A stretch of DNA of 64,000 bases, taken from Chromobacterium haemolyticum. Its GTDB lineage: Bacteria > Pseudomonadota > Gammaproteobacteria > Burkholderiales > Chromobacteriaceae. The notes beneath the pieces are model-generated. The model ran no database searches. It was not told the DNA's origin and saw only the letters and a list, made by a program, of their open reading frames with translations. The translations under genes were made by a program, and so were the position numbers. Positions 1 to 64,000 of the stretch are shown here, piece after piece. The DNA is taken from NCBI RefSeq assembly GCF_002081825.1, contig NZ_MUKU01000008.1, positions 1-64,000 on the forward strand, in the 5' to 3' direction. Every line of letters begins with the position of its first letter. Positions within the stretch are counted from its first letter, which is position 1.

Positions 1-162
1 ATTGAATGTGTTGTGCTTTGCCAGTCTGGCATCAGCAGGTACGTTACCCGCCCAATTGGCGCGCTTACTGGAGCAGTCGAGGCTGTTTGTGCTGCCACCA
101 CGCAGACCAGGCCGACATTGCCCGCGAGTCGTGAAGAACAGGGCACACAAATATCCAACGAA

Positions 163-195
163 AAATGCCAGTCAGCGTTAACTGACTGGCATTAC
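163..195 (-). terminator. Intrinsic terminator of the lectin gene
   Basis: An 11-bp perfect inverted repeat (165-175 with 182-192, arm ATGCCAGTCAG) is followed on the minus strand by a run of T residues. It lies about 40 bp beyond the lectin stop codon, as expected for a rho-independent terminator. Nothing recognisable was seen in positions 1-162. Confidence 0.85.
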
Positions 196-230
196 CCGCC
201 AGGGGGCTTTGTTCATCCGCCAGGCGAGCC

Positions 231-575
231 TTAACCCAGCGGCCAGTTCAATACCACGATCGAATCGTTGTAATCCTGATCCGCGCCGTCTTCCGCGCCC
301 ACCAAGGCCAGGTTCAGGCGGTTGGCCAGCACCACCTGGCTGGACACCAGGTCCGATTGCTTGCCGTTCACCGTCACCGCGATCCGCACCGCGCCGGAAC
401 CGGAATTGATCACCCGGGTACCCAGGTTGCGGTCGTCCACGCCGCTGCCGCTGAAGGTAGCGCGCGGTTCGTTGTCCACGTACACGGTGATGTTTTGCTG
501 ATAAGCCGCATTGGTCAACGCGGTCACGCCGAAGTTGATGCGCGGGGGAAGGGTGAATACGCCTTGTTGTGCCAT
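231..575 (-). CDS. LecB/PA-IIL-family calcium-dependent lectin (CV-IIL-like)
   Basis: This 114-residue protein is a soluble sugar-binding lectin of the PA-IIL (LecB) family, whose members bind fucose or mannose through two calcium ions and form tetramers. The family's calcium and sugar loop is present near the C-terminus (EDGADQDYND), and the protein ends in the conserved NWPLG, whose final Gly carboxylate is a calcium ligand of the neighbouring subunit. Length equals that of PA-IIL and CV-IIL. The specificity loop, residues 22-24 after Met removal, reads Ala-Ala-Tyr. In the related Ralstonia lectin an Ala at position 22 goes with mannose preference, so a mannose-leaning specificity is inferred. 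There is no signal peptide, as usual for the family. A good ribosome site (AGGAGA) precedes the ATG, and a terminator follows the stop. The gene appears monocistronic. Confidence 0.95.
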   Translation of the reverse strand: MAQQGVFTLPPRINFGVTALTNAAYQQNITVYVDNEPRATFSGSGVDDRNLGTRVINSGSGAVRIAVTVNGKQSDLVSSQVVLANRLNLALVGAEDGADQDYNDSIVVLNWPLG

Positions 576-689
576 GATCGTTCTCCTAAGGATTCAAACG
601 TCCAACTCGCGACCGCCGTCATCAGCGGCCGCTGCCTCCATTACCGTAGGCAAGCGCGCCCGCATATTCACCGGACCCAAAGGCCAGCA

Positions 690-718
690 AGAAAAAACCG
701 CAGCCTGGGCTGCGGTTT
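690..718 (-). terminator. Intrinsic terminator downstream of ushA-like gene
   Basis: The stem AACCGCAGCC (696-705) pairs with 708-717 across a 2-nt loop, and on the minus strand it runs into six T residues. Transcripts from the 5'-nucleotidase gene would cross repeat copy A1 before ending here. Confidence 0.8.
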
Positions 719-728
719 GACGCGTATT

Positions 729-873
729 AGAACGTGTTTACGATCTCGCGAGCTAAGGTGAGACAAGGCGAAAACAGCTGAGAAAGCGGAGTGTACACAC
801 GGTACATGAGCATTTCGAAGTTGCACTCACCGAGCCACGTTTCACGACGCGCAGCAGATCGTAAACAGGTTCT
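729..873 (+). repeat. Repeat family A, copy 1 (145-bp inverted-repeat element)
   Basis: This is a full-length copy of a dispersed element. The left end AGAACGTGTTTACGATCT and right end AGATCGTAAACAGGTTCT are inverted repeats with one mismatch. The interior carries motifs shared with copies 2 and 3: GAGACAAGGCGAAAA, GCTGAGAAAGCGG, TGTACAC and GGTACATGAGCATTTCGAAG. The core from GAAC to GTTC is flanked by TTA on both sides, a possible 3-bp target duplication. No plausible protein is encoded. It looks like a MITE-like non-autonomous element. Confidence 0.8.
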
Positions 874-889
874 TAACGGAAAATCGCGC

Positions 890-2536
890 TTAGTTGCGCG
901 TCACCGCGTCGCCGGGCGCGTAAGCCGCGGCGTCTATGGGCGAATGCGCGGCGATGTATTCGCGCAGCATCTCGGCGTCGACGAAACCGGTGTTGACGTA
1001 GCCCGGATGCTTGTTCATCAGCGGGTAGCCGTCGCCGCCGGCGGCGATGAAGCTGTTGATCGCCATCCGGTAAGTCTTGGCCGGATCGATAGCTTGACCG
1101 CCGATCAACGCTTGCTGCAACTGGCCGCCGACGATGCGCAGCTTGACGCCGGCAAACTGACCGAAGGCGCCCGCGCCGGGCGTCATGCTCGCGGCGGTCT
1201 TCAAGTAGTCCAGCGCCTCCCGGCCGTTCAGGTCCACGTAGGCCAGGGTGCTGCCGAAGGGGAACACCTTCAACACGTCGCGGTAGTTGATCGCGCCTGC
1301 CGGCAACGAATCGCGGATGCCGCCGGAGTTGGATACGGCGAAGTCCGCCTTGACCTTGTCCATCATCACCCGGCCGACGAACACGCCCAGATTGGTGGGC
1401 TGGCTGCGCACCACGCCGCGGTCGCCGTCCAGCTTGGCGCTGGTCCGGCCCACCGGCACATCCAGCGCCGCCTGGCCCTTGTTCTGATAGCTTTGCAGGA
1501 AGTTGCGCAGCTTGCCGTCTTCTTCGATCAGCTGGGTATACGGCACTTTCCGTTCCTTGCCGTCCCCGCCCTTGACGGTTTTTTTCAGATTCACCGGCAT
1601 CAACTGGTATTTGGAGAGCTTGAGCTTGCCGTTGCGGAACTCGAAATCGGCGCGGCCCACGTATTTGCCCCACTCGTGCGCCTGCACGATCCAGGCGCCG
1701 TTCTGACGATCCGGCGCGCAGGGAGCGCCCGGCACGTAGGCGTCGTCGCGCTGATTCTCCGCCTTCATGCACACCGGGTTCTGGCTGTGGCCGCCCACAA
1801 TCAGGTCCAGCCCCTTCACCGCGCGCGCCATTTCCACATCGCCCGGCGCGTTCACGCCGTGCTGGCCGTCGGTGTAATGGCCCATATGGGTGGCGGCGAT
1901 GACGATGTCGGCCTTTTGGCGCAACTCCGGCACCAGCATGCCGGCCTCGGCGATCGGGCTGCGGAACTCGATGCCCTTGACCTGCTCCGGGTTCACCATC
2001 TTGGCAGTGTCGTCGGTGGTCAGGCCCAGCACCGCCACTCTCACCCCGCCCAGATTGAACATCGCGTAGGGATCGAATAGGCGCTTGCCGTCCTGGTAGA
2101 TATTGGCGGACAGCATGGGGAAGTTGATCCACTGGCGCTGCTTCATCAGCACCGGCACCGGCTTGTCGAACTCGTGGTTGCCCACCGCCATCGCGTCGTA
2201 GCCTATGCGGCTCATGCCGCGGAAGTCCGGCTCCGCGTCCTGCAGATCGGATTCCGGCACCCCGGTGTTGATGTCGCCGCCGGACAGCAGCAGCATATAG
2301 CCGCCGTCGGCCTTGACCTCGGCGCGCACTTGATCCACCAGCGTCTTTTGCGCGGCCAGCCCGTATTCGCCGTCGCTATTGGGCCAGAAACGACCGTGGT
2401 GGTCGTTGGTGTGCAGGATGGTGATTTTGTAAGTCTTGTCTTCTACGTAATTGCCCTTGCCCGGCGTGGCGGCGCAGGCGGAGAGCAGGCCGGCGGCCAG
2501 CAGGGACAGGGCAAGCGGTTTCACGGACAGTTTCAT
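890..2536 (-). CDS. ushA: UshA-type bifunctional UDP-sugar hydrolase / 5'-nucleotidase, predicted lipoprotein
   Basis: This protein hydrolyses UDP-sugars and 5'-nucleotides in the periplasm, releasing nucleosides for salvage. The 548 residues follow the UshA pattern closely: the metal-binding LHTNDHHG (41-48), GGDINTG, GNHEF, ATHMGHY and GGHSQNPVCM motifs of the N-terminal metallophosphatase domain, then the C-terminal substrate-binding domain with GGDGYP. Unlike E. coli UshA, which is soluble in the periplasm, the N-terminus has a lipoprotein signal with lipobox LSAC and Cys21, so membrane anchoring is predicted. The gene lies downstream of glnS on the same strand but is separated from it by a terminator, so it probably has its own promoter. 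Confidence 0.93.
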   Translation of the reverse strand: MKLSVKPLALSLLAAGLLSACAATPGKGNYVEDKTYKITILHTNDHHGRFWPNSDGEYGLAAQKTLVDQVRAEVKADGGYMLLLSGGDINTGVPESDLQDAEPDFRGMSRIGYDAMAVGNHEFDKPVPVLMKQRQWINFPMLSANIYQDGKRLFDPYAMFNLGGVRVAVLGLTTDDTAKMVNPEQVKGIEFRSPIAEAGMLVPELRQKADIVIAATHMGHYTDGQHGVNAPGDVEMARAVKGLDLIVGGHSQNPVCMKAENQRDDAYVPGAPCAPDRQNGAWIVQAHEWGKYVGRADFEFRNGKLKLSKYQLMPVNLKKTVKGGDGKERKVPYTQLIEEDGKLRNFLQSYQNKGQAALDVPVGRTSAKLDGDRGVVRSQPTNLGVFVGRVMMDKVKADFAVSNSGGIRDSLPAGAINYRDVLKVFPFGSTLAYVDLNGREALDYLKTAASMTPGAGAFGQFAGVKLRIVGGQLQQALIGGQAIDPAKTYRMAINSFIAAGGDGYPLMNKHPGYVNTGFVDAEMLREYIAAHSPIDAAAYAPGDAVTRN

Positions 2537-2560
2537 CGTTAATCCTCGTTCTTATGCATG

Positions 2561-2610
2561 CGGCGGCTTGCGCAAGCCGCAAAAATGGCGGACCCGCGAG
2601 CCCGCCATTG
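2561..2610 (-). terminator. Terminator of glnS
   Basis: The arms AATGGCGG and CCGCCATT (2583-2609) form a hairpin followed on the minus strand by TTTTT. A second perfect palindrome, GCGGCTTGCGCAAGCCGC (about 2562-2579), lies just beyond. Together they separate glnS from the nucleotidase gene. Confidence 0.75.
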
Positions 2611-2663
2611 CTGGAAGTCATACGCTGGCCGGATACGCAAAGCGCCCAGCCAGGCGCCGGCGC

Positions 2664-4349
2664 TTATTTGCTCCAGCTGTCCTTCAAGCCCACGGTGCGG
2701 TTGAACACCGCCTTGTTGCCGGCCTGGTGGTCGTGGCGGTCGGTGACGAAGTAGCCCAGGCGTTCGAACTGGAAGCGGGACTCCGGTTCGGCCTTCAACA
2801 CCGCGTCTTCGACGTAGGCGGTGACGACGCTCAGCGATTCGCCGTTCAGGAACTGGCGGAAATCGACATACTCGCCGTCTTCGCCGCGCACCGCGTCCGG
2901 ACGCGGCTCGGTGAACAGACGCTCGTACCAGCGCACTTCGGCCTGGATCGCGTGTTCGGCGGACACCCAGTGAATCACGCCCTTGACCTTGCGGCCTTCC
3001 GGGTTCTTGCCCAGGGTGTCGTGGTCGATCGAACACTTCAGCTCAATGACCTCGCCAGCGGCGTCCTTGACCACTTCCTCGCACTTGATCACGTAGGAGT
3101 AGCGCAAGCGCACTTCGCCGCCGGCGGTCAGGCGCTGCCACTTGGGCGGCGGCACCTCGGCGAAATCATCCTGTTCAATCCAGATTTCGCGGGCAATCGG
3201 CACTTCTCGCTCGCCGAACTCCGGATGATGCGGATGAAAGGGCGCGCTGCGGCTGGCGGTCACGGCGGCGTCGTAGTTGGTCAACGTCACTTTCAAGGGT
3301 TTCACCACCGCCATCACGCGCGGAGAGTCGTTTTCCAGCGTCTCCCGCACCGCGCCTTCCAGCACGCTCATGTCAATGATGTTCTCGCCCTTGGACACGC
3401 CGATGCGTTGAGCGAACAGACGGATGCCGGCCGGGCTGAAGCCGCGGCGGCGCATGCCTTCCACCGTGGGCATGCGCGGGTCGTCCCAGCCGCTCACCAG
3501 GCCGTCGTGAACCAGCGCCTGCAGCTTGCGCTTGGAAGTCAGCGCGTACAACAGTTCCAGCCGCGAGAACTCGTACTGACGCGGATGGCAGCCGATGCTG
3601 ATGTTGTCCAGCACCCAGTCGTACAAGGGGCGGTGGTCTTCAAACTCCAACGTGCACAAGGAGTGGGTAATGCCCTCGATGGCGTCGGAAATGCAGTGGG
3701 TATAGTCGTACATCGGATAGATGCACCACGCGTCGCCGGTACGGTGATGATGCGCGCGGCGGATGCGGTAGATCACCGGATCGCGCAGGTTCACGTTGCC
3801 GGAAGACATGTCTATTTTCAGGCGCAGCGTCTTGCTGCCGTCCGGGAACTCGCCGGCCCGCATGCGGGCGAACAGGTCCAGGTTCTCTTCCACGCCGCGC
3901 TCGCGGAACGGGCTGTTCTTGCCCGGCTCGGTCAGGCTGCCGCGGTACTGGCGCATTTCTTCGGCGTTCAGATCGCAGACGAAGGCTTTGCCGCTCTGGA
4001 TCAACTCCACCGCGTAGCCGTAAAGCTGCTCGAAATAATCGGAGGCGAAACGGACGTTGCCGGCCCAGTGGAAGCCCAGCCACTCCACGCTGTCCTTGAT
4101 CGACTGCACGAACTCGTCGGACTCTTTCTCCGGATTGGTGTCGTCCATGCGCAGATTGCACTCGCCCTTGTAATCATCGGCCAGGCCGAAGTTCAGGCAA
4201 ATGGATTTGGCGTGACCGATGTGCAGGTAGCCGTTGGGCTCCGGCGGGAAGCGAGTGACGATGCCGCTGTGCTTGCCGGAAGCCAGGTCCTCGTCAATGA
4301 TGTTGCGGATGAAATTGCTGACAACCGGCGCGTTGTTTTCCGTGCTCAT
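2664..4349 (-). CDS. glnS: Glutaminyl-tRNA synthetase
   Basis: This cytoplasmic class I aminoacyl-tRNA synthetase charges tRNA-Gln with glutamine for translation. The 561-residue protein has the class I HIGH motif at residues 43-46 (YLHIGHAKS), the second nucleotide-binding motif in the GlnRS form (LTSKRK), and the family signatures WDDPRMPT and RRRG. A C-terminal anticodon-binding beta-barrel region follows. Length and collinearity match E. coli GlnS. It appears to be a single gene ended by its own terminator. Confidence 0.97.
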
Positions 4350-4445
4350 TGTTTTGTGCAGTGCGATTATGACTAATCGAAGATTGTAACCGATTTCGCC
4401 CCGACTGGGAGCGGACCGGCCTCGCCCGCCTCCCGTTTGATCACC

Positions 4446-5300
4446 TTACACCAAGACCTTGCCCGTCAACTGCTCCAACAGCGCCAGCGGCGACTGTTGC
4501 GGCTGCGCCATCTCCGCCACCGGCAACCAGAAAGTCTGCTCCAGCATGAACTGACCGGACATCACCGCGTGAGACGCATGATCGGAGAAACAGACCCAGG
4601 CGCAGCCGGGCGGAAACGGCATGGTTTCCTGCGGACATTGGCGCTGGTAATCCAGATCCGCCTTCATCGCGTCGTGCAGATGCAACATGATGTGATCGTA
4701 AGCACTGCGCTTGCGCTTGGTGATCTTCAAAGCCGCCAGCAAGGCCGCCGAACCCGGCCATTGCCGCGGCACCCGCGGCAGCATGCGCCGCGCCATATCG
4801 GCAAAGGGCTCGCCCACCCGCCACACCCTGGGCTCGCCATGCGGGTTGATGTTGCAGAACACCCGCAGAATGCGTTCGCCGTAATTGGGGCGGGACGGAA
4901 ACGCGTCCACATGCAGCCGGCTGTCGTCCTTGCGCCAGGACGTCCGGCGGTTCTCCACCCGCATCAACCGCAGGCTGGTGGGCGCAGCGCGCAGCTTGCC
5001 CTGATATTCCGGCAACAATCGCGCGGCCAGGTCCGCGGCGGCCCGCTGGTAACGCGAGATCAAGCCGCGCACCTCAGCCTCTCGTGCCGCGCCGCCCGCC
5101 ACACCATGCAAGGCGCCGTTGTCCGGCTCCAGGCTGATGTTCTTGCGCTTGGGATCGGCGATGGCCGGGTCCAGCAAGCGCTCCTCCTCGGCCTGCAACT
5201 TGAAATCGAAACGGGGCAGATACAAAACCTTGCCCTGCTCCAATTCATCCACATAGCGGCCTTGCGCCGCCTCATCCACCAATACGATCTGGCTCGTCAT
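4446..5300 (-). CDS. kdoO: Kdo hydroxylase family Fe(II)/2-oxoglutarate dioxygenase
   Basis: This 284-residue protein resembles KdoO, the iron- and 2-oxoglutarate-dependent enzyme that hydroxylates the outer Kdo sugar of lipopolysaccharide to Ko. The HxD facial-triad pair is visible as LHVDAF (His130, Asp132), and a distal histidine occurs in CFSDHASHAV (about 241-244). The reading frame is open further upstream, but I chose the ATG at 5298-5300 because GGGAG lies just before it and the family starts near this point. Gene name is by family resemblance. Neighbours give no further clue. Confidence 0.8.
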   Translation of the reverse strand: MTSQIVLVDEAAQGRYVDELEQGKVLYLPRFDFKLQAEEERLLDPAIADPKRKNISLEPDNGALHGVAGGAAREAEVRGLISRYQRAAADLAARLLPEYQGKLRAAPTSLRLMRVENRRTSWRKDDSRLHVDAFPSRPNYGERILRVFCNINPHGEPRVWRVGEPFADMARRMLPRVPRQWPGSAALLAALKITKRKRSAYDHIMLHLHDAMKADLDYQRQCPQETMPFPPGCAWVCFSDHASHAVMSGQFMLEQTFWLPVAEMAQPQQSPLALLEQLTGKVLV

Positions 5301-5676
5301 ATTGAGCTCCCACCTAATACAATGATTTCCCTCGCGGAAGGAGCGGCGGATATAAGGGACTGGCGCCCAGGCCGGCCCGACTTTACCTGCCTCTCTCCTC
5401 CGGCCCCGCCATGGCGGCCGCTCGGCAAGCCGTTTCCGGCCTGGCGAATGGGCCGCTAGGATACGCCTGCGGCAGGGGAATGTCATGCGGGAACCCCGGC
5501 GTCCCGTTCCTGCGGCCAGGACGCGCAGCGCCTTGATTTTGATAAGCAAAACCTCCCCTCCGGCAAAACCCTACTGCAACCAAGGCAATTCCCAATAAAA
5601 AACAAGCGCTTATTCCACAAGCAAGGCGCAACTATGGCATAATGTCGGGTTGCTCGAACTTCAGTCCATTGCCAGC
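5301..5676. other. Divergent intergenic region between kdoO and ygiQ
   Basis: This 376-bp stretch holds the promoters of two diverging genes. A -10-like CATAAT at about 5637-5642 could serve the downstream radical SAM gene. No RNA gene, repeat or convincing small gene was found. Confidence 0.5.
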
Positions 5677-7965
5677 ATGACGACCGCACACGCCGCCAAA
5701 CCGATCACCTCCTACCGCAAGTACTGGGCCAGCCGCTTCGGCCCCGCCCCGTTCCTGCCGATGACCCGCGCCGAAATGGACCAGCTGGGCTGGGATTCCT
5801 GCGACATCATCCTGATCACCGGCGACGGTTATATCGACCACCCCAGCTTCGGCATGGCGCTGGTGGGCCGGCTGCTGGAAGACCAGGGCTTCCGCGTGGG
5901 CATCATCTCCCAGCCGGACTGGCACTCCGCGGACGCCTTCCGCGAACTGGGCAAGCCCAATCTGTTCTTCGGCGTCACCGCCGGCAATATGGACTCGATG
6001 ATCAACCGCTACACCGCGGACCGCCGTCCGCGCTCGGACGACGCCTACACCCCGCACGCCGCGGCCAACAAACGGCCGGACCGCGCCGTCACCGTCTACG
6101 CTCAACGCTGCCGCGAGGCCTACCCCGGCGTGGGCGTGATGGTGGGCAGCATTGAGGCCAGCCTGCGCCGCATCGCCCACTACGACTACTGGAGCGAGAA
6201 AGTGCGCCCGTCGGTGCTGATCAACTCCAAGGCCGACCTGCTGCTGTACGGCAACGCCGAGCGCGCGTTGGTGGAAGTGGCGCACCGCGCCGCCAGGGGC
6301 GAAAAGCTCAGCGAGATCCGCGATGTGCGCGGCACCGCCTTCATCGTGCCGCACGGCTGGCATCCGGACGAAGAATGGCAGGAGATGGATTCCAGCGTGG
6401 TGGATCTGCCGGGCAAGGTGGACGCCCACCTCAACCCTTACCAGGAAATCCCGGAACAGGCGGCCGAAGCCACCAAGGACCAGGACCCGTCCAAACCGCA
6501 AGTCATCCGCATCGAATCGCGCGAAGAGCGCCTGGCCAAGCGCCGCGCCGAACGCGCCAAGACCGTGATCCGCATTCCGGCCTACGAGGCCGTGGCCCAC
6601 GACCCGGTGCTGTACGCCCACGCCAGCCGCACCCTGCATCTGGAATCCAACCCCGGCAACGCCCGTGCGCTGGTGCAGATGCACGGCGAGCGCGACGTGT
6701 GGCTGACCCCGCCGCCCATTCCGCTCTCCACCGAGGAAATGGACCACGTTTACGGCCTGCCCTACGCCCGCAACCCGCACCCCAGCTACGGCGACGCCAA
6801 TATCCCGGCCTGGGAAATGATCAAATACTCGGTCAACATCATGCGCGGCTGTTTCGGCGGCTGTACCTTCTGCTCCATCACCGAGCACGAAGGCCGCATC
6901 ATCCAGAGCCGTTCCGAGGAGTCCATCCTCAAGGAAATCGAGGAAATCCGCGACAAAACCCCGGGCTTCACCGGCCACATCTCGGACCTGGGCGGCCCCA
7001 CGGCCAATATGTACCGCCTCTCCTGCAAGGACCCGAAGATCGAGCGCTCCTGTAGGAAGCTGTCCTGCGTGTTCCCGGACATCTGTGAAAACCTGAACAC
7101 CGACCACAGCCACCTGATCCAGCTTTACCGCAAGGCGCGCGCGCTGCCGGGCGTGAAGAAGATCAACATCCAGTCCGGCCTGCGCTACGACCTGGCCGTG
7201 CGTTCGCCCGAGTACATCAAGGAATTGGTGCAGCACCATGTAGGCGGCTATCTGAAGATCGCCCCGGAACACACCGAGGACGGTCCGCTGTCCATGATGA
7301 TGAAACCAGGCATGGGCGCGTACGACAAGTTCAAGGAACTGTTCGAACGCTTCAGCCGCCAGGCCGGCAAGGAACAGTATTTGATCCCCTACTTCATCGC
7401 CGCCCACCCCGGCACCAGCGACGAAGACATGATGAACCTGGCGCTGTGGCTGAAGAAGAACAACTTCCGCCTGGATCAGGTGCAAACCTTCACCCCCACG
7501 CCGATGGCGATGGCCACCACCATGTGGCACACCCGCCGCAATCCGCTGAAGCGCTTGAGCCGCAGCTCGGAAAAAGTGGACGTGGTGCGCGACGGCTACC
7601 GCCGCAAACTGCACAAGGCCTTTCTGCGCTATCACCACCCGGACAACTGGCAGATCCTCCACGACGCGCTGCTCAATATGGGCCGCGGCGACCTGATCGG
7701 CCACAGCAAGCACTGCCTGATTCCGCCGACGCCGCCGGGCGACAAGGCCGCCGCCGTGCGCCACCGCATGGGCGCGCCGCTGTCGCGCAACAAGGCCCCA
7801 GGCCAGCGCGCCGCCGCCCCCGCCGGACACGGACAGCGCGGCAAGCCCGCGCAGGCCAAAGCCACGGCCAAGCCCGCCGCCGGCAAAGCGCCGGCCGGAC
7901 GCGGCAAGCCCATGAGCAAACCGGGCGGAAAACCAGCAGGCGCCGGCAAGGGCCGCAGCCGTTAA
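5677..7965 (+). CDS. YgiQ family radical SAM protein
   Basis: This 762-residue protein belongs to the YgiQ (UPF0313) radical SAM family; the reaction it catalyses is not established. The N-terminus ([20 protein letters not shown]) matches E. coli YgiQ closely. The [4Fe-4S]-binding CxxxCxxC motif is present in [12 protein letters not shown] (about residue 393). A C-terminal tail of some 70 residues is rich in Lys, Ala, Gly and Pro and looks disordered, perhaps RNA-binding. An alternative TTG start at 5650 would add nine residues. I prefer the ATG by similarity, although no Shine-Dalgarno sequence is obvious. A hairpin with a T-run ends the gene. Confidence 0.9.
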
Positions 7966-7969
7966 ACCC

Positions 7970-7991
7970 AGCCGCCCACGGGCGGCTTTTT
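7970..7991 (+). terminator. Intrinsic terminator of ygiQ
   Basis: The 7-bp stem AGCCGCC/GGCGGCT with a 4-nt loop is followed by five T residues, directly after the stop codon. Confidence 0.85.
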
Positions 7992-8062
7992 GCCGGCCGG
8001 CGGCCGGGCACTTTGCCCCGCCGCCGGCGTCTCAATCCCATACCCCGCCCAGCGAGCCCGCC

Positions 8063-9538
8063 ATGATCCACATCGACTTCGACCACAGCTACGCCCGCGA
8101 CCTGCCCGACGCCTGCGCGCCGGTCAAGCCCGACGCCCCGCCCGCGCCGGCCCTGCTGTACTGGAACGCCGCGCTGGCGGAAGAACTGGGCCTGGACAGC
8201 GGCCAGGCCGACGCCGCGGAGCTGGCCGCCGCCTTCTCCGGCGCCGCGCTGCCGGCCGGCGCCAAGCCGGTGGCCCAAGCCTATGCCGGCCATCAGTTCG
8301 GCGGTCTGTCCCCATCACTGGGCGACGGCCGCGCGCTGCTGCTGGGCGAAGTCATGGACCGCAACGGCCAGCGCCGCGACATCGCCTTCAAGGGCAGCGG
8401 CCGCACCCCGTTCTCGCGCCGCGGCGACGGCAAGGCCGCGGTGGGGCCGATGCTGCGCGAACTGATCATAGGCGAAGCCATGCACGCGCTCGCCATCCCC
8501 AGCACCCGCGCGCTGGCCGTGGCCGCCACCGGCGAAACCGTCTACCGCGAACAGGCGCTGCCCGGCGCGGTGCTGACCCGCGTCGCCGCCAGCCACCTGC
8601 GCGTCGGCACCTTCCAGTACTTCGCCCTCCGCGGCGAGCGCGACATGCTGCGTCGGCTGGCCGATTACACCCTGGCGCGCCACTACCCCGAACTGGCCGA
8701 CGCCGAACAGCCCTATCTGGCGCTACTGCAAGCGGCGGCGGAACGCCAGGCGGAACTGATCGCCCGCTGGATGCACGCCGGCTTCATCCACGGCGTGATG
8801 AACACCGACAATATGGCGCTCAGCGGCGAAACCATAGACTACGGCCCCTGCGCCTTCATGGACGTCCACCACCCGTCCACCGTGTTCAGCTCCATAGACA
8901 GCGGCGGCCGCTACGCCTACGGCAACCAGCCGGCCATCGCCCAATGGAATTTGGCCCGGCTGGCGGAAACCCTGCTGCCGCTGCTGGACCCGGACGAACC
9001 GAAAAACGCGGTGCCGGCGGCCACCGCCGTCATCGAAGGCTTCACCGAGCGCTACCAGGCCCACTGGCTGCAACAGGCGCGCCGCAAGCTGGGCCTGAAC
9101 CAGGCTCAGGACATCGACCAGGAACTGGCCGAAGACTGGCTGGCGCTGCTGGCGCGCCAGGACGCCGACCACACTCTGGCCTGGCGCCGGCTGGCCGACG
9201 CCGCCGAAGGCCAAGACCAAACACTGACCCAGCTCTTCAACGACCCCGCCGCCGCCGAACCGTGGCTGGCGCGCTGGCGCCAGCGGCTGGACGCCGAACC
9301 GCAAGCCGCCGCCGAACGCGCCGCCGCGCTGCGCCAGGCCAACCCGCTCTACATCCCGCGCAACCACCTGGTGGAAGAAGCGCTGGCCGCCGCCAGCGAC
9401 CACGGCGACATGGGTCCGACGCTGGCGCTGCTGGACGTGTTGCGCCAGCCCCTCACCGAACGCGCCGGCCTGGAGCGCTACACGCTGCCGGCCGCGCCGG
9501 AAGTGGCACAGGGATATCGGACCTTCTGCGGTACCTAA
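8063..9538 (+). CDS. selO: Protein adenylyltransferase SelO (YdiU)
   Basis: SelO is a pseudokinase-fold enzyme that transfers AMP from ATP to Ser, Thr or Tyr of target proteins, with a role in redox stress. The 491-residue length fits bacterial SelO. Family motifs are clear: YAGHQFGG, the nucleotide-binding AFKGSGRTPFSRRGDGKAA, SHLRVGTFQYFA, and HGVMNTDNMA followed by DYGPCAFMD, which carries the metal-binding Asn and Asp. The protein ends in FCGT, keeping the C-terminal Cys that replaces selenocysteine of some eukaryotic forms. It lies alone between two hairpins. Confidence 0.94.
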   Translation: MIHIDFDHSYARDLPDACAPVKPDAPPAPALLYWNAALAEELGLDSGQADAAELAAAFSGAALPAGAKPVAQAYAGHQFGGLSPSLGDGRALLLGEVMDRNGQRRDIAFKGSGRTPFSRRGDGKAAVGPMLRELIIGEAMHALAIPSTRALAVAATGETVYREQALPGAVLTRVAASHLRVGTFQYFALRGERDMLRRLADYTLARHYPELADAEQPYLALLQAAAERQAELIARWMHAGFIHGVMNTDNMALSGETIDYGPCAFMDVHHPSTVFSSIDSGGRYAYGNQPAIAQWNLARLAETLLPLLDPDEPKNAVPAATAVIEGFTERYQAHWLQQARRKLGLNQAQDIDQELAEDWLALLARQDADHTLAWRRLADAAEGQDQTLTQLFNDPAAAEPWLARWRQRLDAEPQAAAERAAALRQANPLYIPRNHLVEEALAAASDHGDMGPTLALLDVLRQPLTERAGLERYTLPAAPEVAQGYRTFCGT

Positions 9539-9553
9539 GCATTTCCTGACGCG

Positions 9554-9582
9554 GCAAGGGCAAGCCAGGCGGCTTGCCCTTG
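9554..9582 (+). terminator. Hairpin after selO (possible terminator)
   Basis: A 12-bp perfect inverted repeat (9555-9566 with 9571-9582, arm CAAGGGCAAGCC) lies just after selO. No T-run follows, so termination may be weak. Confidence 0.5.
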
Positions 9583-9644
9583 TCATGCGTTCACGCCACA
9601 TCCTTCTAGCCCTGGCTCAAAACGGCCGACACTGCCCCGCGGCA

Positions 9645-9673
9645 TTGACCGTCCTCTAGCACGCTGCTAGATT
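9645..9673 (+). promoter_or_regulatory. Candidate sigma-70 promoter for the 70-residue gene
   Basis: TTGACC (9645-9650) and TAGATT (9668-9673) are separated by 17 bp. Transcription from here would give a leader of about 110 nt before the ATG at 9791. Confidence 0.45.
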
Positions 9674-9790
9674 CGCCATGGTGCTGAACACACCTGTCAG
9701 GCGAAACCCGCGCTCGTCAGTCGCGGCTTCTCAGTCCTATTCCGAACGCACCGTTAAAGTGACCCCGGAACGGCATGTCAGGCGTTCATC

Positions 9791-10003
9791 ATGGATAAAC
9801 ATTCCATCCCCGCTGCCCCTCTCTCCAAACTAGAAACCGCGGACGCGCTGGCCAACGGCCTGGAAGCGCTGGATTTGCCGCGCCCGGATCTGGCGCAGCT
9901 TAAGGGCCTGTGTCTGGCGGCCGCCTGGATTGCCGACAAGTCCCATAATTATCTGGAGGCAATGTGGCAGGAGGAGACCCGTAGCGGGACCATGCGGTTC
10001 TGA
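9791..10003 (+). CDS. Small hypothetical protein (70 aa)
   Basis: I do not recognise this protein. It starts MDKHSIPAAPLSKLETAD and ends EETRSGTMRF. The middle part is probably alpha-helical, with no signal peptide, membrane segment or metal motif. Support for a real gene comes from its context: a plausible promoter about 120 bp upstream, codon composition like its neighbours, and a strong hairpin just after the stop. The ribosome site is weak. It seems to be a monocistronic unit between selO and a convergent acetyltransferase gene. Confidence 0.55.
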   Translation: MDKHSIPAAPLSKLETADALANGLEALDLPRPDLAQLKGLCLAAAWIADKSHNYLEAMWQEETRSGTMRF

Positions 10004-10021
10004 ACCGGCCGCTGAACGGAA

Positions 10022-10050
10022 AAGGCGCAAGGCTTGATGCCTTGCGCCTT
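10022..10050. terminator. Hairpin between convergent genes
   Basis: The 12-bp perfect stem AAGGCGCAAGGC/GCCTTGCGCCTT with a 5-nt loop lies between the small gene and the convergent acetyltransferase. It may terminate either direction; the flanking T/A runs are short. Confidence 0.6.
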
Positions 10051-10085
10051 GCAATTGGCCACTCTTGCAGACTGCTCAACAGCCT

Positions 10086-10595
10086 TCAAGCCAGCCGTAT
10101 CTCCATCACATCGTCGTCCATCACAAAGCCGTTGCCAATATCGAACACCGCCTGCTCCCGCAAGGTAAAACCACGCTGCTTATACACCGCGATGGCGCCG
10201 GCGTTGTGCTTGTTCACCGTCAAGACCAGGGTATGGCAGCCGCGCTGCCGCGCCGCCTGTTCCACTGCGTCCAGCATATAAGCGCCCAGGCCGCGGCCGC
10301 GCGTCTCCGCCAATAAATACAGCTGCTCCAGCTTCATCTCCCCCGGCGTCGCCGTCAGCGCGTAGCTGCAATAGCCCACCGCCCGGCCATCCAGCTTCAA
10401 TAGCCCAAACCAGCGATCCGGCGCGTCCAGATAGGCGGACAGCTTTTCCGGTACATAACGGCCGGCCAGCATGTATTCGATCTGCTCGCGGCTGATCATG
10501 CTGATGAAATGCTGGTGCCAAATCTCGTCGGCCAGCTTGGCCAAGGTGGGAAAATCGGCGGCGGTTAACGGTTCCAGGCAAATGTTTTGGCTCAT
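10086..10595 (-). CDS. GNAT family N-acetyltransferase
   Basis: This 169-residue protein is an acetyl-CoA-dependent N-acetyltransferase of unknown substrate. The GNAT core is visible: the central strand with LEQLYLL, the acetyl-CoA pyrophosphate loop in ETRGRGLGAYML (R/Q-x-x-G-x-G/A pattern), and the C-terminal VNKHNAGAIAVYKQRGF segment typical of motif B. I chose the ATG at 10593-10595 rather than the GTG at 10604, because the GGAG site is correctly spaced only for the ATG. It is convergent with the 70-residue gene. Confidence 0.85.
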   Translation of the reverse strand: MSQNICLEPLTAADFPTLAKLADEIWHQHFISMISREQIEYMLAGRYVPEKLSAYLDAPDRWFGLLKLDGRAVGYCSYALTATPGEMKLEQLYLLAETRGRGLGAYMLDAVEQAARQRGCHTLVLTVNKHNAGAIAVYKQRGFTLREQAVFDIGNGFVMDDDVMEIRLA

Positions 10596-10778
10596 GCGCG
10601 GCACTCTCCAGTTTTCATAGGGTCACTCACTGACAATGCGGACAAATGCCGGTATTCACAAGTCCAAGGCCCGCCAGTTTGGCGCGGCCGTTTCACCCAA
10701 CCCAACAAGACAGTTGGAATACAAACATCATAAAATGGCGGCCCTTGCCAGCCGCCCACCTTCCCGTAGCGAGACCCC

Positions 10779-11558
10779 ATGCACTTCATCTTCGATATCG
10801 ACGGCACCCTTTGCTTCAACGGCAGAACCATCAGCCCGGCCATCCAGGACGCGCTGGACAGCCTGCGCCGGCACGGCCACCAGCTCGGCTTCGCCTCCGC
10901 CCGTCCCTACCGCGACATCCTGCCCTTGCTGGACACCCGCTTTCACGACACGCTGATCATCGGCGCCAACGGCGCGATGAGCCATCAGCAAGGCCAGCTG
11001 CGCCGGCTGACCCCCATCCCGGACCCGGTGTTCGCCGACATCACCCAACTGGCGCAGCGCTTTGCCGCGTCCTACCTGGTGGACCTGTGCTGGGACTACC
11101 ACTACAGCGGCGACGCCAGCCATCCCTTCCTCAGCAAGGTGGACCCCGGCAAGCTGGCCAAGCGCGTCGGCGCCGAACACATCCGCCAGCCGGCCAAATT
11201 GCTGATCACCGCCTGCGCCGACGTCCCCGGCCTGCACCGGGAACTGGACGCCCACGCCGGTGTGGAACTGCACCACCACTCCGACGAACAGATCTTCGAC
11301 ATCACCGCCACCGGCGTTAGCAAGATGGCGGCGCTGCGCCAATGCGGCATCGCCGCCGAGGAACTGATCTGCTTCGGCAACGACAACAACGACGTCAGCA
11401 TGTTCCTGGAGGCTGGCCACTCGGTGCAGGTGGGCTCCCATCCGCGGCTAGCCGAGCTGGCCAGCGAGCGGCTGCCGCTGGGCCAGGACATCGAAGCGCG
11501 GCTGGTGGACACCATCTCGCGGCTGAGCCGCGAGCGCGCGCCGGCGCGGCGGGATTGA
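10779..11558 (+). CDS. Cof-type HAD-IIB family hydrolase
   Basis: This 259-residue protein is a haloacid-dehalogenase-superfamily phosphatase of the Cof (IIB cap) type, acting on sugar phosphates or similar small phosphoesters; its substrate cannot be told from sequence. Motif I is FDIDGTL at residues 4-10 with the nucleophile and acid-base Asp residues. Motif II lies in the GFASAR segment. Motif IV is FGNDNNDVSM near residue 207. The C2 cap occupies the middle. It is preceded by an AT-rich stretch, and repeat B1 follows. Confidence 0.88.
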   Translation: MHFIFDIDGTLCFNGRTISPAIQDALDSLRRHGHQLGFASARPYRDILPLLDTRFHDTLIIGANGAMSHQQGQLRRLTPIPDPVFADITQLAQRFAASYLVDLCWDYHYSGDASHPFLSKVDPGKLAKRVGAEHIRQPAKLLITACADVPGLHRELDAHAGVELHHHSDEQIFDITATGVSKMAALRQCGIAAEELICFGNDNNDVSMFLEAGHSVQVGSHPRLAELASERLPLGQDIEARLVDTISRLSRERAPARRD

Positions 11559-11591
11559 AAAAACGCGCTCCGCCGAGGATAAAGAAGGTAA

Positions 11592-11668
11592 GAGCCGCTC
11601 ACAAAACGCCTGACGTCGCGTTGTACCGACTTGCCTCAGGTGCTCTGCGCAATTTTGTGAGCGGCTCC
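11592..11668. repeat. Repeat family B, copy 1 (77-bp inverted-repeat element)
   Basis: Perfect 15-bp inverted repeats GAGCCGCTCACAAAA (11592-11606) and TTTTGTGAGCGGCTC (11654-11668) bound a 47-bp core containing CCTGACGTCGCGTTG. The size suggests a small palindromic mobile unit or a hairpin between two genes. A diverged relative may lie at 19341-19480. Confidence 0.65.
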
Positions 11669-11717
11669 AAATAGGTTCCCGCAGTCTCCCTGCCCGCCTC
11701 AACCCCGTGGAGCGCCC

Positions 11718-13064
11718 ATGGCCGCCACCTTGAAGCTGTCCGAACTGATCAGCTCGCTCAGCTACGCGCTGGACATCACCGAAGGCCAGCCCGAGGGCCA
11801 CTGCATCCGCAGCTGCTGGATAGGCATGCATATCGGCCAATACATCGATCTGCCGCCGCAGCGGCTATGGGATTTGTACTACGCCATCCTGCTCAAGGAC
11901 CTGGGCTGCAGCAGCAACGCGGCGCGCATTTGCGAGCTGTACCAAACCGACGACCGCAGCTTCAAACAAGACTTCAAGCAAGTGGGCGCCAGCCTGCCGC
12001 AAATGCTGGGCTTCGTATTCAAGAACACCGGCACCCACAGCGCGGGCTGGACGCGGCGCGCGGCCTCCGTGCTCAAAGTGCTGCGCCACGGCCGGGCGAT
12101 GGCGGACGAACTGATCAACACCCGCTGCCACCGCGGCGCCGACATCGCCCGCCAGCTGCGCTTCAATGAAAACGTGGCGCGCGGCATCCAATCGCTAGAC
12201 GAACACTGGGACGGCTCCGGCCGGCCGCTGGGCCTGCGCGGCGACGCCATTCCGCTGAACTCCCGCATCGCCCTGCTGGCCCAGGTGATAGACGTGTTCC
12301 ACATCACCCACGGCCGCCAGGCGGCGCTGGACCAAGCCTTGCGCCGCGCCGGCGGCTGGTTCGATCCGGAACTGGTGGCCGCCTTCCGTCGGGTGAGCGC
12401 CAGGCCGGACTTCTGGCGGCAGCTGGAAGCCGACGACATCGACCAGGCAGTGCTGCGACTGGAGCCGGCCCAATGCGCGGTGCCGCTCGACGAGGACTAT
12501 CTGGACGAGATCGCCGAGGGTTTTGGCCAGGTGGTGGATTCCAAAAGCCCGTTCACCGCCGGCCACAGCCAAAGAGTGGGCCATTACGCAGACCAGATCG
12601 CCGCGGAGCTGGAACTGGGCCAGGCGCGGCGGCGCTGGCTGAAACGCGGCGCGCTCCTGCACGACGTGGGCAAGCTGGGCGTCAGCAACACCATATTGGA
12701 CAAGCCCGGCAAGCTGGAGGCGGACGAATGGGAGGCGGTCAAACGCCACGCCGGCTACACCGAGGCCATCCTGGGCCGCATCGAACACTTCGCCGAACTG
12801 GCCTGGGTGGCCGGCGCCCACCACGAGCGCCCGGACGGCGGCGGCTACCCGCGTGGCCTGTCCGGAGACGCCATCGCGCTGGAAACCCGCATCATCACCG
12901 CCGCGGACATCTTCGACGCCATCAACGCGGAACGCCCCTACCACCCGGCCACCCCCGCGCCGCAAACCCTGGACATCATGCGCCAGCATCTGGGCAGCGC
13001 CATCGACCCCGCCTGCTTCGCCGCGCTGGAACAAGTGCTGCGCCAGGAAGGCGCCTTGTCTTAA
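11718..13064 (+). CDS. Tandem HD-GYP domain protein (c-di-GMP phosphodiesterase candidate)
   Basis: This 448-residue protein carries two HD-type domains. The C-terminal one (about 260-440) is a canonical HD-GYP domain: LLHDVGKLG near residue 314 and HHERPDGGGYPRGL near 368, the signature of c-di-GMP hydrolases with a metal-bound active site. The N-terminal half repeats the fold in degenerate form: LLKDLGC in place of LLHD(V/I)GK, and DEHWDGSGRPLGL in place of HHE..DGxGYP. That half is probably regulatory or structural. No receiver domain, membrane segment or PAS domain is seen. A bidirectional terminator follows. Its likely role is lowering c-di-GMP, which could balance synthesis elsewhere. 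Confidence 0.88.
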   Translation: MAATLKLSELISSLSYALDITEGQPEGHCIRSCWIGMHIGQYIDLPPQRLWDLYYAILLKDLGCSSNAARICELYQTDDRSFKQDFKQVGASLPQMLGFVFKNTGTHSAGWTRRAASVLKVLRHGRAMADELINTRCHRGADIARQLRFNENVARGIQSLDEHWDGSGRPLGLRGDAIPLNSRIALLAQVIDVFHITHGRQAALDQALRRAGGWFDPELVAAFRRVSARPDFWRQLEADDIDQAVLRLEPAQCAVPLDEDYLDEIAEGFGQVVDSKSPFTAGHSQRVGHYADQIAAELELGQARRRWLKRGALLHDVGKLGVSNTILDKPGKLEADEWEAVKRHAGYTEAILGRIEHFAELAWVAGAHHERPDGGGYPRGLSGDAIALETRIITAADIFDAINAERPYHPATPAPQTLDIMRQHLGSAIDPACFAALEQVLRQEGALS

Positions 13065-13071
13065 GCGCATG

Positions 13072-13103
13072 AAAAAACCGCCGGCGCGAAGCCGGCGGTT
13101 TTA
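13072..13103. terminator. Bidirectional intrinsic terminator
   Basis: The stem AAAACCGCCGGC (13074-13085) pairs with GCCGGCGGTTTT (13091-13102) around the loop GCGAA. A-runs and T-runs on either side let it serve both the HD-GYP gene and the convergent VOC gene. Confidence 0.9.
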
Positions 13104-13120
13104 GTGGCGATCAGCGGTTT

Positions 13121-13567
13121 TCACTCCAACTGCTCGTTCAGTTTGAGCTTGCCCACCAGCCAGGTGTGATCGTAGCTGACGATCTCGAACGGGTTGCCGA
13201 AAGGGTCGACGAAGGACAGCGAGCAGAAGAAGCGATGGTCGCGCACGGAATCCCGAGCTATGGTCTGGCCGTCGCGATTGGTGACGCGTTCGCCGGCCAG
13301 CTGGTCTATCCACTCCAGAAAATCCTGGCCGCTCACCACAAAGGCGATGTCGCCCTGATGGTTGGCCGCCCCGCTCTTGTCTTCGCTTACCGCCAGGCGC
13401 ACCGCCCCGTTGGCGTTGGCCAGCATTACCGCTCCGTGCGGGCCTTCGCGCATGTGCTTATAGCGCGGGTCCGGGGCCATGGCCAGCACGCGCTGATACC
13501 ATTTCAGGGCCTTGGGCACGTCAGTCACACGAATGTGGATGTGATCGATCTTGCCTAAAGTCAGCAT
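13121..13567 (-). CDS. VOC (glyoxalase/bleomycin-resistance) family protein
   Basis: This 148-residue protein has the paired beta-alpha-beta-beta-beta modules of the vicinal oxygen chelate superfamily. The first module opens with IDHIHIRVTDVPKALKWYQ, which places a metal-binding His on strand 1. The second contains FFCSLSFVDPFGNPFEIVSY, ending with the Glu ligand. Members are metal-dependent lyases, dioxygenases or resistance proteins, and the particular reaction here cannot be assigned. A GAGGAAG ribosome site precedes the ATG. Confidence 0.82.
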   Translation of the reverse strand: MLTLGKIDHIHIRVTDVPKALKWYQRVLAMAPDPRYKHMREGPHGAVMLANANGAVRLAVSEDKSGAANHQGDIAFVVSGQDFLEWIDQLAGERVTNRDGQTIARDSVRDHRFFCSLSFVDPFGNPFEIVSYDHTWLVGKLKLNEQLE

Positions 13568-13708
13568 GACTTCCTCATATTGTTTTTGATGCGATGGCCC
13601 TTGGGCGACGCGCCGTCCAGCTGGGCGGCGACGCTGTTCGCCCCTTGCCGCCGCCGGTATTTCTTTATAACAGCAAGCTGTCTATCCGCGCATTGTACTT
13701 GATTGCCA

Positions 13709-16540
13709 TCAGGCTTGCTCGCGCTGCAACAAGGGCTGCAAATAGCGCCCGGTATGGCTGACCGGATTGGCCGCCACTTGTTCCGGCGTGCCGGTGGCGA
13801 TGATCTGGCCGCCGCCGGCGCCGCCTTCCGGCCCTAGGTCGATTAGCCAGTCCGCGGTTTTGACCACGTCCAGATTGTGCTCGATCACCACCACGGTGTT
13901 GCCGCTTTCACGTAGGCGGTGCAGTACTTGCAACAGCAGATCGATGTCATGGAAATGCAGGCCGGTGGTGGGTTCGTCCAGAATGTACAAGGTGCGGCCG
14001 GTGTCGCGCTTGGACAACTCCAGCCCCAGCTTGACGCGCTGGGCCTCGCCGCCGGACAGGGTGGTGGCGCTTTGCCCCAGCCGGATGTAGCCCAGGCCCA
14101 CTTCCATCAGGGTGCGCAGCTTGCGCGCCACGGTGGGCACCACGCTGAAGAACTCCAGCGCCTGCTCCACCGTCATTTCCAGCACTTCGTGGATGTTCTT
14201 GCCCTTGTATTGCACTTCCAGGGTTTCGCGGTTGTAGCGCTTGCCGTGGCAAACGTCGCAGGGCACGTAGACATCGGGCAAGAAGTGCATTTCCACCTTG
14301 ATCATGCCGTCGCCCTGGCAGGCTTCGCAGCGGCCGCCTTTGACGTTGAAGGAGAAGCGGCCCGGGCCATAACCGCGCTCGCGCGACAGCGGCACGCCGG
14401 CGAACAGCTCGCGGATGGGGGTGAACAAGCCGGTGTAGGTGGCCGGGTTGGAGCGCGGGGTGCGGCCGATCGGGCTTTGGTCGACGTTGATCACCTTGTC
14501 CAGCTGCTTCAGGCCCTGGATGTCCTGGTAGGCGGCCGGCTCTTCGCTGGCGCCGTTGAGCTCGCTCGCGGTGATCTTGTACAGGGTGTCGTTGATCAGC
14601 GTGGATTTGCCGGAGCCGGACACGCCGGTAATGCACACCAACATGCCCAGCGGCAGTTCCAGGGTGACGTTCTTGAGGTTGTTGCCGCTGGCGCCGATCA
14701 GACGCAGCATGCGCTCCGGGTCCACCTCGCGGCGCTCTCCGCCCAGCGCGATGCGGCGGCGGCCGGACAAGTAGTCGCCGGTGATGGAATGGCCGCAAGC
14801 GGCCACTTCGGCCGGGGTGCCGGCGACCAGCACTTCGCCGCCGTGCTCGCCTGCGCCCGGCCCCATGTCCACCAGATAGTCCGCGGCGCGGATGGCGTCT
14901 TCGTCGTGCTCGACCACGATTACGCTATTGCCCAGATCGCGCAGCCGCATCAAGGTGGCCAGCAGGCGGTCGTTGTCGCGCTGATGCAGGCCGATGGACG
15001 GCTCGTCCAGCACGTACATCACGCCGGTGAGGCCGGAGCCGATCTGGCTGGCCAGACGAATGCGCTGCGCCTCCCCGCCGGACAGGGTGTCCGCGGAGCG
15101 GGACAGATTGAGGTAGTCCAAGCCCACATTATTGAGGAAGGACACCCGCTCGCTGATTTCCTTGACGATTTTTTCCGCCACCGCCTGCTTCTGACCGCTG
15201 AACGCCAGTTGGGCGAAGAAGAGCGCGGTGTCCTTCAGCGGCATCTGGTTGATCTCGTACAGGGTCTTGTCGCCGATGAAAACGTGGCGCGCTTCCAGAC
15301 GCAAGCGCGAGCCCTGGCAATGCGGGCAAGGCTGGTTGTTCTGGTACTTGGCCAGTTCTTCGCGCACCGCCGAGGAATCGGTTTCGCGGTAGCGCCGCTC
15401 CAGATTGGGGATGATGCCCTCAAACGGGTGCGCGCGGCTGAACTTGGTGCCCTTCTCCGACATATAGCTGAATTCGATGCTGTCGCGGCCGGAGCCGTGC
15501 AGCACCACATTGCGCACTTTTTCCGGCAGGTCTTCAAAGGCGAGCTCCGCCACGGAGAAGCCGTAATGCTCGCCCAGCGACATCAGCATCTGAAAATAGA
15601 ACTGGTTGCGCTTGTCCCAACCCTTGATCGCGCCGGCGGCCAGGCTCAATTCCGGATGCGCCACCACGCGGCGCGGATCGAAGAAAGTAATTTCACCCAG
15701 GCCGTCGCACTTGGGGCAGGCGCCCATCGGGTTGTTGAAGGAGAACAGCCGCGGCTCCAGTTCCGGCAGGCTGTAGGAACACACCGGGCAGGCGAACTTG
15801 GCGGAGAACCAATGCTCTTCGCCCTTATCCATTTCCACGGCGATGGCGCGGCCTTCGGCGTGGCGCAGCGCGGTTTCGAAACTTTCCGCCAGCCGCTGCT
15901 TCATGTCTTCGCGCACCTTCAGGCGGTCTATCACCACTTCGATGGTGTGCTTCTTGTTCTTGTCCAGCTTCGGCACGGCGTCGATTTCAAACACTTCGCC
16001 GTCCACGCGCACCCGCACAAAGCCCTGGGCGCGCAGGTCTTCAAACAGATCAAGATTCTCGCCCTTGCGGCCGACGATGACCGGGGCCAGGATCATCACC
16101 CGGCTTTCCTCCGGCAGCGCCAGCACATGGTCCACCATCTGACTGACGGTTTGCGAAGACAGCGGCACGCCGTGCTCCGGGCAGTGCGGCTCGCCCACCC
16201 GCGCGTACAGCAGGCGCAAGTAGTCGTGAATTTCGGTGACGGTACCGACGGTGGAGCGCGGATTGTGGCTGGTGGCCTTCTGTTCGATGGAGATCGCCGG
16301 AGACAGGCCTTCAATCAGGTCCACGTCCGGTTTTTCCATCAATTGCAGGAACTGGCGCGCATAGGCGGACAGGCTTTCCACGTAGCGGCGCTGACCTTCC
16401 GCGTACAGGGTGTCGAAGGCCAGCGAGGATTTGCCGGAGCCGGACAAACCGGTAATCACGATCAATTGGTGGCGGGGCAAATCCAGGTTGATGTTCTTCA
16501 GATTGTGCGTGCGTGCGCCGCGAATGCGAATGCTGTCCAT
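13709..16540 (-). CDS. uvrA: Excinuclease ABC subunit A
   Basis: UvrA is the damage-recognition ATPase of nucleotide excision repair; it dimerises, loads UvrB on damaged DNA and leaves. The 943-residue protein has two ABC ATPase modules: Walker [10 protein letters not shown] at 31-39 and GVSGSGKST near 638, each with an LSGGEAQR signature. Two zinc modules are visible, CPVCSYSL...CPKC and CEACQGDGM...CDVC. Length and motif order match E. coli UvrA. It is divergent from the MFS gene and ssb, a familiar arrangement. I could not find a convincing LexA box upstream. Confidence 0.98.
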
Positions 16541-16718
16541 ATTGGAGCGTAACTCACCGTCGGTCAGGGAACCTGTTAATATACCTGACTTGGCAAGTCT
16601 GACTCCACCAGATCTTTAACGCGCGGCGTCATCCGGAACGGCGCCGGACCGTTACTAGAACCATGGGGCGCGGCCCTCAGGCCGCAGCCCGCCAGCAACA
16701 CAAACGACGCACACAAGA

Positions 16719-18080
16719 ATGAACGCAACAGAACTCCGGGCCAGCCTTGGCCTCGCCGGCATCTACGCCCTGCGCATGCTGGGCATGTTCCTGATCCTGC
16801 CGGTATTCGCCCTGTACGCCCAAACCCTGGAAGGCGCGGACAACCACACGCTGATCGGCATCGCGCTGGGCAGTTACGGCCTGACCCAGGCCCTGCTGCA
16901 ACTGCCGCTGGGCATGCTGTCCGACAAGATAGGCCGCAAAAAGGTGATTTACGGCGGCTTGCTGCTGTTTGCGCTGGGCAGCTTCGTCGCCGCCGGCGCG
17001 CACGACATCGCCACCCTGACCGTGGGCCGAGTCATTCAGGGCGCCGGCGCCATTTCCGCCGCCATCACCGCGCTGCTGGCGGACCTGACCCGCGAGGAAA
17101 ACCGCACCAAGGCGATGGCGATGATAGGCATGTCCATCGGCACCACCTTCGCCGCCAGCCTGGTGCTGGGGCCTCTGCTGGCCAAGTACATCGGCGTCAA
17201 CGGCATTTTCGCGCTCACCGGCGCGCTGTCGCTGGCGGCGTTGATCGGCGTCTGGCTGATCATTCCGGACCCGGTCAGCTCGCGTTTTCACTCTGACACC
17301 GAAGCCAACGCCAAGCGGCTGCCCGCGGTCTTGAAAGACCCGCAACTGCTGCAACTGAATTACGGCATCTTCGCGCTGCACGCGGCGCAGATGGCGATGT
17401 TCGTCACCATTCCCTTCGCGCTGATCAAGACCGCCCATCTGGACAAGACCCAACACTGGCAGGTGTATCTGCCGGTAACGGTAATCGGCTTCCTGCTAAT
17501 GGTGCCGGCCATTATCTACGGTGAGAAAAAAGCCAGGCTCAAACAAGTGTTCGTCGGTGCCATCGCGCTGATGACCGCCGCCCAGATGGGCATGGCGATG
17601 GCGCTGGACAGCTTCTGGCAGATCGTGATCTGGCTGGGCTTGTATTTCATCGCCTTCAATATCCTGGAAGCCACGCTGCCCTCATTGATTTCCAAGATCG
17701 CTCCGGCCGATGCCAAGGGAACCGCGATTGGCGTGTATAATACCGCCCAATCCCTTGGCCTGTTCTTGGGCGCGGCGGCCGGCGGCTGGTTGTACACCCG
17801 CTTCGGTCCGGTCGGCGTGTTCGGCTTCACCAGCCTGCTGATGCTGACCTGGCTGCTGTGGTCGCTGGCCATGCGGCCTCCCAAGCCGGTGCGCTCGGTG
17901 ATGTTTCACATTGGCGAGGACTGGCGGGGCGACGCCGGCGACCTGTCCCGCCAATTGGCCGGCGTGGCCGGCGTGCATGAAGCCGTGGTCGTGTTGGAAG
18001 ACCGCGTGGCCTATCTGAAGGTATCGCAGCGGCAGTGGGACGAAGCGACGGTGCAGCGCCTGATCGGAGCCACCTTCTGA
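16719..18080 (+). CDS. MFS transporter, YajR-like with C-terminal ferredoxin-fold domain
   Basis: This inner-membrane major facilitator protein has 453 residues and about 12 hydrophobic segments. The loop 2-3 signature GMLSDKIGRKKVIYGG and the GRVIQGAGA motif in helix 4-5 are present and indicate a proton-driven exporter type. After the last helix comes a soluble tail of about 70 residues (from VMFHIGEDW to the end), comparable to the YAM domain of E. coli YajR. Substrate is unknown; drug efflux is possible. It lies between uvrA (divergent) and ssb, 46 bp upstream of the latter, and may be co-transcribed with it. Confidence 0.88.
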   Translation: MNATELRASLGLAGIYALRMLGMFLILPVFALYAQTLEGADNHTLIGIALGSYGLTQALLQLPLGMLSDKIGRKKVIYGGLLLFALGSFVAAGAHDIATLTVGRVIQGAGAISAAITALLADLTREENRTKAMAMIGMSIGTTFAASLVLGPLLAKYIGVNGIFALTGALSLAALIGVWLIIPDPVSSRFHSDTEANAKRLPAVLKDPQLLQLNYGIFALHAAQMAMFVTIPFALIKTAHLDKTQHWQVYLPVTVIGFLLMVPAIIYGEKKARLKQVFVGAIALMTAAQMGMAMALDSFWQIVIWLGLYFIAFNILEATLPSLISKIAPADAKGTAIGVYNTAQSLGLFLGAAAGGWLYTRFGPVGVFGFTSLLMLTWLLWSLAMRPPKPVRSVMFHIGEDWRGDAGDLSRQLAGVAGVHEAVVVLEDRVAYLKVSQRQWDEATVQRLIGATF

Positions 18081-18126
18081 ACTGCGGCGACAGGCCAAAT
18101 ATTTAGATTTTTATTCGGAGACATCG

Positions 18127-18600
18127 ATGAACAGCATCACCTTTGACGGCCGTCTGGCCGCCGACGCCGAACTGCGCTACACCCCCAGCGGTGAGCCGGT
18201 ACTGTCGTTCCGCGTAGCCAGCGACATCGGCTTTGGCGAGCGCAAGAGCACCAACTGGTTCAGCTGCCAGGTATGGGGCAAGCGCGGTGAATCGCTGAAG
18301 AACTACCTGGCCAAAGGCCAGCAAGTCACCGTTTACGGCCAACTGACCCTGCGCGAATGGCAGGACAAGGAGGGCAACAAGCGCTTGTCCCCGGACGTGC
18401 GCGTCAACGAATTGAGCCTGCAAGGCGGCCGCAACGAGATGGGCGGCTCCGGCGGCGGAATGAGCGGAGGCGGCATGGACGACGGCTACGGCTACAACGC
18501 CCCGGCCCCGCGCCAGGAGGCCCCGGCCGCGCCGCGCCGCCAAGAACCGCGCCCGGCGCCCAAGCAGCTGGACGATATGGACGACGACATTCCGTTCTGA
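18127..18600 (+). CDS. ssb: Single-stranded DNA-binding protein
   Basis: SSB coats single-stranded DNA during replication, recombination and repair and recruits partner proteins through its C-terminal tip. The 157-residue protein has an N-terminal OB fold (about 1-105: NSITFDGRLAADAELRYTP, TNWFSCQVWGKRGE), a Gly/Pro/Ala-rich linker, and the acidic tip DDMDDDIPF that docks partners. The N-terminus differs from the E. coli type (no GVNKVILVG), which is common in some betaproteobacteria. A CGGAG ribosome site precedes the ATG. A terminator with a long loop follows. Confidence 0.95.
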   Translation: MNSITFDGRLAADAELRYTPSGEPVLSFRVASDIGFGERKSTNWFSCQVWGKRGESLKNYLAKGQQVTVYGQLTLREWQDKEGNKRLSPDVRVNELSLQGGRNEMGGSGGGMSGGGMDDGYGYNAPAPRQEAPAAPRRQEPRPAPKQLDDMDDDIPF

Positions 18601-18626
18601 TCCTCCCGGATCGTCAACTGTCGCAC

Positions 18627-18682
18627 AAGACCGAAATGCACGGCGCCCTCAGCGGATGGCGTCGGACTTCGGTCTTTTTCTT
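18627..18682 (+). terminator. Terminator of ssb
   Basis: AAGACCGAA (18627-18635) pairs with TTCGGTCTT (18668-18676), and the second arm runs into a T-rich stretch. The long loop contains a further small hairpin. Confidence 0.65.
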
Positions 18683-18988
18683 TGCGCGTCGAATTCAATT
18701 CTCCGCCGCCCCCCGGCCACAGGCGTCAACCGGATGGGGTAGCAGCCCAAGCGCCTTTCTTGCCCGCGCGTCAGCGCCGCCTCCCATTTACCGCCCCGCG
18801 GCATAATCGCCCCGCCCGCCTTCCCAGCCAGCACAAGTTTGCTGCAACGCACCGTTTTGCCGTAGAGCTGCCATAGCCTTTAAACGCGCGCATTGAGCAA
18901 GATTAATGTTTTGTCGGCTCTCTAAAAATGTGCGTTTGCACAAATGAGACAAATCTCTCTTGCCGACATATGTCGAGTGAATTTTCCT

Positions 18989-19017
18989 GTGTCAATTTCA
19001 TGCCGTATTGATATAAT
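18989..19017 (+). promoter_or_regulatory. Strong candidate sigma-70 promoter in an orphan position
   Basis: GTGTCA (18989-18994), a 17-bp spacer and a perfect TATAAT (19012-19017). CGACATAT-like elements lie on both sides. The only reading frame just downstream has 32 codons, so this may drive a small gene, a small RNA or a remnant. Confidence 0.5.
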
Positions 19018-19077
19018 TTCCGCGTATTATCAAAACGACATATTCGGCCTGTCTTATACGACATGTGCAGGGCAACC

Positions 19078-19176
19078 ATGAAAAACGCCATAACACGCAC
19101 CTATCATCCCCGGCCACGCCAATCCACGGCGTCGCCGACAGATCCTCCCTTCCCCGCGCCCATCTGCCGCCAGTAA
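19078..19176 (+). CDS. Possible 32-residue peptide or gene remnant
   Basis: The reading frame starts ATGAAAAACGCC after GCAGGGCAACC, a weak ribosome site. It encodes a Pro/Arg-rich peptide beginning MKNAITRTYHPRPRQ and ending APICRQ. It sits about 60 bp after a good promoter and just before repeat A2. I do not recognise it. It may be the leftover 5' end of a gene interrupted by the repeat, or not translated at all. Confidence 0.25.
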   Translation: MKNAITRTYHPRPRQSTASPTDPPFPAPICRQ

Positions 19177-19192
19177 ACCAAGCCATGCACCA

Positions 19193-19337
19193 AGAACATT
19201 TTTACGATCTCGCGAGCTAAGGCGAGACAAGGCGAAAACCGCTGAGAAAGCGGAATGTACACAGGGTACATGAGCATTTCGAAGCGGCACTCACCTTGTC
19301 ACGTCTCACAACACGCAGCAGATCGTAAACAGGTTCT
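19193..19337 (+). repeat. Repeat family A, copy 2 (145 bp)
   Basis: Full-length copy in the same orientation as copy 1. The left end is AGAACATTTTTACGATCT (slightly changed) and the right end AGATCGTAAACAGGTTCT. The interior closely matches copy 1, with GAGACAAGGCGAAAACCGC and GGTACATGAGCATTTCGAAG. Flanks are CAA and TAA. Confidence 0.8.
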
Positions 19338-19565
19338 AAGGGCGGCTAGCAAACCCCTGATGCTACGTTGCGTCGACCTCCCGCACTCAAGTACTGCCTG
19401 CGTCGTCGCGCCTTGCCTCAGCCGTGAAACTGACAATGTCTGCCGCTCTAAAGCCGCCATAGCGGAACGCGCGCTTTTTCAGCCTTTGTAACCGCGCCCC
19501 TATCCGTCATTAATCTAACTTTAAATATATTAAATCAACTGTAAATACAATATATTGGAAATATC
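19338..19565. other. Region between repeat A2 and the NRPS start
   Basis: The first ~140 bp (CCTGATGCTACGTTGCGTCGAC onwards, to about 19480) resembles, with many differences, the core of repeat B1 and may be a decayed relative. The last ~65 bp are strikingly AT-rich, with AATATATT at two places about 25 bp apart, just before the NRPS ATG. This is the likely promoter region, but I cannot single out -35 and -10 boxes. Confidence 0.4.
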
Positions 19566-22500
19566 ATGCTAGAAGATCAATCAATCTGCCCGCTGAGCGC
19601 CGCTCAGCAAGAAGTCTGCCTCGCCATCGGCCAAGAAGGCCGCAACCTTCATTATCACCTGTGCGATGTGATCGAATTCAACGGCGATTTGCAAACGCCC
19701 TTGCTGGAACAGGCCATCAGAACCGTGTGCCAACAGGTGGACACCCTGCGCGCCGCTTTCGAAACGGACCCGGCCACCGGGCAATACCGGCAACGCCTCC
19801 GCCCCAAACTGCACGACGCCTATTTTTCCTGGCACGACCTGTCCGCCAAACCGGACCCGGAGCAGGCCTACTCGGCCATGCTGGAAGAACTGCTGGCCGA
19901 CGATATGGATCTGGCCGGGCAACCCCTGATCCGCTATCTGATCGTCAAACTGGCCGATCGTCGCCACCGCATGATAGAGCTGGGCTCCCACCTGGTGGTG
20001 GACGGTTTCGGTCACGCCATCTTGTTCAAACACATCACCGACTGCTATGTCCGGCTAGCGCGCGGAGAAGCCATCGAGCCGCTGCCAGCGCAGCCGCTAA
20101 GCCAAGTGTTCGAAGCGGAGCAGGCCTACCGCCAGAGCGAGTCCTATCTCAAGGACCAATCTTACTGGCGCCAGTATTGCCTGGATCTTCCCGACCCCAC
20201 CCAGCTGGTGCCCGGCGACGCGCCCCTGCGCAAGCTGAACCGCCTGCGCAAGGCCTTCTCCGGCGCAGCGGTGGACGGGCTGCGGGAAACCGCCTCCCTG
20301 CATCGGCTTCGCCTGTCCAGCGTGCTGCTGGCCGCCTGCGCCGCCTATCTTCACAGAATGACCGGACAAAACGAGCTGGCCGTGGGCATGCCGGTGGCGG
20401 CCCGTCAGTTGAAAGCCCTTCGCGAGATTCCGGCCATGGTGGCCAACATCCTGCCGCTGCGCATCTCGTTTACGCCGGAATCCACAGTGCTGTCGGTCGC
20501 GGCGGATATCCAACGCCAGTTGCGGCGCCATCTGCTGCATCAGGGCTACCGCTCGGAAGCCATGATCCGCGACCTGTACGCGGAGCGCGGCCACAAGCCG
20601 CTGTTCAACACCCTGCTTAATATCGTGGCTTATGACCAGGAAGTGGACTTCGACGGCTGCGAAGCCACGGTTCAGAACGTCGCCAACGGCCCCGCCGATC
20701 ATCTCGGCATAGACATCTTCGACCGCAACGCCGACGGCCGGCTGGAGATAGGCTTCAACGCCAACGCCGATCTCTACCCGCTCGAAGCGCTGGAGCTGCA
20801 TTACGCGCGGATGACTTTATTGCTGGAACGTTTCGTCGACGCGCCGGAAACCCTCGCCGCGGACTACCCATTGCTGCTGCCCGGCGAGCGCGAGCGCTGC
20901 TACCCGCTGCCGGCGCGCGCCGATGCGCCGCCGGTCTTCGCCGACGCCTTCGCCGCCTCCGCGCGGAGCCACGGCCACCTGCCGGCCCTGCGCCAGGGCG
21001 AGCGCGAACTCAGCTACGTCGAGCTGGACGACCGCGCCGACCGCCTGGCCAGCCTGCTGCTGGCGCGCGGCGTGCGGCCCGGCGACGACGTCGCCGTGAT
21101 CGTGTCGCGCAGCGTCGAATGGGCGGTTGCGGCGGTGGCGCTGTTCAAGCTCGGCGCCGGTTATGTGCCGGTTGATCCCGACCTGCCGGAAGCCCGCATC
21201 GACTACATCCTGGCCGACGCCGCGCCGGCCGCGGTCATCGTCGCCGCCGGCGGCGCCGTCAAAACCGAGCTTGCGCCGGAGAAACTGCTGTTCCTGGACG
21301 CCGCGGCGCTGGACGCGCTGCCGCCTGCCGCTCTCCCGCTCCCCCGCGTGGCCCCCTCCGCGCCGGGCTATCTGATCTACACCTCGGGCTCCACCGGCAA
21401 ACCCAAGGGCGTGGAAGTGACTCACCGCAACCTGGTGCCCATCGCGGACACCGCCATCCGGGCGGCTGGGCTGCAAGCCGGCCAGCGCGTGCTGCAATTC
21501 ATCGCAGCCGGTTTCGACATGTCGGTTCTGGAAATCATGATGACGCTGCTGGCCGGCGCCACCCTGGTCCTCTGCGATAAAGTCTCCAGCGCGCCCGGCA
21601 AGCCGCTGGCCTCGCTGGTGAAACGGGAAAACATCAAACTGCTGGTGATGACGCCCAGCCTGCTGGCCTATCACCAGACCGAGGACTTCCCTCGGGACAC
21701 CGTCCTGATGCTGGGCGGAGAACCGTGCACGCCGGCGCTGCTGGCGCGCTTCTCCCACTGCCGCCTGCTCAATGTTTACGGCCCGACCGAAACCTCCTTC
21801 GCCACCTCAATCAACGCCGACTACGGCGACGGCGACCTGTCCATCGGCCCCGCTACCGCCAACACCCGGCTCTACGTGGTGGACCCGCGGCAACGGCTGC
21901 TGCCGCCCGGGGCCTGGGGAGACATGTTCATCGGCGGCCCCGGCGTGGCCCGCGGCTACCGCAACAGCCCGGAGCTGACGGCCAAAGGCTTCGTTCCCGA
22001 TCTGCTGAACCCCGACGACACCATGTACCGAGCCGGCGACCGCGTATTCTTCGACCACGCCGGCCGCATTCACTATCAGGGCCGCCAGGACAACCAGATC
22101 AAGCTGCGCGGGCTGCGCATCGAGCTGGACGAGATCAAAAACGCCCTGCTAGGTTGCGGCGGCGTAGAGGACGCCGTCGCCTTGCTGCGAGACCTGCCGC
22201 ACGGCCCGGCCATCGTCGGCTATGTGGCCAACCAGCAGTTGGAGCTAGACAGCGAGGGGCTGAAACAGGCGTTGAGCCGTCAATTGCCCCATCACATGAT
22301 CCCCAGCGTCATCATGGTGGTGCCGGCCTTCCCGCTAACGCCCAACGGCAAGCTGGCCACCAGCGAACTGCCCACGCCGACGCGGCAGGACGACGGCGAA
22401 CAAGCACCGCCGCGCACTCCGGAAGAAGAGATCATGTGCCGCCTGTTCGCGACGGCGCTGGAATGCGGCGAGGTCTACGCCAATCAGAATTTCTTCGCGC

Positions 22501-23453
22501 TGGGCGGGCATTCGCTGCTGGGTCTGCAGCTGATCAACAACATCAGGGAAACCTTCGGCGTCTCCCTGGGCATCGCCGACTTCCTGGCCGCCCCCACGCC
22601 GCGCCAGCTGGCTCAGCGCCTGGAGCGGCCAGCCGCTTTCAGCGATCCCTTCGACGCCATGCTGCCGCTGCGCGTCCAGGGCGGCCGGCCGCCGCTGTTC
22701 TGCATCCATCCGGGCGGCGGCATCGCCTGGCCCTATGCCGGCCTGCTGCCCTTCCTGCCCGAGGATCAGCCGCTGTACGCCATCCAGTCGCCGATACTGC
22801 GCGATCCGGACCGCGTCATTGAATCGCTGGACGAGCTGGCGGAGGAATACCGGCGGCGCATCCAGGCGGTGCAGCCGCGCGGGCCGTACCAACTGGCCGG
22901 CTGGTCGGTGGGCGGCAATCTGGCGCTGCGCCTGGCCACCATGCTGCAGGCAGACGGCCACGAGGTCAGCTTCCTGTGCATGTTCGACAGCTACCCGCTG
23001 CAAGGCGGGCCGGCTTCTCTGAAACTGGACGACGCCACCATCATCACCCGGATGACCCGCGCCATCGTCGGCGCGCCGCGCGCCGGCATCAAGGGGCTGA
23101 AGAGTGCCATGGAGGAAGTGCTGGGCGGCAGCCAGGTTGGCGATGAGTTTCTGACCCGGTTGGTGAACGACTCCAAGCTGATGCTGGAGCTGCTCGCCCG
23201 CTGCCGCTATCAACGCTACGACGGCGACTTGATCTTCATCCGCGCCACCACCGACATCCTGCGCCCCGAGGATCAGCAGCCGTCGCTGTGGCAGCCCTAC
23301 ATCTCCGGCAAGCTGATCGAGTACGAAGTGAACGCGCCGCATGAATGCCTGCTGCAACGCCAGTATCTGGAACAGTTCGGCGCTCAATTCGCCGCCGAAC
23401 TACAGCGGCGGGCCTCCCTCGGCGTCAGCCAGGCTCAGGCACAGCCTGCGTAA
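19566..23453 (+). CDS. Orphan single-module non-ribosomal peptide synthetase (C-A-T-TE)
   Basis: This 1295-residue enzyme has the domain order of EntF. The condensation domain spans about 1-430 with SHLVVDG at 141-147; the second, catalytic His and the Asp are kept, the first His is Ser. The adenylation domain spans about 455-945 with [11 protein letters not shown] near 604, YGPTET and YRAGDR. The carrier domain is at about 960-1030 with the phosphopantetheine Ser in GGHSL near 982. A type I thioesterase follows at about 1050-1280 with GWSVGG near 1112 and a late APHE His. Aligning to GrsA, I read the specificity residues as Asp, Met, Leu, Val, Met, Gly, Val, Phe, Ala, Lys, which is not the serine code of EntF. 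The Asp235 equivalent implies an alpha-amino acid. No tailoring, carrier or transport genes adjoin, so its acyl donor is unknown. A terminator follows. Confidence 0.93.
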   Translation: MLEDQSICPLSAAQQEVCLAIGQEGRNLHYHLCDVIEFNGDLQTPLLEQAIRTVCQQVDTLRAAFETDPATGQYRQRLRPKLHDAYFSWHDLSAKPDPEQAYSAMLEELLADDMDLAGQPLIRYLIVKLADRRHRMIELGSHLVVDGFGHAILFKHITDCYVRLARGEAIEPLPAQPLSQVFEAEQAYRQSESYLKDQSYWRQYCLDLPDPTQLVPGDAPLRKLNRLRKAFSGAAVDGLRETASLHRLRLSSVLLAACAAYLHRMTGQNELAVGMPVAARQLKALREIPAMVANILPLRISFTPESTVLSVAADIQRQLRRHLLHQGYRSEAMIRDLYAERGHKPLFNTLLNIVAYDQEVDFDGCEATVQNVANGPADHLGIDIFDRNADGRLEIGFNANADLYPLEALELHYARMTLLLERFVDAPETLAADYPLLLPGERERCYPLPARADAPPVFADAFAASARSHGHLPALRQGERELSYVELDDRADRLASLLLARGVRPGDDVAVIVSRSVEWAVAAVALFKLGAGYVPVDPDLPEARIDYILADAAPAAVIVAAGGAVKTELAPEKLLFLDAAALDALPPAALPLPRVAPSAPGYLIYTSGSTGKPKGVEVTHRNLVPIADTAIRAAGLQAGQRVLQFIAAGFDMSVLEIMMTLLAGATLVLCDKVSSAPGKPLASLVKRENIKLLVMTPSLLAYHQTEDFPRDTVLMLGGEPCTPALLARFSHCRLLNVYGPTETSFATSINADYGDGDLSIGPATANTRLYVVDPRQRLLPPGAWGDMFIGGPGVARGYRNSPELTAKGFVPDLLNPDDTMYRAGDRVFFDHAGRIHYQGRQDNQIKLRGLRIELDEIKNALLGCGGVEDAVALLRDLPHGPAIVGYVANQQLELDSEGLKQALSRQLPHHMIPSVIMVVPAFPLTPNGKLATSELPTPTRQDDGEQAPPRTPEEEIMCRLFATALECGEVYANQNFFALGGHSLLGLQLINNIRETFGVSLGIADFLAAPTPRQLAQRLERPAAFSDPFDAMLPLRVQGGRPPLFCIHPGGGIAWPYAGLLPFLPEDQPLYAIQSPILRDPDRVIESLDELAEEYRRRIQAVQPRGPYQLAGWSVGGNLALRLATMLQADGHEVSFLCMFDSYPLQGGPASLKLDDATIITRMTRAIVGAPRAGIKGLKSAMEEVLGGSQVGDEFLTRLVNDSKLMLELLARCRYQRYDGDLIFIRATTDILRPEDQQPSLWQPYISGKLIEYEVNAPHECLLQRQYLEQFGAQFAAELQRRASLGVSQAQAQPA

Positions 23454-23470
23454 CCCCCAGTCTCAGTTTT

Positions 23471-23496
23471 GGCCCGCGGCTTGCCGCGGGCTTTTT
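23471..23496 (+). terminator. Intrinsic terminator of the NRPS gene
   Basis: GCCCGCGG/CCGCGGGC with a CTTG loop and five T residues, about 20 bp after the stop codon. Confidence 0.9.
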
Positions 23497-23530
23497 CATT
23501 CCGGCAATGGCCGAGCGCGGCGTATGGCTG

Positions 23531-23890
23531 CTAGCCGCCGGCGCGCTTCACCGTCCAGCCGCGCTGCTTGAGCAGCCCCACTACCTGTTCGCAGTGATCG
23601 CCCTGTATCTCGATCACGCCGTCCTTGACCGTGCCGCCGCTGCCGCAGGCGTTTTTCAGCTGCTTGCCCAGTTGCGCCAGCTCCAGCGCGTTCAGCGGCG
23701 CGCCCTGAACCACGGTAACCGCCTTGCCGTTGCGGCCCTTGGTTTCTCTGCGCACCCGCACCACGCCGTCGCCGGCCGGCGCCTCTTGCTTGCCGCATTG
23801 GCATTGGGCAACGGCGAAGCCGCACTGCGGACACATGCGGCCGTGTTCGGTGGAGTACACCAAGCCGCCGGAAACATTGCGCGATTTCAT
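23531..23890 (-). CDS. yciH: SUI1/eIF1-family translation factor (YciH)
   Basis: This 119-residue protein is the bacterial homologue of eukaryotic initiation factor 1. Bacterial YciH proteins bind the small ribosomal subunit and affect start-site fidelity. The SUI1 core spans about 40-115 (VRVRRETKGRNGKAVTVVQG, LKNACGSGGTVKDGVIEIQG, QVVGLLKQRGW). An N-terminal four-Cys cluster, CPQCGFAVAQCQC, suggests a small zinc knuckle. It stands alone, convergent with the NRPS gene. Confidence 0.92.
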   Translation of the reverse strand: MKSRNVSGGLVYSTEHGRMCPQCGFAVAQCQCGKQEAPAGDGVVRVRRETKGRNGKAVTVVQGAPLNALELAQLGKQLKNACGSGGTVKDGVIEIQGDHCEQVVGLLKQRGWTVKRAGG

Positions 23891-24044
23891 GATTTCAAAC
23901 CCTGGGCCATTGACAAAACGGCCTGCATCGTCGCGGTTTTTCCCGGCTTTGGCAAGCCCGCGTCGCCGCCCCCTTCGTCAAAGCGCTGGCAAACCCACCA
24001 GTCTTTTGGCATATTTAAAATTCACCCTAGCCCCTCCCAAGACC

Positions 24045-24368
24045 ATGGACGAACTCTACCGCGACCCGGCGCCGGAACGCGCCGAACTGGATGCCCAGCC
24101 CGGCGTCACCGTGCTGGAATTCGGCGCGCCCTGGTGCGGCCATTGCCAGGCGGCCCAGCCCTTGATTCAACAAGCCTTGGCGGAATGCCCCGGCGTCCAT
24201 CATCTGCAAATCGAAGACGGGCCGGGCCGCCGCTTGGGGCGCAGCTACCGCGTCAAGCTGTGGCCTACGCTGATTTTCCTGCGTCAGGGCCAGGAAACCG
24301 CACGCCTGACCCGGCCCGCCACGGCGGCGGCCGTCAGCGACGCGCTGCGGCAATGCTTGCCGCCCTGA
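24045..24368 (+). CDS. Thioredoxin-family protein
   Basis: This 107-residue cytoplasmic protein has the thioredoxin fold, with active-site WCGHC at about residues 31-35 (FGAPWCGHCQAAQP) and the cis-proline in KLWPTLIFLRQG. The CGHC pair is more typical of protein disulphide isomerases than the CGPC of thioredoxin 1, suggesting a less reducing potential. No signal peptide is present. The ribosome site is weak. The gene is followed 39 bp later by a PhnB-like gene and may be co-transcribed with it. Confidence 0.82.
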   Translation: MDELYRDPAPERAELDAQPGVTVLEFGAPWCGHCQAAQPLIQQALAECPGVHHLQIEDGPGRRLGRSYRVKLWPTLIFLRQGQETARLTRPATAAAVSDALRQCLPP

Positions 24369-24407
24369 AACACTGCCGCCCCTCCCCCACCACCAGGAGT
24401 CTCTCTG

Positions 24408-24818
24408 ATGAAAACCCTGCTGCCCTACATCAACTTCCACGGCCAGTGCGAACAAGCGCTGGCCTTCTACCGCCAATGCTTCAACGGCGAAATTGTGGCG
24501 CTGATGCGCTTCGGCGACGCGGACTTCCCCAGCCCGGACGAAGCCAAGAACAAAATTCTGCACGCGGAGTTCAAAGCCGAAGGCGTTCATTTCATGGCCT
24601 CCGACGGCATGCCGGGCCGCACGCCCGTCCTGGGAGAAAACATCACGCTGAACTTCATGCTGGACAGCGAGGCGGAGCAGACGGCGATCTTCGAAGCCCT
24701 GGCCCAAGGCGGCCAGATCAACGAACCGCTGCACGACGCCTTCTGGGGCGCCCGCTTCGGCATGCTGGTCGACCGCTTCGGCATACGCTGGATGAGCAAC
24801 TGTCCGAAGCCGAGTTAA
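24408..24818 (+). CDS. PhnB/YjdN-like VOC family protein
   Basis: This 136-residue protein belongs to the PhnB (3-demethylubiquinone-9 methyltransferase-like) branch of the VOC superfamily; members have no firmly known reaction. Family features are the start LLPYINFHGQCEQALAFY, the long ILHAEFKAEGVHFMASDG segment, and the end WGARFGMLVDRFGIRWM. A CCAGGAG ribosome site precedes the ATG. It sits close behind the thioredoxin-like gene. Confidence 0.85.
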   Translation: MKTLLPYINFHGQCEQALAFYRQCFNGEIVALMRFGDADFPSPDEAKNKILHAEFKAEGVHFMASDGMPGRTPVLGENITLNFMLDSEAEQTAIFEALAQGGQINEPLHDAFWGARFGMLVDRFGIRWMSNCPKPS

Positions 24819-24902
24819 GCCCCCGCTCAATGCGGGCCGCGCGGCGACGAGCGCGGCCCTGAACCCGCTCGGCAGCCCTCCTCGCGCCGCTCCGCCCGCA
24901 TT

Positions 24903-24931
24903 TATCTATACACACATAGCTATGTTAGAAT
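24903..24931 (+). promoter_or_regulatory. Promoter/operator of the marR-like gene
   Basis: The perfect 12-bp palindrome ACATAGCTATGT (24914-24925) abuts a -10-like TAGAAT (24926-24931), which lies only 6 bp before the ATG. MarR proteins bind such palindromes, so autoregulation is likely. The start of transcription would fall at or near the start codon. Confidence 0.45.
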
Positions 24932-24937
24932 AGCAGG

Positions 24938-25396
24938 ATGCCACGCCTTACAATTACTCCCGAGGCCGCGTCCCGGCTGCGTCTGCAGTTGATGGCCTTG
25001 ACGCGCCGGCTGCGCCTGGAGGCGCAGGACGACGAACTTCCGTTCGCCCAACTGTCCCTGCTCGCCTGCATCGAACGCGCCGACGGCGCAGCAACGCCTT
25101 CGGCGCTGGCGCGCGCGGAAAAGCTGCGCAGCTCCAATCTGGCCAGCCTGCTGCGCGAACTCGAGGCCGGCGGCCTGATTCTGCGCGCCGCCGATCCCAA
25201 AGACGGCCGCAAGGTCCGGGTCCGCCTAAGCGACGCCGGCCGCCAAACCCTTGAAGTTCACCGCCTGCGCAAAGACGACTGGCTGCGTGCCGCGCTGGCC
25301 GGACTGCCGCCGCAACGCCTGGAGCTGCTGCTCGCCGCCGGCGAGGTGCTGGCGGAACTAGCCGCGGCCGAAACGCCGGCCGCGCGCCGGCCTTGA
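24938..25396 (+). CDS. MarR-family transcriptional regulator
   Basis: This 152-residue protein is a winged-helix dimeric regulator of the MarR family. The helix-turn-helix region is visible as TPSALARAEKLRSSNLASLL, followed by the wing in ADPKDGRKVRVRLSDAGRQTL, the family's DxRxxxxxLT-like signature. N- and C-terminal helices form the dimer interface. It overlies its own palindromic operator and is followed 26 bp later by an isochorismatase-fold gene, probably its target and operon partner. The inducer is unknown. Confidence 0.9.
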   Translation: MPRLTITPEAASRLRLQLMALTRRLRLEAQDDELPFAQLSLLACIERADGAATPSALARAEKLRSSNLASLLRELEAGGLILRAADPKDGRKVRVRLSDAGRQTLEVHRLRKDDWLRAALAGLPPQRLELLLAAGEVLAELAAAETPAARRP

Positions 25397-25422
25397 TCAA
25401 TACGCTATTAAGGAATCCCGCG

Positions 25423-25995
25423 ATGAACACCGCTTTTATTGGTTTGGACTACATCCACGACATCATGGGCGACGGCGGCAAGCTTGCCCGCTGCGCCGAA
25501 CAGGCGCGCCAACGCGGCGTCATCGTCGCCGCCAACCAGGCCATTGCCGAGGCCCGCCGCCGCGGCTGGCTGGTGGTACAGGTGAAAGTGGGCTTCTCGC
25601 CCTCCTATGTGGAGCAAGCCAAAAATTCGCCGCTGTTTGGCCGCGCGCACGAATTCGGCGCGCTGGATCTGTCCGGCCCCGGCACCGCCTTCCATCCGGA
25701 TCTGGATCTGAGGCCGGAAGACGCCATCGTGATCAAGCCCCGCGTCAGCCCGTTTTACGCCACCTCGCTGGAAGCCGTGCTGCGCGCCCATCGCATTGAA
25801 CGCCTGATCTTGTCCGGAGTCAGCAGCACCTGGGCGGTGCAGGCCGCCGCGCGCGACGCCCACGACCGCGATTATCAGGTGCTAGTGCTGGAGGACGGCT
25901 GCGCCGCCGCCAGCGAAGAAGAACATCGGACCTCGATGCGCCAGTTGGAGACGATAGCGCGCATCATTCGCCTGGAAGACCTGGCCACCTTATAA
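25423..25995 (+). CDS. Isochorismatase-fold hydrolase lacking the catalytic cysteine
   Basis: This 190-residue protein has the cysteine-hydrolase/isochorismatase fold. The catalytic Asp (GLDYIHD, residue 8-9) and the catalytic Lys (VIKPRVSPFY) are present. At the nucleophile position the usual GV.T..CV motif reads GVSSTWAV, with Ala instead of Cys. True isochorismatases also lack the Cys, so an isochorismatase-type hydrolysis rather than amide hydrolysis is possible, as is loss of activity. I chose the ATG at 25423, preceded by AAGGA, over the upstream ATT. It probably forms an operon with the marR-like gene. Confidence 0.8.
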   Translation: MNTAFIGLDYIHDIMGDGGKLARCAEQARQRGVIVAANQAIAEARRRGWLVVQVKVGFSPSYVEQAKNSPLFGRAHEFGALDLSGPGTAFHPDLDLRPEDAIVIKPRVSPFYATSLEAVLRAHRIERLILSGVSSTWAVQAAARDAHDRDYQVLVLEDGCAAASEEEHRTSMRQLETIARIIRLEDLATL

Positions 25996-25999
25996 AGAT

Positions 26000-26917
26000 T
26001 CAATACAGATAAATGCCCCGCGGCTCCGGCGCCGGCGCGGCCACGTCCTCGCCCTGCATCTCGCGCAGCGAGGCCTCAATGCCGTGGCACAGCGCGGACA
26101 ACGGCAGGTCGTTGCCCTCCTTGCCAAACGGCTCTTCCAGCTCCTCGCCTATCACTTCCAAGGCCAGATAGGTGTAGGCGATGAAGACGGCGATCGCCGG
26201 CGTCAGCCAGCCTATGCTGGTGACCAGGCCGGCCGGCAGCAACAAGCTGTACACGGTGACGGTGCGGTTGAGCAACACCCGGTAAGTGAAAGGGATGGGC
26301 GTGGAGGCGATGCGCTCGCAGCCGCCCAGTACTTCGGACAAGGAGTTCAGATTGCGGTCCAGCGCATGCCATTGCATATCGCTCAACGCGCCGTCGCGGC
26401 GCATGCGCGCGGTCAATTGTCCCAACCAGGCCAGGATCAACGCCGGCTTGAAGCGTCCCGCCAACGCCTTGTCCAGGATCTCCTCCGGCAGCAGCCGCCG
26501 CAAATGCGCGTCGGCGTCGTCGCCGCGCAGCTGCGCCTTCAACGCGTAAGCGAAGGCGCAACAGCCGTCTATCAAGCGCCGCGCGTCGGCGTTGTCCGGC
26601 GCCAGCGACAAGGCCTGCCGCGCCAGCGAGCGGTTGACGATCAGCAAGCTGCCCCATAGCTTGCGCGCTTCCCAGAAACGTTCGTAGCTGACCGAGTTGC
26701 GAAAGCCCAGGAAGATGGCCAGCGACACCCCCATCAGAGTAAAGGCGGGAATGCTGAGCGCCGAATCCGCGTGCTCGCTCAGCCACCAGCCGCGAACCGC
26801 GGCGGCGGCGATGGAAATGAAGAAAACCAGCAATAGGCGCGGCATGATGCGCGGCAAGACCGAACCGTGCCAGACAAACAACAAGCGCAGCCAGGAAGAG
26901 GTGGATCTAACAATCAT
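26000..26917 (-). CDS. Bestrophin-like (RFP-TM/YneE family) membrane protein
   Basis: This 305-residue protein belongs to the bacterial bestrophin-like family, pentameric anion or cation channels of the inner membrane. Features are hydrophobic helices near 15-50 and 55-75, the family motif FLGFRNSVSYERFWEARKLWG (with a conserved basic and aromatic run), a further helix pair near 215-260, and the C-terminal EELEEPFGKEGNDLPL segment. The frame is open back into repeat A3, but the ATG at 26915-26917 matches the family start. No obvious ribosome site is seen. The substrate is not known. Confidence 0.85.
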   Translation of the reverse strand: MIVRSTSSWLRLLFVWHGSVLPRIMPRLLLVFFISIAAAAVRGWWLSEHADSALSIPAFTLMGVSLAIFLGFRNSVSYERFWEARKLWGSLLIVNRSLARQALSLAPDNADARRLIDGCCAFAYALKAQLRGDDADAHLRRLLPEEILDKALAGRFKPALILAWLGQLTARMRRDGALSDMQWHALDRNLNSLSEVLGGCERIASTPIPFTYRVLLNRTVTVYSLLLPAGLVTSIGWLTPAIAVFIAYTYLALEVIGEELEEPFGKEGNDLPLSALCHGIEASLREMQGEDVAAPAPEPRGIYLY

Positions 26918-26937
26918 GGTGGGAATATGACGAAGTA

Positions 26938-27079
26938 AGAACGTGTTTACGATCTCTCGAGCTAAGGCGAGACAAGGCGAAAACCGCTGAGAAAGCGGAA
27001 TGTACACCCGGTACATGAGCATTTCGAAGGGGTTTTCAACGCCGTATCGCCAACGCGCAGCTGATCGTAAACAGGTTCT
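26938..27079 (+). repeat. Repeat family A, copy 3 (142 bp)
   Basis: Near full-length copy in the same orientation as copies 1 and 2: left end AGAACGTGTTTACGATCT, right end TGATCGTAAACAGGTTCT, same interior motifs up to GGTACATGAGCATTTCGAAG, then a diverged right part. The GAAC...GTTC core is flanked by TAA on both sides, a possible 3-bp target duplication. It lies between the bestrophin-like gene start and the 3' end of the LysR gene. Confidence 0.8.
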
Positions 27080-27143
27080 AAAATGGTTGACCGGCCTCCA
27101 TGATAGGGCAGCTTGGCCCCGGCCCGCCATGTTTGCGCTGGAT

Positions 27144-28043
27144 TCAGAGCAAGTGGGGCGCCAGCGCCTCCGCCAGCCAATCCATGAATACCTGCGCGCG
27201 GCGCGGCAGGTTGCGGCGATGGGCGTACAGCAAGCTTACCGGCATCGGCGCGGCGCGGTATGCCGGCAGCACTTCCACCAGCTCTCCGCTGTCCAGCAAA
27301 TGGCGCACGCCGGACTCCGGCGCCTGAATCAGGCCCAGGCCGGCCAGGCAGGCGGCCTGGTAGGCCTCCGCGTTGTTGACGATGACGCTGCCGGCCATGG
27401 CCAGCCAATGGCTGCCGTTGCCGTCCCGCCATTCCCAGCCGGCCGGACGCGCCCCCAGGACGGACACATAGTGAACCAGCCGGTGCCGCGCCAGGTCCTC
27501 AAGGCCGGCCGGCGCGCCGTAGCGCGCCAGATAGGCCGGGCTGGCGCAATTGAGCTGCCGAAAGCGCCCCAGCGGCCGCGCCACCAGGCTGGAATCGCTG
27601 AGCTCCCCCACCCGCAATACGCAATCGAAGCCCTCGCGCACAATGTCCACCTTGCGGTCGGTGCTGCTCAATTCCAGCTCCAGCCGCGGGTGACGTTGCA
27701 GGAATTCGTCCAAGCGCGGCAACACCTGATAGCGCGCCACGCCGCTGGGCATATCCACCCGCAGCCGCCCGCTCAGCGCCTCTTCGCCGCGCTGAAACAT
27801 GCCCTGCAACTCGTCCATCTCCGCCAGCACATCCTTGCAGCGTTCGTAAAAAGCCTGGCCGTCCTGGGTCATTTGCACTTTGCGCGTGGTCCGATGCAGC
27901 AGGCGCGCCCCCAACCAGGCTTCGGTCTGTTTAACCGCCACCGAGATGCTCGCCTTGGGCAGGCCCAGGCTGTCCGCCGCCTGGGTAAAGCTGGACAGCT
28001 CGGCCACCCGAACAAAAATCTGCATCGCTTCCAGCTTGTTCAT
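27144..28043 (-). CDS. LysR-family transcriptional regulator
   Basis: This 299-residue protein has the N-terminal LysR helix-turn-helix (about 1-62: MQIFVRVAELSSFTQAADSL, LPKASISVAVKQTEAWLG) and a C-terminal periplasmic-binding-protein-like effector domain (about 90-295). It resembles the CrgA/AaeR-type subgroup, with LARHRLVHY and WLAEAL near the end. It diverges from an SDR gene across 129 AT-rich bp, the classic arrangement in which LysR controls the neighbour and itself. Confidence 0.92.
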   Translation of the reverse strand: MNKLEAMQIFVRVAELSSFTQAADSLGLPKASISVAVKQTEAWLGARLLHRTTRKVQMTQDGQAFYERCKDVLAEMDELQGMFQRGEEALSGRLRVDMPSGVARYQVLPRLDEFLQRHPRLELELSSTDRKVDIVREGFDCVLRVGELSDSSLVARPLGRFRQLNCASPAYLARYGAPAGLEDLARHRLVHYVSVLGARPAGWEWRDGNGSHWLAMAGSVIVNNAEAYQAACLAGLGLIQAPESGVRHLLDSGELVEVLPAYRAAPMPVSLLYAHRRNLPRRAQVFMDWLAEALAPHLL

Positions 28044-28172
28044 ATTCCACCGCCAATTGTTATGAATATACGAACACTATAATTAAAATACTCATATTTG
28101 TTTATCAAAAAACATACAATAAACTGAGCTCATCGGGTCCAAGCCTGCACCCGCCCCCTATAGGAGATTCCC

Positions 28173-28931
28173 ATGAGCAAGAAGATCGCAGTCATCACCG
28201 GCGGCAGCCGCGGCCTGGGCAAAAGTGCGGCCCTGCACCTGGCGCGCCAGGGCATGGACGTGGTCCTCACTTATCAAAGCCGCGCCGCCGACGCCGAGGC
28301 GGTGGTTGCCGAGATCCGGGCCTTGGGCGGCAAAGCCGCCGCGCTGACGCTGGACGTCGGCCAGAGCGCGAGCTTCAACGCCTTTGCCGCCAAGCTGCGC
28401 CAGACGCTGACCGAACAATGGCAGCGCGCCGACTTCGACTTTCTGGTCAACAACGCCGGCATCGGCATTCACGCCGCCTTCGCCGACACCAGCGAGGCGC
28501 AGTTCGACCAATTGATGAACATCCAGCTCAAAGGACCGTTCTTCCTGACCCAGACACTGCTGCCGCTGATCGCCGACAGCGGCCGCATTCTCAACGTTTC
28601 CACCGGCCTGACCCGCTTCGCCCTTCCCGGCTACGCCGCCTACGCGGCGATGAAGGGCGGCGTGGAAGTGCTGACCCGCTACCTGGCCAAGGAACTGGGG
28701 CCGCGCGGCATCGCGGTCAACGTCATCGCCCCCGGCGCGATTGAAACCGACTTCGGCGGCGGCCTGGTGCGCGACAACGAACAGGTCAACGCCCATATCG
28801 CCGCGCAAACCGCGTTGGGCCGCGTCGGCCGGCCAGACGACATCGGCGGCGCCATCGCCACCCTGCTCAGCGACGGCGCGGCCTGGGTCAACGGCCAACG
28901 CGTGGAAGCCTCCGGCGGCATGTTTCTGTAA
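28173..28931 (+). CDS. SDR family NAD(P)-dependent oxidoreductase
   Basis: This 252-residue protein is a classical short-chain dehydrogenase/reductase. The dinucleotide motif TGGSRGLG (about 9-16), NNAG in the beta-4 region, catalytic Ser in LNVSTGL, and Tyr/Lys in YAAYAAMKGG are all present. PGAIETDF and the C-terminal NGQRVEASGGMFL are typical. Substrate is unknown. A TATAGGAGA ribosome site precedes the ATG. The divergent LysR gene is the likely regulator. Confidence 0.92.
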   Translation: MSKKIAVITGGSRGLGKSAALHLARQGMDVVLTYQSRAADAEAVVAEIRALGGKAAALTLDVGQSASFNAFAAKLRQTLTEQWQRADFDFLVNNAGIGIHAAFADTSEAQFDQLMNIQLKGPFFLTQTLLPLIADSGRILNVSTGLTRFALPGYAAYAAMKGGVEVLTRYLAKELGPRGIAVNVIAPGAIETDFGGGLVRDNEQVNAHIAAQTALGRVGRPDDIGGAIATLLSDGAAWVNGQRVEASGGMFL

Positions 28932-28949
28932 AAGCCCACCCCATATCGG

Positions 28950-29093
28950 CGCATGTCAAGCGGCGGCGTCAGGTTTTGTCAGCGGGATAAGTGGAAGTAC
29001 TTAGCGCACAACCCGCCCCCGCGTAAGCCTTGCCAGGCAAGGCTTACGCGGGGAGCGCTGCGCCACGCAGCCCCCTGGTTACGCACTTGACAT
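28950..29093. repeat. Inverted-repeat region with a perfect 37-bp palindrome
   Basis: The centre (29017-29053) is an 18-bp perfect inverted repeat, arm CCCCGCGTAAGCCTTGCC, around a single A. The outer ends ATGTCAAG (from about 28955) and CTTGACAT (to 29093) are also inverted repeats. No T-run follows, so a simple terminator is unlikely. It may be a small mobile element remnant or a cruciform site between the SDR gene and the EAL gene. Confidence 0.5.
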
Positions 29094-29166
29094 AATCGCG
29101 GCTTGCCCCCTCCGGCGGCAGGAACTAATTTTCGAGTATCCCCTGTCCCCCGAAAGTAGCCGCCAC

Positions 29167-32100
29167 ATGCGCGCAGGCCTCAACCGCACTCTGTCCGCCG
29201 TTAGCGGGCTGGGCCTGCGTGCTCAATTGCTGCTGTTCGCCCTGGCCTGCCTGCTGCCCGCCGCCATGCTGATCGGCATCGGGGCCTATGAATCCGCCCG
29301 CGATCTGCGCGACGCCGCGCACATGCAAACCCGCGTCGTGGCCGACCAAGTGGATCAAACTCTGGCGGACAAAATCGTCGAACTGGAGCGGCTAATGGCC
29401 CAACTGAGCCAGAGGCCGTCTCTACGCCGGCTCGACGCCGCCGAATGCGCCGACACCTATCGCGATCTCACGCTGAGCTTTCCCTCCGTCATCCAGTTAA
29501 CGCTCAGCAACGCCGCGGGGCAGCCGGTCTGCCGACATGCGCAAAACCTCGCCATGCACGCGCCCCCGCCCAACCACGGCTGGTTCTCCCGCGCGCTGGA
29601 CGCCCCCGGACTAATGCTCAGCGAACCGCTGCAAGAGCCCGCCACTCGGCGTTGGATCATCATGCCCAGCTATCCGGTGCGTGATGAACAAGGCCGACGC
29701 GTAGGGCTGCTGACGCTGCAACTGGACCTGCTGGCGCTACAGTCCCATGTGCTGCCGGCCACGCTGGACCGCAGGCTGATCATCGCGGTGCTCAGTTCAC
29801 AAGCGGCCTTTTTGCTGCGCTATCCGGACCCCTCGCTCTGGCACGGCAAAACCTCGGTCAATGTCGTCCGCACCATCTCACGTATCCACAGCAACGCCTC
29901 CGGCTTCGAACTGGGCGTCGGCCGCGACGGCGTGTCGCGCCTCTACTCCTATCGCAAGTTCTCCCAGGCGGACTGGCTGATCATCGCCGCCTTGCCGGAA
30001 CAGGATGTCTTCGCGCCCTACTACAACCGCTTGCGCTGGGGCGCCTCCAGCGGCATCGCCACCTTGCTGCTCTGCGGCTTGTTGGCGCAAAGCTTCAGCC
30101 GCGCGCTGACCCGCCCGGCGCGACAACTGGCGGAGACGGCGCAAGCCGTGGCCAGCGGCGCCTCTCAGGCGCGGGCGCAGGAACTGGGGCCGCGCGAACT
30201 ACGCGCAGTGTCTCGCCAGTTCAATCACATGCTGGACCAGCTGCAAGCGCACGAAGCCGCCATCCGCCTCAGCGAAATGCAACGCGCCGGCATCATCGAC
30301 ACCGCGATGGACGCCATCGTCACCATCGACGCCGACTTGAACATCATCCTGTTCAATCCCGCCGCGGAACGAGCCTTCGGCTACCGCGCCGAGCAAGTGC
30401 TGGGCAGACAGGTCGACATGCTGGTGCCGGAATCATTTCGTTCCCACCACGCGCGGCTGATCCGAGACTTCGGCCGGAACGGCCCGGTCAGCCGCAGCCT
30501 TGCGCCGGCCGGCGGGGTACGGGGCCTGCGCGCCGACGGCAGCGAATTCTACGCCGAAGCCTCGGTGTCCCAGCTGGAGGTGGGCGGCCAGAAATATTAC
30601 ACCGCCATCATGCGCGACATCACCGAGCGGCTGAAAACCGAGCAAGAGCTCAAACGCCATAGCCAGCAACTGGAGTCGCTGCGCGATATGGGGCTCACCC
30701 TGTTATCCGCCGCCAGCCCGCAACAAACCGCTCAGAAAGCGCTGCGCATGCTGGCGCAATTGGTGCCGTTCTGGGGCGCGTCGGCCACTATGTTCGACTG
30801 GCGACACGAGGAGATCATCTTTTTGGCGCTGGAATGCGACGCCAAAGACGAAATCCCGGTCGACAGCCGCTTCCCTTTCTCCAGCTATGGTTTAAGTGAC
30901 CTGGAGCAGCTCAAGCGCGGCCAGCCCAGCTTCATGCACGACATCACCACGCAGGCGCAACCGCCCGCGTTGGTCAAATGGCTGCGCAGCCACGGCGTGC
31001 GCGCCTATCTGCGGCTGCCGCTGATGGCGGAAGGACAGTTGCTGGGCTCCTTGAACCTCGCTTTCCAGACCATCGCCCGCCACGACTTCGAACACATGGA
31101 GGTCTCGCGGGCCTTCGCCCAACAACTGGCCATCACCTTGCAGCACTCCTTGCTGCGGCTGCGCATAGAACGGCTCAACCGCGTCTACGCCATCCTCAGC
31201 GGCATCAATATGTTGATCGTGCGCTGCCACGACCGCCAGGAACTGTTCCAGGAAACCTGCCGCATCGCCACCCATAGCGGCGCGTTCAAGATGGTCTGGA
31301 TCAGCACGCTGGATCAGAGCGACGGCCAACACCGCCTCGACGCACTGCAAGGGCAAGCGGAACCGTCCCCCAATCCCGAGGCGCTGCTGCAGTTGTCCGC
31401 CGTTGCCATCAACAGCGGCGACATCCTCGTCTGCAATCAGCTTGGCGCGCAGCTGCCCTACACGGCGCGCGAACCATTGCTGGCTCAAGGCATCCGCTCG
31501 CTGGCCTGCCTGCCCTTGCCGCTGCCCGGACAACGCGCCGCCTCGCTGACGCTGTGCTCCAACGAAGCCAACGCCTTCGATCACGAAGAAATGCAACTGC
31601 TATCCGAACTAGCCGGCGACATCGCTTTCGCGCTGGACCACATCGAAAAAGAAGAGCGGCTGCATTTCCTGTCCTACTACGACGAGTTGACCGGCCTGGC
31701 CAACCGCAGCCTGTTCCACGAGCGCCTGGCGCAACAGATCAGCGCCAATCACAACGAGCAGCGGCGCCTGGCAGTGGTCTTCCTCGACATCGAGCGCTTC
31801 AAATCCATCAACGATGTCTATGGCCGCTGGGCCGGCGACCAGGTACTGCGCCTGCTGGCGGCGCGGCTGGAGTCTTTTACCGAGGAAGCCAGGCTGCTGG
31901 CCTGCGTCAAGATAGACCGTTTCGCGCTGATGATCCCCGAAGTCAAAAGCGAGGAGGACATCGCGCGTCAAGTGATGCAATTGCAAGATCGCTGCGTCGC
32001 CCAACCCATCGCCATCCTGGACAAACAGCTGCGCGTTTCCGCCAAATTCGGCATCGCCATCTATCCGGAAGACGGCACCGACGCGGAAAACCTGCTGGAG

Positions 32101-33015
32101 AACGCGGAAGCCGCGCTCAAGCTGGCGCAAAACACCAATGAGCGCTATTTGTTCTACCGCCAAGAGATGAGCGAACGCGCCGCCGTGACGCTGGAGCTGG
32201 AAAATCGGCTGCGTTTGGCGCTGGAGCGTCAGGAGTTCGTGCTTCACTACCAGCCCAAGGTGGACGCGGTGTCGCGGCAGATCATAGGCGTGGAAGCGCT
32301 GTTGCGCTGGCAAAGCCCGGAGCGCGGCCTGGTGTCGCCGGCGCAATTCATCCCCTTGCTGGAGGAAACCGGACTGATCCTGGAAGTGGGCGCCTGGGCG
32401 CTGCGGCAAGCCGCGCGCGACCATCTGCGCTGGCAACAAGCCGGCTATCCGGCGCCGCGCATCGCGGTCAACGTTTCGCCGCTGCAATTACGCCAGGTCG
32501 ATTTCTCCGAACAGCTGCAGAATGCCTTGAGCGAAGGCGCCGCCGTGCCGGGCATCGACATCGAAATCACCGAAACCGTGGTGCTGGACAACCTGGACAC
32601 TTGCGGCGAAACGCTGCGCCGCATCCGCGATATGCAGGTGGGCATTTCCATCGACGATTTCGGCACCGGCTACTCCTCGCTGTCCTACCTGGCCAAACTG
32701 CCAACCCAGGAACTGAAGATTGACCAGTCCTTCGTGCGCGCAATGCTGGAAGATCCGGACGCGATGACTTTAACCGGCGCCATCATCGCGCTGGCCCATT
32801 CCCTGCAACTCAAAGTGGTGGCGGAAGGCGTGGAAACCGATGAACAAGCCACCGCCTTGACTTATATGTTCTGCGATACCCTGCAAGGCTACCTATTCTG
32901 CAGGCCTCTGCCGGCCGCGGAACTGGAGCGCCGCTTCTGGCTGGATCGGCCCGACCCGCGCGCGCCGCTGCTCAATATCGTTCAGGAGCCCGCCGCCACG
33001 CCGGCCACCGGCTAG
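29167..33015 (+). CDS. Membrane CACHE-HAMP-PAS-GAF-GAF-GGDEF-EAL protein (c-di-GMP phosphodiesterase candidate)
   Basis: This 1282-residue inner-membrane signalling protein has a first helix near 18-40, a periplasmic sensor of CACHE type (about 45-280), a second helix near 290-310, and HAMP (to about 365). A PAS domain at about 375-490 (IIDTAMDAIVTID) and two GAF-like regions (about 510-820) follow. The GGDEF domain (about 830-1000) is degenerate: its motif reads CVKIDRF, so no cyclase activity is expected. The EAL domain (about 1015-1265) keeps EALLRW, NVSPLQL, EITETVV, DDFGTGYSS and EGVET, so c-di-GMP hydrolysis is expected. The stop codon overlaps the end of repeat A4, hinting that the element may have set the C-terminus. 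Confidence 0.9.
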   Translation: MRAGLNRTLSAVSGLGLRAQLLLFALACLLPAAMLIGIGAYESARDLRDAAHMQTRVVADQVDQTLADKIVELERLMAQLSQRPSLRRLDAAECADTYRDLTLSFPSVIQLTLSNAAGQPVCRHAQNLAMHAPPPNHGWFSRALDAPGLMLSEPLQEPATRRWIIMPSYPVRDEQGRRVGLLTLQLDLLALQSHVLPATLDRRLIIAVLSSQAAFLLRYPDPSLWHGKTSVNVVRTISRIHSNASGFELGVGRDGVSRLYSYRKFSQADWLIIAALPEQDVFAPYYNRLRWGASSGIATLLLCGLLAQSFSRALTRPARQLAETAQAVASGASQARAQELGPRELRAVSRQFNHMLDQLQAHEAAIRLSEMQRAGIIDTAMDAIVTIDADLNIILFNPAAERAFGYRAEQVLGRQVDMLVPESFRSHHARLIRDFGRNGPVSRSLAPAGGVRGLRADGSEFYAEASVSQLEVGGQKYYTAIMRDITERLKTEQELKRHSQQLESLRDMGLTLLSAASPQQTAQKALRMLAQLVPFWGASATMFDWRHEEIIFLALECDAKDEIPVDSRFPFSSYGLSDLEQLKRGQPSFMHDITTQAQPPALVKWLRSHGVRAYLRLPLMAEGQLLGSLNLAFQTIARHDFEHMEVSRAFAQQLAITLQHSLLRLRIERLNRVYAILSGINMLIVRCHDRQELFQETCRIATHSGAFKMVWISTLDQSDGQHRLDALQGQAEPSPNPEALLQLSAVAINSGDILVCNQLGAQLPYTAREPLLAQGIRSLACLPLPLPGQRAASLTLCSNEANAFDHEEMQLLSELAGDIAFALDHIEKEERLHFLSYYDELTGLANRSLFHERLAQQISANHNEQRRLAVVFLDIERFKSINDVYGRWAGDQVLRLLAARLESFTEEARLLACVKIDRFALMIPEVKSEEDIARQVMQLQDRCVAQPIAILDKQLRVSAKFGIAIYPEDGTDAENLLENAEAALKLAQNTNERYLFYRQEMSERAAVTLELENRLRLALERQEFVLHYQPKVDAVSRQIIGVEALLRWQSPERGLVSPAQFIPLLEETGLILEVGAWALRQAARDHLRWQQAGYPAPRIAVNVSPLQLRQVDFSEQLQNALSEGAAVPGIDIEITETVVLDNLDTCGETLRRIRDMQVGISIDDFGTGYSSLSYLAKLPTQELKIDQSFVRAMLEDPDAMTLTGAIIALAHSLQLKVVAEGVETDEQATALTYMFCDTLQGYLFCRPLPAAELERRFWLDRPDPRAPLLNIVQEPAATPATG

Positions 33016-33060
33016 AACCTGTTTACGATCTCCCTAGCGATGAAGCGCTAGCTGAAACCG
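33014..33060 (+). repeat. Repeat family A, copy 4 (left end only)
   Basis: AGAACCTGTTTACGATCT matches the family's left terminus, but the body is missing after about 45 bp; a small hairpin CTAGCG..CGCTAG follows. Its first bases overlap the TAG stop codon of the EAL gene. Confidence 0.6.
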
Positions 33061-33352
33061 CCACGCCGCCTTGACCCCGTCCCCGCTCTCGGCAACAATC
33101 CCCACGTTGCCGCCCAAACAAGCGGCACACGGGATTGGCGTCCCGTTACTTAACTATCGATTAGCTTGCGCGGAGCACTGTGCAAGCAGTTTTCCTATGC
33201 CTACGCACTCTTGGCAGGTGCGTGGTGGGGGAGTGTCATGCACTCGCCGGTTTGATAGTTAAGTCCGGTACGCCAATCCTGCCACGCGCCTGCCTTATAC
33301 CTCAGCCTTACCCGGCAGGTGGTTTATCTTGTGTCACAGCAGGAGAAACACC
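33061..33352. other. Intergenic stretch before the 147-residue gene
   Basis: Holds the inverted-repeat element C (listed separately) and the ribosome site AGGAG of the next gene. No other coding or RNA signal was seen. Confidence 0.5.
33132..33289. repeat. Inverted-repeat element C (158 bp)
   Basis: The left end (GGATTGGCGTCCCGTTACTT, then AACTATC) and the right end (GATAGTTAAGT...CGCCAATCC) form imperfect terminal inverted repeats of about 25 bp with small gaps. The interior contains no gene. It is a MITE-like candidate, unrelated to family A. No clear target duplication was found. Confidence 0.55.
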
Positions 33353-33796
33353 ATGTCTTACACCCTACCTCCCCGTCGCCGCTACAAACTGGCCGCCCGC
33401 GAACAGCAGGAAACCCTGCTTCCCTTCGTCCGTTATCTGCCCTCGCGCAACCACCCCCACTACTGGCAGATGCCCGCCGCCGCCGAAAACTACGCTCTCG
33501 CCTGCGCTTACGGCCGCGAATGCGCCGCCCACTTGCTGCAATGGCTGAAGGACAATCCGGAATACGTCGGCTCCGGGCTGCTCAGCCGCGTCGCCCGCGA
33601 CATCGATTTCGACGACCACAGCCAGCGCGGCCACTGGATGGGCTTCTTCAATTATTTGGAGCATATGCTGTGGCTGGGCGCGCGCCGGGTCCAGGTCTAC
33701 CGTCACTTGGACAACCAACACCAGCTGCATGACGCTCAAACCCTGCGCGCGTGGCTTGAGGCGCGCCGGCAGCGACGTCAGAAACGTCCTCGCTAA
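33353..33796 (+). CDS. Hypothetical protein (147 aa)
   Basis: I do not recognise this protein. It begins MSYTLPPRRRYKLAAREQQ, is rich in aromatic, His and Arg residues, and looks soluble and mostly helical. The central part reads YGRECAAHLLQWLKDNPEYVGSG, and the end is strongly basic (RRQRRQKRPR). A strong AGGAG site precedes the ATG and codon usage fits the genome, so it is likely a real gene. It sits between repeats C and A5. Confidence 0.65.
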   Translation: MSYTLPPRRRYKLAAREQQETLLPFVRYLPSRNHPHYWQMPAAAENYALACAYGRECAAHLLQWLKDNPEYVGSGLLSRVARDIDFDDHSQRGHWMGFFNYLEHMLWLGARRVQVYRHLDNQHQLHDAQTLRAWLEARRQRRQKRPR

Positions 33797-33876
33797 AAAC
33801 GTGTTTACGATACGTGCTGCATAAGCGTTGAGAAGGAGTGCGCCTCACGACGCACAGCAGATCGTAGACAGCCTCC
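33795..33876 (+). repeat. Repeat family A, copy 5 (82-bp deletion form)
   Basis: The left end AAAACGTGTTTACGAT and the right end AGATCGTAGACAGCCTCC are recognisable, with most of the interior missing. It begins at the stop codon (TAA) of the 147-residue gene. Confidence 0.6.
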
Positions 33877-33884
33877 AAGCACGC

Positions 33885-33910
33885 AAAAAAGGGAGGCCTA
33901 GGCCTCCCTT
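33885..33910 (-). terminator. Terminator of the Lys/Ala-rich exported protein gene
   Basis: AAGGGAGGCC/GGCCTCCCTT with a 2-nt loop is followed on the minus strand by six T residues. Confidence 0.85.
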
Positions 33911-33953
33911 CATCCCCGTTTGGGCCGCGCTGCGCGCGCCCTTGTTCTTCAGC

Positions 33954-34367
33954 TTACTTGGCTGCGGAAGCCGCGGCTTTCTTGTGGGTTTTCTTTACGG
34001 CGTGCTTCTTGTGCTGAGCCGGCTTCTTGGCGGCTTTGGCCGGAGCGGAGGCTTCCGCCTTGGCGGCTTGGGCCTTTTGAGCCGGAGCCGAAGCAGCCTG
34101 CTTGTGGGTTTTCTTAGCGGCGTGCTTCTTGTGCTGAGCCGGCTTTTTGGCGGCCTTGGCCGGGGCGGAGGCTTCGGTCTTGGCGGCTTGCGCTTTCTGC
34201 GCCGGGGCGGAAGCGTGCTTCTTCACGGCCTTGTGCTGCGCTTTCTTGGCGGCGGGCGCGGCTTTGGCAACCGGGGCGGAAGCCGGCTTGGCGGCTTCGG
34301 CGGCGAAGCCGGCGGCGGAGCTCAGGGCGAAAGCGGCGGACAGTACGATCAGGCTCAGTTTTTTCAT
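33954..34367 (-). CDS. Exported Lys/Ala/Pro-rich repeat protein (histone H1/AlgP-like composition)
   Basis: The 137-residue protein starts with a signal peptide (MKKLSLIVLSAAFALSSAAGFA, then AEAAKP). The rest is low-complexity Lys, Ala, Pro, Ser, His and Gln. A 40-residue unit (from KKTHKxAASAPAQKAQ through KAAKKPAQHKKHA) occurs about twice, and the DNA shows the same 120-bp period (33981 and 34101). The composition resembles histone-H1-like proteins such as AlgP, but the signal peptide argues for a periplasmic or surface location. A polycationic protein binding envelope polyanions is one guess; function is unknown. Confidence 0.7.
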   Translation of the reverse strand: MKKLSLIVLSAAFALSSAAGFAAEAAKPASAPVAKAAPAAKKAQHKAVKKHASAPAQKAQAAKTEASAPAKAAKKPAQHKKHAAKKTHKQAASAPAQKAQAAKAEASAPAKAAKKPAQHKKHAVKKTHKKAAASAAK

Positions 34368-34522
34368 GGTGACATTCTCCAGTCGGGTCAGGGGGGCGTC
34401 CGTCTGCTTAAGTGCTGCCGCGACGCCGGGGCTTTGGTGTTTCCTTGCTGCGTATCCTAGGCGCCCCGGCTCGCCCCCGTCTGTGAGTCAGTTGTAAAGG
34501 CATGTAACGCAAAGTAGCCTTC

Positions 34523-35587
34523 CTACTGAGTCTGCACCTCAAGCTCGCTGATCCGATACTCTCCATCCAGCCAGGCCACCACCTCCCGCGCGCAGGGATG
34601 ATCCACCGCCGCGTAACGCGCGCGCAGCGCTACGGCGCGTTCGCCCAGTTGATCCAGCCCCACGTCCTGCAAGGTCAGCACATCTCGCCACAACATGTCG
34701 GCCAGTTCCTCGCCGGCCACCACCTGGGCGGCGCGACGCATCGAGGCGCCGTATTGATAGCGCGGCCCCAACCTGTAGCTGTCCGCCAGCGTCAGCGCGG
34801 GAATCAGGCTGAGCGCGGCTTGCTGCGCCGGATTGATCCCGTGCGCCGCCAGCAGTTCGGCGTTGGCCGCGGACCGGCCGGTGAAACCGCGCACATGCAG
34901 GTATTGCGACATCCGCGCGCCGTCGTTCACCGGGTAGTTGTCCCACAGCACCGGCTTGCGGCCCAGCCATTTGCCCACTTGCAGCAAGTGTCCTGGCGAG
35001 ATTTCACGCGAGCACACTTCTTCGCCGGTCCAGAAAATATCGATGTCCGGCGCCAGCCACTGGCCCAGTTGTTGCAGATAGCCTGCTGGACGCTGGCCGA
35101 ACACCCGGTCCAGCACCGGATCGCTGGAATAGTAGCTGGGGCAAACCAGCAAGCGCTCCACCTTGCAGCGCTGGCTCACCCAGGCGACGATCTCCGCCTG
35201 GCGCTCCGCCAGATCAGGCAGATCGCCGCGCATATCGTCGAACAAGATGGCCAATTGGCGGACGCCGATGCGTTGCAGTTGTTCCAACTTGCGCGCCAGC
35301 GCCCGGCGGGCGTCGTCGTTGAAGTTCAGATACGCTTCGTACGGACTGAGCCCCATGCCGAAGCTGACCTCCTGCCGCTGGCAATGGACGGCGAACGCCG
35401 CTAGCCGCGCTTCCTGCTCCGCCGGATAGTCCTGCTGCCACTCGCGGCGCAGATACGCGTCCGCTTTCGGCGCGTACAGATAGAAACGATAACCGTGCGC
35501 CGCCAGCGTGGTGACCAGCAGCTCCCGCTGCGCCCAGTTCCATGGCTTGCCGTAGAAGCCTTCGATAATGCCTAAAGGGATGTTCAT
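34523..35587 (-). CDS. Glycoside hydrolase family 84 protein (beta-N-acetylglucosaminidase-like)
   Basis: This 354-residue protein matches the catalytic (beta/alpha)8 domain of GH84 (O-GlcNAcase/NagJ type), which removes beta-linked N-acetylglucosamine by substrate-assisted catalysis. Motifs are GIIEGFYGKPW at the N-terminus, YAPKADAYLRREW, SPYEAYLNF, and the catalytic Asp pair in ILFDDMRGDL (about residues 113-122). FWTGEEVCSREI and WDNYPVND follow, typical for the family. There is no signal peptide, so a cytoplasmic role (muropeptide or amino-sugar salvage, or protein deglycosylation) is inferred. The ATG at 35585-35587 has GGAAGG upstream. Confidence 0.85.
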   Translation of the reverse strand: MNIPLGIIEGFYGKPWNWAQRELLVTTLAAHGYRFYLYAPKADAYLRREWQQDYPAEQEARLAAFAVHCQRQEVSFGMGLSPYEAYLNFNDDARRALARKLEQLQRIGVRQLAILFDDMRGDLPDLAERQAEIVAWVSQRCKVERLLVCPSYYSSDPVLDRVFGQRPAGYLQQLGQWLAPDIDIFWTGEEVCSREISPGHLLQVGKWLGRKPVLWDNYPVNDGARMSQYLHVRGFTGRSAANAELLAAHGINPAQQAALSLIPALTLADSYRLGPRYQYGASMRRAAQVVAGEELADMLWRDVLTLQDVGLDQLGERAVALRARYAAVDHPCAREVVAWLDGEYRISELEVQTQ

Positions 35588-35751
35588 TGAGAGAAACCTT
35601 CCGCGTCCTCGACGCATCGGGGCCAGGCTGGCTCTTCGCGCCCGACCGGCGGCCAGGATGGCCGCCAGCCATCGGAAAATGATGACTTCATGCTATTGAT
35701 TGACTCAATAAACTGCGTCAAGTTGCATTAAAAGTCGAGAACATGGCTCGC

Positions 35752-38700
35752 TTATGCCATAGCCGGCAATGCGTCCAAGGCCGCGCACAAGGTTGTCAGT
35801 TCGCGGCCCAGCTTCTGGATGCGCGCCGGCGTCGCGTCTTCGGCCAGCCCTTGTCTCAAAATGGCTTCCAGCGCGGCGGCCTCGGCTTGAACGCGGACCA
35901 GCCCCAAGGACCCGGCGGCCCCTTTCAGCGAGTGGGCGATACGGCACGCCTCCTCGCCTTCTTCCGCGCGCGCCGCGTCCTCCAACCTGGCCGCGTCGTT
36001 GCGATGAAGGTCCGCGAATTTGCGCAGCAGGCGTTCAAAACGCTCCAGATCGTTCCCAACGGTGCGCAGGCCCGCCGCCAGATCCACCCCGGGCAGGCCC
36101 ATCAACTGCTCGCGGCGCCCGGCGGCCGGCGCCGGATCGGGCGGCATGATTCCAGACGACGCAAGCGATGGCAGCCATTTCAACAGCAATCCGAACAGTT
36201 GCTCCGGGTCCACCGGCTTTGCCACGAAGTCATTCATGCCGGCGGCCAGACAGCGTTGGCGGTCCTCTTCGAAAGCGTTGGCGGTCATGCCCAGAATAGG
36301 GATTTGCTCCCAGCGCGGCAGAACCCGGATCCGACGCGTCGCTTCCAGTCCGTCCAGTTCCGGCATCTGCACGTCCATCAGCACCAGATCGTATACGCCG
36401 GCGGCGGCGCACTCCACGGCCTCCCGGCCGTTGCGCGCCAGTTCGGCCTTTAGGCCAACACTGCCCAGCAGCCAGAGCGCCACCTCCTGATTGATAAGAT
36501 CGTCCTCCACCACCAGCACCCTCGCGTCCACGCGCAGCCGTAATTCGGCCTCAACCTTGTCAGGCTCCACACCGGCCGGCTCGGCGGCAACGCTGTCCCC
36601 CTCCGTCAGCCAGGCCGTCAGCCAAAACACGCTGCCATGCCCTTCCCGGCTTTCCGCGCCGACTTCGCCGCCCATCAGCGCGGCCAGGCGCTGGGTGATC
36701 GCCAAACCCAGGCCGGTGCCGCCGTATTTGCGGGTGGTGGAATCGTCCGCCTGCTGAAACGCCTGGAACAGGCTGGCTAGTTTGTCGGTGGGAATGCCGA
36801 TGCCGGTGTCACGCACCTCGAAACGCAGCAGCAGACGCTCGCCCTCGCTCCGCAACAGCCGCGCACGCATGACTATCGTTCCCCGCTCGGTGAATTTGAC
36901 CGCGTTGCCCGCGTAATTAAGCAAGGCCTGGCGCAAGCGGGTGGAGTCACCACGCAGACACGGCGGCACGCCGGCGTAATCGATCTCCACGCGCAAACCC
37001 TTGGCTTGCGCCGGCTCATCGATCAGCGAACGCACATGATCGAACAGCCCGCCGATGGAGAAGTCGGTCCGCTCCAGCGACAACTTGCCGGCTTCGATCT
37101 TGGACAGGTCCAGAATGTCGTTGATGATGCCCAACAGATGCCCGCTGGCCACCAGCACTTTTTCCAGCTTGGCCTGCTGCTCCGGCCGCGGCTGGGTGCG
37201 CATCAGCACATGGGTGAAGCCGATGATGGCGTTCAAGGGCGTGCGGATTTCATGGCTCATATTGGCGACAAAGGCGCTCTTGGCCAGATTGGCCGCTTCC
37301 GCGTCCTCCTTGGCGCGAACCAGCGCCTGCTCGGTCTCCTTGCGCCGGGTGATGTCGGTGACGAAGCCGATGATTTTGTCCGAGGCTCCCGGCTTGTCCG
37401 GCAGGTAGTACAGAATCATCTCCACCGCCACCAGCCGCCCGTCCCGTGTTCGTTGCTGGGTTTCGAACTGCGCCCGGCTTTGCTGCCGCAGGCGCTCCAC
37501 GGTGTGCGCGTAGATTTCGGGCGTGGTGTTGGGCACGATGTCCGACACGTTCAGGCGCAGCATGTCATCGACGCCGTAGCCCAGCAGCTCCGCCGCGTAA
37601 CGGTTGACGTAGATCAGCCGCCCGCTCGCCGCATCCACCCAGTGGATGCCTATGCCCACGCTGTCCATGGCGAACTGAGTGGTTTGCAGCTTGGCGCTGG
37701 TGGCGCGCACCTCCGCGGTGCGCACCGCCACCAGTTCCTCCAGGTGATGGCGGTGCTGATCCAGCTCCATGGCCAACCGTTTTTTCTCGGTGATATCCTC
37801 TTGCAAGGACAGGTAATGACTGATCCTGCCGTCCGGTTGACGGATAGGCGAGATATGGGCGAAGTCAACATAATCGCTGCCGTCCTTGCGCCGGTTGAAC
37901 AACTCGCCTTTCCATGGCTGACCGGCCCGCAGCGCGCCCCACAACTCGGCATAGGTGTCCGCCGGAGTCAGGCCGGACTTGAGCAAATTGGGCGTCTGCC
38001 CCATCACCTCTTCCCGGCTGTAACCGGTGTTGCGGACAAACGCTTCGTTGACGTATTCAATCCGCGTTTCCAGATCGGTGATAACGACGCTCTCCGGGCT
38101 CTGCTCCACCGCCATGGACAGCTGGCGAATCCGCTCCGCCGCCTGCCGCCTCAGGGTGATGTCGCGGAAAGCGCCGTAGACGCCGCCGTCCGGCAGGCGG
38201 ATCGCGTTCACCTCCACCGGCACCTCGGCGCCGTCCTTGCGCCGCAGCAGCATCTCGGCGCTCAACTGCTCGTTGGACAGCAGCCGCCGGAACAAAGACT
38301 GCGCATCGTCCGCCGCGGAGCCCGCGCTGAAATCGCCCACCCGCATCGCCAGGATTTCCCGCTCGTCATAGCCCAGCAACTGACAGGCCTGCAAGTTAGC
38401 GTATTGATAGCGCCCTTCCGCATCCGCCACCAGCACCGCGTCGGCGGCATGATCCAACACGCTGCGATAACGTGCTTCGGCGCTGGCCAGCGCCTGGATT
38501 TTTTCGCGCAGCGGCCGCAAATCGTTATAGGTGCCGAAAAAGCCGCAGAACGCGCCGGACAGATCGTGCATGGCGGTGACGCACGCGTAAACCGGGATGA
38601 TTTCGCCAGTGCTGGCGACGCGCGCCTGCTCGCCGGTCCAGCGCCCCTGCTGTTTCACCTGCTGCTCCAGGGCCGCCTGCTCCGCCCGCCTGACCGGATC

Positions 38701-40380
38701 ATCCGGAATGAAGCGGGAGATCGAGGTGCCCAGCAGCTCGCCGATCGAATACTCCATCAACTCGCCAAACGCGGCGTTGACGTACAAGATGGTCATGGCC
38801 GCATCGGTCATCACCACCGGCTGCGCCGACTGATCCAGTGCCTCCGCCAACTGGTGACGCTCTTCTTCCATCGATTTGCGCGCGGTAATGTCCTCGGTGA
38901 AGATCACGATGCCGCCGATGGCGCCGTCTCGCGCGTGCCATGGCCGCACTTCCCAACACAGCCACTGCGCCGCGCCGTTCTGACGCAGAAAGCGGTCTTC
39001 CTCTTCGCGCACCACCTCCCCGGCCAGCGCCCGGCGATGAATTTCCCGCCAAGCTTCGGGGATTTCCGGAAATACCTCGTAATGGGATCGGCCGATGATG
39101 TCCTGACCGTCCAATTGGTAATCGTCCAGCCAACGGCGGCTGGCCGCCAGATAGCGCATATTGCGATCGAACATCGCCAGCGCCGCCGGCGCGTGCTCGA
39201 TGAACAGCAATAGTCTTTCCTCGCTTTCCAACAGGGCGGTTTCCATGGCTTTTCGGTCGGACACGTCCTGCATTGCGCCCCGCACCGACACCACCTTGCC
39301 GCCCGCCAACACCGGCCTCCCGGACACCCTCACCCACTTGCGCCGGCCGGTGGCACTGAGCAATTCCAGCTCCAGATCATAGGGCTCGGCCTCCGTCACG
39401 ACGCGGCGCACCGCTTCCTCTATCCGCCGACGATCTTCCCCATGAAAAAACCCCAAGCCAATGCAGGTGTTGGCCGGGGCATCGGCCGGCAGGTCATGGA
39501 TGCGGGCCACTTCAGCGGTCCAGCCGCAGTCCCCGCTTGCAGGATCGAACCACCAGCCGCCCACCCGGGCGATAGCGCTCATTTCCTGCAGCAATTGCTC
39601 CCGCTTCCCCTGCTCCGCTTCGGCGCGCTTGCGCGCACTGATGTCCGACGCGATGCCGCACACCGCGTAGGCGCGCCCCTCTGCGTCGAACAAGGGGAAT
39701 TTGTACACCAAGTAGGTATGCGGGCCATCGTCATGCGGCACGGTTTCCTCGTATTCGCGCGCCTGGCCGCTGCTCAGCACTTCCAGATCGGCGTCGCGCA
39801 ACTTGGCCACCACCTCGGGCGGAAACAAGTCTTCGTCGCGCAGGCCGCGCATGGCCTCTACGCTGATATGGAACAAATCGGGATAGCGTTGATTGACCAG
39901 CAGATAGCGGCCGTTCATGTCTTTGACAAAGATTACCGCGGTGGAGTTGTTGATGATGGCGTGCAATAAAGCTTGCTGACGCGTCAGCTCATTCTCCGCC
40001 CAGCGCGAGCGGCGGCTGATGAGGCGCTGACTGAACAGGCTAAACATCAAGCCGCACAAGGAGAACAAGACGATGGAGGCGGCATCGGCCGGCCGAGCGA
40101 CGGCAAAGCTCCATTGCGGGGGAATGAACAGATACCAGACCAGCGGCACAGACAAGGCGGTGGCGACCAGGCCGCCAGTCAGCCCGCCCAGCATGGCGGA
40201 GAGGAAGACCGCTGGATAGAACAGGAACCAGACGTAGGGGCGGACCCAGTCCCACAACCACCACTGAGCGGCCAAGGCCAGCAAGGGCACCAAGATGCCC
40301 ACTCCGCACGCGCGCCACGAAAGTGCGACGAGAAAAGCCCGGAAACGCCCTTGCCGCGCCCCTTGTTTAGAATCCGTCAA
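35752..40380 (-). CDS. Hybrid sensor histidine kinase with seven PAS domains, receiver and Hpt
   Basis: This 1542-residue inner-membrane protein has an N-terminal membrane module (about 20-125; several helices, DUF4118-like) and then about seven PAS domains between 135 and 1020. The HisKA phospho-acceptor is in [13 protein letters not shown] near 1040, with a HATPase module ([27 protein letters not shown]). A receiver domain has Asp in [13 protein letters not shown] near 1333, and an Hpt domain has His in [12 protein letters not shown] near 1481. All phosphorelay residues (His-Asp-His) are present, so signalling to an external response regulator is expected. No such regulator gene adjoins. 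The stimulus is unknown. Confidence 0.92.
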
Positions 40381-40458
40381 TTCTCGGCCTCGACTGGAAA
40401 GCTGGCTTGGTTTTGTCAGTTCTCACGATAGACCATGCCCCTACGCCGAACAAACCGC

Positions 40459-41745
40459 CTACTGCCGCCGCAGGCTTCTGGCCTCCCCCTCGGCGTCGCG
40501 CCATTGCAGCGTTCCGCCCTCAATCAGCAGAGTCTCCGGCAGCACGGCGCCGCGCGCCAGTTGCGGCGTATGCGCCTCCACGGTCAGCGGATAGGCGATT
40601 GGCACGCCGTAACGGCGCGGGCTGCGCGCATAGCAGCCATGCTCGTTGTAAAACAACTCCAGCCAAGCGCCTTCTCCATTCTCATAACGCCCCGGAGCAA
40701 ACAACTGCTCGTCCGGCTGCTGCCGTCCCGGCGTCGGCAGGGCTTCCAACTCCTCTCCGCTGGCGATGCGCGCCAAATCCCGTCCCAGGCGCTCCACCGG
40801 CGAACCGAAGGCATTGGCCAACACCACCACGCCGCCTCCGCCGGGCAAGACGCTCATAAACGAAAAAAAGCCGTTGACGTCGCCAAAGTGCTGGGCCAGC
40901 CGCAGCCGACGGCCGGCCAGCGTCCAGTCCTCGCCGTAAAACCCGTAGGCGTACTCCAGGGCGCCCACGTCCAGCATCAACGCGGCCAGCCTGGCCGGCA
41001 AAGCCTCGCCCCGCTGCAGCGCCTCCAGCCAGCGGCACAGATCCCCCGCGCTGGAGGCCAGATCGTAGACGCCCCAAGCCACCGACATGTCCATCGGCTC
41101 CGCGTAGCGCCACGGCGCTCCGGGATGCAGGCCGCGCGCGGCCTGCGGCAGAATAACGCGGCCATCGTCGACGTAAGTGCGCTCCAGACCCAGCGGCCGA
41201 AACAGATATTGCTGCCGATAGCTGGAGAAGTCCTGATCCGCAACCCGCTCCACAATGGCTGCCAACAATAAATAGCCGGTGTTGCTGTACGCGTGGGCAA
41301 TGCCCGGCGGGCAAGCCGGCGGCAAAGCGTGCGCCCAATCCAGCAGTTCCTGCGGCCGATGCGCCAGCCGCATCCGCGTCGGCCAATACTCCGCCGCGCT
41401 GGTGAAGTTGGCGGTGCCGGCGCTGTGATTCAGCAACTGATGCAGGCTGATGCCCGCCGCGTTGGGAAAGTCGGGAAAAAACCGCTCCAGGCTGTCGCTC
41501 AGCTCCAGCCGCCCCTGGGCCACCTGCTGCAGCACCGCGGCGGCGGTGAAGCTCTTGCTCAACGAGCCGATGCGAAACACCGTGTCCGGCTCGTTGGCCA
41601 CGGCCAGGCCCGGATCGGCCATGCCGCCGGCCACCGCCACCCGCTCTCCGTCGGCCAGGCCGACGGCCGCCACGCCGTGCAGACAGCCCGCCGCGTTCCA
41701 GGAGCGCAGATACGTGTGCAACGCGGCCACCGTGCTCATGCCCAT
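40459..41745 (-). CDS. Serine hydrolase of the beta-lactamase (class C/AmpC-like) fold
   Basis: This protein of about 428 residues has the penicillin-binding/class C beta-lactamase fold. The nucleophile Ser and Lys occur in SLSKSF (SxxK), followed by YSNTGYLLL (YxN) with the catalytic Tyr. A C-terminal beta-rich domain follows after about residue 320. Without a signal peptide it is more likely a cytoplasmic esterase or peptidase of this family than a resistance beta-lactamase. Three in-frame ATGs lie at 41751, 41745 and 41739; spacing from AGAGGGG favours the second. Confidence 0.82.
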   Translation of the reverse strand: MGMSTVAALHTYLRSWNAAGCLHGVAAVGLADGERVAVAGGMADPGLAVANEPDTVFRIGSLSKSFTAAAVLQQVAQGRLELSDSLERFFPDFPNAAGISLHQLLNHSAGTANFTSAAEYWPTRMRLAHRPQELLDWAHALPPACPPGIAHAYSNTGYLLLAAIVERVADQDFSSYRQQYLFRPLGLERTYVDDGRVILPQAARGLHPGAPWRYAEPMDMSVAWGVYDLASSAGDLCRWLEALQRGEALPARLAALMLDVGALEYAYGFYGEDWTLAGRRLRLAQHFGDVNGFFSFMSVLPGGGGVVVLANAFGSPVERLGRDLARIASGEELEALPTPGRQQPDEQLFAPGRYENGEGAWLELFYNEHGCYARSPRRYGVPIAYPLTVEAHTPQLARGAVLPETLLIEGGTLQWRDAEGEARSLRRQ

Positions 41746-41891
41746 GCCCATCCCCTCTGTTCAGGATCGTTTCGACGTCAAGCAGCGTTTCTCCGCCTCA
41801 TCATCACTATGGTTTGTTTCCCCGCCGCTCGCTATGCGATCCTCGCCGCGGCGTCGGCGTCGCCTTGCCTCCCCCGAACTGGTTCGCGAAC

Positions 41892-43136
41892 TCAGTAAAA
41901 GTAGTCGACCAGCAATTGCCAGACCCGCCGCGCCGGGCTGGCGCCGTAGCGGCTGTCCGGCGCTCCGTCAAAACGCTGCCACTGCAAGGCCAGGTCCGCC
42001 GCGCCCAGGTGATAGCGGACTTCAGCCCAATTCATGCCGCTGTGATCCACCAAGTCGAAACTGCGCATCGCGGTCAGATCCAGATCGTCCACCAGCGCGT
42101 CCTGCCAATACGCACGCAGCAAGGCGGCGCGCCGGGTGGGCAGACCGCCCCCGGCGCCGACCCCAGACCGGTAAGCGCCGTAGAGCGCCGGCTTCTCGCG
42201 CAGCGCGCGCCATTCATCGTTATCCGGCGCCGCCCCGTCCTGCTGCCCCTCCAAGGTCAAGCTCAGTTTGTTGGCGCCGGTCCAGGTCAGACCGCCGGCC
42301 AGACGATTGCGCCAAGCAGAATCCGACAACCCCAGGCTTTGCCTCCAAGCGGTCTGCTGCCGCCCGCCGGCCCATTCCAGATAGATCACGGTGGCCTTGC
42401 CGAGCACGCGCGACACATTGAATCCCAGTTGCGGAGAGCGGCCTTGCTCCTGCAGCAGCAGCCATTGCGGATTCAGGTTTTCAGCGAAGCGATAGCTGCC
42501 GGCCAGCAGCAGCCGCTGCCGTGGATTGCTGGCGCCCCAGTCCAGGCTGGCGCCGTCCGGATTAGGCCCAGAACCCAGCTTGGGCGACCAAATCGCGGTC
42601 AAGGAACCGCGGTCCCACAGCTGCTGCCAGCGCAACATGGCGTTGCCGAGGCGATTCTGACGCAGGCTGTCCGGGTCAGCCGACACCACCGAGCGCACGG
42701 TGCCGGCGCCGAGAAAATCAGTGGGGTTGTAGCCCACGGCCACGCCGTAGCGGGTATTGACGCGCCCTAAATCCAGCATCGCGTCGACGCCGAACTCGCG
42801 GCTTAGATAGGCCTCCTTCAGGGTATTGACGCCGTGGTCCCGCTGCGGCGAGCCGGCGAAGCGCCAATCCAGCCGGTTGGCCAGCACGCCGCGCCAGGCC
42901 GGGCTTAGCCGACCATCCCAGCGCAGATCGAAAGACAGCCGCTGGCTATCGTCCCCCGGCCGCGGCGACAGCGCGGCCGCCTCCAGTTGAAGCTTCAGAT
43001 CCCGCGGTCTCTCCTCCTCCATCCGGGTTTGATCCGCCAGCCGCAACGCCTCCTCGTCCGGCGGCGCATCGGCGCCCCGCGCGGCCGCGCACGCCAGCGC
43101 CAACAACAGCCCAAGCGCCAGCTTCCGCATCGTCAT
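41892..43136 (-). CDS. Exported, probable outer-membrane beta-barrel protein
   Basis: The 414-residue protein begins with a signal peptide (MTMRKLALGLLLALACAAARG). The rest is rich in alternating aromatic and polar residues typical of outer-membrane barrels and ends in the aromatic VDYFY, a C-terminal signature for outer-membrane insertion. No family name is certain. It is the last gene of a four-gene operon: its ATG overlaps the previous stop as ATGA. With an ABC ATPase, an FtsX-type permease and a LolA-like chaperone ahead of it, it may be the outer-membrane receiver or exit of the same pathway. Confidence 0.72.
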   Translation of the reverse strand: MTMRKLALGLLLALACAAARGADAPPDEEALRLADQTRMEEERPRDLKLQLEAAALSPRPGDDSQRLSFDLRWDGRLSPAWRGVLANRLDWRFAGSPQRDHGVNTLKEAYLSREFGVDAMLDLGRVNTRYGVAVGYNPTDFLGAGTVRSVVSADPDSLRQNRLGNAMLRWQQLWDRGSLTAIWSPKLGSGPNPDGASLDWGASNPRQRLLLAGSYRFAENLNPQWLLLQEQGRSPQLGFNVSRVLGKATVIYLEWAGGRQQTAWRQSLGLSDSAWRNRLAGGLTWTGANKLSLTLEGQQDGAAPDNDEWRALREKPALYGAYRSGVGAGGGLPTRRAALLRAYWQDALVDDLDLTAMRSFDLVDHSGMNWAEVRYHLGAADLALQWQRFDGAPDSRYGASPARRVWQLLVDYFY

Positions 43137-43933
43137 TCGGCCCGAAAGCGCGGCAGATAATCGCGTTGCAACCAGGCTTCCGGCACCTCGCGCCAAGCGA
43201 ACTGGCTATTGCGCATCACCGTTATCCAACGCGGGTTGAGGCCGTCGATGATCACGGTTTCCGTCGGGCGCTCACGTCCCAACACCGGCTGGTAAGCACG
43301 GTAATACGCGGTCTTCAGCAGGCTTCCGCTCTCGGCGTAGAACTGCGCCTTGCGGCTGCGATAGCCGTCGCGGTCCACCCACAGATCGATCGCGTGATAG
43401 GTGACGCCGGGATTGCGCGCGGTGAGCCGCAGCTTGTAACAAAGCCGCGTCTGGCGGTCGCCGTCCTGGATTGACTCCTCCCCGGCCAGCGCCGCCCGAT
43501 AGTCCAACGCCAGATTGACGGTGACCACGTCACCGTTGGCCGCCTGGCCCAGCAGCCGCTGCTGCGGCGAAATCGGCACGCTGGCCTTGCTCGCCGGGTC
43601 GAAAAACCACAGATCGTTGCCGCTTTTGAGCATCAGTTTGCCGGCGTCGCGTTTGGGATTGATGAAGCGCAGCAAGCTGCGGAACTGCCCGCTGCCGGCG
43701 TCCGCCCGTGAATACACCGCCAACGCGCTGGCTTCGTTCTGCTTGCCGTCCTTGTAGCTGACCAGCGACACCACGAGTCCGAAGGAGCGCTCCGGATTAC
43801 GCACCGCGTCGCTGTTGGCCAGGATAGTCTGCGCGTCCGGCGCCGCCAGCGTTGTCGTCGCCCACAGCGTCGCGCCCAGAGCGGCCCAGCGTGCCGCCCT
43901 CACTCCCTTGAAGATTCCAAGCGTTTCACGCAT
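43133..43933 (-). CDS. LolA-like outer-membrane lipoprotein-sorting protein
   Basis: This 266-residue exported protein has a signal peptide (cleavage near TTLAAPDA) and the LolA/LolB-like half-barrel pattern seen in proteins annotated as outer membrane lipoprotein-sorting proteins: RFINPKRDAGKLMLKSGNDLWFFDP and VDRDGYRSRKAQFYAESG. Such proteins shuttle a lipidated or hydrophobic ligand across the periplasm. Its start overlaps the permease gene by 8 bp and its end overlaps the barrel gene by 4 bp, so the products are surely coupled. It is distinct from housekeeping LolA. Confidence 0.85.
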   Translation of the reverse strand: MRETLGIFKGVRAARWAALGATLWATTTLAAPDAQTILANSDAVRNPERSFGLVVSLVSYKDGKQNEASALAVYSRADAGSGQFRSLLRFINPKRDAGKLMLKSGNDLWFFDPASKASVPISPQQRLLGQAANGDVVTVNLALDYRAALAGEESIQDGDRQTRLCYKLRLTARNPGVTYHAIDLWVDRDGYRSRKAQFYAESGSLLKTAYYRAYQPVLGRERPTETVIIDGLNPRWITVMRNSQFAWREVPEAWLQRDYLPRFRAE

Positions 43934-45302
43934 GACGCAAAGCCTCCACGATATTGGCCGCGGCCGCGCGCCGCGCCGGCCACCACGACGACAGCAAGGC
44001 CATCCCCATCAAACCGCCGGCGGTCACCGCCATCATCCGCCACTCGCCCCATACCCGCACCAGGATGGGACTGGGGTCCACCTGCCCCGGCGGTAGCCAG
44101 GTCAAACCGGCATGGTTGATCAGCCAGGCGGCCAGCAGGGCCAGCGCGATGCCCAGCGCGCCGCCGGCCAGGCCCAGCAAGCAGCCTTCGCACAGGAACA
44201 GCCGCTGAATGCCGCGGCGGCGCAGCCCCATCGCCCGCAACGTGCCGATCTCCACCGTGCGCTCCAGCACCACCATATTCATGGTGTTGCCTATGGTGAA
44301 CAGCGCCACGCAGGCGATCAGCACCGCCAGAAAGCCAAAAATCGTGCCGAACATGCCAGTGATCTGACCATATTGCGGCTGCAAGGTGGCGAAGTCGTGC
44401 GCCGCCAGCGGCTGGCCGCTCAAGGTGGTGGCGAACAGCTGACGCAAACGCGTCTCGGCCGCCGGAATCTGCTCGGTATGCCTGAGCTGCAGCACGATGG
44501 CGGTGGCCATCGGCCCGCCCTGGCCGTACACCAGCTGCTGAGCCTGGCGCAGATGCAGGCCGACATACATGTCGTCCAACTCCTTGATGCCTTGGCTCTC
44601 CACCTTGGCCACTTTCAAGCGGGCCACATTGGGCGCGCCGGCGGCGGTGGCGGCCAAGAGTTCAATCTGATCGTCGCGGCCGCCGGCCAGCGGCGCCGCC
44701 GCGGACAAGGCAGCCAGATCGGCCGGCAAATCACCGCCGCCGGCCGGGGCCGGTGGCGGCGCGCAATCCTTGAGCTTGAACGCCGCGCACAATTGCAGCA
44801 CTCGCGCCACACCAGTGCCGATCACCGCCGCGTTCGGCGCGGTGCCGGTCAGCGCCACCGGCTTGCGCTTGTCGTTGAAGCCGTAATCGTCCCAGCGCCG
44901 CAGCCGGTTCTGCGCGTCCACTTCGCTGCCGCGCGCGATCACCGTTCGCGAGGCGCCGGCCGCGTAATGGCCGGCGATGCCGCCCAAACTCAGCGTGGGC
45001 GTCACCACCGTCAGCATCGGCCGCAGCACCGGGTCGTTCTCGATCAGCCGCATCACCTTCCGGTAATCGCGGATGCCGTAAGCGGCGGGGTTGCCGCTGC
45101 CGTACAGGAAATAGTCACGGTGCTGCACCTGCAGATGACCGCCGGCGCGCACCATGCCGGTTTGCAGCCCGTATTGCACCGTGCGGTTGTAACCGCCGAA
45201 CAGCAATACCGCCACCAGGCCGATGATCATGGTGGACAAGGTCGCCAAGGTGCGGCGGCGATTGCGCAGCAGATTGCGCCAGGCCAGCTTCAAGGTATTC
45301 AC
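43926..45302 (-). CDS. ABC transporter permease, FtsX/LolC-MacB type
   Basis: This 458-residue permease has one N-terminal helix (about 20-40, after LAWRNLLRNRRRT), a large periplasmic domain (about 45-315) and three C-terminal helices with the FtsX-family sequence NTMNMVVLERTVEIGTLRAMG. This topology is shared by LolC/E and MacB, which act on substrates in the outer leaflet or periplasm rather than moving them through a channel. The periplasmic domain has a Pro/Gly-rich insert near 185-210. It starts with GTG overlapping the ATPase stop (GTGA). Confidence 0.9.
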   Translation of the reverse strand: MNTLKLAWRNLLRNRRRTLATLSTMIIGLVAVLLFGGYNRTVQYGLQTGMVRAGGHLQVQHRDYFLYGSGNPAAYGIRDYRKVMRLIENDPVLRPMLTVVTPTLSLGGIAGHYAAGASRTVIARGSEVDAQNRLRRWDDYGFNDKRKPVALTGTAPNAAVIGTGVARVLQLCAAFKLKDCAPPPAPAGGGDLPADLAALSAAAPLAGGRDDQIELLAATAAGAPNVARLKVAKVESQGIKELDDMYVGLHLRQAQQLVYGQGGPMATAIVLQLRHTEQIPAAETRLRQLFATTLSGQPLAAHDFATLQPQYGQITGMFGTIFGFLAVLIACVALFTIGNTMNMVVLERTVEIGTLRAMGLRRRGIQRLFLCEGCLLGLAGGALGIALALLAAWLINHAGLTWLPPGQVDPSPILVRVWGEWRMMAVTAGGLMGMALLSSWWPARRAAAANIVEALRHA

Positions 45303-45991
45303 AAGGCCTCCTCTGCGTTCAGCGCGCCCACCCGGCCGTCGCTGACCTGATAGCGGTCATCCGCCGCCGCGATCACCTGCGGATCATGCGAGGAAAACAC
45401 CACCGCCACGCGGCGTTCGCGCTGCAATTGGCGCAACAAGGCCAGGATGGACGCCCCGGTATGGCTGTCCAGATTGGCGGTGGGTTCATCGGCCAGCACC
45501 AAGGCCGGTTCGTGCACCAACGCGCGCGCAATCGCCACCCGCTGGCGCTGACCGCCGGACAGCTGTCCGGGCCGGTTCGCCGCCTTGTCCGCCAACCCCA
45601 CCGCCGCCAGCATCTCCAAGACCCGTTCGCGCCGCCGCCGCGCCGGCACGCCCTGCAATTGCAACGGGTACTCGACGTTCTCAAACGCCGACAGTACCGG
45701 CATCAGATTGAAATTCTGGAAGATGAAGCCGATGTGGCGCGCGCGAAAATCGCTGAGCGCGTCGTCGCTCAAACAGCCCAAATCCTGATCCGCCACCATG
45801 ATCTTGCCGGCATCGGCGCGGTCTATGCCGCCGATCAGGTTCAGCAACGTGGTCTTGCCGCTGCCGGACTGGCCGGACAGCACGGTGAAGCGCGCCGCGG
45901 AGATGTTGAGGCTGACTTCCGCCAGCGCCGGCACGCGCACCTGCTCCATCCAATAACTCTTCGACACCCCATTCAACTCCACCGCCCACAT
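45299..45991 (-). CDS. ABC transporter ATP-binding protein, LolD/MacB type
   Basis: This 230-residue ATPase has Walker A GQSGSGKTT, the Q-loop region, signature LSGGQRQRVAIARAL, Walker B LVLADEPTA and the switch His in FSSHDPQVI. It belongs to the LolD/FtsE/MacB group that pairs with FtsX-type permeases. I chose the ATG at 45989-45991, preceded by GGGGGAG; an upstream ATG at 46003 would add four residues. It is the first gene of the operon leading to the permease, the LolA-like protein and the barrel protein. Confidence 0.93.
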   Translation of the reverse strand: MWAVELNGVSKSYWMEQVRVPALAEVSLNISAARFTVLSGQSGSGKTTLLNLIGGIDRADAGKIMVADQDLGCLSDDALSDFRARHIGFIFQNFNLMPVLSAFENVEYPLQLQGVPARRRRERVLEMLAAVGLADKAANRPGQLSGGQRQRVAIARALVHEPALVLADEPTANLDSHTGASILALLRQLQRERRVAVVFSSHDPQVIAAADDRYQVSDGRVGALNAEEAL

Positions 45992-46172
45992 AGCTCCCCC
46001 CATTGCTTAAATCCAACGGCATCAATATGCATGAAATCAGCATAAAAAGCTTTGCCTTGCGACAAAACGCCCATGACGGGCGCCAAATGCGTGCCATCCA
46101 CGCCAAGCAATGCGCATCGACACCGGTTTTCCATGGGAGTAGCATGGTTTTATCCCCCGCAAAGGAGCTTGC

Positions 46173-47204
46173 ATGACACAAGACAAAACCCCGCCCCAAG
46201 CCCCCCTGCCCTCGGAAGCCGTCGCCGACGCACACCCTCCGGCCGTCAAGCCGCCGCCGCGTCGAGCCGCCGCCCACCGCCGCACCAATGTGGAACGCGC
46301 CCACCAAGAATCGGTGCAAGCCATCGAAACCGTCAGCCAACAGCCGGTGGCCTTGCAAGTGGCCGCCGCGCCGCAGGGCAGCGCGGAGGACAGCGTCAGC
46401 GCCGAGCTGCCGGCCAGCTATCCTTACCGCACGCGGATGCGCCGCCCGGAGTACGAGCAGCAGAAACAGGCGCTGCAGATCGAGCTGCTGAAAGTGCAGA
46501 ACTGGGTCAAAGAAAGCGGCCAGAAAATCGTGATCCTGTTCGAAGGCCGCGACGCCGCCGGCAAGGGCGGCACCATCAAACGCTATATGGAACACCTGAA
46601 CCCGCGCGGCGCGCGCGTGGTGGCGCTGGAAAAGCCTTCGGACCGCGAGCGCGGCCAGTGGTACTTCCAACGCTATATCGAACATCTGCCCACCGCGGGC
46701 GAGATCGTGTTCTTCGACCGCTCCTGGTACAACCGCGCCGGCGTGGAGCGGGTAATGGGCTTTTGCCATCCGCACGAGTATCTGGAGTTCATGCGCCAGA
46801 CGCCGCAGCTGGAACGCATGCTGGTCAATAGCGGCATCCGCCTGTTCAAATTCTGGTTCTCGGTCAGCCGCGAAGAGCAGCTGCGCCGCTTCATCTCGCG
46901 CCGCGACGACCCGCTGAAGCACTGGAAATTGTCGCCTATCGACATACAGTCGCTGGACAAATGGGACGACTACACCGCGGCCAAGGAAGCGACCTTCTTC
47001 CACACCCATACCGGCGACGCGCCGTGGACGGTGGTGAAGTCAGATGACAAAAAGCGCGCGCGGCTTAACTGCATCCGCTACTTCCTGTCCCGGCTGGACT
47101 ACCCGGGCAAGGACGCGCACGTCGCCAGAGCGGCGGACCCGCTGTTGGTGGGTGAACCGCACAGCATGGACGCGGAGGACAGCGACGCCCTATTGCGGAT
47201 TTGA
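46173..47204 (+). CDS. ppk2: Polyphosphate kinase 2
   Basis: PPK2 transfers phosphate between polyphosphate and nucleotides, mostly making GTP or ATP from polyphosphate. The 343-residue protein has the catalytic core from about 95 onward: Walker A EGRDAAGKGGTIKR, the Walker B/DR motif FFDRSWYNRAGVERVMGF, and the lid module with FKFWFSVSREEQLRRF and DPLKHWKLSP. The first 90 residues are a low-complexity Ala/Pro/Arg extension not needed for the fold. An AAAGGAG site precedes the ATG. It diverges from the ABC operon. Confidence 0.94.
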   Translation: MTQDKTPPQAPLPSEAVADAHPPAVKPPPRRAAAHRRTNVERAHQESVQAIETVSQQPVALQVAAAPQGSAEDSVSAELPASYPYRTRMRRPEYEQQKQALQIELLKVQNWVKESGQKIVILFEGRDAAGKGGTIKRYMEHLNPRGARVVALEKPSDRERGQWYFQRYIEHLPTAGEIVFFDRSWYNRAGVERVMGFCHPHEYLEFMRQTPQLERMLVNSGIRLFKFWFSVSREEQLRRFISRRDDPLKHWKLSPIDIQSLDKWDDYTAAKEATFFHTHTGDAPWTVVKSDDKKRARLNCIRYFLSRLDYPGKDAHVARAADPLLVGEPHSMDAEDSDALLRI

Positions 47205-47254
47205 GCCAGCGGCCGGGTTCCGGAGAAAAAGGGACCCGGCCCGCTAATGCCGGA

Positions 47255-47725
47255 TCAGGCTTTTTGGCGTTTCCACACCCGCCTGGCGTCGCAAGCGGCG
47301 CGCAGGGGGGTGGACGACAGGCTAGTGGCGGCGAAATGCCCCACTTGGCGTGAAACCTTGGACAAGGCGGAACCGGACAGGCTGCCTACCTGCCAGGCAT
47401 GGCGCAGCGGGTGCAGCGAGGGCGAGTCGTCGCTGGCCGCGTCCAACCGCGCCTGCACGTCGCGGTTCACCTCGGACAGCCAGCGCTCGGTCAGCAGCAT
47501 CCAGTCGCGCTGAGTATCCGCTTGCGCTTGCAACAGATTGGCGCCCACCAACAAGGTGTCATCCAGCCGGCGCTCCAGATCGCCCTGCGATATCGGATAA
47601 GCCGGCGCAAAAGCCGACCACCAGCCGACACAGGCTTCGTGCTGCGCTTCCAACAAGCGCTGCTGGCCGCGCTCCACCGCGTTGCGGTAGCTCTCCATCG
47701 CGCCGATCAACCAACTACGGGTCAT
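47255..47725 (-). CDS. Phasin-like helical protein (tentative)
   Basis: This 156-residue protein is predicted to be all-helical and amphipathic (MTRSWLIGAMESYRNAVERG, LERRLDDTLLVGANLLQ, WLSEVNRDVQARLD), with many Gln, Ala and Leu residues, resembling proteins of polyhydroxyalkanoate granules. The match is one of style rather than motif, so it may equally be a hypothetical protein of another type. The ATG at 47723-47725 has a good GAAGGAG site. Confidence 0.5.
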   Translation of the reverse strand: MTRSWLIGAMESYRNAVERGQQRLLEAQHEACVGWWSAFAPAYPISQGDLERRLDDTLLVGANLLQAQADTQRDWMLLTERWLSEVNRDVQARLDAASDDSPSLHPLRHAWQVGSLSGSALSKVSRQVGHFAATSLSSTPLRAACDARRVWKRQKA

Positions 47726-47782
47726 TGCCACTCCTTCGGTCAAACCAGGCGGCCAGCGCGCTTTCGCGCGGCAACCGCCTCA

Positions 47783-47849
47783 GGAGCCTGCTTACGGAGA
47801 CAAAGCGTTGCGGCTGAGAAAAAGACGCGCAGCGTCGTAAACAGGTTCT
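47783..47849. repeat. Repeat family A, copy 6 (short form)
   Basis: The right end GTCGTAAACAGGTTCT (to 47849) is well preserved; the left end GGAGCCTGCTTACG (from 47783) is degenerate. Only about 35 bp remain between. The right terminus touches the stop codon (TAA) of the adjacent LysR gene. Confidence 0.55.
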
Positions 47850-48739
47850 TAAGCCGCAACAGCGGGCAAACGCCACACTTGCAGCAATTCTTGCAACAAG
47901 GTTTCCAGCACCGGGTCGCCCCCCCGGTCCGATGGGTAAACAAATTGCAACTCAGCCAATTTGCGCACATCCGGCAGTACTGTCAACCTGCCTGCGTCCC
48001 GCCAGGCTTGCGCCGCCTCTTCCCGCGCCAGCGCCACCCCCACTCCGGAGGCCACCAGTTCCAGGATAGCGTCGAGATGATCGCACTCCGCTACCTTCTT
48101 AGGCGAAATGTTAAGTTCTCGCCACAACTCCGCGGTGATTTTGGAAAGGCTGGAGAATTGCGAAATGCCTATCCACGGCAATTTGCCCAATTCCTTCAAA
48201 CCGCCGGCCAAACGCGGCGCCCAAGCGGTGGGCAAAACGATGCGGAACGGCAACTCCGCCAACTTGACGGTGGAGACATTCACATAAGGGTTCTTACCCA
48301 GGTAGAAGCCGGCGTCCAGCTCCTTCTTGCGCACCAGGTTCAGCACATCCACCGTCACGCCGTGGCGCAGCTGGATGTCCAGCAAGGGATAGCGCCCCAC
48401 CAAACCCGCCACCCAAGGCCCGATTTTCAGCGTGTCCGGCGTCAGCGTGATGCCTATCCGCGCCTTGCCGGACAACTGGCCCTTCAATTGCCTGGCATGG
48501 TTGATGATGCCGCTGGCCGCGCCCAGTATCGCCTGCGCCTGCGGCAACAACTCTTGGCCGATGCGGGTCAGCGACACGCCTCCCGCGCTGCGCTCGAACA
48601 ACTGCATGCCCACTTCTTCTTCCAGGGCCTTGATTTGCGCGGTGACCGCCGGCTGCGACAGATGCAGCAATTCGGCGGCCTGTGTCAGGTGCCCTTGCTG
48701 AGCGACGGTGACAAAGGTGCGCAATTGATAGATTTCCAT
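47849..48739 (-). CDS. LysR-family transcriptional regulator
   Basis: This 296-residue protein carries the LysR helix-turn-helix (about 1-60: MEIYQLRTFVTVAQQGHLTQ, LSQPAVTAQIKALEEEVG) and an effector-binding domain (about 88-290). I chose the ATG at 48737-48739 with GGGGAG just before it. It diverges from yjcH-actP-acs across about 470 bp, so control of acetate uptake and activation is a reasonable inference, although other targets are possible. The stop codon lies at the end of repeat A6. Confidence 0.9.
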   Translation of the reverse strand: MEIYQLRTFVTVAQQGHLTQAAELLHLSQPAVTAQIKALEEEVGMQLFERSAGGVSLTRIGQELLPQAQAILGAASGIINHARQLKGQLSGKARIGITLTPDTLKIGPWVAGLVGRYPLLDIQLRHGVTVDVLNLVRKKELDAGFYLGKNPYVNVSTVKLAELPFRIVLPTAWAPRLAGGLKELGKLPWIGISQFSSLSKITAELWRELNISPKKVAECDHLDAILELVASGVGVALAREEAAQAWRDAGRLTVLPDVRKLAELQFVYPSDRGGDPVLETLLQELLQVWRLPAVAA

Positions 48740-49210
48740 GTTCTCCCCTGACTTGGATGCCTGACGGCGGGCCGGATCGCCGCGTGCGACGGTCATGGGC
48801 GACATGACGGCAGGGCTCCGACGCCCGTTTGAGCACGGCCGCGCAATGCGGCTGCATGGCGGCCTGAGGCCGATGGCGGGTTTTTCTTGTGCGAGCCATT
48901 TTCAGCATAATGCCGGCTAAATAACAAGCGTTTTGTGCCTCGCCGCCACTCTGTCCAAGCCGTTGCGCCAAGGCGTTCGGCCACCAAGACAAGTAGGACA
49001 AACCCCGGCCGCACAAACAACAGCACAACAATTTCACACCGAATAGAGAGCAAAAATTCTAATGCAACATATTGATTTAATTTGATTTTTGCACCGCACC
49101 ATCGGTCTGAATAATTTTACGCATCAAAAAAAGCGATTAGATTCGCCGCCACAGCCTCCCTTATGTTTTTAGCAGCGGCACCCTAAGTCGCGACCACAAA
49201 GGAGGATGCA
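48740..49210. other. Divergent control region between the LysR gene and yjcH
   Basis: This 471-bp region contains no credible gene. Its right half (about 49050-49140) is AT-rich, with ATTGATTTAATTTGATTTTT and TGAATAATTTTACGC. This is the probable promoter and regulator-binding area for the acetate genes. AAAGGAGG at 49199-49206 is the yjcH ribosome site. Confidence 0.5.
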
Positions 49211-49522
49211 ATGAACGAGGACATACTCAAGAAAGTGCAGTCCAATCCCAAATTCAAGGAACTGGTGCACAAGAAAACCAGCCTGGGTTGGCAGCTCACC
49301 CTGATCATGCTGGTCATCTATTACGGTTTCATCCTGGTGCTGGCGTTCTCGCCGGCCACGCTGGGCCATCCGATCAGCGCCGGCGCCACCATGACCATAG
49401 GAATACCCATCGGCGTGCTGATCATCCTCTCGGCCTTCGTGCTGACCGGCATCTACGTCCGCCGCGCCAACACCGAATTCGACCTGCTCAACCAGCAAAT
49501 CGTCGAGGAGTCCAAACAATGA
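49211..49522 (+). CDS. yjcH: DUF485 inner-membrane protein YjcH
   Basis: This 103-residue membrane protein has two hydrophobic helices (about 27-47 and 60-82) and the DUF485 signature: [28 protein letters not shown], and [23 protein letters not shown]. It is usually encoded with the acetate permease ActP and may help its assembly. Its stop overlaps the actP ATG by 4 bp (ATGA), indicating translational coupling. A very strong AGGAGG site precedes the gene. Confidence 0.94.
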
Positions 49523-51198
49523 AGCAACGCGTCTCGCAACTGGCCTGCGTCGCCGGCGTTCTACTGCCCTCCTTGGCCGTGGCGGCCGGGACCATTGAGG
49601 GCGATGTCAAACAACAGGCCACCAACTGGCACGCCATCATCATGTTTCTGCTGTTTGTGGCGTTTACGCTATGCGTCACCTATTGGGCAGCTCGCCGCAC
49701 TAAGTCCGCCAGCGACTTCTACGCGGCAGGCGGCGGCATCACCGGTTTTCAAAACGGCCTGGCGATCGCCGGCGACTATATGTCCGCCGCGTCCTTCCTC
49801 GGCATTTCTGCGATGGTGTTCGAAAAAGGCTACGACGGCCTGATCTACTCGATGGGCTTCCTGGTGGGCTGGCCGGTGATCCTGTTCCTGGTGGCCGAAC
49901 GCCTGCGCAACCTGGGCAAATACACTTTCGCCGACGTCGCCTCCTACCGCCTGCAACAGACGCCGGTGCGCAGCTTCGCCGCTACCTCCACGCTGGTGGT
50001 GGTGGCCATCTACCTGATTGCGCAGATGGTGGGCGCCGGCAAGCTGATCCAGCTCTTGTTCGGCATGAGCTACACCTCCGCGGTGCTGATGGTAGGCGTG
50101 CTGATGGTGTGCTACGTGCTGTTCGGCGGCATGCTGGCCACCACTTGGGTACAAATCATCAAGGCGGTGCTGCTGTTGTCCGGCGCCACCTTCATGGCCA
50201 TCATGGTGCTGGCCACCGTGGGCTTCAGCCCGGAACTGATGTTTGAGAAAGCGGTGGCCGCGCATAGCAAGGGCATCGCCATCATGGCCCCGGGCAAAAC
50301 AGATCCTATCGACTCGATCTCGCTGGGTCTGGCGCTGATGTTCGGCACCGCCGGCCTGCCCCACATCCTGATGCGCTTCTTCACCGTGTCCGACGCCAAA
50401 GAGGCGCGCAAATCGGTGTTCTTCGCCACCGGCTTCATCGGTTACTTCTACATCCTCACCTTCATCATCGGCTTCGGCGCCATCATGCTGGTGCTGAACC
50501 AGCCGGGCATGATGGAAACCGTGGTCAAGAACGGCAAATCCGTCACCCAGCTGATCGGCGGCAACAATATGGCCGCAGTGCACCTGGCCGAAGCCGTGGG
50601 CGGCGACATGTTCCTGGGCTTCATCTCCGCGGTGGCCTTCGCCACCATCCTGGCGGTGGTGGCCGGCCTGGCGCTGTCCGGCGCCTCCGCGGTGTCGCAC
50701 GACCTGTACGCCAGCGTGATCAAGAAAGGCAAAGCCAACGAGGCCGACGAAATCCGCGTGTCCAAAATCACCACCGTGGTGCTGGGCGTGGTGGCCATCG
50801 TGCTGGGCCTGGTGTTCGAGAAGCAGAACATCGCCTTCATGGTGGGCCTGGCCTTCTCCATCGCAGCCTCGGCCAACTTCCCGGTGCTGTTCCTGTCCAT
50901 GTTCTGGAAAGGACTGACCACGCGCGGCGCGGTGATCGGCGGCTTCATCGGCCTCTTGTCCGCAGTGGTGCTGATCGTGCTGGGGCCGACGGTCTGGGTG
51001 GAGGTGCTCAAGCACGAACACGCGGTGTTCCCGTACAAAAACCCGGCCATCTTCTCGATGACCCTGGCCTTCGTGTCCACCTGGCTAATCTCGGTGCTGG
51101 ACAAATCCCGTCAGGCCGACGAGGAAAAAGCCAAGTTCGAAGCCCAGTTCGTGCGCGCGATGACCGGCATCGGCGCATCCGGGGCCTCCAAGCATTGA
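49519..51198 (+). CDS. actP: Cation/acetate symporter ActP
   Basis: ActP is a sodium:solute symporter family permease that takes up acetate and glycolate. The 559-residue protein has a cleavable-looking N-terminus ([17 protein letters not shown]) and about 13 membrane helices, with typical SSS motifs: [36 protein letters not shown] near residue 55, and [16 protein letters not shown]. Length and sequence follow E. coli ActP. It lies between yjcH and acs on the same strand, making a complete acetate uptake and activation unit. Confidence 0.95.
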
Positions 51199-51308
51199 CA
51201 TTGACATAAGACCGGGCCGAGGATGTCGGCCTGCCTTAAACACCCACCGCGCCGCTCCAGCGGTTCAGGAGCGGCGGCATGACAATAAAGCTAATCCAGG
51301 AGAAGTTT

Positions 51309-53273
51309 ATGTCCACGCTAGAATCCGTCCTTAAGGAAACCCGCAGCTTTCCGCCTTCCGACGATTTCCGCCAGAAAGCGGCGATCTCCGGAATGGAGGC
51401 GTACAACACGCTGTGCGAGCAGGCGGACGCAGATTACCTGTCGTTCTGGGGCGACCTGGCGCGCGACCTGATCACCTGGAAAAAACCGTTCACCCGCGTA
51501 CTGGACGACAGCCAAGCGCCGTTCTTCAAATGGTTCGACGACGGTGTGCTCAACATCTCCTACAACTGCCTGGACCGCCACCTGGCAGTCAACGCCAATC
51601 GCATCGCGCTGATTTTCGAGGCCGACGACGGCGCTGTCACCCGCGTCACCTATGCCGAATTGCACCGCCGCGTCTGCCAGTTCGCCAACGGCCTGAAGAG
51701 CCTGGGCGTGTCCAAGGGCGACCGCGTGGTGATTTACATGCCGATGGTGATCGAAGCCATCGTGGCGATGCAGGCTTGCGCGCGCATCGGCGCCATCCAC
51801 TCCGTGGTGTTCGGCGGCTTTTCCGCCGGGGCGGTGCGCGACCGCGTCCAGGACGCCGGCGCCAAGCTGGTGATCACCGCCAACGAAGGCCTGCGCGGCG
51901 GCAAAAGCGTGCCGCTGAAAGCCACGGTGGACGAAGCGCTGGCGATGGGCGGCTGCGACAGTGTCAAACACGTCGTCGCTTATCAGCGCACCCAAAACGC
52001 GGTCGCCTGGAGCGAGGGCCGCGACGTATGGTGGCACCAGCTGACCAGCGGTCAGCCGGAACAATGCGAACCGGAATGGATGAACGCGGAGGACCCGCTG
52101 TTCATCCTCTACACCTCCGGCTCCACCGGCAAGCCCAAGGGCATTCAGCACAGCAGCGCCGGCTATCTGCTGGGCGCCGCCAACAGCTTCCGTTGGGTGT
52201 TCGACTACAAGCCCAACGACGTGTTCTGGTGCACTGCCGACGTGGGCTGGATCACCGGCCACAGCTATATCTGCTACGGCCCTTTGGCCAACGGCGCCAC
52301 TCAGGTGATTTTCGAAGGCGTGCCCACCTATCCGGACGCTTCCCGCTTCTGGCGCATGATAGAGCAGCACAAAGTCAGCATTTTCTACACCGCGCCCACC
52401 GCCATCCGCTCGCTGATCAAGCTGGGCGGGGACCTGCCCAAGCAGCACGATCTGTCCAGCCTGCGCCTGCTCGGCACCGTGGGCGAGCCGATCAACCCCG
52501 AAGCCTGGATCTGGTACCACGAAACCGTGGGCGGCGGCCGCTGCCCCATCGTGGATACCTGGTGGCAGACCGAAACCGGCTCTATCCAGATTTCGCCGCT
52601 GCCCGGCGCGGTGGCCACCAAGCCCGGTTCGTGCACGCTGCCGCTGCCCGGCATCATGGCCGACATCGTCGATGAGTCCGGCGCCCAGGTGGACCCAGGC
52701 CGCGGGGGGTTCTTGGTGATCAAGAAACCCTTCCCCAGCTTGGTGCGCACCATCTGGAATGATCCGGAACGCTTCAAGAAAACCTATTTCCCGGAAGAAT
52801 TCAACGGCCAGTACTACCTTGCCGGCGACTCCGCCAACCGCGACGAGAACGGCTATTTCTGGATCATGGGCCGCATCGACGACGTGTTGAACGTGTCCGG
52901 CCACCGCCTGGGCACCATGGAGATCGAATCCGCGCTGGTGGCCAACCCGCTGGTGGCCGAGGCCGCAGTGGTCGGCAAGCCGCATGAGGTGAAGGGCGAG
53001 GCGGTGGTCGCCTTCGTGGTGCTCAAGGGCGCTCGCCCGCAGGGCGAGGAAGCCAAGAAAGTGGCGGCCGAGCTGAAAAACTGGGTGGCGCACGAGATTG
53101 GCAAGATTGCCCAACCAGACGACATCCGCTTCGGCGAAAACCTGCCCAAGACCCGCTCCGGCAAGATCATGCGCCGCCTGCTGCGCTCCATCGCCAAGGG
53201 CGAGGAGATCACCCAAGACGTGTCCACGCTGGAAAACCCGCAGATTCTGGAGCAGCTCCAACATCCGCTGTGA
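51309..53273 (+). CDS. acs: Acetyl-CoA synthetase
   Basis: Acs converts acetate, ATP and CoA to acetyl-CoA in two steps through acetyl-AMP. The 654-residue protein shows the adenylate-forming motifs [11 protein letters not shown] and [10 protein letters not shown], plus [21 protein letters not shown] with the hinge Asp. The C-terminal [11 protein letters not shown] contains the catalytic Lys, which acetyltransferases acetylate to switch Acs off. I chose the ATG at 51309 (AGGAGAAG upstream) rather than the start at 51279. A terminator follows. Confidence 0.97.
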
Positions 53274-53301
53274 TCAAGCCATCGTCGGCCTCACCCGCAG
53301 G

Positions 53302-53327
53302 AGCCGTCGCGAAAGCGACGGCTTTTT
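53302..53327 (+). terminator. Intrinsic terminator of acs
   Basis: AGCCGTCGC/GCGACGGCT with a GAAA tetraloop and a run of five T residues. Confidence 0.92.
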
Positions 53328-53419
53328 CATTCCTTTCGCGCCCTCATCGGCCATCCGGGTGTTGAAGCCATTCGCCGTAGCGTCGATAATTAGCGGTTTT
53401 TCAAGTGGAATCCGACAGC

Positions 53420-54115
53420 ATGCCCGCTATCCCCCTGGTCGAAAGGATCGACGCCCTGCTGCCCCAGACCCAATGCGGACAATGCAGCCACGCCGGCTGC
53501 CGACCGTATGCGGAGGCGCTGGCGGAAGGCCGCGACCCGATCAACCGCTGCCCGCCGGGCGGCGACGACGGCATCCGGGCGCTGGCGGAGCTGCTGGGCC
53601 GGAACGTCATTCCCTTCGCCGCCGACGGCCCGCAGCCCAAACCGCGCGCGCTGGCCGTGATACGCGAAGACAGCTGCATAGGCTGTACCCTATGCATCCA
53701 GGCCTGTCCGGTGGACGCCATCGTAGGCGCCGCCAAGCAGATGCACACCGTCATCGCCGACGAATGCACCGGCTGCGAGCTATGCCTCGCGCCCTGTCCG
53801 GTGGACTGCATCGACTTGGTTCCGGTGGCCGACCCGGCCGACGGCGAGCGCGACCGCGTGATGGCGCGCGCCGCCCAGGCCCGCATGCGCTACGAAAGAC
53901 GCCAAGCGCGAAAAACGCGCGATCAAGAGGACAAGGCCAGACGCTTGGCCGAGCGCGCCGCGGTAAGCGCCGCGCCGCCATCCCCGACCGCAACGCCGGT
54001 CGCCGCGGCAGCCCCCGTGCAGGCGGCCGACAAAAACGAATTGATCCGCAAGGCGATGGAACGCGCCGCCGCGATGCGCGCCGCCCGCGAACAAGCACAC
54101 AAGGACAAGCCGTGA
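53420..54115 (+). CDS. rnfB: RnfB/RsxB-type ferredoxin protein
   Basis: This 231-residue iron-sulphur protein resembles the RnfB subunit of the Rnf/Rsx electron-transport complex. A 4Fe-4S cluster region of the Fes type opens it ([15 protein letters not shown]...NRCPPGG), followed by two ferredoxin CxxCxxCxxxCP motifs ([12 protein letters not shown] and [12 protein letters not shown]). The C-terminal 80 residues are a charged, Ala-rich tail. The N-terminal membrane helix of RnfB is missing and no other rnf genes adjoin, as often seen in betaproteobacteria next to nth. A GTG at 53405 could be the start instead. Confidence 0.85.
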
Positions 54116-54759
54116 ACGCCGTCAAACGCAAAGAAATATTCGCCCGTCTGCGCGACGCCAACCCTCACCCCACCACCGAGCTGGAGTACAGCAGCCCGTT
54201 CGAACTGCTGATCTCGGTGCTGCTGTCGGCACAGGCCACCGACGTCGGCGTCAACAAGGCCACGCGCCGGCTCTACCCCGTGGCCAACACCCCGGCGGCC
54301 ATGCTAGCGCTGGGAGAAGAATCGCTGGCGGACTTCATCAAGACCATAGGCCTGTACAAAACCAAGGCCAGAAACGTGATCGCCACCTGTCGCCTGCTGC
54401 TGGAAAAGCACGGCGGCGAAGTGCCGCAAACCCGCGAGGCCTTGGAGGCTCTACCCGGCGTCGGTCGCAAAACGGCCAACGTGGTGCTGAACACTGCTTT
54501 CGGCCAGCCCACCATCGCAGTGGACACCCATATTTTCAGGGTATCCAACCGCACCCGGATCGCGCCCGGCAAAGACGTGCGAGAAGTCGAGGATAAGCTG
54601 GTAAAATACATCCCCGACGAATTCAAAATCGACGCGCATCACTGGCTGATCCTGCTCGGACGCTATGTCTGCAAAGCCAGGAAGCCGGAATGCGAGCGCT
54701 GCGTCATCGCCGACCTCTGCGAATATCCGGCAAAAACCGTTATGATTAAAGACAACTGA
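54112..54759 (+). CDS. nth: Endonuclease III
   Basis: Nth is a bifunctional DNA glycosylase/AP lyase that removes oxidised pyrimidines in base-excision repair. The 215-residue protein has the helix-hairpin-helix [13 protein letters not shown] with the catalytic Lys, the catalytic Asp in VDTHIFRV, and the C-terminal [4Fe-4S] motif [17 protein letters not shown] (Cx6Cx2Cx5C). It starts with GTG overlapping the rnfB-like stop by 4 bp (GTGA), so the two are translationally coupled; the ferredoxin could serve cluster supply or redox state. Confidence 0.97.
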
Positions 54760-54828
54760 ATCAAATACTGGAAAAACTCCGGTTCCGCCCTTATTTTCCG
54801 CATAGACATCAACCTAAAAGGATAGCCT

Positions 54829-56310
54829 GTGACAACGTATCTGCGCACCCTGGTTGGCGCCTTGCTCGCAGCCTCGTTGCTGTCCGGCTGCGACAAGGTC
54901 GAGCGCTTCTTCAAAGGCAACTCCCAACCCGCGCCGGTCGCCATTCCCGCACAACAGGATGGCCGCGTCGCCATGCTGCTGCCGGACTTCACTCAATTGG
55001 TCACTCGCGACGGACCGGCGGTAGTGAACATTCAGGCCAGCCGCGAAGAGAGCGGCGCCGCCCAAGCCAGCAACCTCCCGATTCCCGTGCCGGAAGACGA
55101 CCCGCTGTACGACTTCTTCCGCCGTTTCATCCCCAATCATCCACCTCAGCGCGAACAGCCGCAGGAAGAAAGCGTCTCCTTCGGCTCCGGCTTCATCATC
55201 AGCGCCGACGGCTACATCCTGACCAACGCCCATGTGGTGGCGGACAGCCAGCAGGTCAAGGTGATGCTGACCGACAAGCGCGAACTGCGCGCCAAGCTGG
55301 TCGGCGTGGACAAGCGCACCGATGTGGCCTTGCTGAAAGTGGCGGCGGCGGACCTGCCGGTGGTCAAGATCGGCAGCCCGGCGGACTTGAAAGTCGGCGA
55401 ATGGGTGGCCGCCATCGGCGCGCCGTTCGGCTTCGACAACACCGTCACGGCCGGCATTGTTTCCGCCAAGGGCCGCAGCTTGCCGGACGAGAACTTCGTT
55501 CCCTTCATCCAGACCGACGTGGCGATCAACCCCGGCAACTCCGGCGGCCCGCTGTTCAACCTGCGCGGCGAAGTGGTGGGCATCAACTCGCAGATTTACA
55601 GCCGTTCCGGCGGCTTCATGGGCATTTCCTTCGCCATCCCCATCGATTTGGCGATGAGCGTGGTCGACCAGCTCAAGGCCAAGGGCAAGGTCAGCCGCGG
55701 CCAGCTGGGCATCAATATCCAGGAAGTGACTCAGGAGCTAGCGCAGTCCTTCGGTCTGCAGCGCCCCAGCGGCGCGCTGGTGGTTCGCGTCGATCCCAAG
55801 GGGCCGGCCTCTCGCGCCGGCCTGCAAGCCGGCGACATCATCCTGAAGCTGGACGGCAAAGCGATAGAAAGCTCCAAGGATCTGCCGGTGCAGGTCGGCT
55901 CGTTGCAGCCGGGCACCAAGATCAAGCTGACGGTGTGGCGCAAGGGCGTGGAAAAGGAGCTGGAGGCCACGCTGGCGGAACTGGCGCAGGACGCGCCAAG
56001 CACGCAACAACCTCAGGAGGAAAGCTCGCCGCAGGGCTTCCAGTTCGGCAAACTGGGCCTGACGCTAAGCGAACTAACGTCTAATCAGCGCTCGGAGCTG
56101 GGCGTTCGCGGCGGCTTGCTGGTCCAGAAAGCGCAAGGCCCCGCCGCCCGTTCCGGCCTGCAGGCGGGCGATGTGATCCTGGGCTTGAACCAGGTCGAAG
56201 TGTCCACCATCGCCAACTTCGAAAAAGCCTTGGCCAGCGCCAAAGGCCATATCGCCCTGCTGGTGCGACGCAACGAGGCCGTATTGTTCGTGCCTCTGCG
56301 GCTGGAATAA
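54829..56310 (+). CDS. DegP/MucD-type periplasmic serine protease (Do family), predicted lipoprotein
   Basis: This 493-residue protein is a trypsin-like protease/chaperone for envelope protein quality control. A lipoprotein-type signal (LLSGC) is at the N-terminus. The catalytic His is in TNAHVV (about 134), Asp in RTDVALLKV (about 165) and Ser in GNSGGPLFN (about 238). Two PDZ domains follow (about 290-380 and 400-490), as in DegP, DegQ and MucD. The start is GTG with AAAGGAT upstream. No adjacent sigma-E regulators are present. A terminator follows the stop. Confidence 0.92.
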
Positions 56311-56335
56311 ACCCCCGCCTCAATACGCAACGCCC

Positions 56336-56359
56336 AAAGCCGCCGTCAGGCGGCTTTTT
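56336..56359 (+). terminator. Intrinsic terminator of the protease gene
   Basis: AGCCGCC/GGCGGCT with loop GTCA (56338-56355) is followed by T residues. Confidence 0.88.
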
Positions 56360-56435
56360 CATTTCTCCGGCATATCGCCCGCGCACCCGCGCTGCTAGGA
56401 TTAAGCTTTCGCCATCCGCCCACAGGAGAGCCGCC

Positions 56436-56924
56436 ATGGACTTTCACACTGCCGATCTATGCGATCAGTTCGACGAGCAACTTCAGGTATTGATGCCCTC
56501 CCTGCAACGCTACGGCGGCCAGGCCCGCTTTTTTGGCCGCATCGAAACCCTGAAGCTGTTTGAGGACAACAGCCTGGTCCGGGAAGCGCTGAGTCAGAAC
56601 GGCGCCGGCAAGGTGCTGGTGGTGGACGGCGGCGGCTCGCTGCGCTGCGCGCTGCTGGGCGATCAACTGGGCGTGCTGGCGGTGGCCAACGGCTGGGCCG
56701 GCGTGGTGATCAATGGTTGCATCCGCGACTCCGCCGCCTTGAACAAACTGGCGCTGGGCATACGCGCGCTAGGCGTCCATCCGCGAAAATCGGTGAAGCG
56801 CGGCGAAGGCCAGCGTAATCTGAGCGTGGAGTTCGGCCAGGTGCGCTTCAGCCCCGGCCACTGGTTGTACGCCGACGAGGACGGCGTGGTCGTCGCGCCG
56901 GGCGCGCTGCACCCTGCGCCGTGA
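56436..56924 (+). CDS. rraA: RraA-family protein (RNase E regulator / HMG aldolase-like)
   Basis: This 162-residue trimeric protein belongs to the RraA family. E. coli RraA inhibits RNase E; others are 4-hydroxy-4-methyl-2-oxoglutarate aldolases. Seen here are [15 protein letters not shown] at the N-terminus, [17 protein letters not shown], and [14 protein letters not shown]. The Gly-rich loop and the Arg-Asp pair of the aldolase type are present, so either activity is possible. A CAGGAG site lies before the ATG. Repeat A7 follows directly. Confidence 0.9.
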
Positions 56925-56936
56925 CGCGCGGGCTCA

Positions 56937-57062
56937 TAGCCTGTTTACGATCCGCCTTGGGCAGGTAAACGCGCCCCGCTCAAGAGGGCTGGTCTAGCGG
57001 ATGCGCACTCCGCTTCCTCAGCCCTCTTCGCTCTTGCTCGCGGGATCGTAAACGCGCTGTTC
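56937..57062. repeat. Repeat family A, copy 7 (different interior)
   Basis: The left end AGCCTGTTTACGATCC and the right end GGATCGTAAACGCGCTGTTC match the family termini, but the interior is different and contains its own inverted repeat (GAGGGCTG/CAGCCCTC). The right end overlaps the TGA stop of the GFA gene. Confidence 0.6.
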
Positions 57063-57474
57063 AAGCCTCGCTGCGTTGATAGATGGGCAGTTCTTGCTGC
57101 GCGGCGGGGCTGCCCCAGGGCAGGTGATGTTCCCACCAGATATGTCCGGCCGGCGCCACCCATTCAGGATGGTCCAGCGAAGACACGGTGATGTCGAGCT
57201 CCTCAGGATCAGACTCATGGCGATAAGTCAGAGTGGAGCCGCAATGCGGACAGAAACCGCGGCTGACCGCCGCCGAGGAGTGATAAAGCACCGGCTTTTC
57301 ACCACGCCAATCCAGATCGGCCACGCGAACGGTGAACCAGGTAACGAAGGCAGCGCCGCTGGCTCGGCGGCAGCTTTTGCAATGGCAGTGCACCACATCG
57401 TAAGGCTCGGCGCGCAAACGGTAGCGCACCGCGCCGCACAGACAACCTCCAGTCAGATTCTGGCTCGCGCTCAT
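57061..57474 (-). CDS. GFA family zinc protein (CENP-V/GFA domain)
   Basis: This 137-residue protein has the GFA fold, named for glutathione-dependent formaldehyde-activating enzyme, though most members have no proven activity. Zinc-binding cysteines appear as GGCLCGAVRY, HCHCKSCRR and FCPHCGSTLTY, the full set of the family. VTVSSLDHPEW-type sequence follows in the C-terminal half (DITVSSLDHPEW). It stands alone on the minus strand next to repeat A7. Confidence 0.9.
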   Translation of the reverse strand: MSASQNLTGGCLCGAVRYRLRAEPYDVVHCHCKSCRRASGAAFVTWFTVRVADLDWRGEKPVLYHSSAAVSRGFCPHCGSTLTYRHESDPEELDITVSSLDHPEWVAPAGHIWWEHHLPWGSPAAQQELPIYQRSEA

Positions 57475-57644
57475 GATGCTTCCCTCGCTGCTGGGTTGAC
57501 GATGGATTCAGAAACGGCTGTCCCCGCCAGCCCAAACCGGCAGTCAGACACCTCCGCTTTTTAAATATGATTCACTGCCGCCGCCAGCGACAAGCCCAAC
57601 CGCCAAATTAAGCGGACCACCGCCGCCAAGCTGATGTTGTGCCG

Positions 57645-57680
57645 CAACAAAAAAACAACGGCCGCCCTGGGGCGGCCGCT
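57645..57680 (-). terminator. Terminator of panD
   Basis: CGGCCGCCC/GGGCGGCCG (57659-57667 with 57670-57678) is followed on the minus strand by TTGTTTTTTT. Confidence 0.88.
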
Positions 57681-57702
57681 AATGGGCGAAACCGGAGACG
57701 GA

Positions 57703-58083
57703 TCAGGCCGCCTGCGTCGGGGTTGCGCCCTTGACCTCGGTCATCTGATTATCGGCGTCGACGAATACCAGCTTGGGCTGGTGATCTTTCAGCTCCGCGG
57801 CCTCGTACTGGGCGAAGGAGGCGATGATCAGCAGATCTCCCGGCGCGGCGCGGCGCGCGGCGGAACCGTTGACCGAAATGGTTCCGGAACCACGCTCGGC
57901 CTTGATTGCGTAGGTGGCGAAACGCTCGCCGTTGGTGACGTTCCAGATCTGCACTTCTTCGTACTCCAGAATGTCCGCCGCTTCCAGCAGGTTCTCGTCG
58001 ATCGCGCAGGAACCGATATAGTGCAACTCGCTGTGGGTAGTGGTTACCCGGTGGAGCTTGGATTTGAGCATATTACGCTGCAT
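57703..58083 (-). CDS. panD: Aspartate 1-decarboxylase
   Basis: PanD makes beta-alanine from aspartate for pantothenate synthesis. The 126-residue proenzyme has the Gly-Ser self-cleavage site in HYIGSCAID (Gly24-Ser25), which yields the pyruvoyl group, and the typical start [40 protein letters not shown]-type sequence ([16 protein letters not shown]) closes the active site. It is the last gene of panB-panC-panD and is followed by a strong terminator. Confidence 0.97.
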
Positions 58084-58105
58084 GATTGCATCCTTCGTCC
58101 GCTGA

Positions 58106-58939
58106 TCAGCGGAACACTTCGATGTTGTCGATCAGGCGGGTGCGCCCCAGTCGGGCAGCCGCCAGCACCACCAGGCGTTTTTCGCCGGCGTGCGCCACCG
58201 CCAGGGTGTCGGCCTGGCGAATTTCCACGTAATCCACTATCCAGCCGGCTTGATCCAGATCGTCGCGCGCGGCCTGCTCCAACGCCGCGTAGTCATGGTC
58301 GCCGTCCTGCAGCCGCTGCCGCACCTGCGTCAAATTGCGGTACAAGCGCGGCGCCTCTGCGCGCTCTTCCGCGCTCAGATAACCGTTGCGCGAGGACAGC
58401 GCCAGACCGTCGTCGGCGCGGCCGGTGTCCACCGGCACGATCTCGATCGGCGAATTCAGGTCGTCCACCATTGCGCGGATCACGTGCAGCTGCTGGAAGT
58501 CCTTCTTGCCGAAGCAGGCCAGATCCGGCTGCACGATGTTGAACAGCTTGGTCACCACGGTGGCGACGCCGCGGAAGTGGCCGGGCCGGAAGGCGCCGCA
58601 CAGCTCATTCTGGATATTTGGCGGCTCCACGTTGAAGTCCTGGCGCACGCGCGGATATAGCTCCTGCTCCTCGGGGAAGAACAAGGCATCCACGCCGGCG
58701 GCGCGCAGTTTGTCGCAATCGGCGTCGAAAGTGCGCGGATAAGCGCCGAAGTCCTCACCCTGGCCAAATTGCAGCCGATTGACAAAGATGCTGACCACGA
58801 CCTTGTCGGCGCGTTCGCGCGCCGCCTTGACCAGAGCCAGATGGCCGGCATGTAGATTGCCCATGGTGGGCACGAAGGCGAGCTTGCCCGCCTGGCGACG
58901 CCAGGCGCGCATCTCCGCCACGGTACGAATGATTTCCAT
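58106..58939 (-). CDS. panC: Pantothenate synthetase
   Basis: PanC joins pantoate and beta-alanine with ATP. The 277-residue protein has the nucleotide-binding MGNLHAGHL (HIGH-like), [22 protein letters not shown], and LSSRNGYLS (KMSKS-like region). Length and motifs match E. coli PanC. It sits between panB and panD with short gaps, so the three pathway enzymes are co-expressed. Confidence 0.97.
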
Positions 58940-58964
58940 TGTTTGATGTCCTGGGCAGAGCCGA

Positions 58965-59756
58965 TCAGAAAGTATGTTCCGCCGCCGGGAAAGACTTGTC
59001 CTTCACCGCCTGCACATAGGCCTGCACCGCGCCTTGGATACTGCCGGCCTCAGCCATGAAGTCCTTGACGAAACGCGCCTTTTTTCCCGGATACACACCC
59101 AGCATGTCGTGCAACACCAGCACCTGGCCGGACACGTCGACGCCGGCGCCAATGCCTATGGTGGGGACGGAAATCGACTCGGTGATCTCACGCGCCAGTT
59201 CCGCCGGCACGCACTCCATCAGCACCAGGCTGGCGCCCGCAGCAGCGTGCGCCTTGGCGTCGTTGACGATGCGGCGCGCGTCTTCCTCGTTCTTGCCCTG
59301 CACTCGATAGCCACCGAAGGTGTTGACGAACTGCGGCGTCAGGCCGATGTGAGCGCACACCGGCACGCCGCGCTCCACCAGGAATCGGGTGGTGTCGGCC
59401 ATATAGGCACCGCCTTCCAGCTTCACCATGTGCGCACCGGCCTGGATGATGCGGGCGGCGTGGGCGAACGCCTGTTGCGGGCTTTCCTGATAGGCGCCGA
59501 AAGTCATGTCGCCCAGCACCATAGCCTGCTTGGCGCCGCGCGCCACGCAACGCACGTGGTAGAGCATTTCCTCTTCAGCCACCGGCAGCGTGGAATCTAT
59601 GCCCTGCACCACCATGCCCAGCGAATCCCCCACCAGCAGAATTTCCACCCCGGCTTGCTCCAGCAAGGCGGCGAAGCTGGCGTCGTAACAGGTCAGCATG
59701 GCGATCTTCTGCCCTTCCTGCGCCATTTTCTGCAGGGTGTTGACGGTAATTTTCAT
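58965..59756 (-). CDS. panB: 3-methyl-2-oxobutanoate hydroxymethyltransferase
   Basis: PanB is the first committed enzyme of pantothenate synthesis: it adds a hydroxymethyl group from methylene-tetrahydrofolate to ketoisovalerate. The 263-residue protein has [21 protein letters not shown] with the metal-binding Asp, KLEGG, and AHIGLTPQ. I chose the ATG at 59754-59756, preceded by GAGGAAG. It stands 24 bp upstream of panC. Repeat A8 separates it from the kinase gene, so a promoter may lie in that gap. Confidence 0.97.
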
Positions 59757-59802
59757 GCCCGTTCTTCCTCGTTCAGTCGTCCATATCAACCGGCGGGGCG
59801 CT

Positions 59803-59936
59803 TAAAACCTGTTTACGATCTGCTGGGCATCAGCGATACAGCGTTGAAAACGGTGACGCACCCCTTGTACATTCCGTTTTCTCAGCCGCAAGGCCTTGTC
59901 TCGCTCTAGCTCGCTAAATCGGAAAACAGGCTCCGA
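59803..59936 (-). repeat. Repeat family A, copy 8 (inverted orientation)
   Basis: The end AAAACCTGTTTACGATCT and the far end GGAAAACAGGCTCC bound an interior that is the reverse complement of copies 1-3: it has CCTTGTACATTCCG, TTTTCTCAGC and GGCCTTGTCTCGC. It fills the gap between panB and the deoxynucleoside kinase gene. Confidence 0.7.
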
Positions 59937-59948
59937 ACGCGCGACGGC

Positions 59949-60587
59949 TCAGACGCTCTTGTTGAAATAGTTGCGCTGGCCTCGCGCCTCGCTGATGCAG
60001 CGGATCAGCAGTTCGAAGTCCTCGTCGCCGTCGACCAGATTCAGATGATCGGTATTGACGATCAGCAACGGCGCGGCCTCGTACTGATGGAAAAACTCGC
60101 TATAGGCCTGATGCACGCGCTTCAGATAACCTTCGGGGAAATTGACTTCGTACTCCGCCGCCCGCGCGGCCACCCGGCTCAGCAGGTTCTCTTCGGAAGC
60201 CTGCAGATAAATCACCAGATCCGGCACCGGATGCTCGGGCATCGCCAGCCCCGCCAGGCGCTTGTACAGCGCCAGCTCGGCCTCGTCCAGATTGATCTTG
60301 GCGAACAGCGCGTCTTTTTCGAACAGGAAGTCCGACACCAACGGGCTGGCCAGCAGTTCGCCGTCCAGCATGCTCTTGGCCATCTCGGCGCGTTGCAGCA
60401 TGAAGGACAGCTGGGTGGACAGGCCGTGGGCCGGCAAGTTGCGGTAGAAGCGCGGCAGGAAGGGGTTGGCGGCGGGATCTTCCGCCAGCAGGCGCACGCC
60501 CCAGTATTCCGACAGTCGGCGCGCCAGAGAGGATTTGCCCGCGCCGATCGGCCCTTCGACCACGACATAACGCAATTGACTCATCAC
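59949..60587 (-). CDS. Deoxynucleoside kinase (deoxyadenosine/deoxyguanosine kinase family)
   Basis: This 212-residue protein phosphorylates deoxynucleosides for salvage. The P-loop is EGPIGAGKSSLARRL near residue 11, followed by FMLQRAEMAKSML and SDFLFEKDALFAKINL. The lid Arg residues are in LLSRVAARAAEYEVNF. It is of the dNK/dGK type rather than thymidine kinase. ATGATG offers two adjacent starts. The gene lies between folK and the pan genes, an arrangement known in other proteobacteria. Confidence 0.92.
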   Translation of the reverse strand: MMSQLRYVVVEGPIGAGKSSLARRLSEYWGVRLLAEDPAANPFLPRFYRNLPAHGLSTQLSFMLQRAEMAKSMLDGELLASPLVSDFLFEKDALFAKINLDEAELALYKRLAGLAMPEHPVPDLVIYLQASEENLLSRVAARAAEYEVNFPEGYLKRVHQAYSEFFHQYEAAPLLIVNTDHLNLVDGDEDFELLIRCISEARGQRNYFNKSV

Positions 60588-60598
60588 TCGCTTCCTTA

Positions 60599-61087
60599 TT
60601 AGCTAGTTGTTTTGAGGCGCTCCACGCCCTGATCGGCCAGCCCTGCGGCCAGTTCGCCGGCCGTGCCCAGCGCCGGCAGCGCCAGATCGGGAGCGATCTC
60701 CGCCAGCGGGATCATGACGAAGCCGCGCAGATGCATGCGCGGATGCGGCAGGGTCAGGTCTTGGTCGCTCTGGGCGACGCCGCTGTAATACAGCAGATCC
60801 AGATCCAGCACCCGCGGCGCGTTGCGGAAGGTGCGCACCCGGCCGAACTCGGCCTCTATCGCCAGCAGCCTGCGCAGTAATTCGCGCGGCGCCAATGCGG
60901 TGTCCACTTCCGCAACGGCGTTGATGAAATCCGGTTGATCGGCATAGCCCACCGGCGCGGTGCGGTACAAAGCGGATTGCCGCGTCAGCTCGGTATCGGG
61001 CAAGGCGGCGATCGCGGCCAGCGCGGCGCGGATTTGCGCCGCCGGCTGTTCAAGGTTGCTGCCCAGCGCGATGAAAGCCTGCGCCAT
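60599..61087 (-). CDS. folK: 2-amino-4-hydroxy-6-hydroxymethyldihydropteridine pyrophosphokinase
   Basis: FolK transfers pyrophosphate from ATP to the pterin precursor of folate. The 162-residue protein has FIALGSNLEQP at the start, LYRTAPVGYADQPDFINAV, the family signature RVLDLDLLYYSG with metal-binding Asp residues, and LPHPRMHLRGFVMIPL. It begins one base after the pcnB stop region, so the two genes are coupled. Confidence 0.97.
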   Translation of the reverse strand: MAQAFIALGSNLEQPAAQIRAALAAIAALPDTELTRQSALYRTAPVGYADQPDFINAVAEVDTALAPRELLRRLLAIEAEFGRVRTFRNAPRVLDLDLLYYSGVAQSDQDLTLPHPRMHLRGFVMIPLAEIAPDLALPALGTAGELAAGLADQGVERLKTTS

Positions 61088-62446
61088 TTAGGCCTCTCCG
61101 CCCGATTCGCCCGCGGCTTTGCGGCGATTGGCGGGACGGCGACGGCGGCGTTTCTTGGCCGGGTCCGGCTCGCCGCTGGCCTTGGCGATTTCCAGCAGCT
61201 GCTCGCGCTCTTCCTCGTCGGCGCGCTGGAAGTCGTTCCACCAGCCCACCAACTTCATATCCACCTCGCCGGCTTCGCCGCGCAGCGCGAAGAAATCGTA
61301 AGCGGCGCGGAAACGCGGCTGCTCCAGGAAACGATAAGCGCGCTGGCCGCTGCGGCTGTCGAAACGCGACTGCAACATCCAGATTTCGCGCATGGTCACG
61401 CTGAAACGGCGTGGGATGGCAAAGTCGTTATCCTGCTCGGACTCCACGTCGGCAATCGCTTGCGCCAGCGCGTACACCGCGCGGTCGCCGGCGTTCACAC
61501 GCTTCTGCCAGCGCTGATGCACCTGCTTCCACAGCAGGGTGGCCAGTAGGAAACCCACCGACACGGGCTTGTCGGCGCGGATGCGCTGATCGGTGCTTTC
61601 CAGGCCCAACTTCAAGAACAAATCGTCGCCCTTGTCGTCCAGCACCGCGTCCAGCAGCGGGAACACGCCGCGCGCCATGCCTTCTTCGCGCAGCTTCTTC
61701 AGGCAGCCGTAGGCTTGGCCGGACATCAGCAGCTTGAGCATTTCATCGAACAGGCGCGCCGGCGGCTCCTTCTTCAGCAGATGAGCGTGGGTGCGGATGG
61801 GCTTGCGGGTGGCGTCGTCGATATCGAAGCCCAGCTTGGCCGCCAGACGCACCGCGCGCAGCATGCGCACCGGATCTTCCTGATAACGGCGGGCCGGCTG
61901 GCCTATCATCACCAGCTTGCGGGCGCGCAAGTCCTTGACGCCGTGGTGATAGTCGATGACGGTTTCGTCGGACGGATCGTAGAACAGCGCGTTCACGGTG
62001 AAGTCGCGACGGTGAGCGTCCTCTTCCTGGCTGCCGAAACTGTTGTCGGCCATGATGCGGCCGGTTTCATTAGTGTCGTCCACGGAGCCGCCGCGGAAGG
62101 TAGTCACCTCGATGGTTTCCTGCCCCATCATCACATGGACGATGCGGAAACGCCGGCCGATGATGCGGGAACGGCGGAACACCCGGTGCACTTCCTCCGG
62201 CGTCGCGTTGGTGGCCACGTCGAAATCCTTCGGCGACACGCCCAACATCAAGTCGCGCACGGCTCCGCCCACCACATAGGCGGAAAAACCAGCCTCCTGC
62301 AGTCGGGTGGTGACTTTCAGCGCAGCGGAGCTGAGCTGGTCTCGGCGGATGCCGTGTTGCGGCAGAGGAATCACGCGCGCCTTGGTGCGGCGCTTGCCCA
62401 TGCCGGCGGGCAGGTCCAGTACTTTACGGATAAACTTGCGGATCAT
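61088..62446 (-). CDS. pcnB: Poly(A) polymerase I
   Basis: PcnB adds poly(A) tails to RNA 3' ends, promoting decay. The 452-residue protein has the nucleotidyltransferase motif YVVGGAVRDLMLG followed by KDFDVATNATPEEV (catalytic Asp pair), RRIRF-like RRFRIVHV, and HRRDFTVNALFYDP. The C-terminal basic tail (KKRRRRRPANRRK) fits RNA binding. Position next to folK and panBC is the usual proteobacterial order. A -10 element TATAAT (62511-62516, minus strand) lies about 65 bp upstream. Confidence 0.95.
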   Translation of the reverse strand: MIRKFIRKVLDLPAGMGKRRTKARVIPLPQHGIRRDQLSSAALKVTTRLQEAGFSAYVVGGAVRDLMLGVSPKDFDVATNATPEEVHRVFRRSRIIGRRFRIVHVMMGQETIEVTTFRGGSVDDTNETGRIMADNSFGSQEEDAHRRDFTVNALFYDPSDETVIDYHHGVKDLRARKLVMIGQPARRYQEDPVRMLRAVRLAAKLGFDIDDATRKPIRTHAHLLKKEPPARLFDEMLKLLMSGQAYGCLKKLREEGMARGVFPLLDAVLDDKGDDLFLKLGLESTDQRIRADKPVSVGFLLATLLWKQVHQRWQKRVNAGDRAVYALAQAIADVESEQDNDFAIPRRFSVTMREIWMLQSRFDSRSGQRAYRFLEQPRFRAAYDFFALRGEAGEVDMKLVGWWNDFQRADEEEREQLLEIAKASGEPDPAKKRRRRRPANRRKAAGESGGEA

Positions 62447-62510
62447 TATGAGAAAGATAGTCGACTTGGAATGCCAGGATTCGCAAGACTAGTAGGTAGT
62501 CAAGCCGGCG

Positions 62511-62516
62511 ATTATA
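62511..62516 (-). promoter_or_regulatory. Candidate -10 box of the pcnB operon
   Basis: A perfect TATAAT on the minus strand; the matching -35 is unclear. It would give a leader of about 55-60 nt. Confidence 0.4.
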
Positions 62517-62585
62517 TCCCTATTCTTTGCAGAAAATACAATTCGCCGCCATATACCGCCCCATAGCCGCCTCCACGGCCGCCAA

Positions 62586-62614
62586 TTGCCCCCTATCGAC
62601 GATAGGCATACAAT
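62586..62614 (+). promoter_or_regulatory. Candidate promoter with a palindromic spacer
   Basis: TTGCCC (62586-62591), 17 bp, TACAAT (62609-62614). The spacer holds the near-perfect palindrome CCTATCGACGATAGG (62592-62606, 7-bp arms), an attractive repressor site. It lies about 37 bp before the GTG at 62651. Confidence 0.45.
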
Positions 62615-62650
62615 CGCTGCCGATTCGCCGACTCCGACAAGACCCCTCCC

Positions 62651-63409
62651 GTGCGCCCTACTCTCAGCTTCCATCTTCAGACCATTCCCAACGTGCCCGC
62701 CATCCGCCAGCTCTATGAGCTGGACGGCGAGATCGGGGAGGCCGACGTCGCCGATTTCGTGCTGCAGCGCTGCCGCGCCCAAAGCGGCACCGATTTCATC
62801 CCCTTCCATTTGCACCGCGTGGTCGCCATCGCCGGCGTACTGCAGCAGGATGGACACACCCGCCTCTTCCAACGGCTCGCCGTCGATGCCGGCGACGAAG
62901 CCGCGATGCTGACGGACTGGCTAACCCTGCTGCGCGACAGCCGGGCGCAGTTGATCAGTTGGGACGGCTCTCGGCTGGAGCTGCCGGTGTTGCTCCATCG
63001 CGCGCTGGCGCTGGGCTTGCATCTGCCGGAACAGCTCCGCGCCGGCCGGACGCCGGACGCGCATTGCGCGCTGAGCGAGATCCTGAGCGGCGGCCATGCC
63101 GAACTGGCCACCCCTTTGGGCGAGCTGGCCCGTCTGTGCGGCCTGCCCGGAGAAACCGAACTCAACGGCCCTCGGCGCTGGGAACTGTACCGCGCCGGCA
63201 ACGCCGGCGCGCTCGCCGAACACAATGCGCGCCAGGCCGCCAGTTGCCATCTGCTGTGGCTGCGCCAGCAATGGGTGGAGGGCGCGCTGGCTCCAGCCAC
63301 CTATCAAGCCTGTAGACAAAGCTTGCGCGCCGCCGTCGCCGCGCAACCGGAACCGCACTGGCGCGGCTGGCTGGCCGACTGGCGCGCAGAGGCCGCGCAA
63401 GGGGATTGA
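62651..63409 (+). CDS. PolB-associated 3'-5' exonuclease-like protein with lost catalytic acids
   Basis: This 252-residue protein resembles the stand-alone 3'-5' exonucleases related to DNA polymerase B (DEDDy type). The overall pattern is kept: LSFHLQTIPNVPAIRQLYEL, DFIPFHLHRVVAIAGVL, LISWDGSRLELPVLLHRAL and LGELARLCGLPGE. But the catalytic acids have changed: FDIET reads FHLQT, GFDLP reads RLELP, and the third motif's CExDV reads NARQA. It is therefore probably inactive as a nuclease, perhaps a binding protein. The start is GTG. The promoter upstream has a palindromic spacer. Confidence 0.75.
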   Translation: MRPTLSFHLQTIPNVPAIRQLYELDGEIGEADVADFVLQRCRAQSGTDFIPFHLHRVVAIAGVLQQDGHTRLFQRLAVDAGDEAAMLTDWLTLLRDSRAQLISWDGSRLELPVLLHRALALGLHLPEQLRAGRTPDAHCALSEILSGGHAELATPLGELARLCGLPGETELNGPRRWELYRAGNAGALAEHNARQAASCHLLWLRQQWVEGALAPATYQACRQSLRAAVAAQPEPHWRGWLADWRAEAAQGD

Positions 63410-63434
63410 CAGCCAAAAGCCAAAGGCATAGGCT
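63406..63434 (+). promoter_or_regulatory. Candidate promoter of the SAM-II-type leader
   Basis: TTGACA (63406-63411), a 17-bp spacer and TAGGCT (63429-63434). Transcription would start near 63441, a few bases before the first riboswitch stem. The -35 overlaps the stop codon of the exonuclease-like gene. Confidence 0.5.
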
Positions 63435-63443
63435 GACATTCAT

Positions 63444-63493
63444 GCGCCGATTTGACACAGCTTGCGGGCGCTTAACAAATGCCAGCTAAAGCG
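63444..63493 (+). ncRNA. SAM-II-type riboswitch aptamer 1
   Basis: The order of elements matches the SAM-II aptamer. P1 arms are GCGCC (63444-63448) and GGCGC (63467-63471). Loop 1 starts GATTT. A segment ...AACAAAT then GCCAGCTAAAG follows, equivalent to GATAAATG..GCTAAA in the well-known SAM-II RNA. The loop's GCTTGC can pair with GCCAGC (one mismatch), giving the pseudoknot, and ATTT of loop 1 can pair with AAAT. Such RNAs sense S-adenosylmethionine and usually control methionine-related genes. Recognised from memory of the consensus; no covariance search was possible. Confidence 0.6.
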
Positions 63494-63504
63494 TCAAACC
63501 GGTC

Positions 63505-63544
63505 AACCCGCTTGCGCTCTTAAGTCGTAGGCGGGTTTTGTTTT
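63505..63544 (+). terminator. Intrinsic terminator after aptamer 1
   Basis: AACCCGC (63505-63511) pairs with GCGGGTT (63531-63537), followed by a T-rich run (TTTTGTTTT). CCCGC of the terminator can instead pair with GCGGG at 63464-63468, part of which forms P1 of the aptamer, so ligand binding would favour termination. Confidence 0.65.
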
Positions 63545-63628
63545 ACCCGTACAGGCAGTTAAGCAAACCAATCGCTTCGGATCGATGCATGAGCCGCGCC
63601 CCGCTATCCGTTTCGGGCATGCGCGGCA

Positions 63629-63680
63629 GGCGCCGAGTTAAAGACAACTTGCAGGGCGCCCAAAAATCCTGCTAAAGCGT
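63629..63680 (+). ncRNA. SAM-II-like riboswitch aptamer 2 (variant)
   Basis: A second copy of the same pattern: P1 arms GGCGC (63629-63633) and GCGCC (63656-63660), the loop CAACTTGCAGG, then CAAAAATCCTGCTAAAGCGTC. GCAGG (63651-63655) and CCTGC (63668-63672) form a perfect 5-bp pseudoknot. The CTAAAGCGTC end is identical to aptamer 1. The loop-1 ATTT is not kept (GAGTTAAAG), so it is a diverged or related class (SAM-V is a possibility). A hairpin, CGCCGG/CCGGCG, lies between it and the ribosome site. Confidence 0.5.
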
Positions 63681-63737
63681 CGCCGGCGAAACCCAGAACC
63701 GGCGCGCCAACCGCGACCGAACCAACTGGAGACCGCC

Positions 63738-64000
63738 ATGTACGACTGCCTGCAAGATAGCTATACCGATTTCTCTTTTGCCAATTTCGACGCCGTGGGA
63801 AGACCTCGCCCCCTTTGCGGCAGCCTGAGCGCCTCTCCGCTCACGCCGGCCGACGCCCCCGCTCTGCAACAGCTGGCGGATTTCGCCCATGAACTGGGCT
63901 ACGAACTGGAACGCAACGGCGAACAGCTGACCGTGCGGGATATTTCGCTAGTGGACGCGCTCAGCATCAACGCCCGCTTTGGCGGCGAACTGCTGATCAG
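63738..64000 (+). CDS. Unrecognised protein, 5' part only (cut by the window end)
   Basis: The frame is open from ATG 63738 to the window end (87 codons). It begins MYDCLQDSYTDFSFANFDAVG and continues with Pro/Leu-rich sequence, then LADFAHELGYELERNGEQL. A GGAG ribosome site sits 6 bp upstream. I do not recognise the family, and the visible part shows no signal peptide, membrane helix or SAM-binding motif. The long leader with two SAM-II-type elements suggests that it, or a gene further downstream in the same transcript, is tied to methionine or S-adenosylmethionine metabolism. Confidence 0.6.
   Translation, partial: MYDCLQDSYTDFSFANFDAVGRPRPLCGSLSASPLTPADAPALQQLADFAHELGYELERNGEQLTVRDISLVDALSINARFGGELLI

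Follow-up and report, generated by a model that had tools for sequence, protein, structure and literature searches.

A conserved tandem of SAM-II-family elements, a predicted two-stage SAM switch, ahead of a small-protein gene and a MATE transporter gene in Chromobacterium haemolyticum

The leader of a small unnamed gene in Chromobacterium haemolyticum carries two successive RNA elements of the SAM-II family, which we consider likely to constitute a two-stage OFF switch for that gene (MYDC) and the MATE transporter gene behind it, acting on transcription first and on translation second, with SAM as the predicted ligand. Within the window, by which we mean the whole 64,000-nucleotide stretch of DNA that was analysed, the leader occupies positions 63406-63740 of the forward strand, and its parts follow one another in the order promoter, element 1, terminator, element 2, Shine-Dalgarno sequence and ATG at 63738. 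A DNA search of 41 genomes, namely its own and 40 relatives, returned matches in 35, and 24 of the 41 carry both elements in the same order within one leader. These comprise 18 of the 19 same-genus genomes (its own included) and 6/6 from other genera of the family; in the same-genus exception, G011, the only copy lies before metN. The succession of promoter, SAM-II element, terminator, second element, Shine-Dalgarno sequence and gene is constant across the 24 leaders, and we rejected a chance origin because both elements recur in order in all of them. For the same reason, conservation of the leader in 24/41 genomes, we take the observation as real despite the weak Rfam scores described below, which taken alone would have left it weak under the refuting condition set at the outset. 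The original prediction had held that the two elements share one order of parts, with pseudoknot complementarity in each, and that a promoter has its predicted start just ahead of stem P1; these features are present in the sequence, and the two elements are kept in the 24 leaders. The promoter, at 63406-63434, consists of a -35 hexamer TTGACA (63406-63411), a 17-nt spacer and a weak -10 hexamer TAGGCT (63429-63434), which has the consensus base at 3/6 positions and lies upstream of P1. A consensus promoter scanner at its threshold found no promoter in the leader. TTGACA is retained in 23 of the 24 related leaders, and TTGAC in all of them.

Element 1 (63436-63501) is, by its sequence, a diverged SAM-II (RF00521) aptamer and a predicted SAM binder. 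Aligned to the SAM_alpha model, it has a P1 stem (63444-63448 with 63467-63471), an AUUU-type third strand (GATTTG, 63449-63454), a GCUAAA core (GCTAAAG, 63485-63491) and a pseudoknot, all of which are kept in the 24 leaders, and it resembles SAM-II further in its terminator and in the methionine genes near its relatives. Against SAM_alpha (RF00521, Rfam 15), it scores 21.2 bits (E 0.024 in 801 nt), which is below the gathering threshold of 36. Homologs of element 1 reach 37.3 to 45.2 bits and exceed gathering in 4/61 genomes and 0/14 controls, and sub-cut-off matches occur also in 8 of the 14 control genomes at E<=1. R1, the covariance model described below, was built without element 1 and gives it 39.0 bits (E 1.2e-8 across the 64 kb of the window). 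The SAM-II type that had been proposed for both elements holds for the first, whose homologs pass gathering even though its own match to SAM_alpha does not; the second is matched by neither the SAM-II nor the SAM-V model. Relatives of element 1 precede metZ (L071), metN (a second copy in the same genome) and metH (L080), and the window copy itself precedes the MYDC gene. The names metZ, metN, metH, MATE and metK were assigned mostly by short protein motifs or by eye, with family searches supplying the name for the MATE protein of the window and for metK in part of the metK loci.

The opposite strand of element 1 (window 63412-63541, minus strand) matches RF02424, the Bp2_287 'Burkholderia sRNA' family, and such matches lie antisense to SAM-II element-1 copies in ten further loci (L002, L022, L023, L026, L027, L030, L216, L225, L274 and L281), at 18 to 43 bits against a gathering threshold of 70. 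A leader controlled by a bound protein or an antisense RNA, with no riboswitch in it, would accommodate this match, under cut-off as it is; however, an antisense match is also what a mis-oriented SAM-II model would give, and it is the sense strand that bears the terminator and the SAM-II core, so we regard such a leader as highly improbable. Perhaps the Bp2_287 family itself is a SAM-II riboswitch that was assigned to the opposite strand in error.

The intrinsic terminator that had been placed after the first element is found at 63505-63544, with a stem formed by 63505-63516 and 63526-63537 and a T tract that runs to 63544. A terminator scanner restricted to loops of <=8 nt reported none after element 1, and a script permitting longer loops found a hairpin with a T tract at this point in 24/24 leaders, in which the stems vary between genera yet remain paired. 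The 5' arm of the terminator is complementary to GCGGG, which lies at the end of the element 1 loop and in the 3' P1 strand, and by raw count the two could form an uninterrupted run of 6 to 8 pairs in every one of the 24 leaders. This complementarity would render aptamer folding and antitermination mutually exclusive, with GCGGG as part of a putative antiterminator. In the mechanism that we propose, element 1 would fold its pseudoknot when SAM is high and withhold the GCGGG strand from the terminator 5' arm, whereupon the terminator would form and transcription would end before element 2.

Element 2 (63622-63690) has a P1 stem (63629-63634 with 63655-63660), a third strand GAGTTAA (63635-63641), a pseudoknot of GAC (63643-63645) with GTC (63679-63681), a P1a pair (63653-63670) and an adenine-binding U at 63673. 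No Rfam family recognises it: in the window neither SAM_alpha nor SAM_V matches it at E<=10, its relatives give no RF00521 or RF01826 match at E<=5 or E<=2, and Rfam at gathering annotated 0/18 of the metK-leader elements. It shares with SAM-II (RF00521; also SAM_alpha or metA motif) the topology, the core and the P1a pair, which a mutual-information analysis by Barrick and Breaker had indicated for SAM-II (PMC2258182). It differs in having GNGUUAA in place of GAUUUAA in 111 among the 119 pattern matches listed, in its GAC/GUC-type outer helix, in the lack of a model match and in mostly preceding metK. With SAM-V (RF01826), it shares an H-type pseudoknot, the same pocket and likely translation control, and some of its relatives (e.g. 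L085, L108 and L126) have an extra hairpin after P1 that resembles P3. Unlike SAM-V, however, the window element has no P3 between P1 and the A-rich strand and no model match, and its Shine-Dalgarno sequence lies 46 nt past the pseudoknot strand (which ends at 63681), whereas that of SAM-V lies inside P2a. We rejected SAM-V on the grounds of model score, Shine-Dalgarno position and the absent P3, and SAM-II proper for want of a model match. Since no SAM-II model matches it, we regard element 2 as a subtype of the SAM-II family that is common in Betaproteobacteria and usually neighbours metK; we refer to it as the metK type.

The distribution of this subtype was read from a search of the GTDB genome collection with the pattern GACAACTTGC-N10..35-GCTAAAGCGTC, which yielded at least 119 stretches. 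Among the 119 matches listed, 99 lie directly before metK and 10 before M[YF]DC genes, 4 reach the end of the sequence and 6 have other genes; among the 80 titles listed for the at least 119 matches, betaproteobacterial ones predominate, with one Bacteroidetes title and some that are unspecific. From 33 pattern matches and 8 relatives we assembled an alignment of 41 sequences (A1), which omits 3 of 44 non-redundant element-2 sequences (L127, L171 and L183) for an aberrant P1 or origin in another phylum, and built the covariance model R1 from it. Element 2 scores 71.7 bits against R1 by construction, being in the training set. Of 300 genomes from the order, 245 have R1 matches at E<=0.1; with the core common to both types, these matches also take in element-1 types. 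When 299 genomes were drawn from the phylum, R1 matched 33 at E<=0.001, and 18 of the 33 belong to the order.

Paired variation, which had been named as a check on the elements, is present in P1, the P1a tertiary pair and the pseudoknot. In A1, four of the six P1 pairs show two-sided changes, and the P1a pair, which joins the nucleotide following UUGC to the one preceding GCUAAAG, is GC in 21 sequences, AU in 14, GU in 3 and something else in 3; it is a standard pair in 108 among the 119 listed of at least 119 pattern matches. Overall, 97.1% of cells in A1 are paired against 90.7% in shuffles, with 49 two-sided changes against 14.8, and sliding the partner columns by 1-3 lowers pairing to 34-47%. 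Further pair types in A1 did not rise above shuffles (296 of 500), and most pseudoknot positions in A1 were fixed beforehand, as the alignment came from one search pattern. The outer helix P2b was also examined in a second, R1-found set of 91 loci, which were hand-picked, mostly as the best R1 matches, so that their gene counts are no random sample. P2b was readable in 79 of the 81 element-2-type matches of this set and fully paired in 71 of the 79, as GAC/GUC (53), AGC/GCU (10), AAC/GUU (5) or one of three single types; a shuffle over 12 haplotypes gave p 0.095. These data bear on whether element 2 might be a degenerate or structural remnant that binds no ligand and leaves element 1 as the sole regulator. 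Its failure to match any Rfam family would fit a remnant, as would the report that one domain of a Pelagibacter SAM-II/SAM-V tandem is silent in the full-length RNA (PMC11508383). However, the core of element 2 is kept in 24 leaders, with up to 96% identity over 55 nt between genera, and the element varies in a paired manner and recurs alone before metK, all of which argues against a remnant and leaves it quite improbable.

We compared the pocket of element 2 with the SAM-V structure by motif alignment. The SAM contacts described for SAM-V include U47, which binds the adenine, U9 and U20, which face the sulfonium and together exclude SAH, and A50 (PMC6061858). Element 2 has the equivalents of all four, at U63673 (U47), U63638 (U9), U63650 (U20) and A63676 (A50). 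The U that touches U47 (U8 in SAM-V) is G63637 in element 2, and it is G in 111 among the 119 matches listed; A18 of SAM-V is a C in both elements. Plain GATTTAA is present in several second elements of tandems. Because most of the pocket is retained and plain GATTTAA occurs in these tandem second elements, SAM is the expected ligand of element 2. A leader in which element 1 is a SAM-II terminator switch and element 2 senses a different, SAM-related ligand (SAH or methionine), making a two-input gate, is an unlikely alternative to which the substituted G beside the adenine-binding U lends some weight, together with a report that close variants of another SAM aptamer switched ligand to spermidine (PMC10853860). 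Against a different ligand stand the matched SAM contacts, both SAH-excluding uridines among them, the plain GATTTAA forms, the usual neighbour metK (99 among the 119 listed) and the separate SAH riboswitches (RF01057) that already sense SAH elsewhere in 7 of 18 metK-type loci (L083, L086, L088, L091, L120, L121 and L149).

On the reading that element 2 responds to SAM, transcripts that escape termination would carry this aptamer and would be subject to a second step. Downstream of the core, a duplex test located an alternative hairpin, H2, formed by 63677-63686 with 63699-63707, which consumes the pseudoknot strand GCGTC, and the Shine-Dalgarno sequence of the MYDC gene, GGAGA, lies at 63728-63732. 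SAM would lock the pseudoknot strand GCGUC that is otherwise used in H2; without H2, the post-aptamer stretch would pair around the Shine-Dalgarno sequence, and translation of MYDC would be blocked. In MYDC leaders, H2 forms in 8/8 clusters and reaches p<0.05 in 5/8, compared with 3/8 for shuffled-probe controls, and in metK leaders it is near control (12/54 clusters versus 8/54 with shuffled probes). Pairing of the Shine-Dalgarno region with the post-aptamer stretch reaches p<0.05 in 3/8 clusters of MYDC leaders and goes beyond shuffles (p<0.05) in 33/54 clusters of metK leaders. Equilibrium folding counts against the two-stage reading, in that Shine-Dalgarno exposure hardly moved: it went from 0.52 to 0.47 for MYDC leaders, with a decrease of more than 0.1 in 6/24, and from 0.23 to 0.23 for metK leaders, with 6 lower and 4 higher of 95. 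Translation control by element 2 is likely. The two-stage SAM sensor that was originally proposed is supported by the comparative data as regards the SAM-II-family tandem and termination control, and its translational step is probable.

The presumed target gene is not a known methionine enzyme, as had been stated, and has no match to a Pfam or NCBIfam family. Reading past the window's end at 64000 reveals that it encodes a small protein of 99 aa (63738 to 64037, including the stop codon) and is followed by the MATE transporter gene. MYDC searched against PDB sequences gave a best E of 0.42. An AlphaFold2 model (mean pLDDT 78.8, pTM 0.61) has a beta-alpha-beta-beta-alpha-beta domain after a low-confidence N-terminus, and Foldseek against the PDB returned nothing at E<=0.001, the best match being to designed miniproteins (3.2e-3). 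MYDC belongs to a conserved unnamed family, and we collected 53 distinct M[YF]DC proteins. Where the sequence extends far enough, two cores lie upstream of their genes (50 of 52) and a MATE motif lies downstream (45 of 48). The logic of the switch suggests that MYDC is wanted when SAM is low. The MATE gene would be regulated along with MYDC, and shutting off a MATE pump by SAM has no obvious rationale, which counts against the OFF-switch reading.

The position of the element also relates to metK. In the 28 genomes from five families that have M[YF]DC, metK was located in all, and in 25 of them the element ahead of M[YF]DC was read as well. None of the 28 metK loci has the element in its leader, and the metK leader of the C. 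haemolyticum genome itself holds no copy of element 2. Two weak R1 matches in the 28 loci (12.8 and 11.4 bits) were rejected, as their strand is wrong and they fall outside the leader. Because these genomes with M[YF]DC have no element at metK, the target seems to have been swapped: many families carry this type of element ahead of metK, and others carry it ahead of M[YF]DC. We tentatively suggest, as a possibility that falls somewhat short of even chances, that the metK-type aptamer is a widespread SAM-II subtype and the missing metK regulator of Betaproteobacteria; that where metK lacks it, the switch sits before MYDC-MATE, usually with a SAM-II terminator switch; and that MYDC is an unrecognised SAM-homeostasis protein that replaces direct control of metK, acting e.g. 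on MetK or methionine flux.

Tandem SAM-II switches with two mechanisms are already known in kind. SAM-II/SAM-V tandems combine transcription control with subsequent translation control (PMC9481103, PMC11508383), and 149 SAM-II/SAM-V and 44 tandem SAM-II arrangements have been reported, some of the 44 with mixed platforms, although the text that we could access does not name the organisms and genes of the 44 (PMC9481103). The present leader resembles both kinds in placing a terminator first and control of the ribosome-binding site second; it differs in having a metK-type second aptamer and MYDC-MATE as its target. SAM-II occurs in Alpha-, Beta- and Gammaproteobacteria (PMC2704228), and SAM-II with terminators has been reported in beta-proteobacteria (PMC2258182). 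A metXZ RNA element described in beta-proteobacteria by Leyn et al. 2014 (PMC4239095) occurs in the same taxa and has metX/metZ targets, a pseudoknot, a terminator and a GC-rich proposed antiterminator; it is probably of element 1's type, although the portion of that text available to us draws no SAM-II link. The same study sought regulation of metK and metNIQ in beta-proteobacteria unsuccessfully. In the open-access literature, we found no paper on a metK-associated SAM-II-type RNA in Betaproteobacteria or on SAM-II in Chromobacterium, of which specialists may know. The metK-type subtype and MYDC/MATE as the target of a SAM-II tandem are new here. The metK question of 2014 would be answered by a large, uncatalogued SAM-II-family subtype ahead of metK, which would also extend the range of sequences known for the SAM-II pocket; MYDC would become a candidate for a role in SAM supply, and the tandem would offer a compact, naturally occurring example in which what is most likely a single metabolite controls transcription and then translation.

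Several further arrangements were observed. Tandems of a SAM-II and a metK-type element precede other, mostly unnamed genes in L166, L094, L210, L281, L286 and L288, and in L286 the tandem is followed by two genes named by eye, one of HD-domain appearance and one resembling metK. In L082 of another family (4388-4557), the third strand of a tandem's first element is GAGTTGA, resembling that of element 2, yet a terminator follows this element, which suggests that the element-1 and element-2 types grade into each other. In L127 (7079-7144), a record titled Bacteroidetes, the core has its GATTTAA form and precedes a hairpin that resembles a terminator. SAM-II-like elements with a long P3-type hairpin lie ahead of a conserved ORF of ~102-106 aa in nine genomes (L240-L248) from family f55 in the same class; for this ORF, Pfam gave weak methyltransferase-domain matches (best E 0.022). 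L244 also contains the Pseudomonas sRNA P11, which suggests that these genomes may be Pseudomonas. Finally, a SAM-II-like element in L251 (2226-2296) lies ahead of a 15-codon ORF, possibly a leader peptide.
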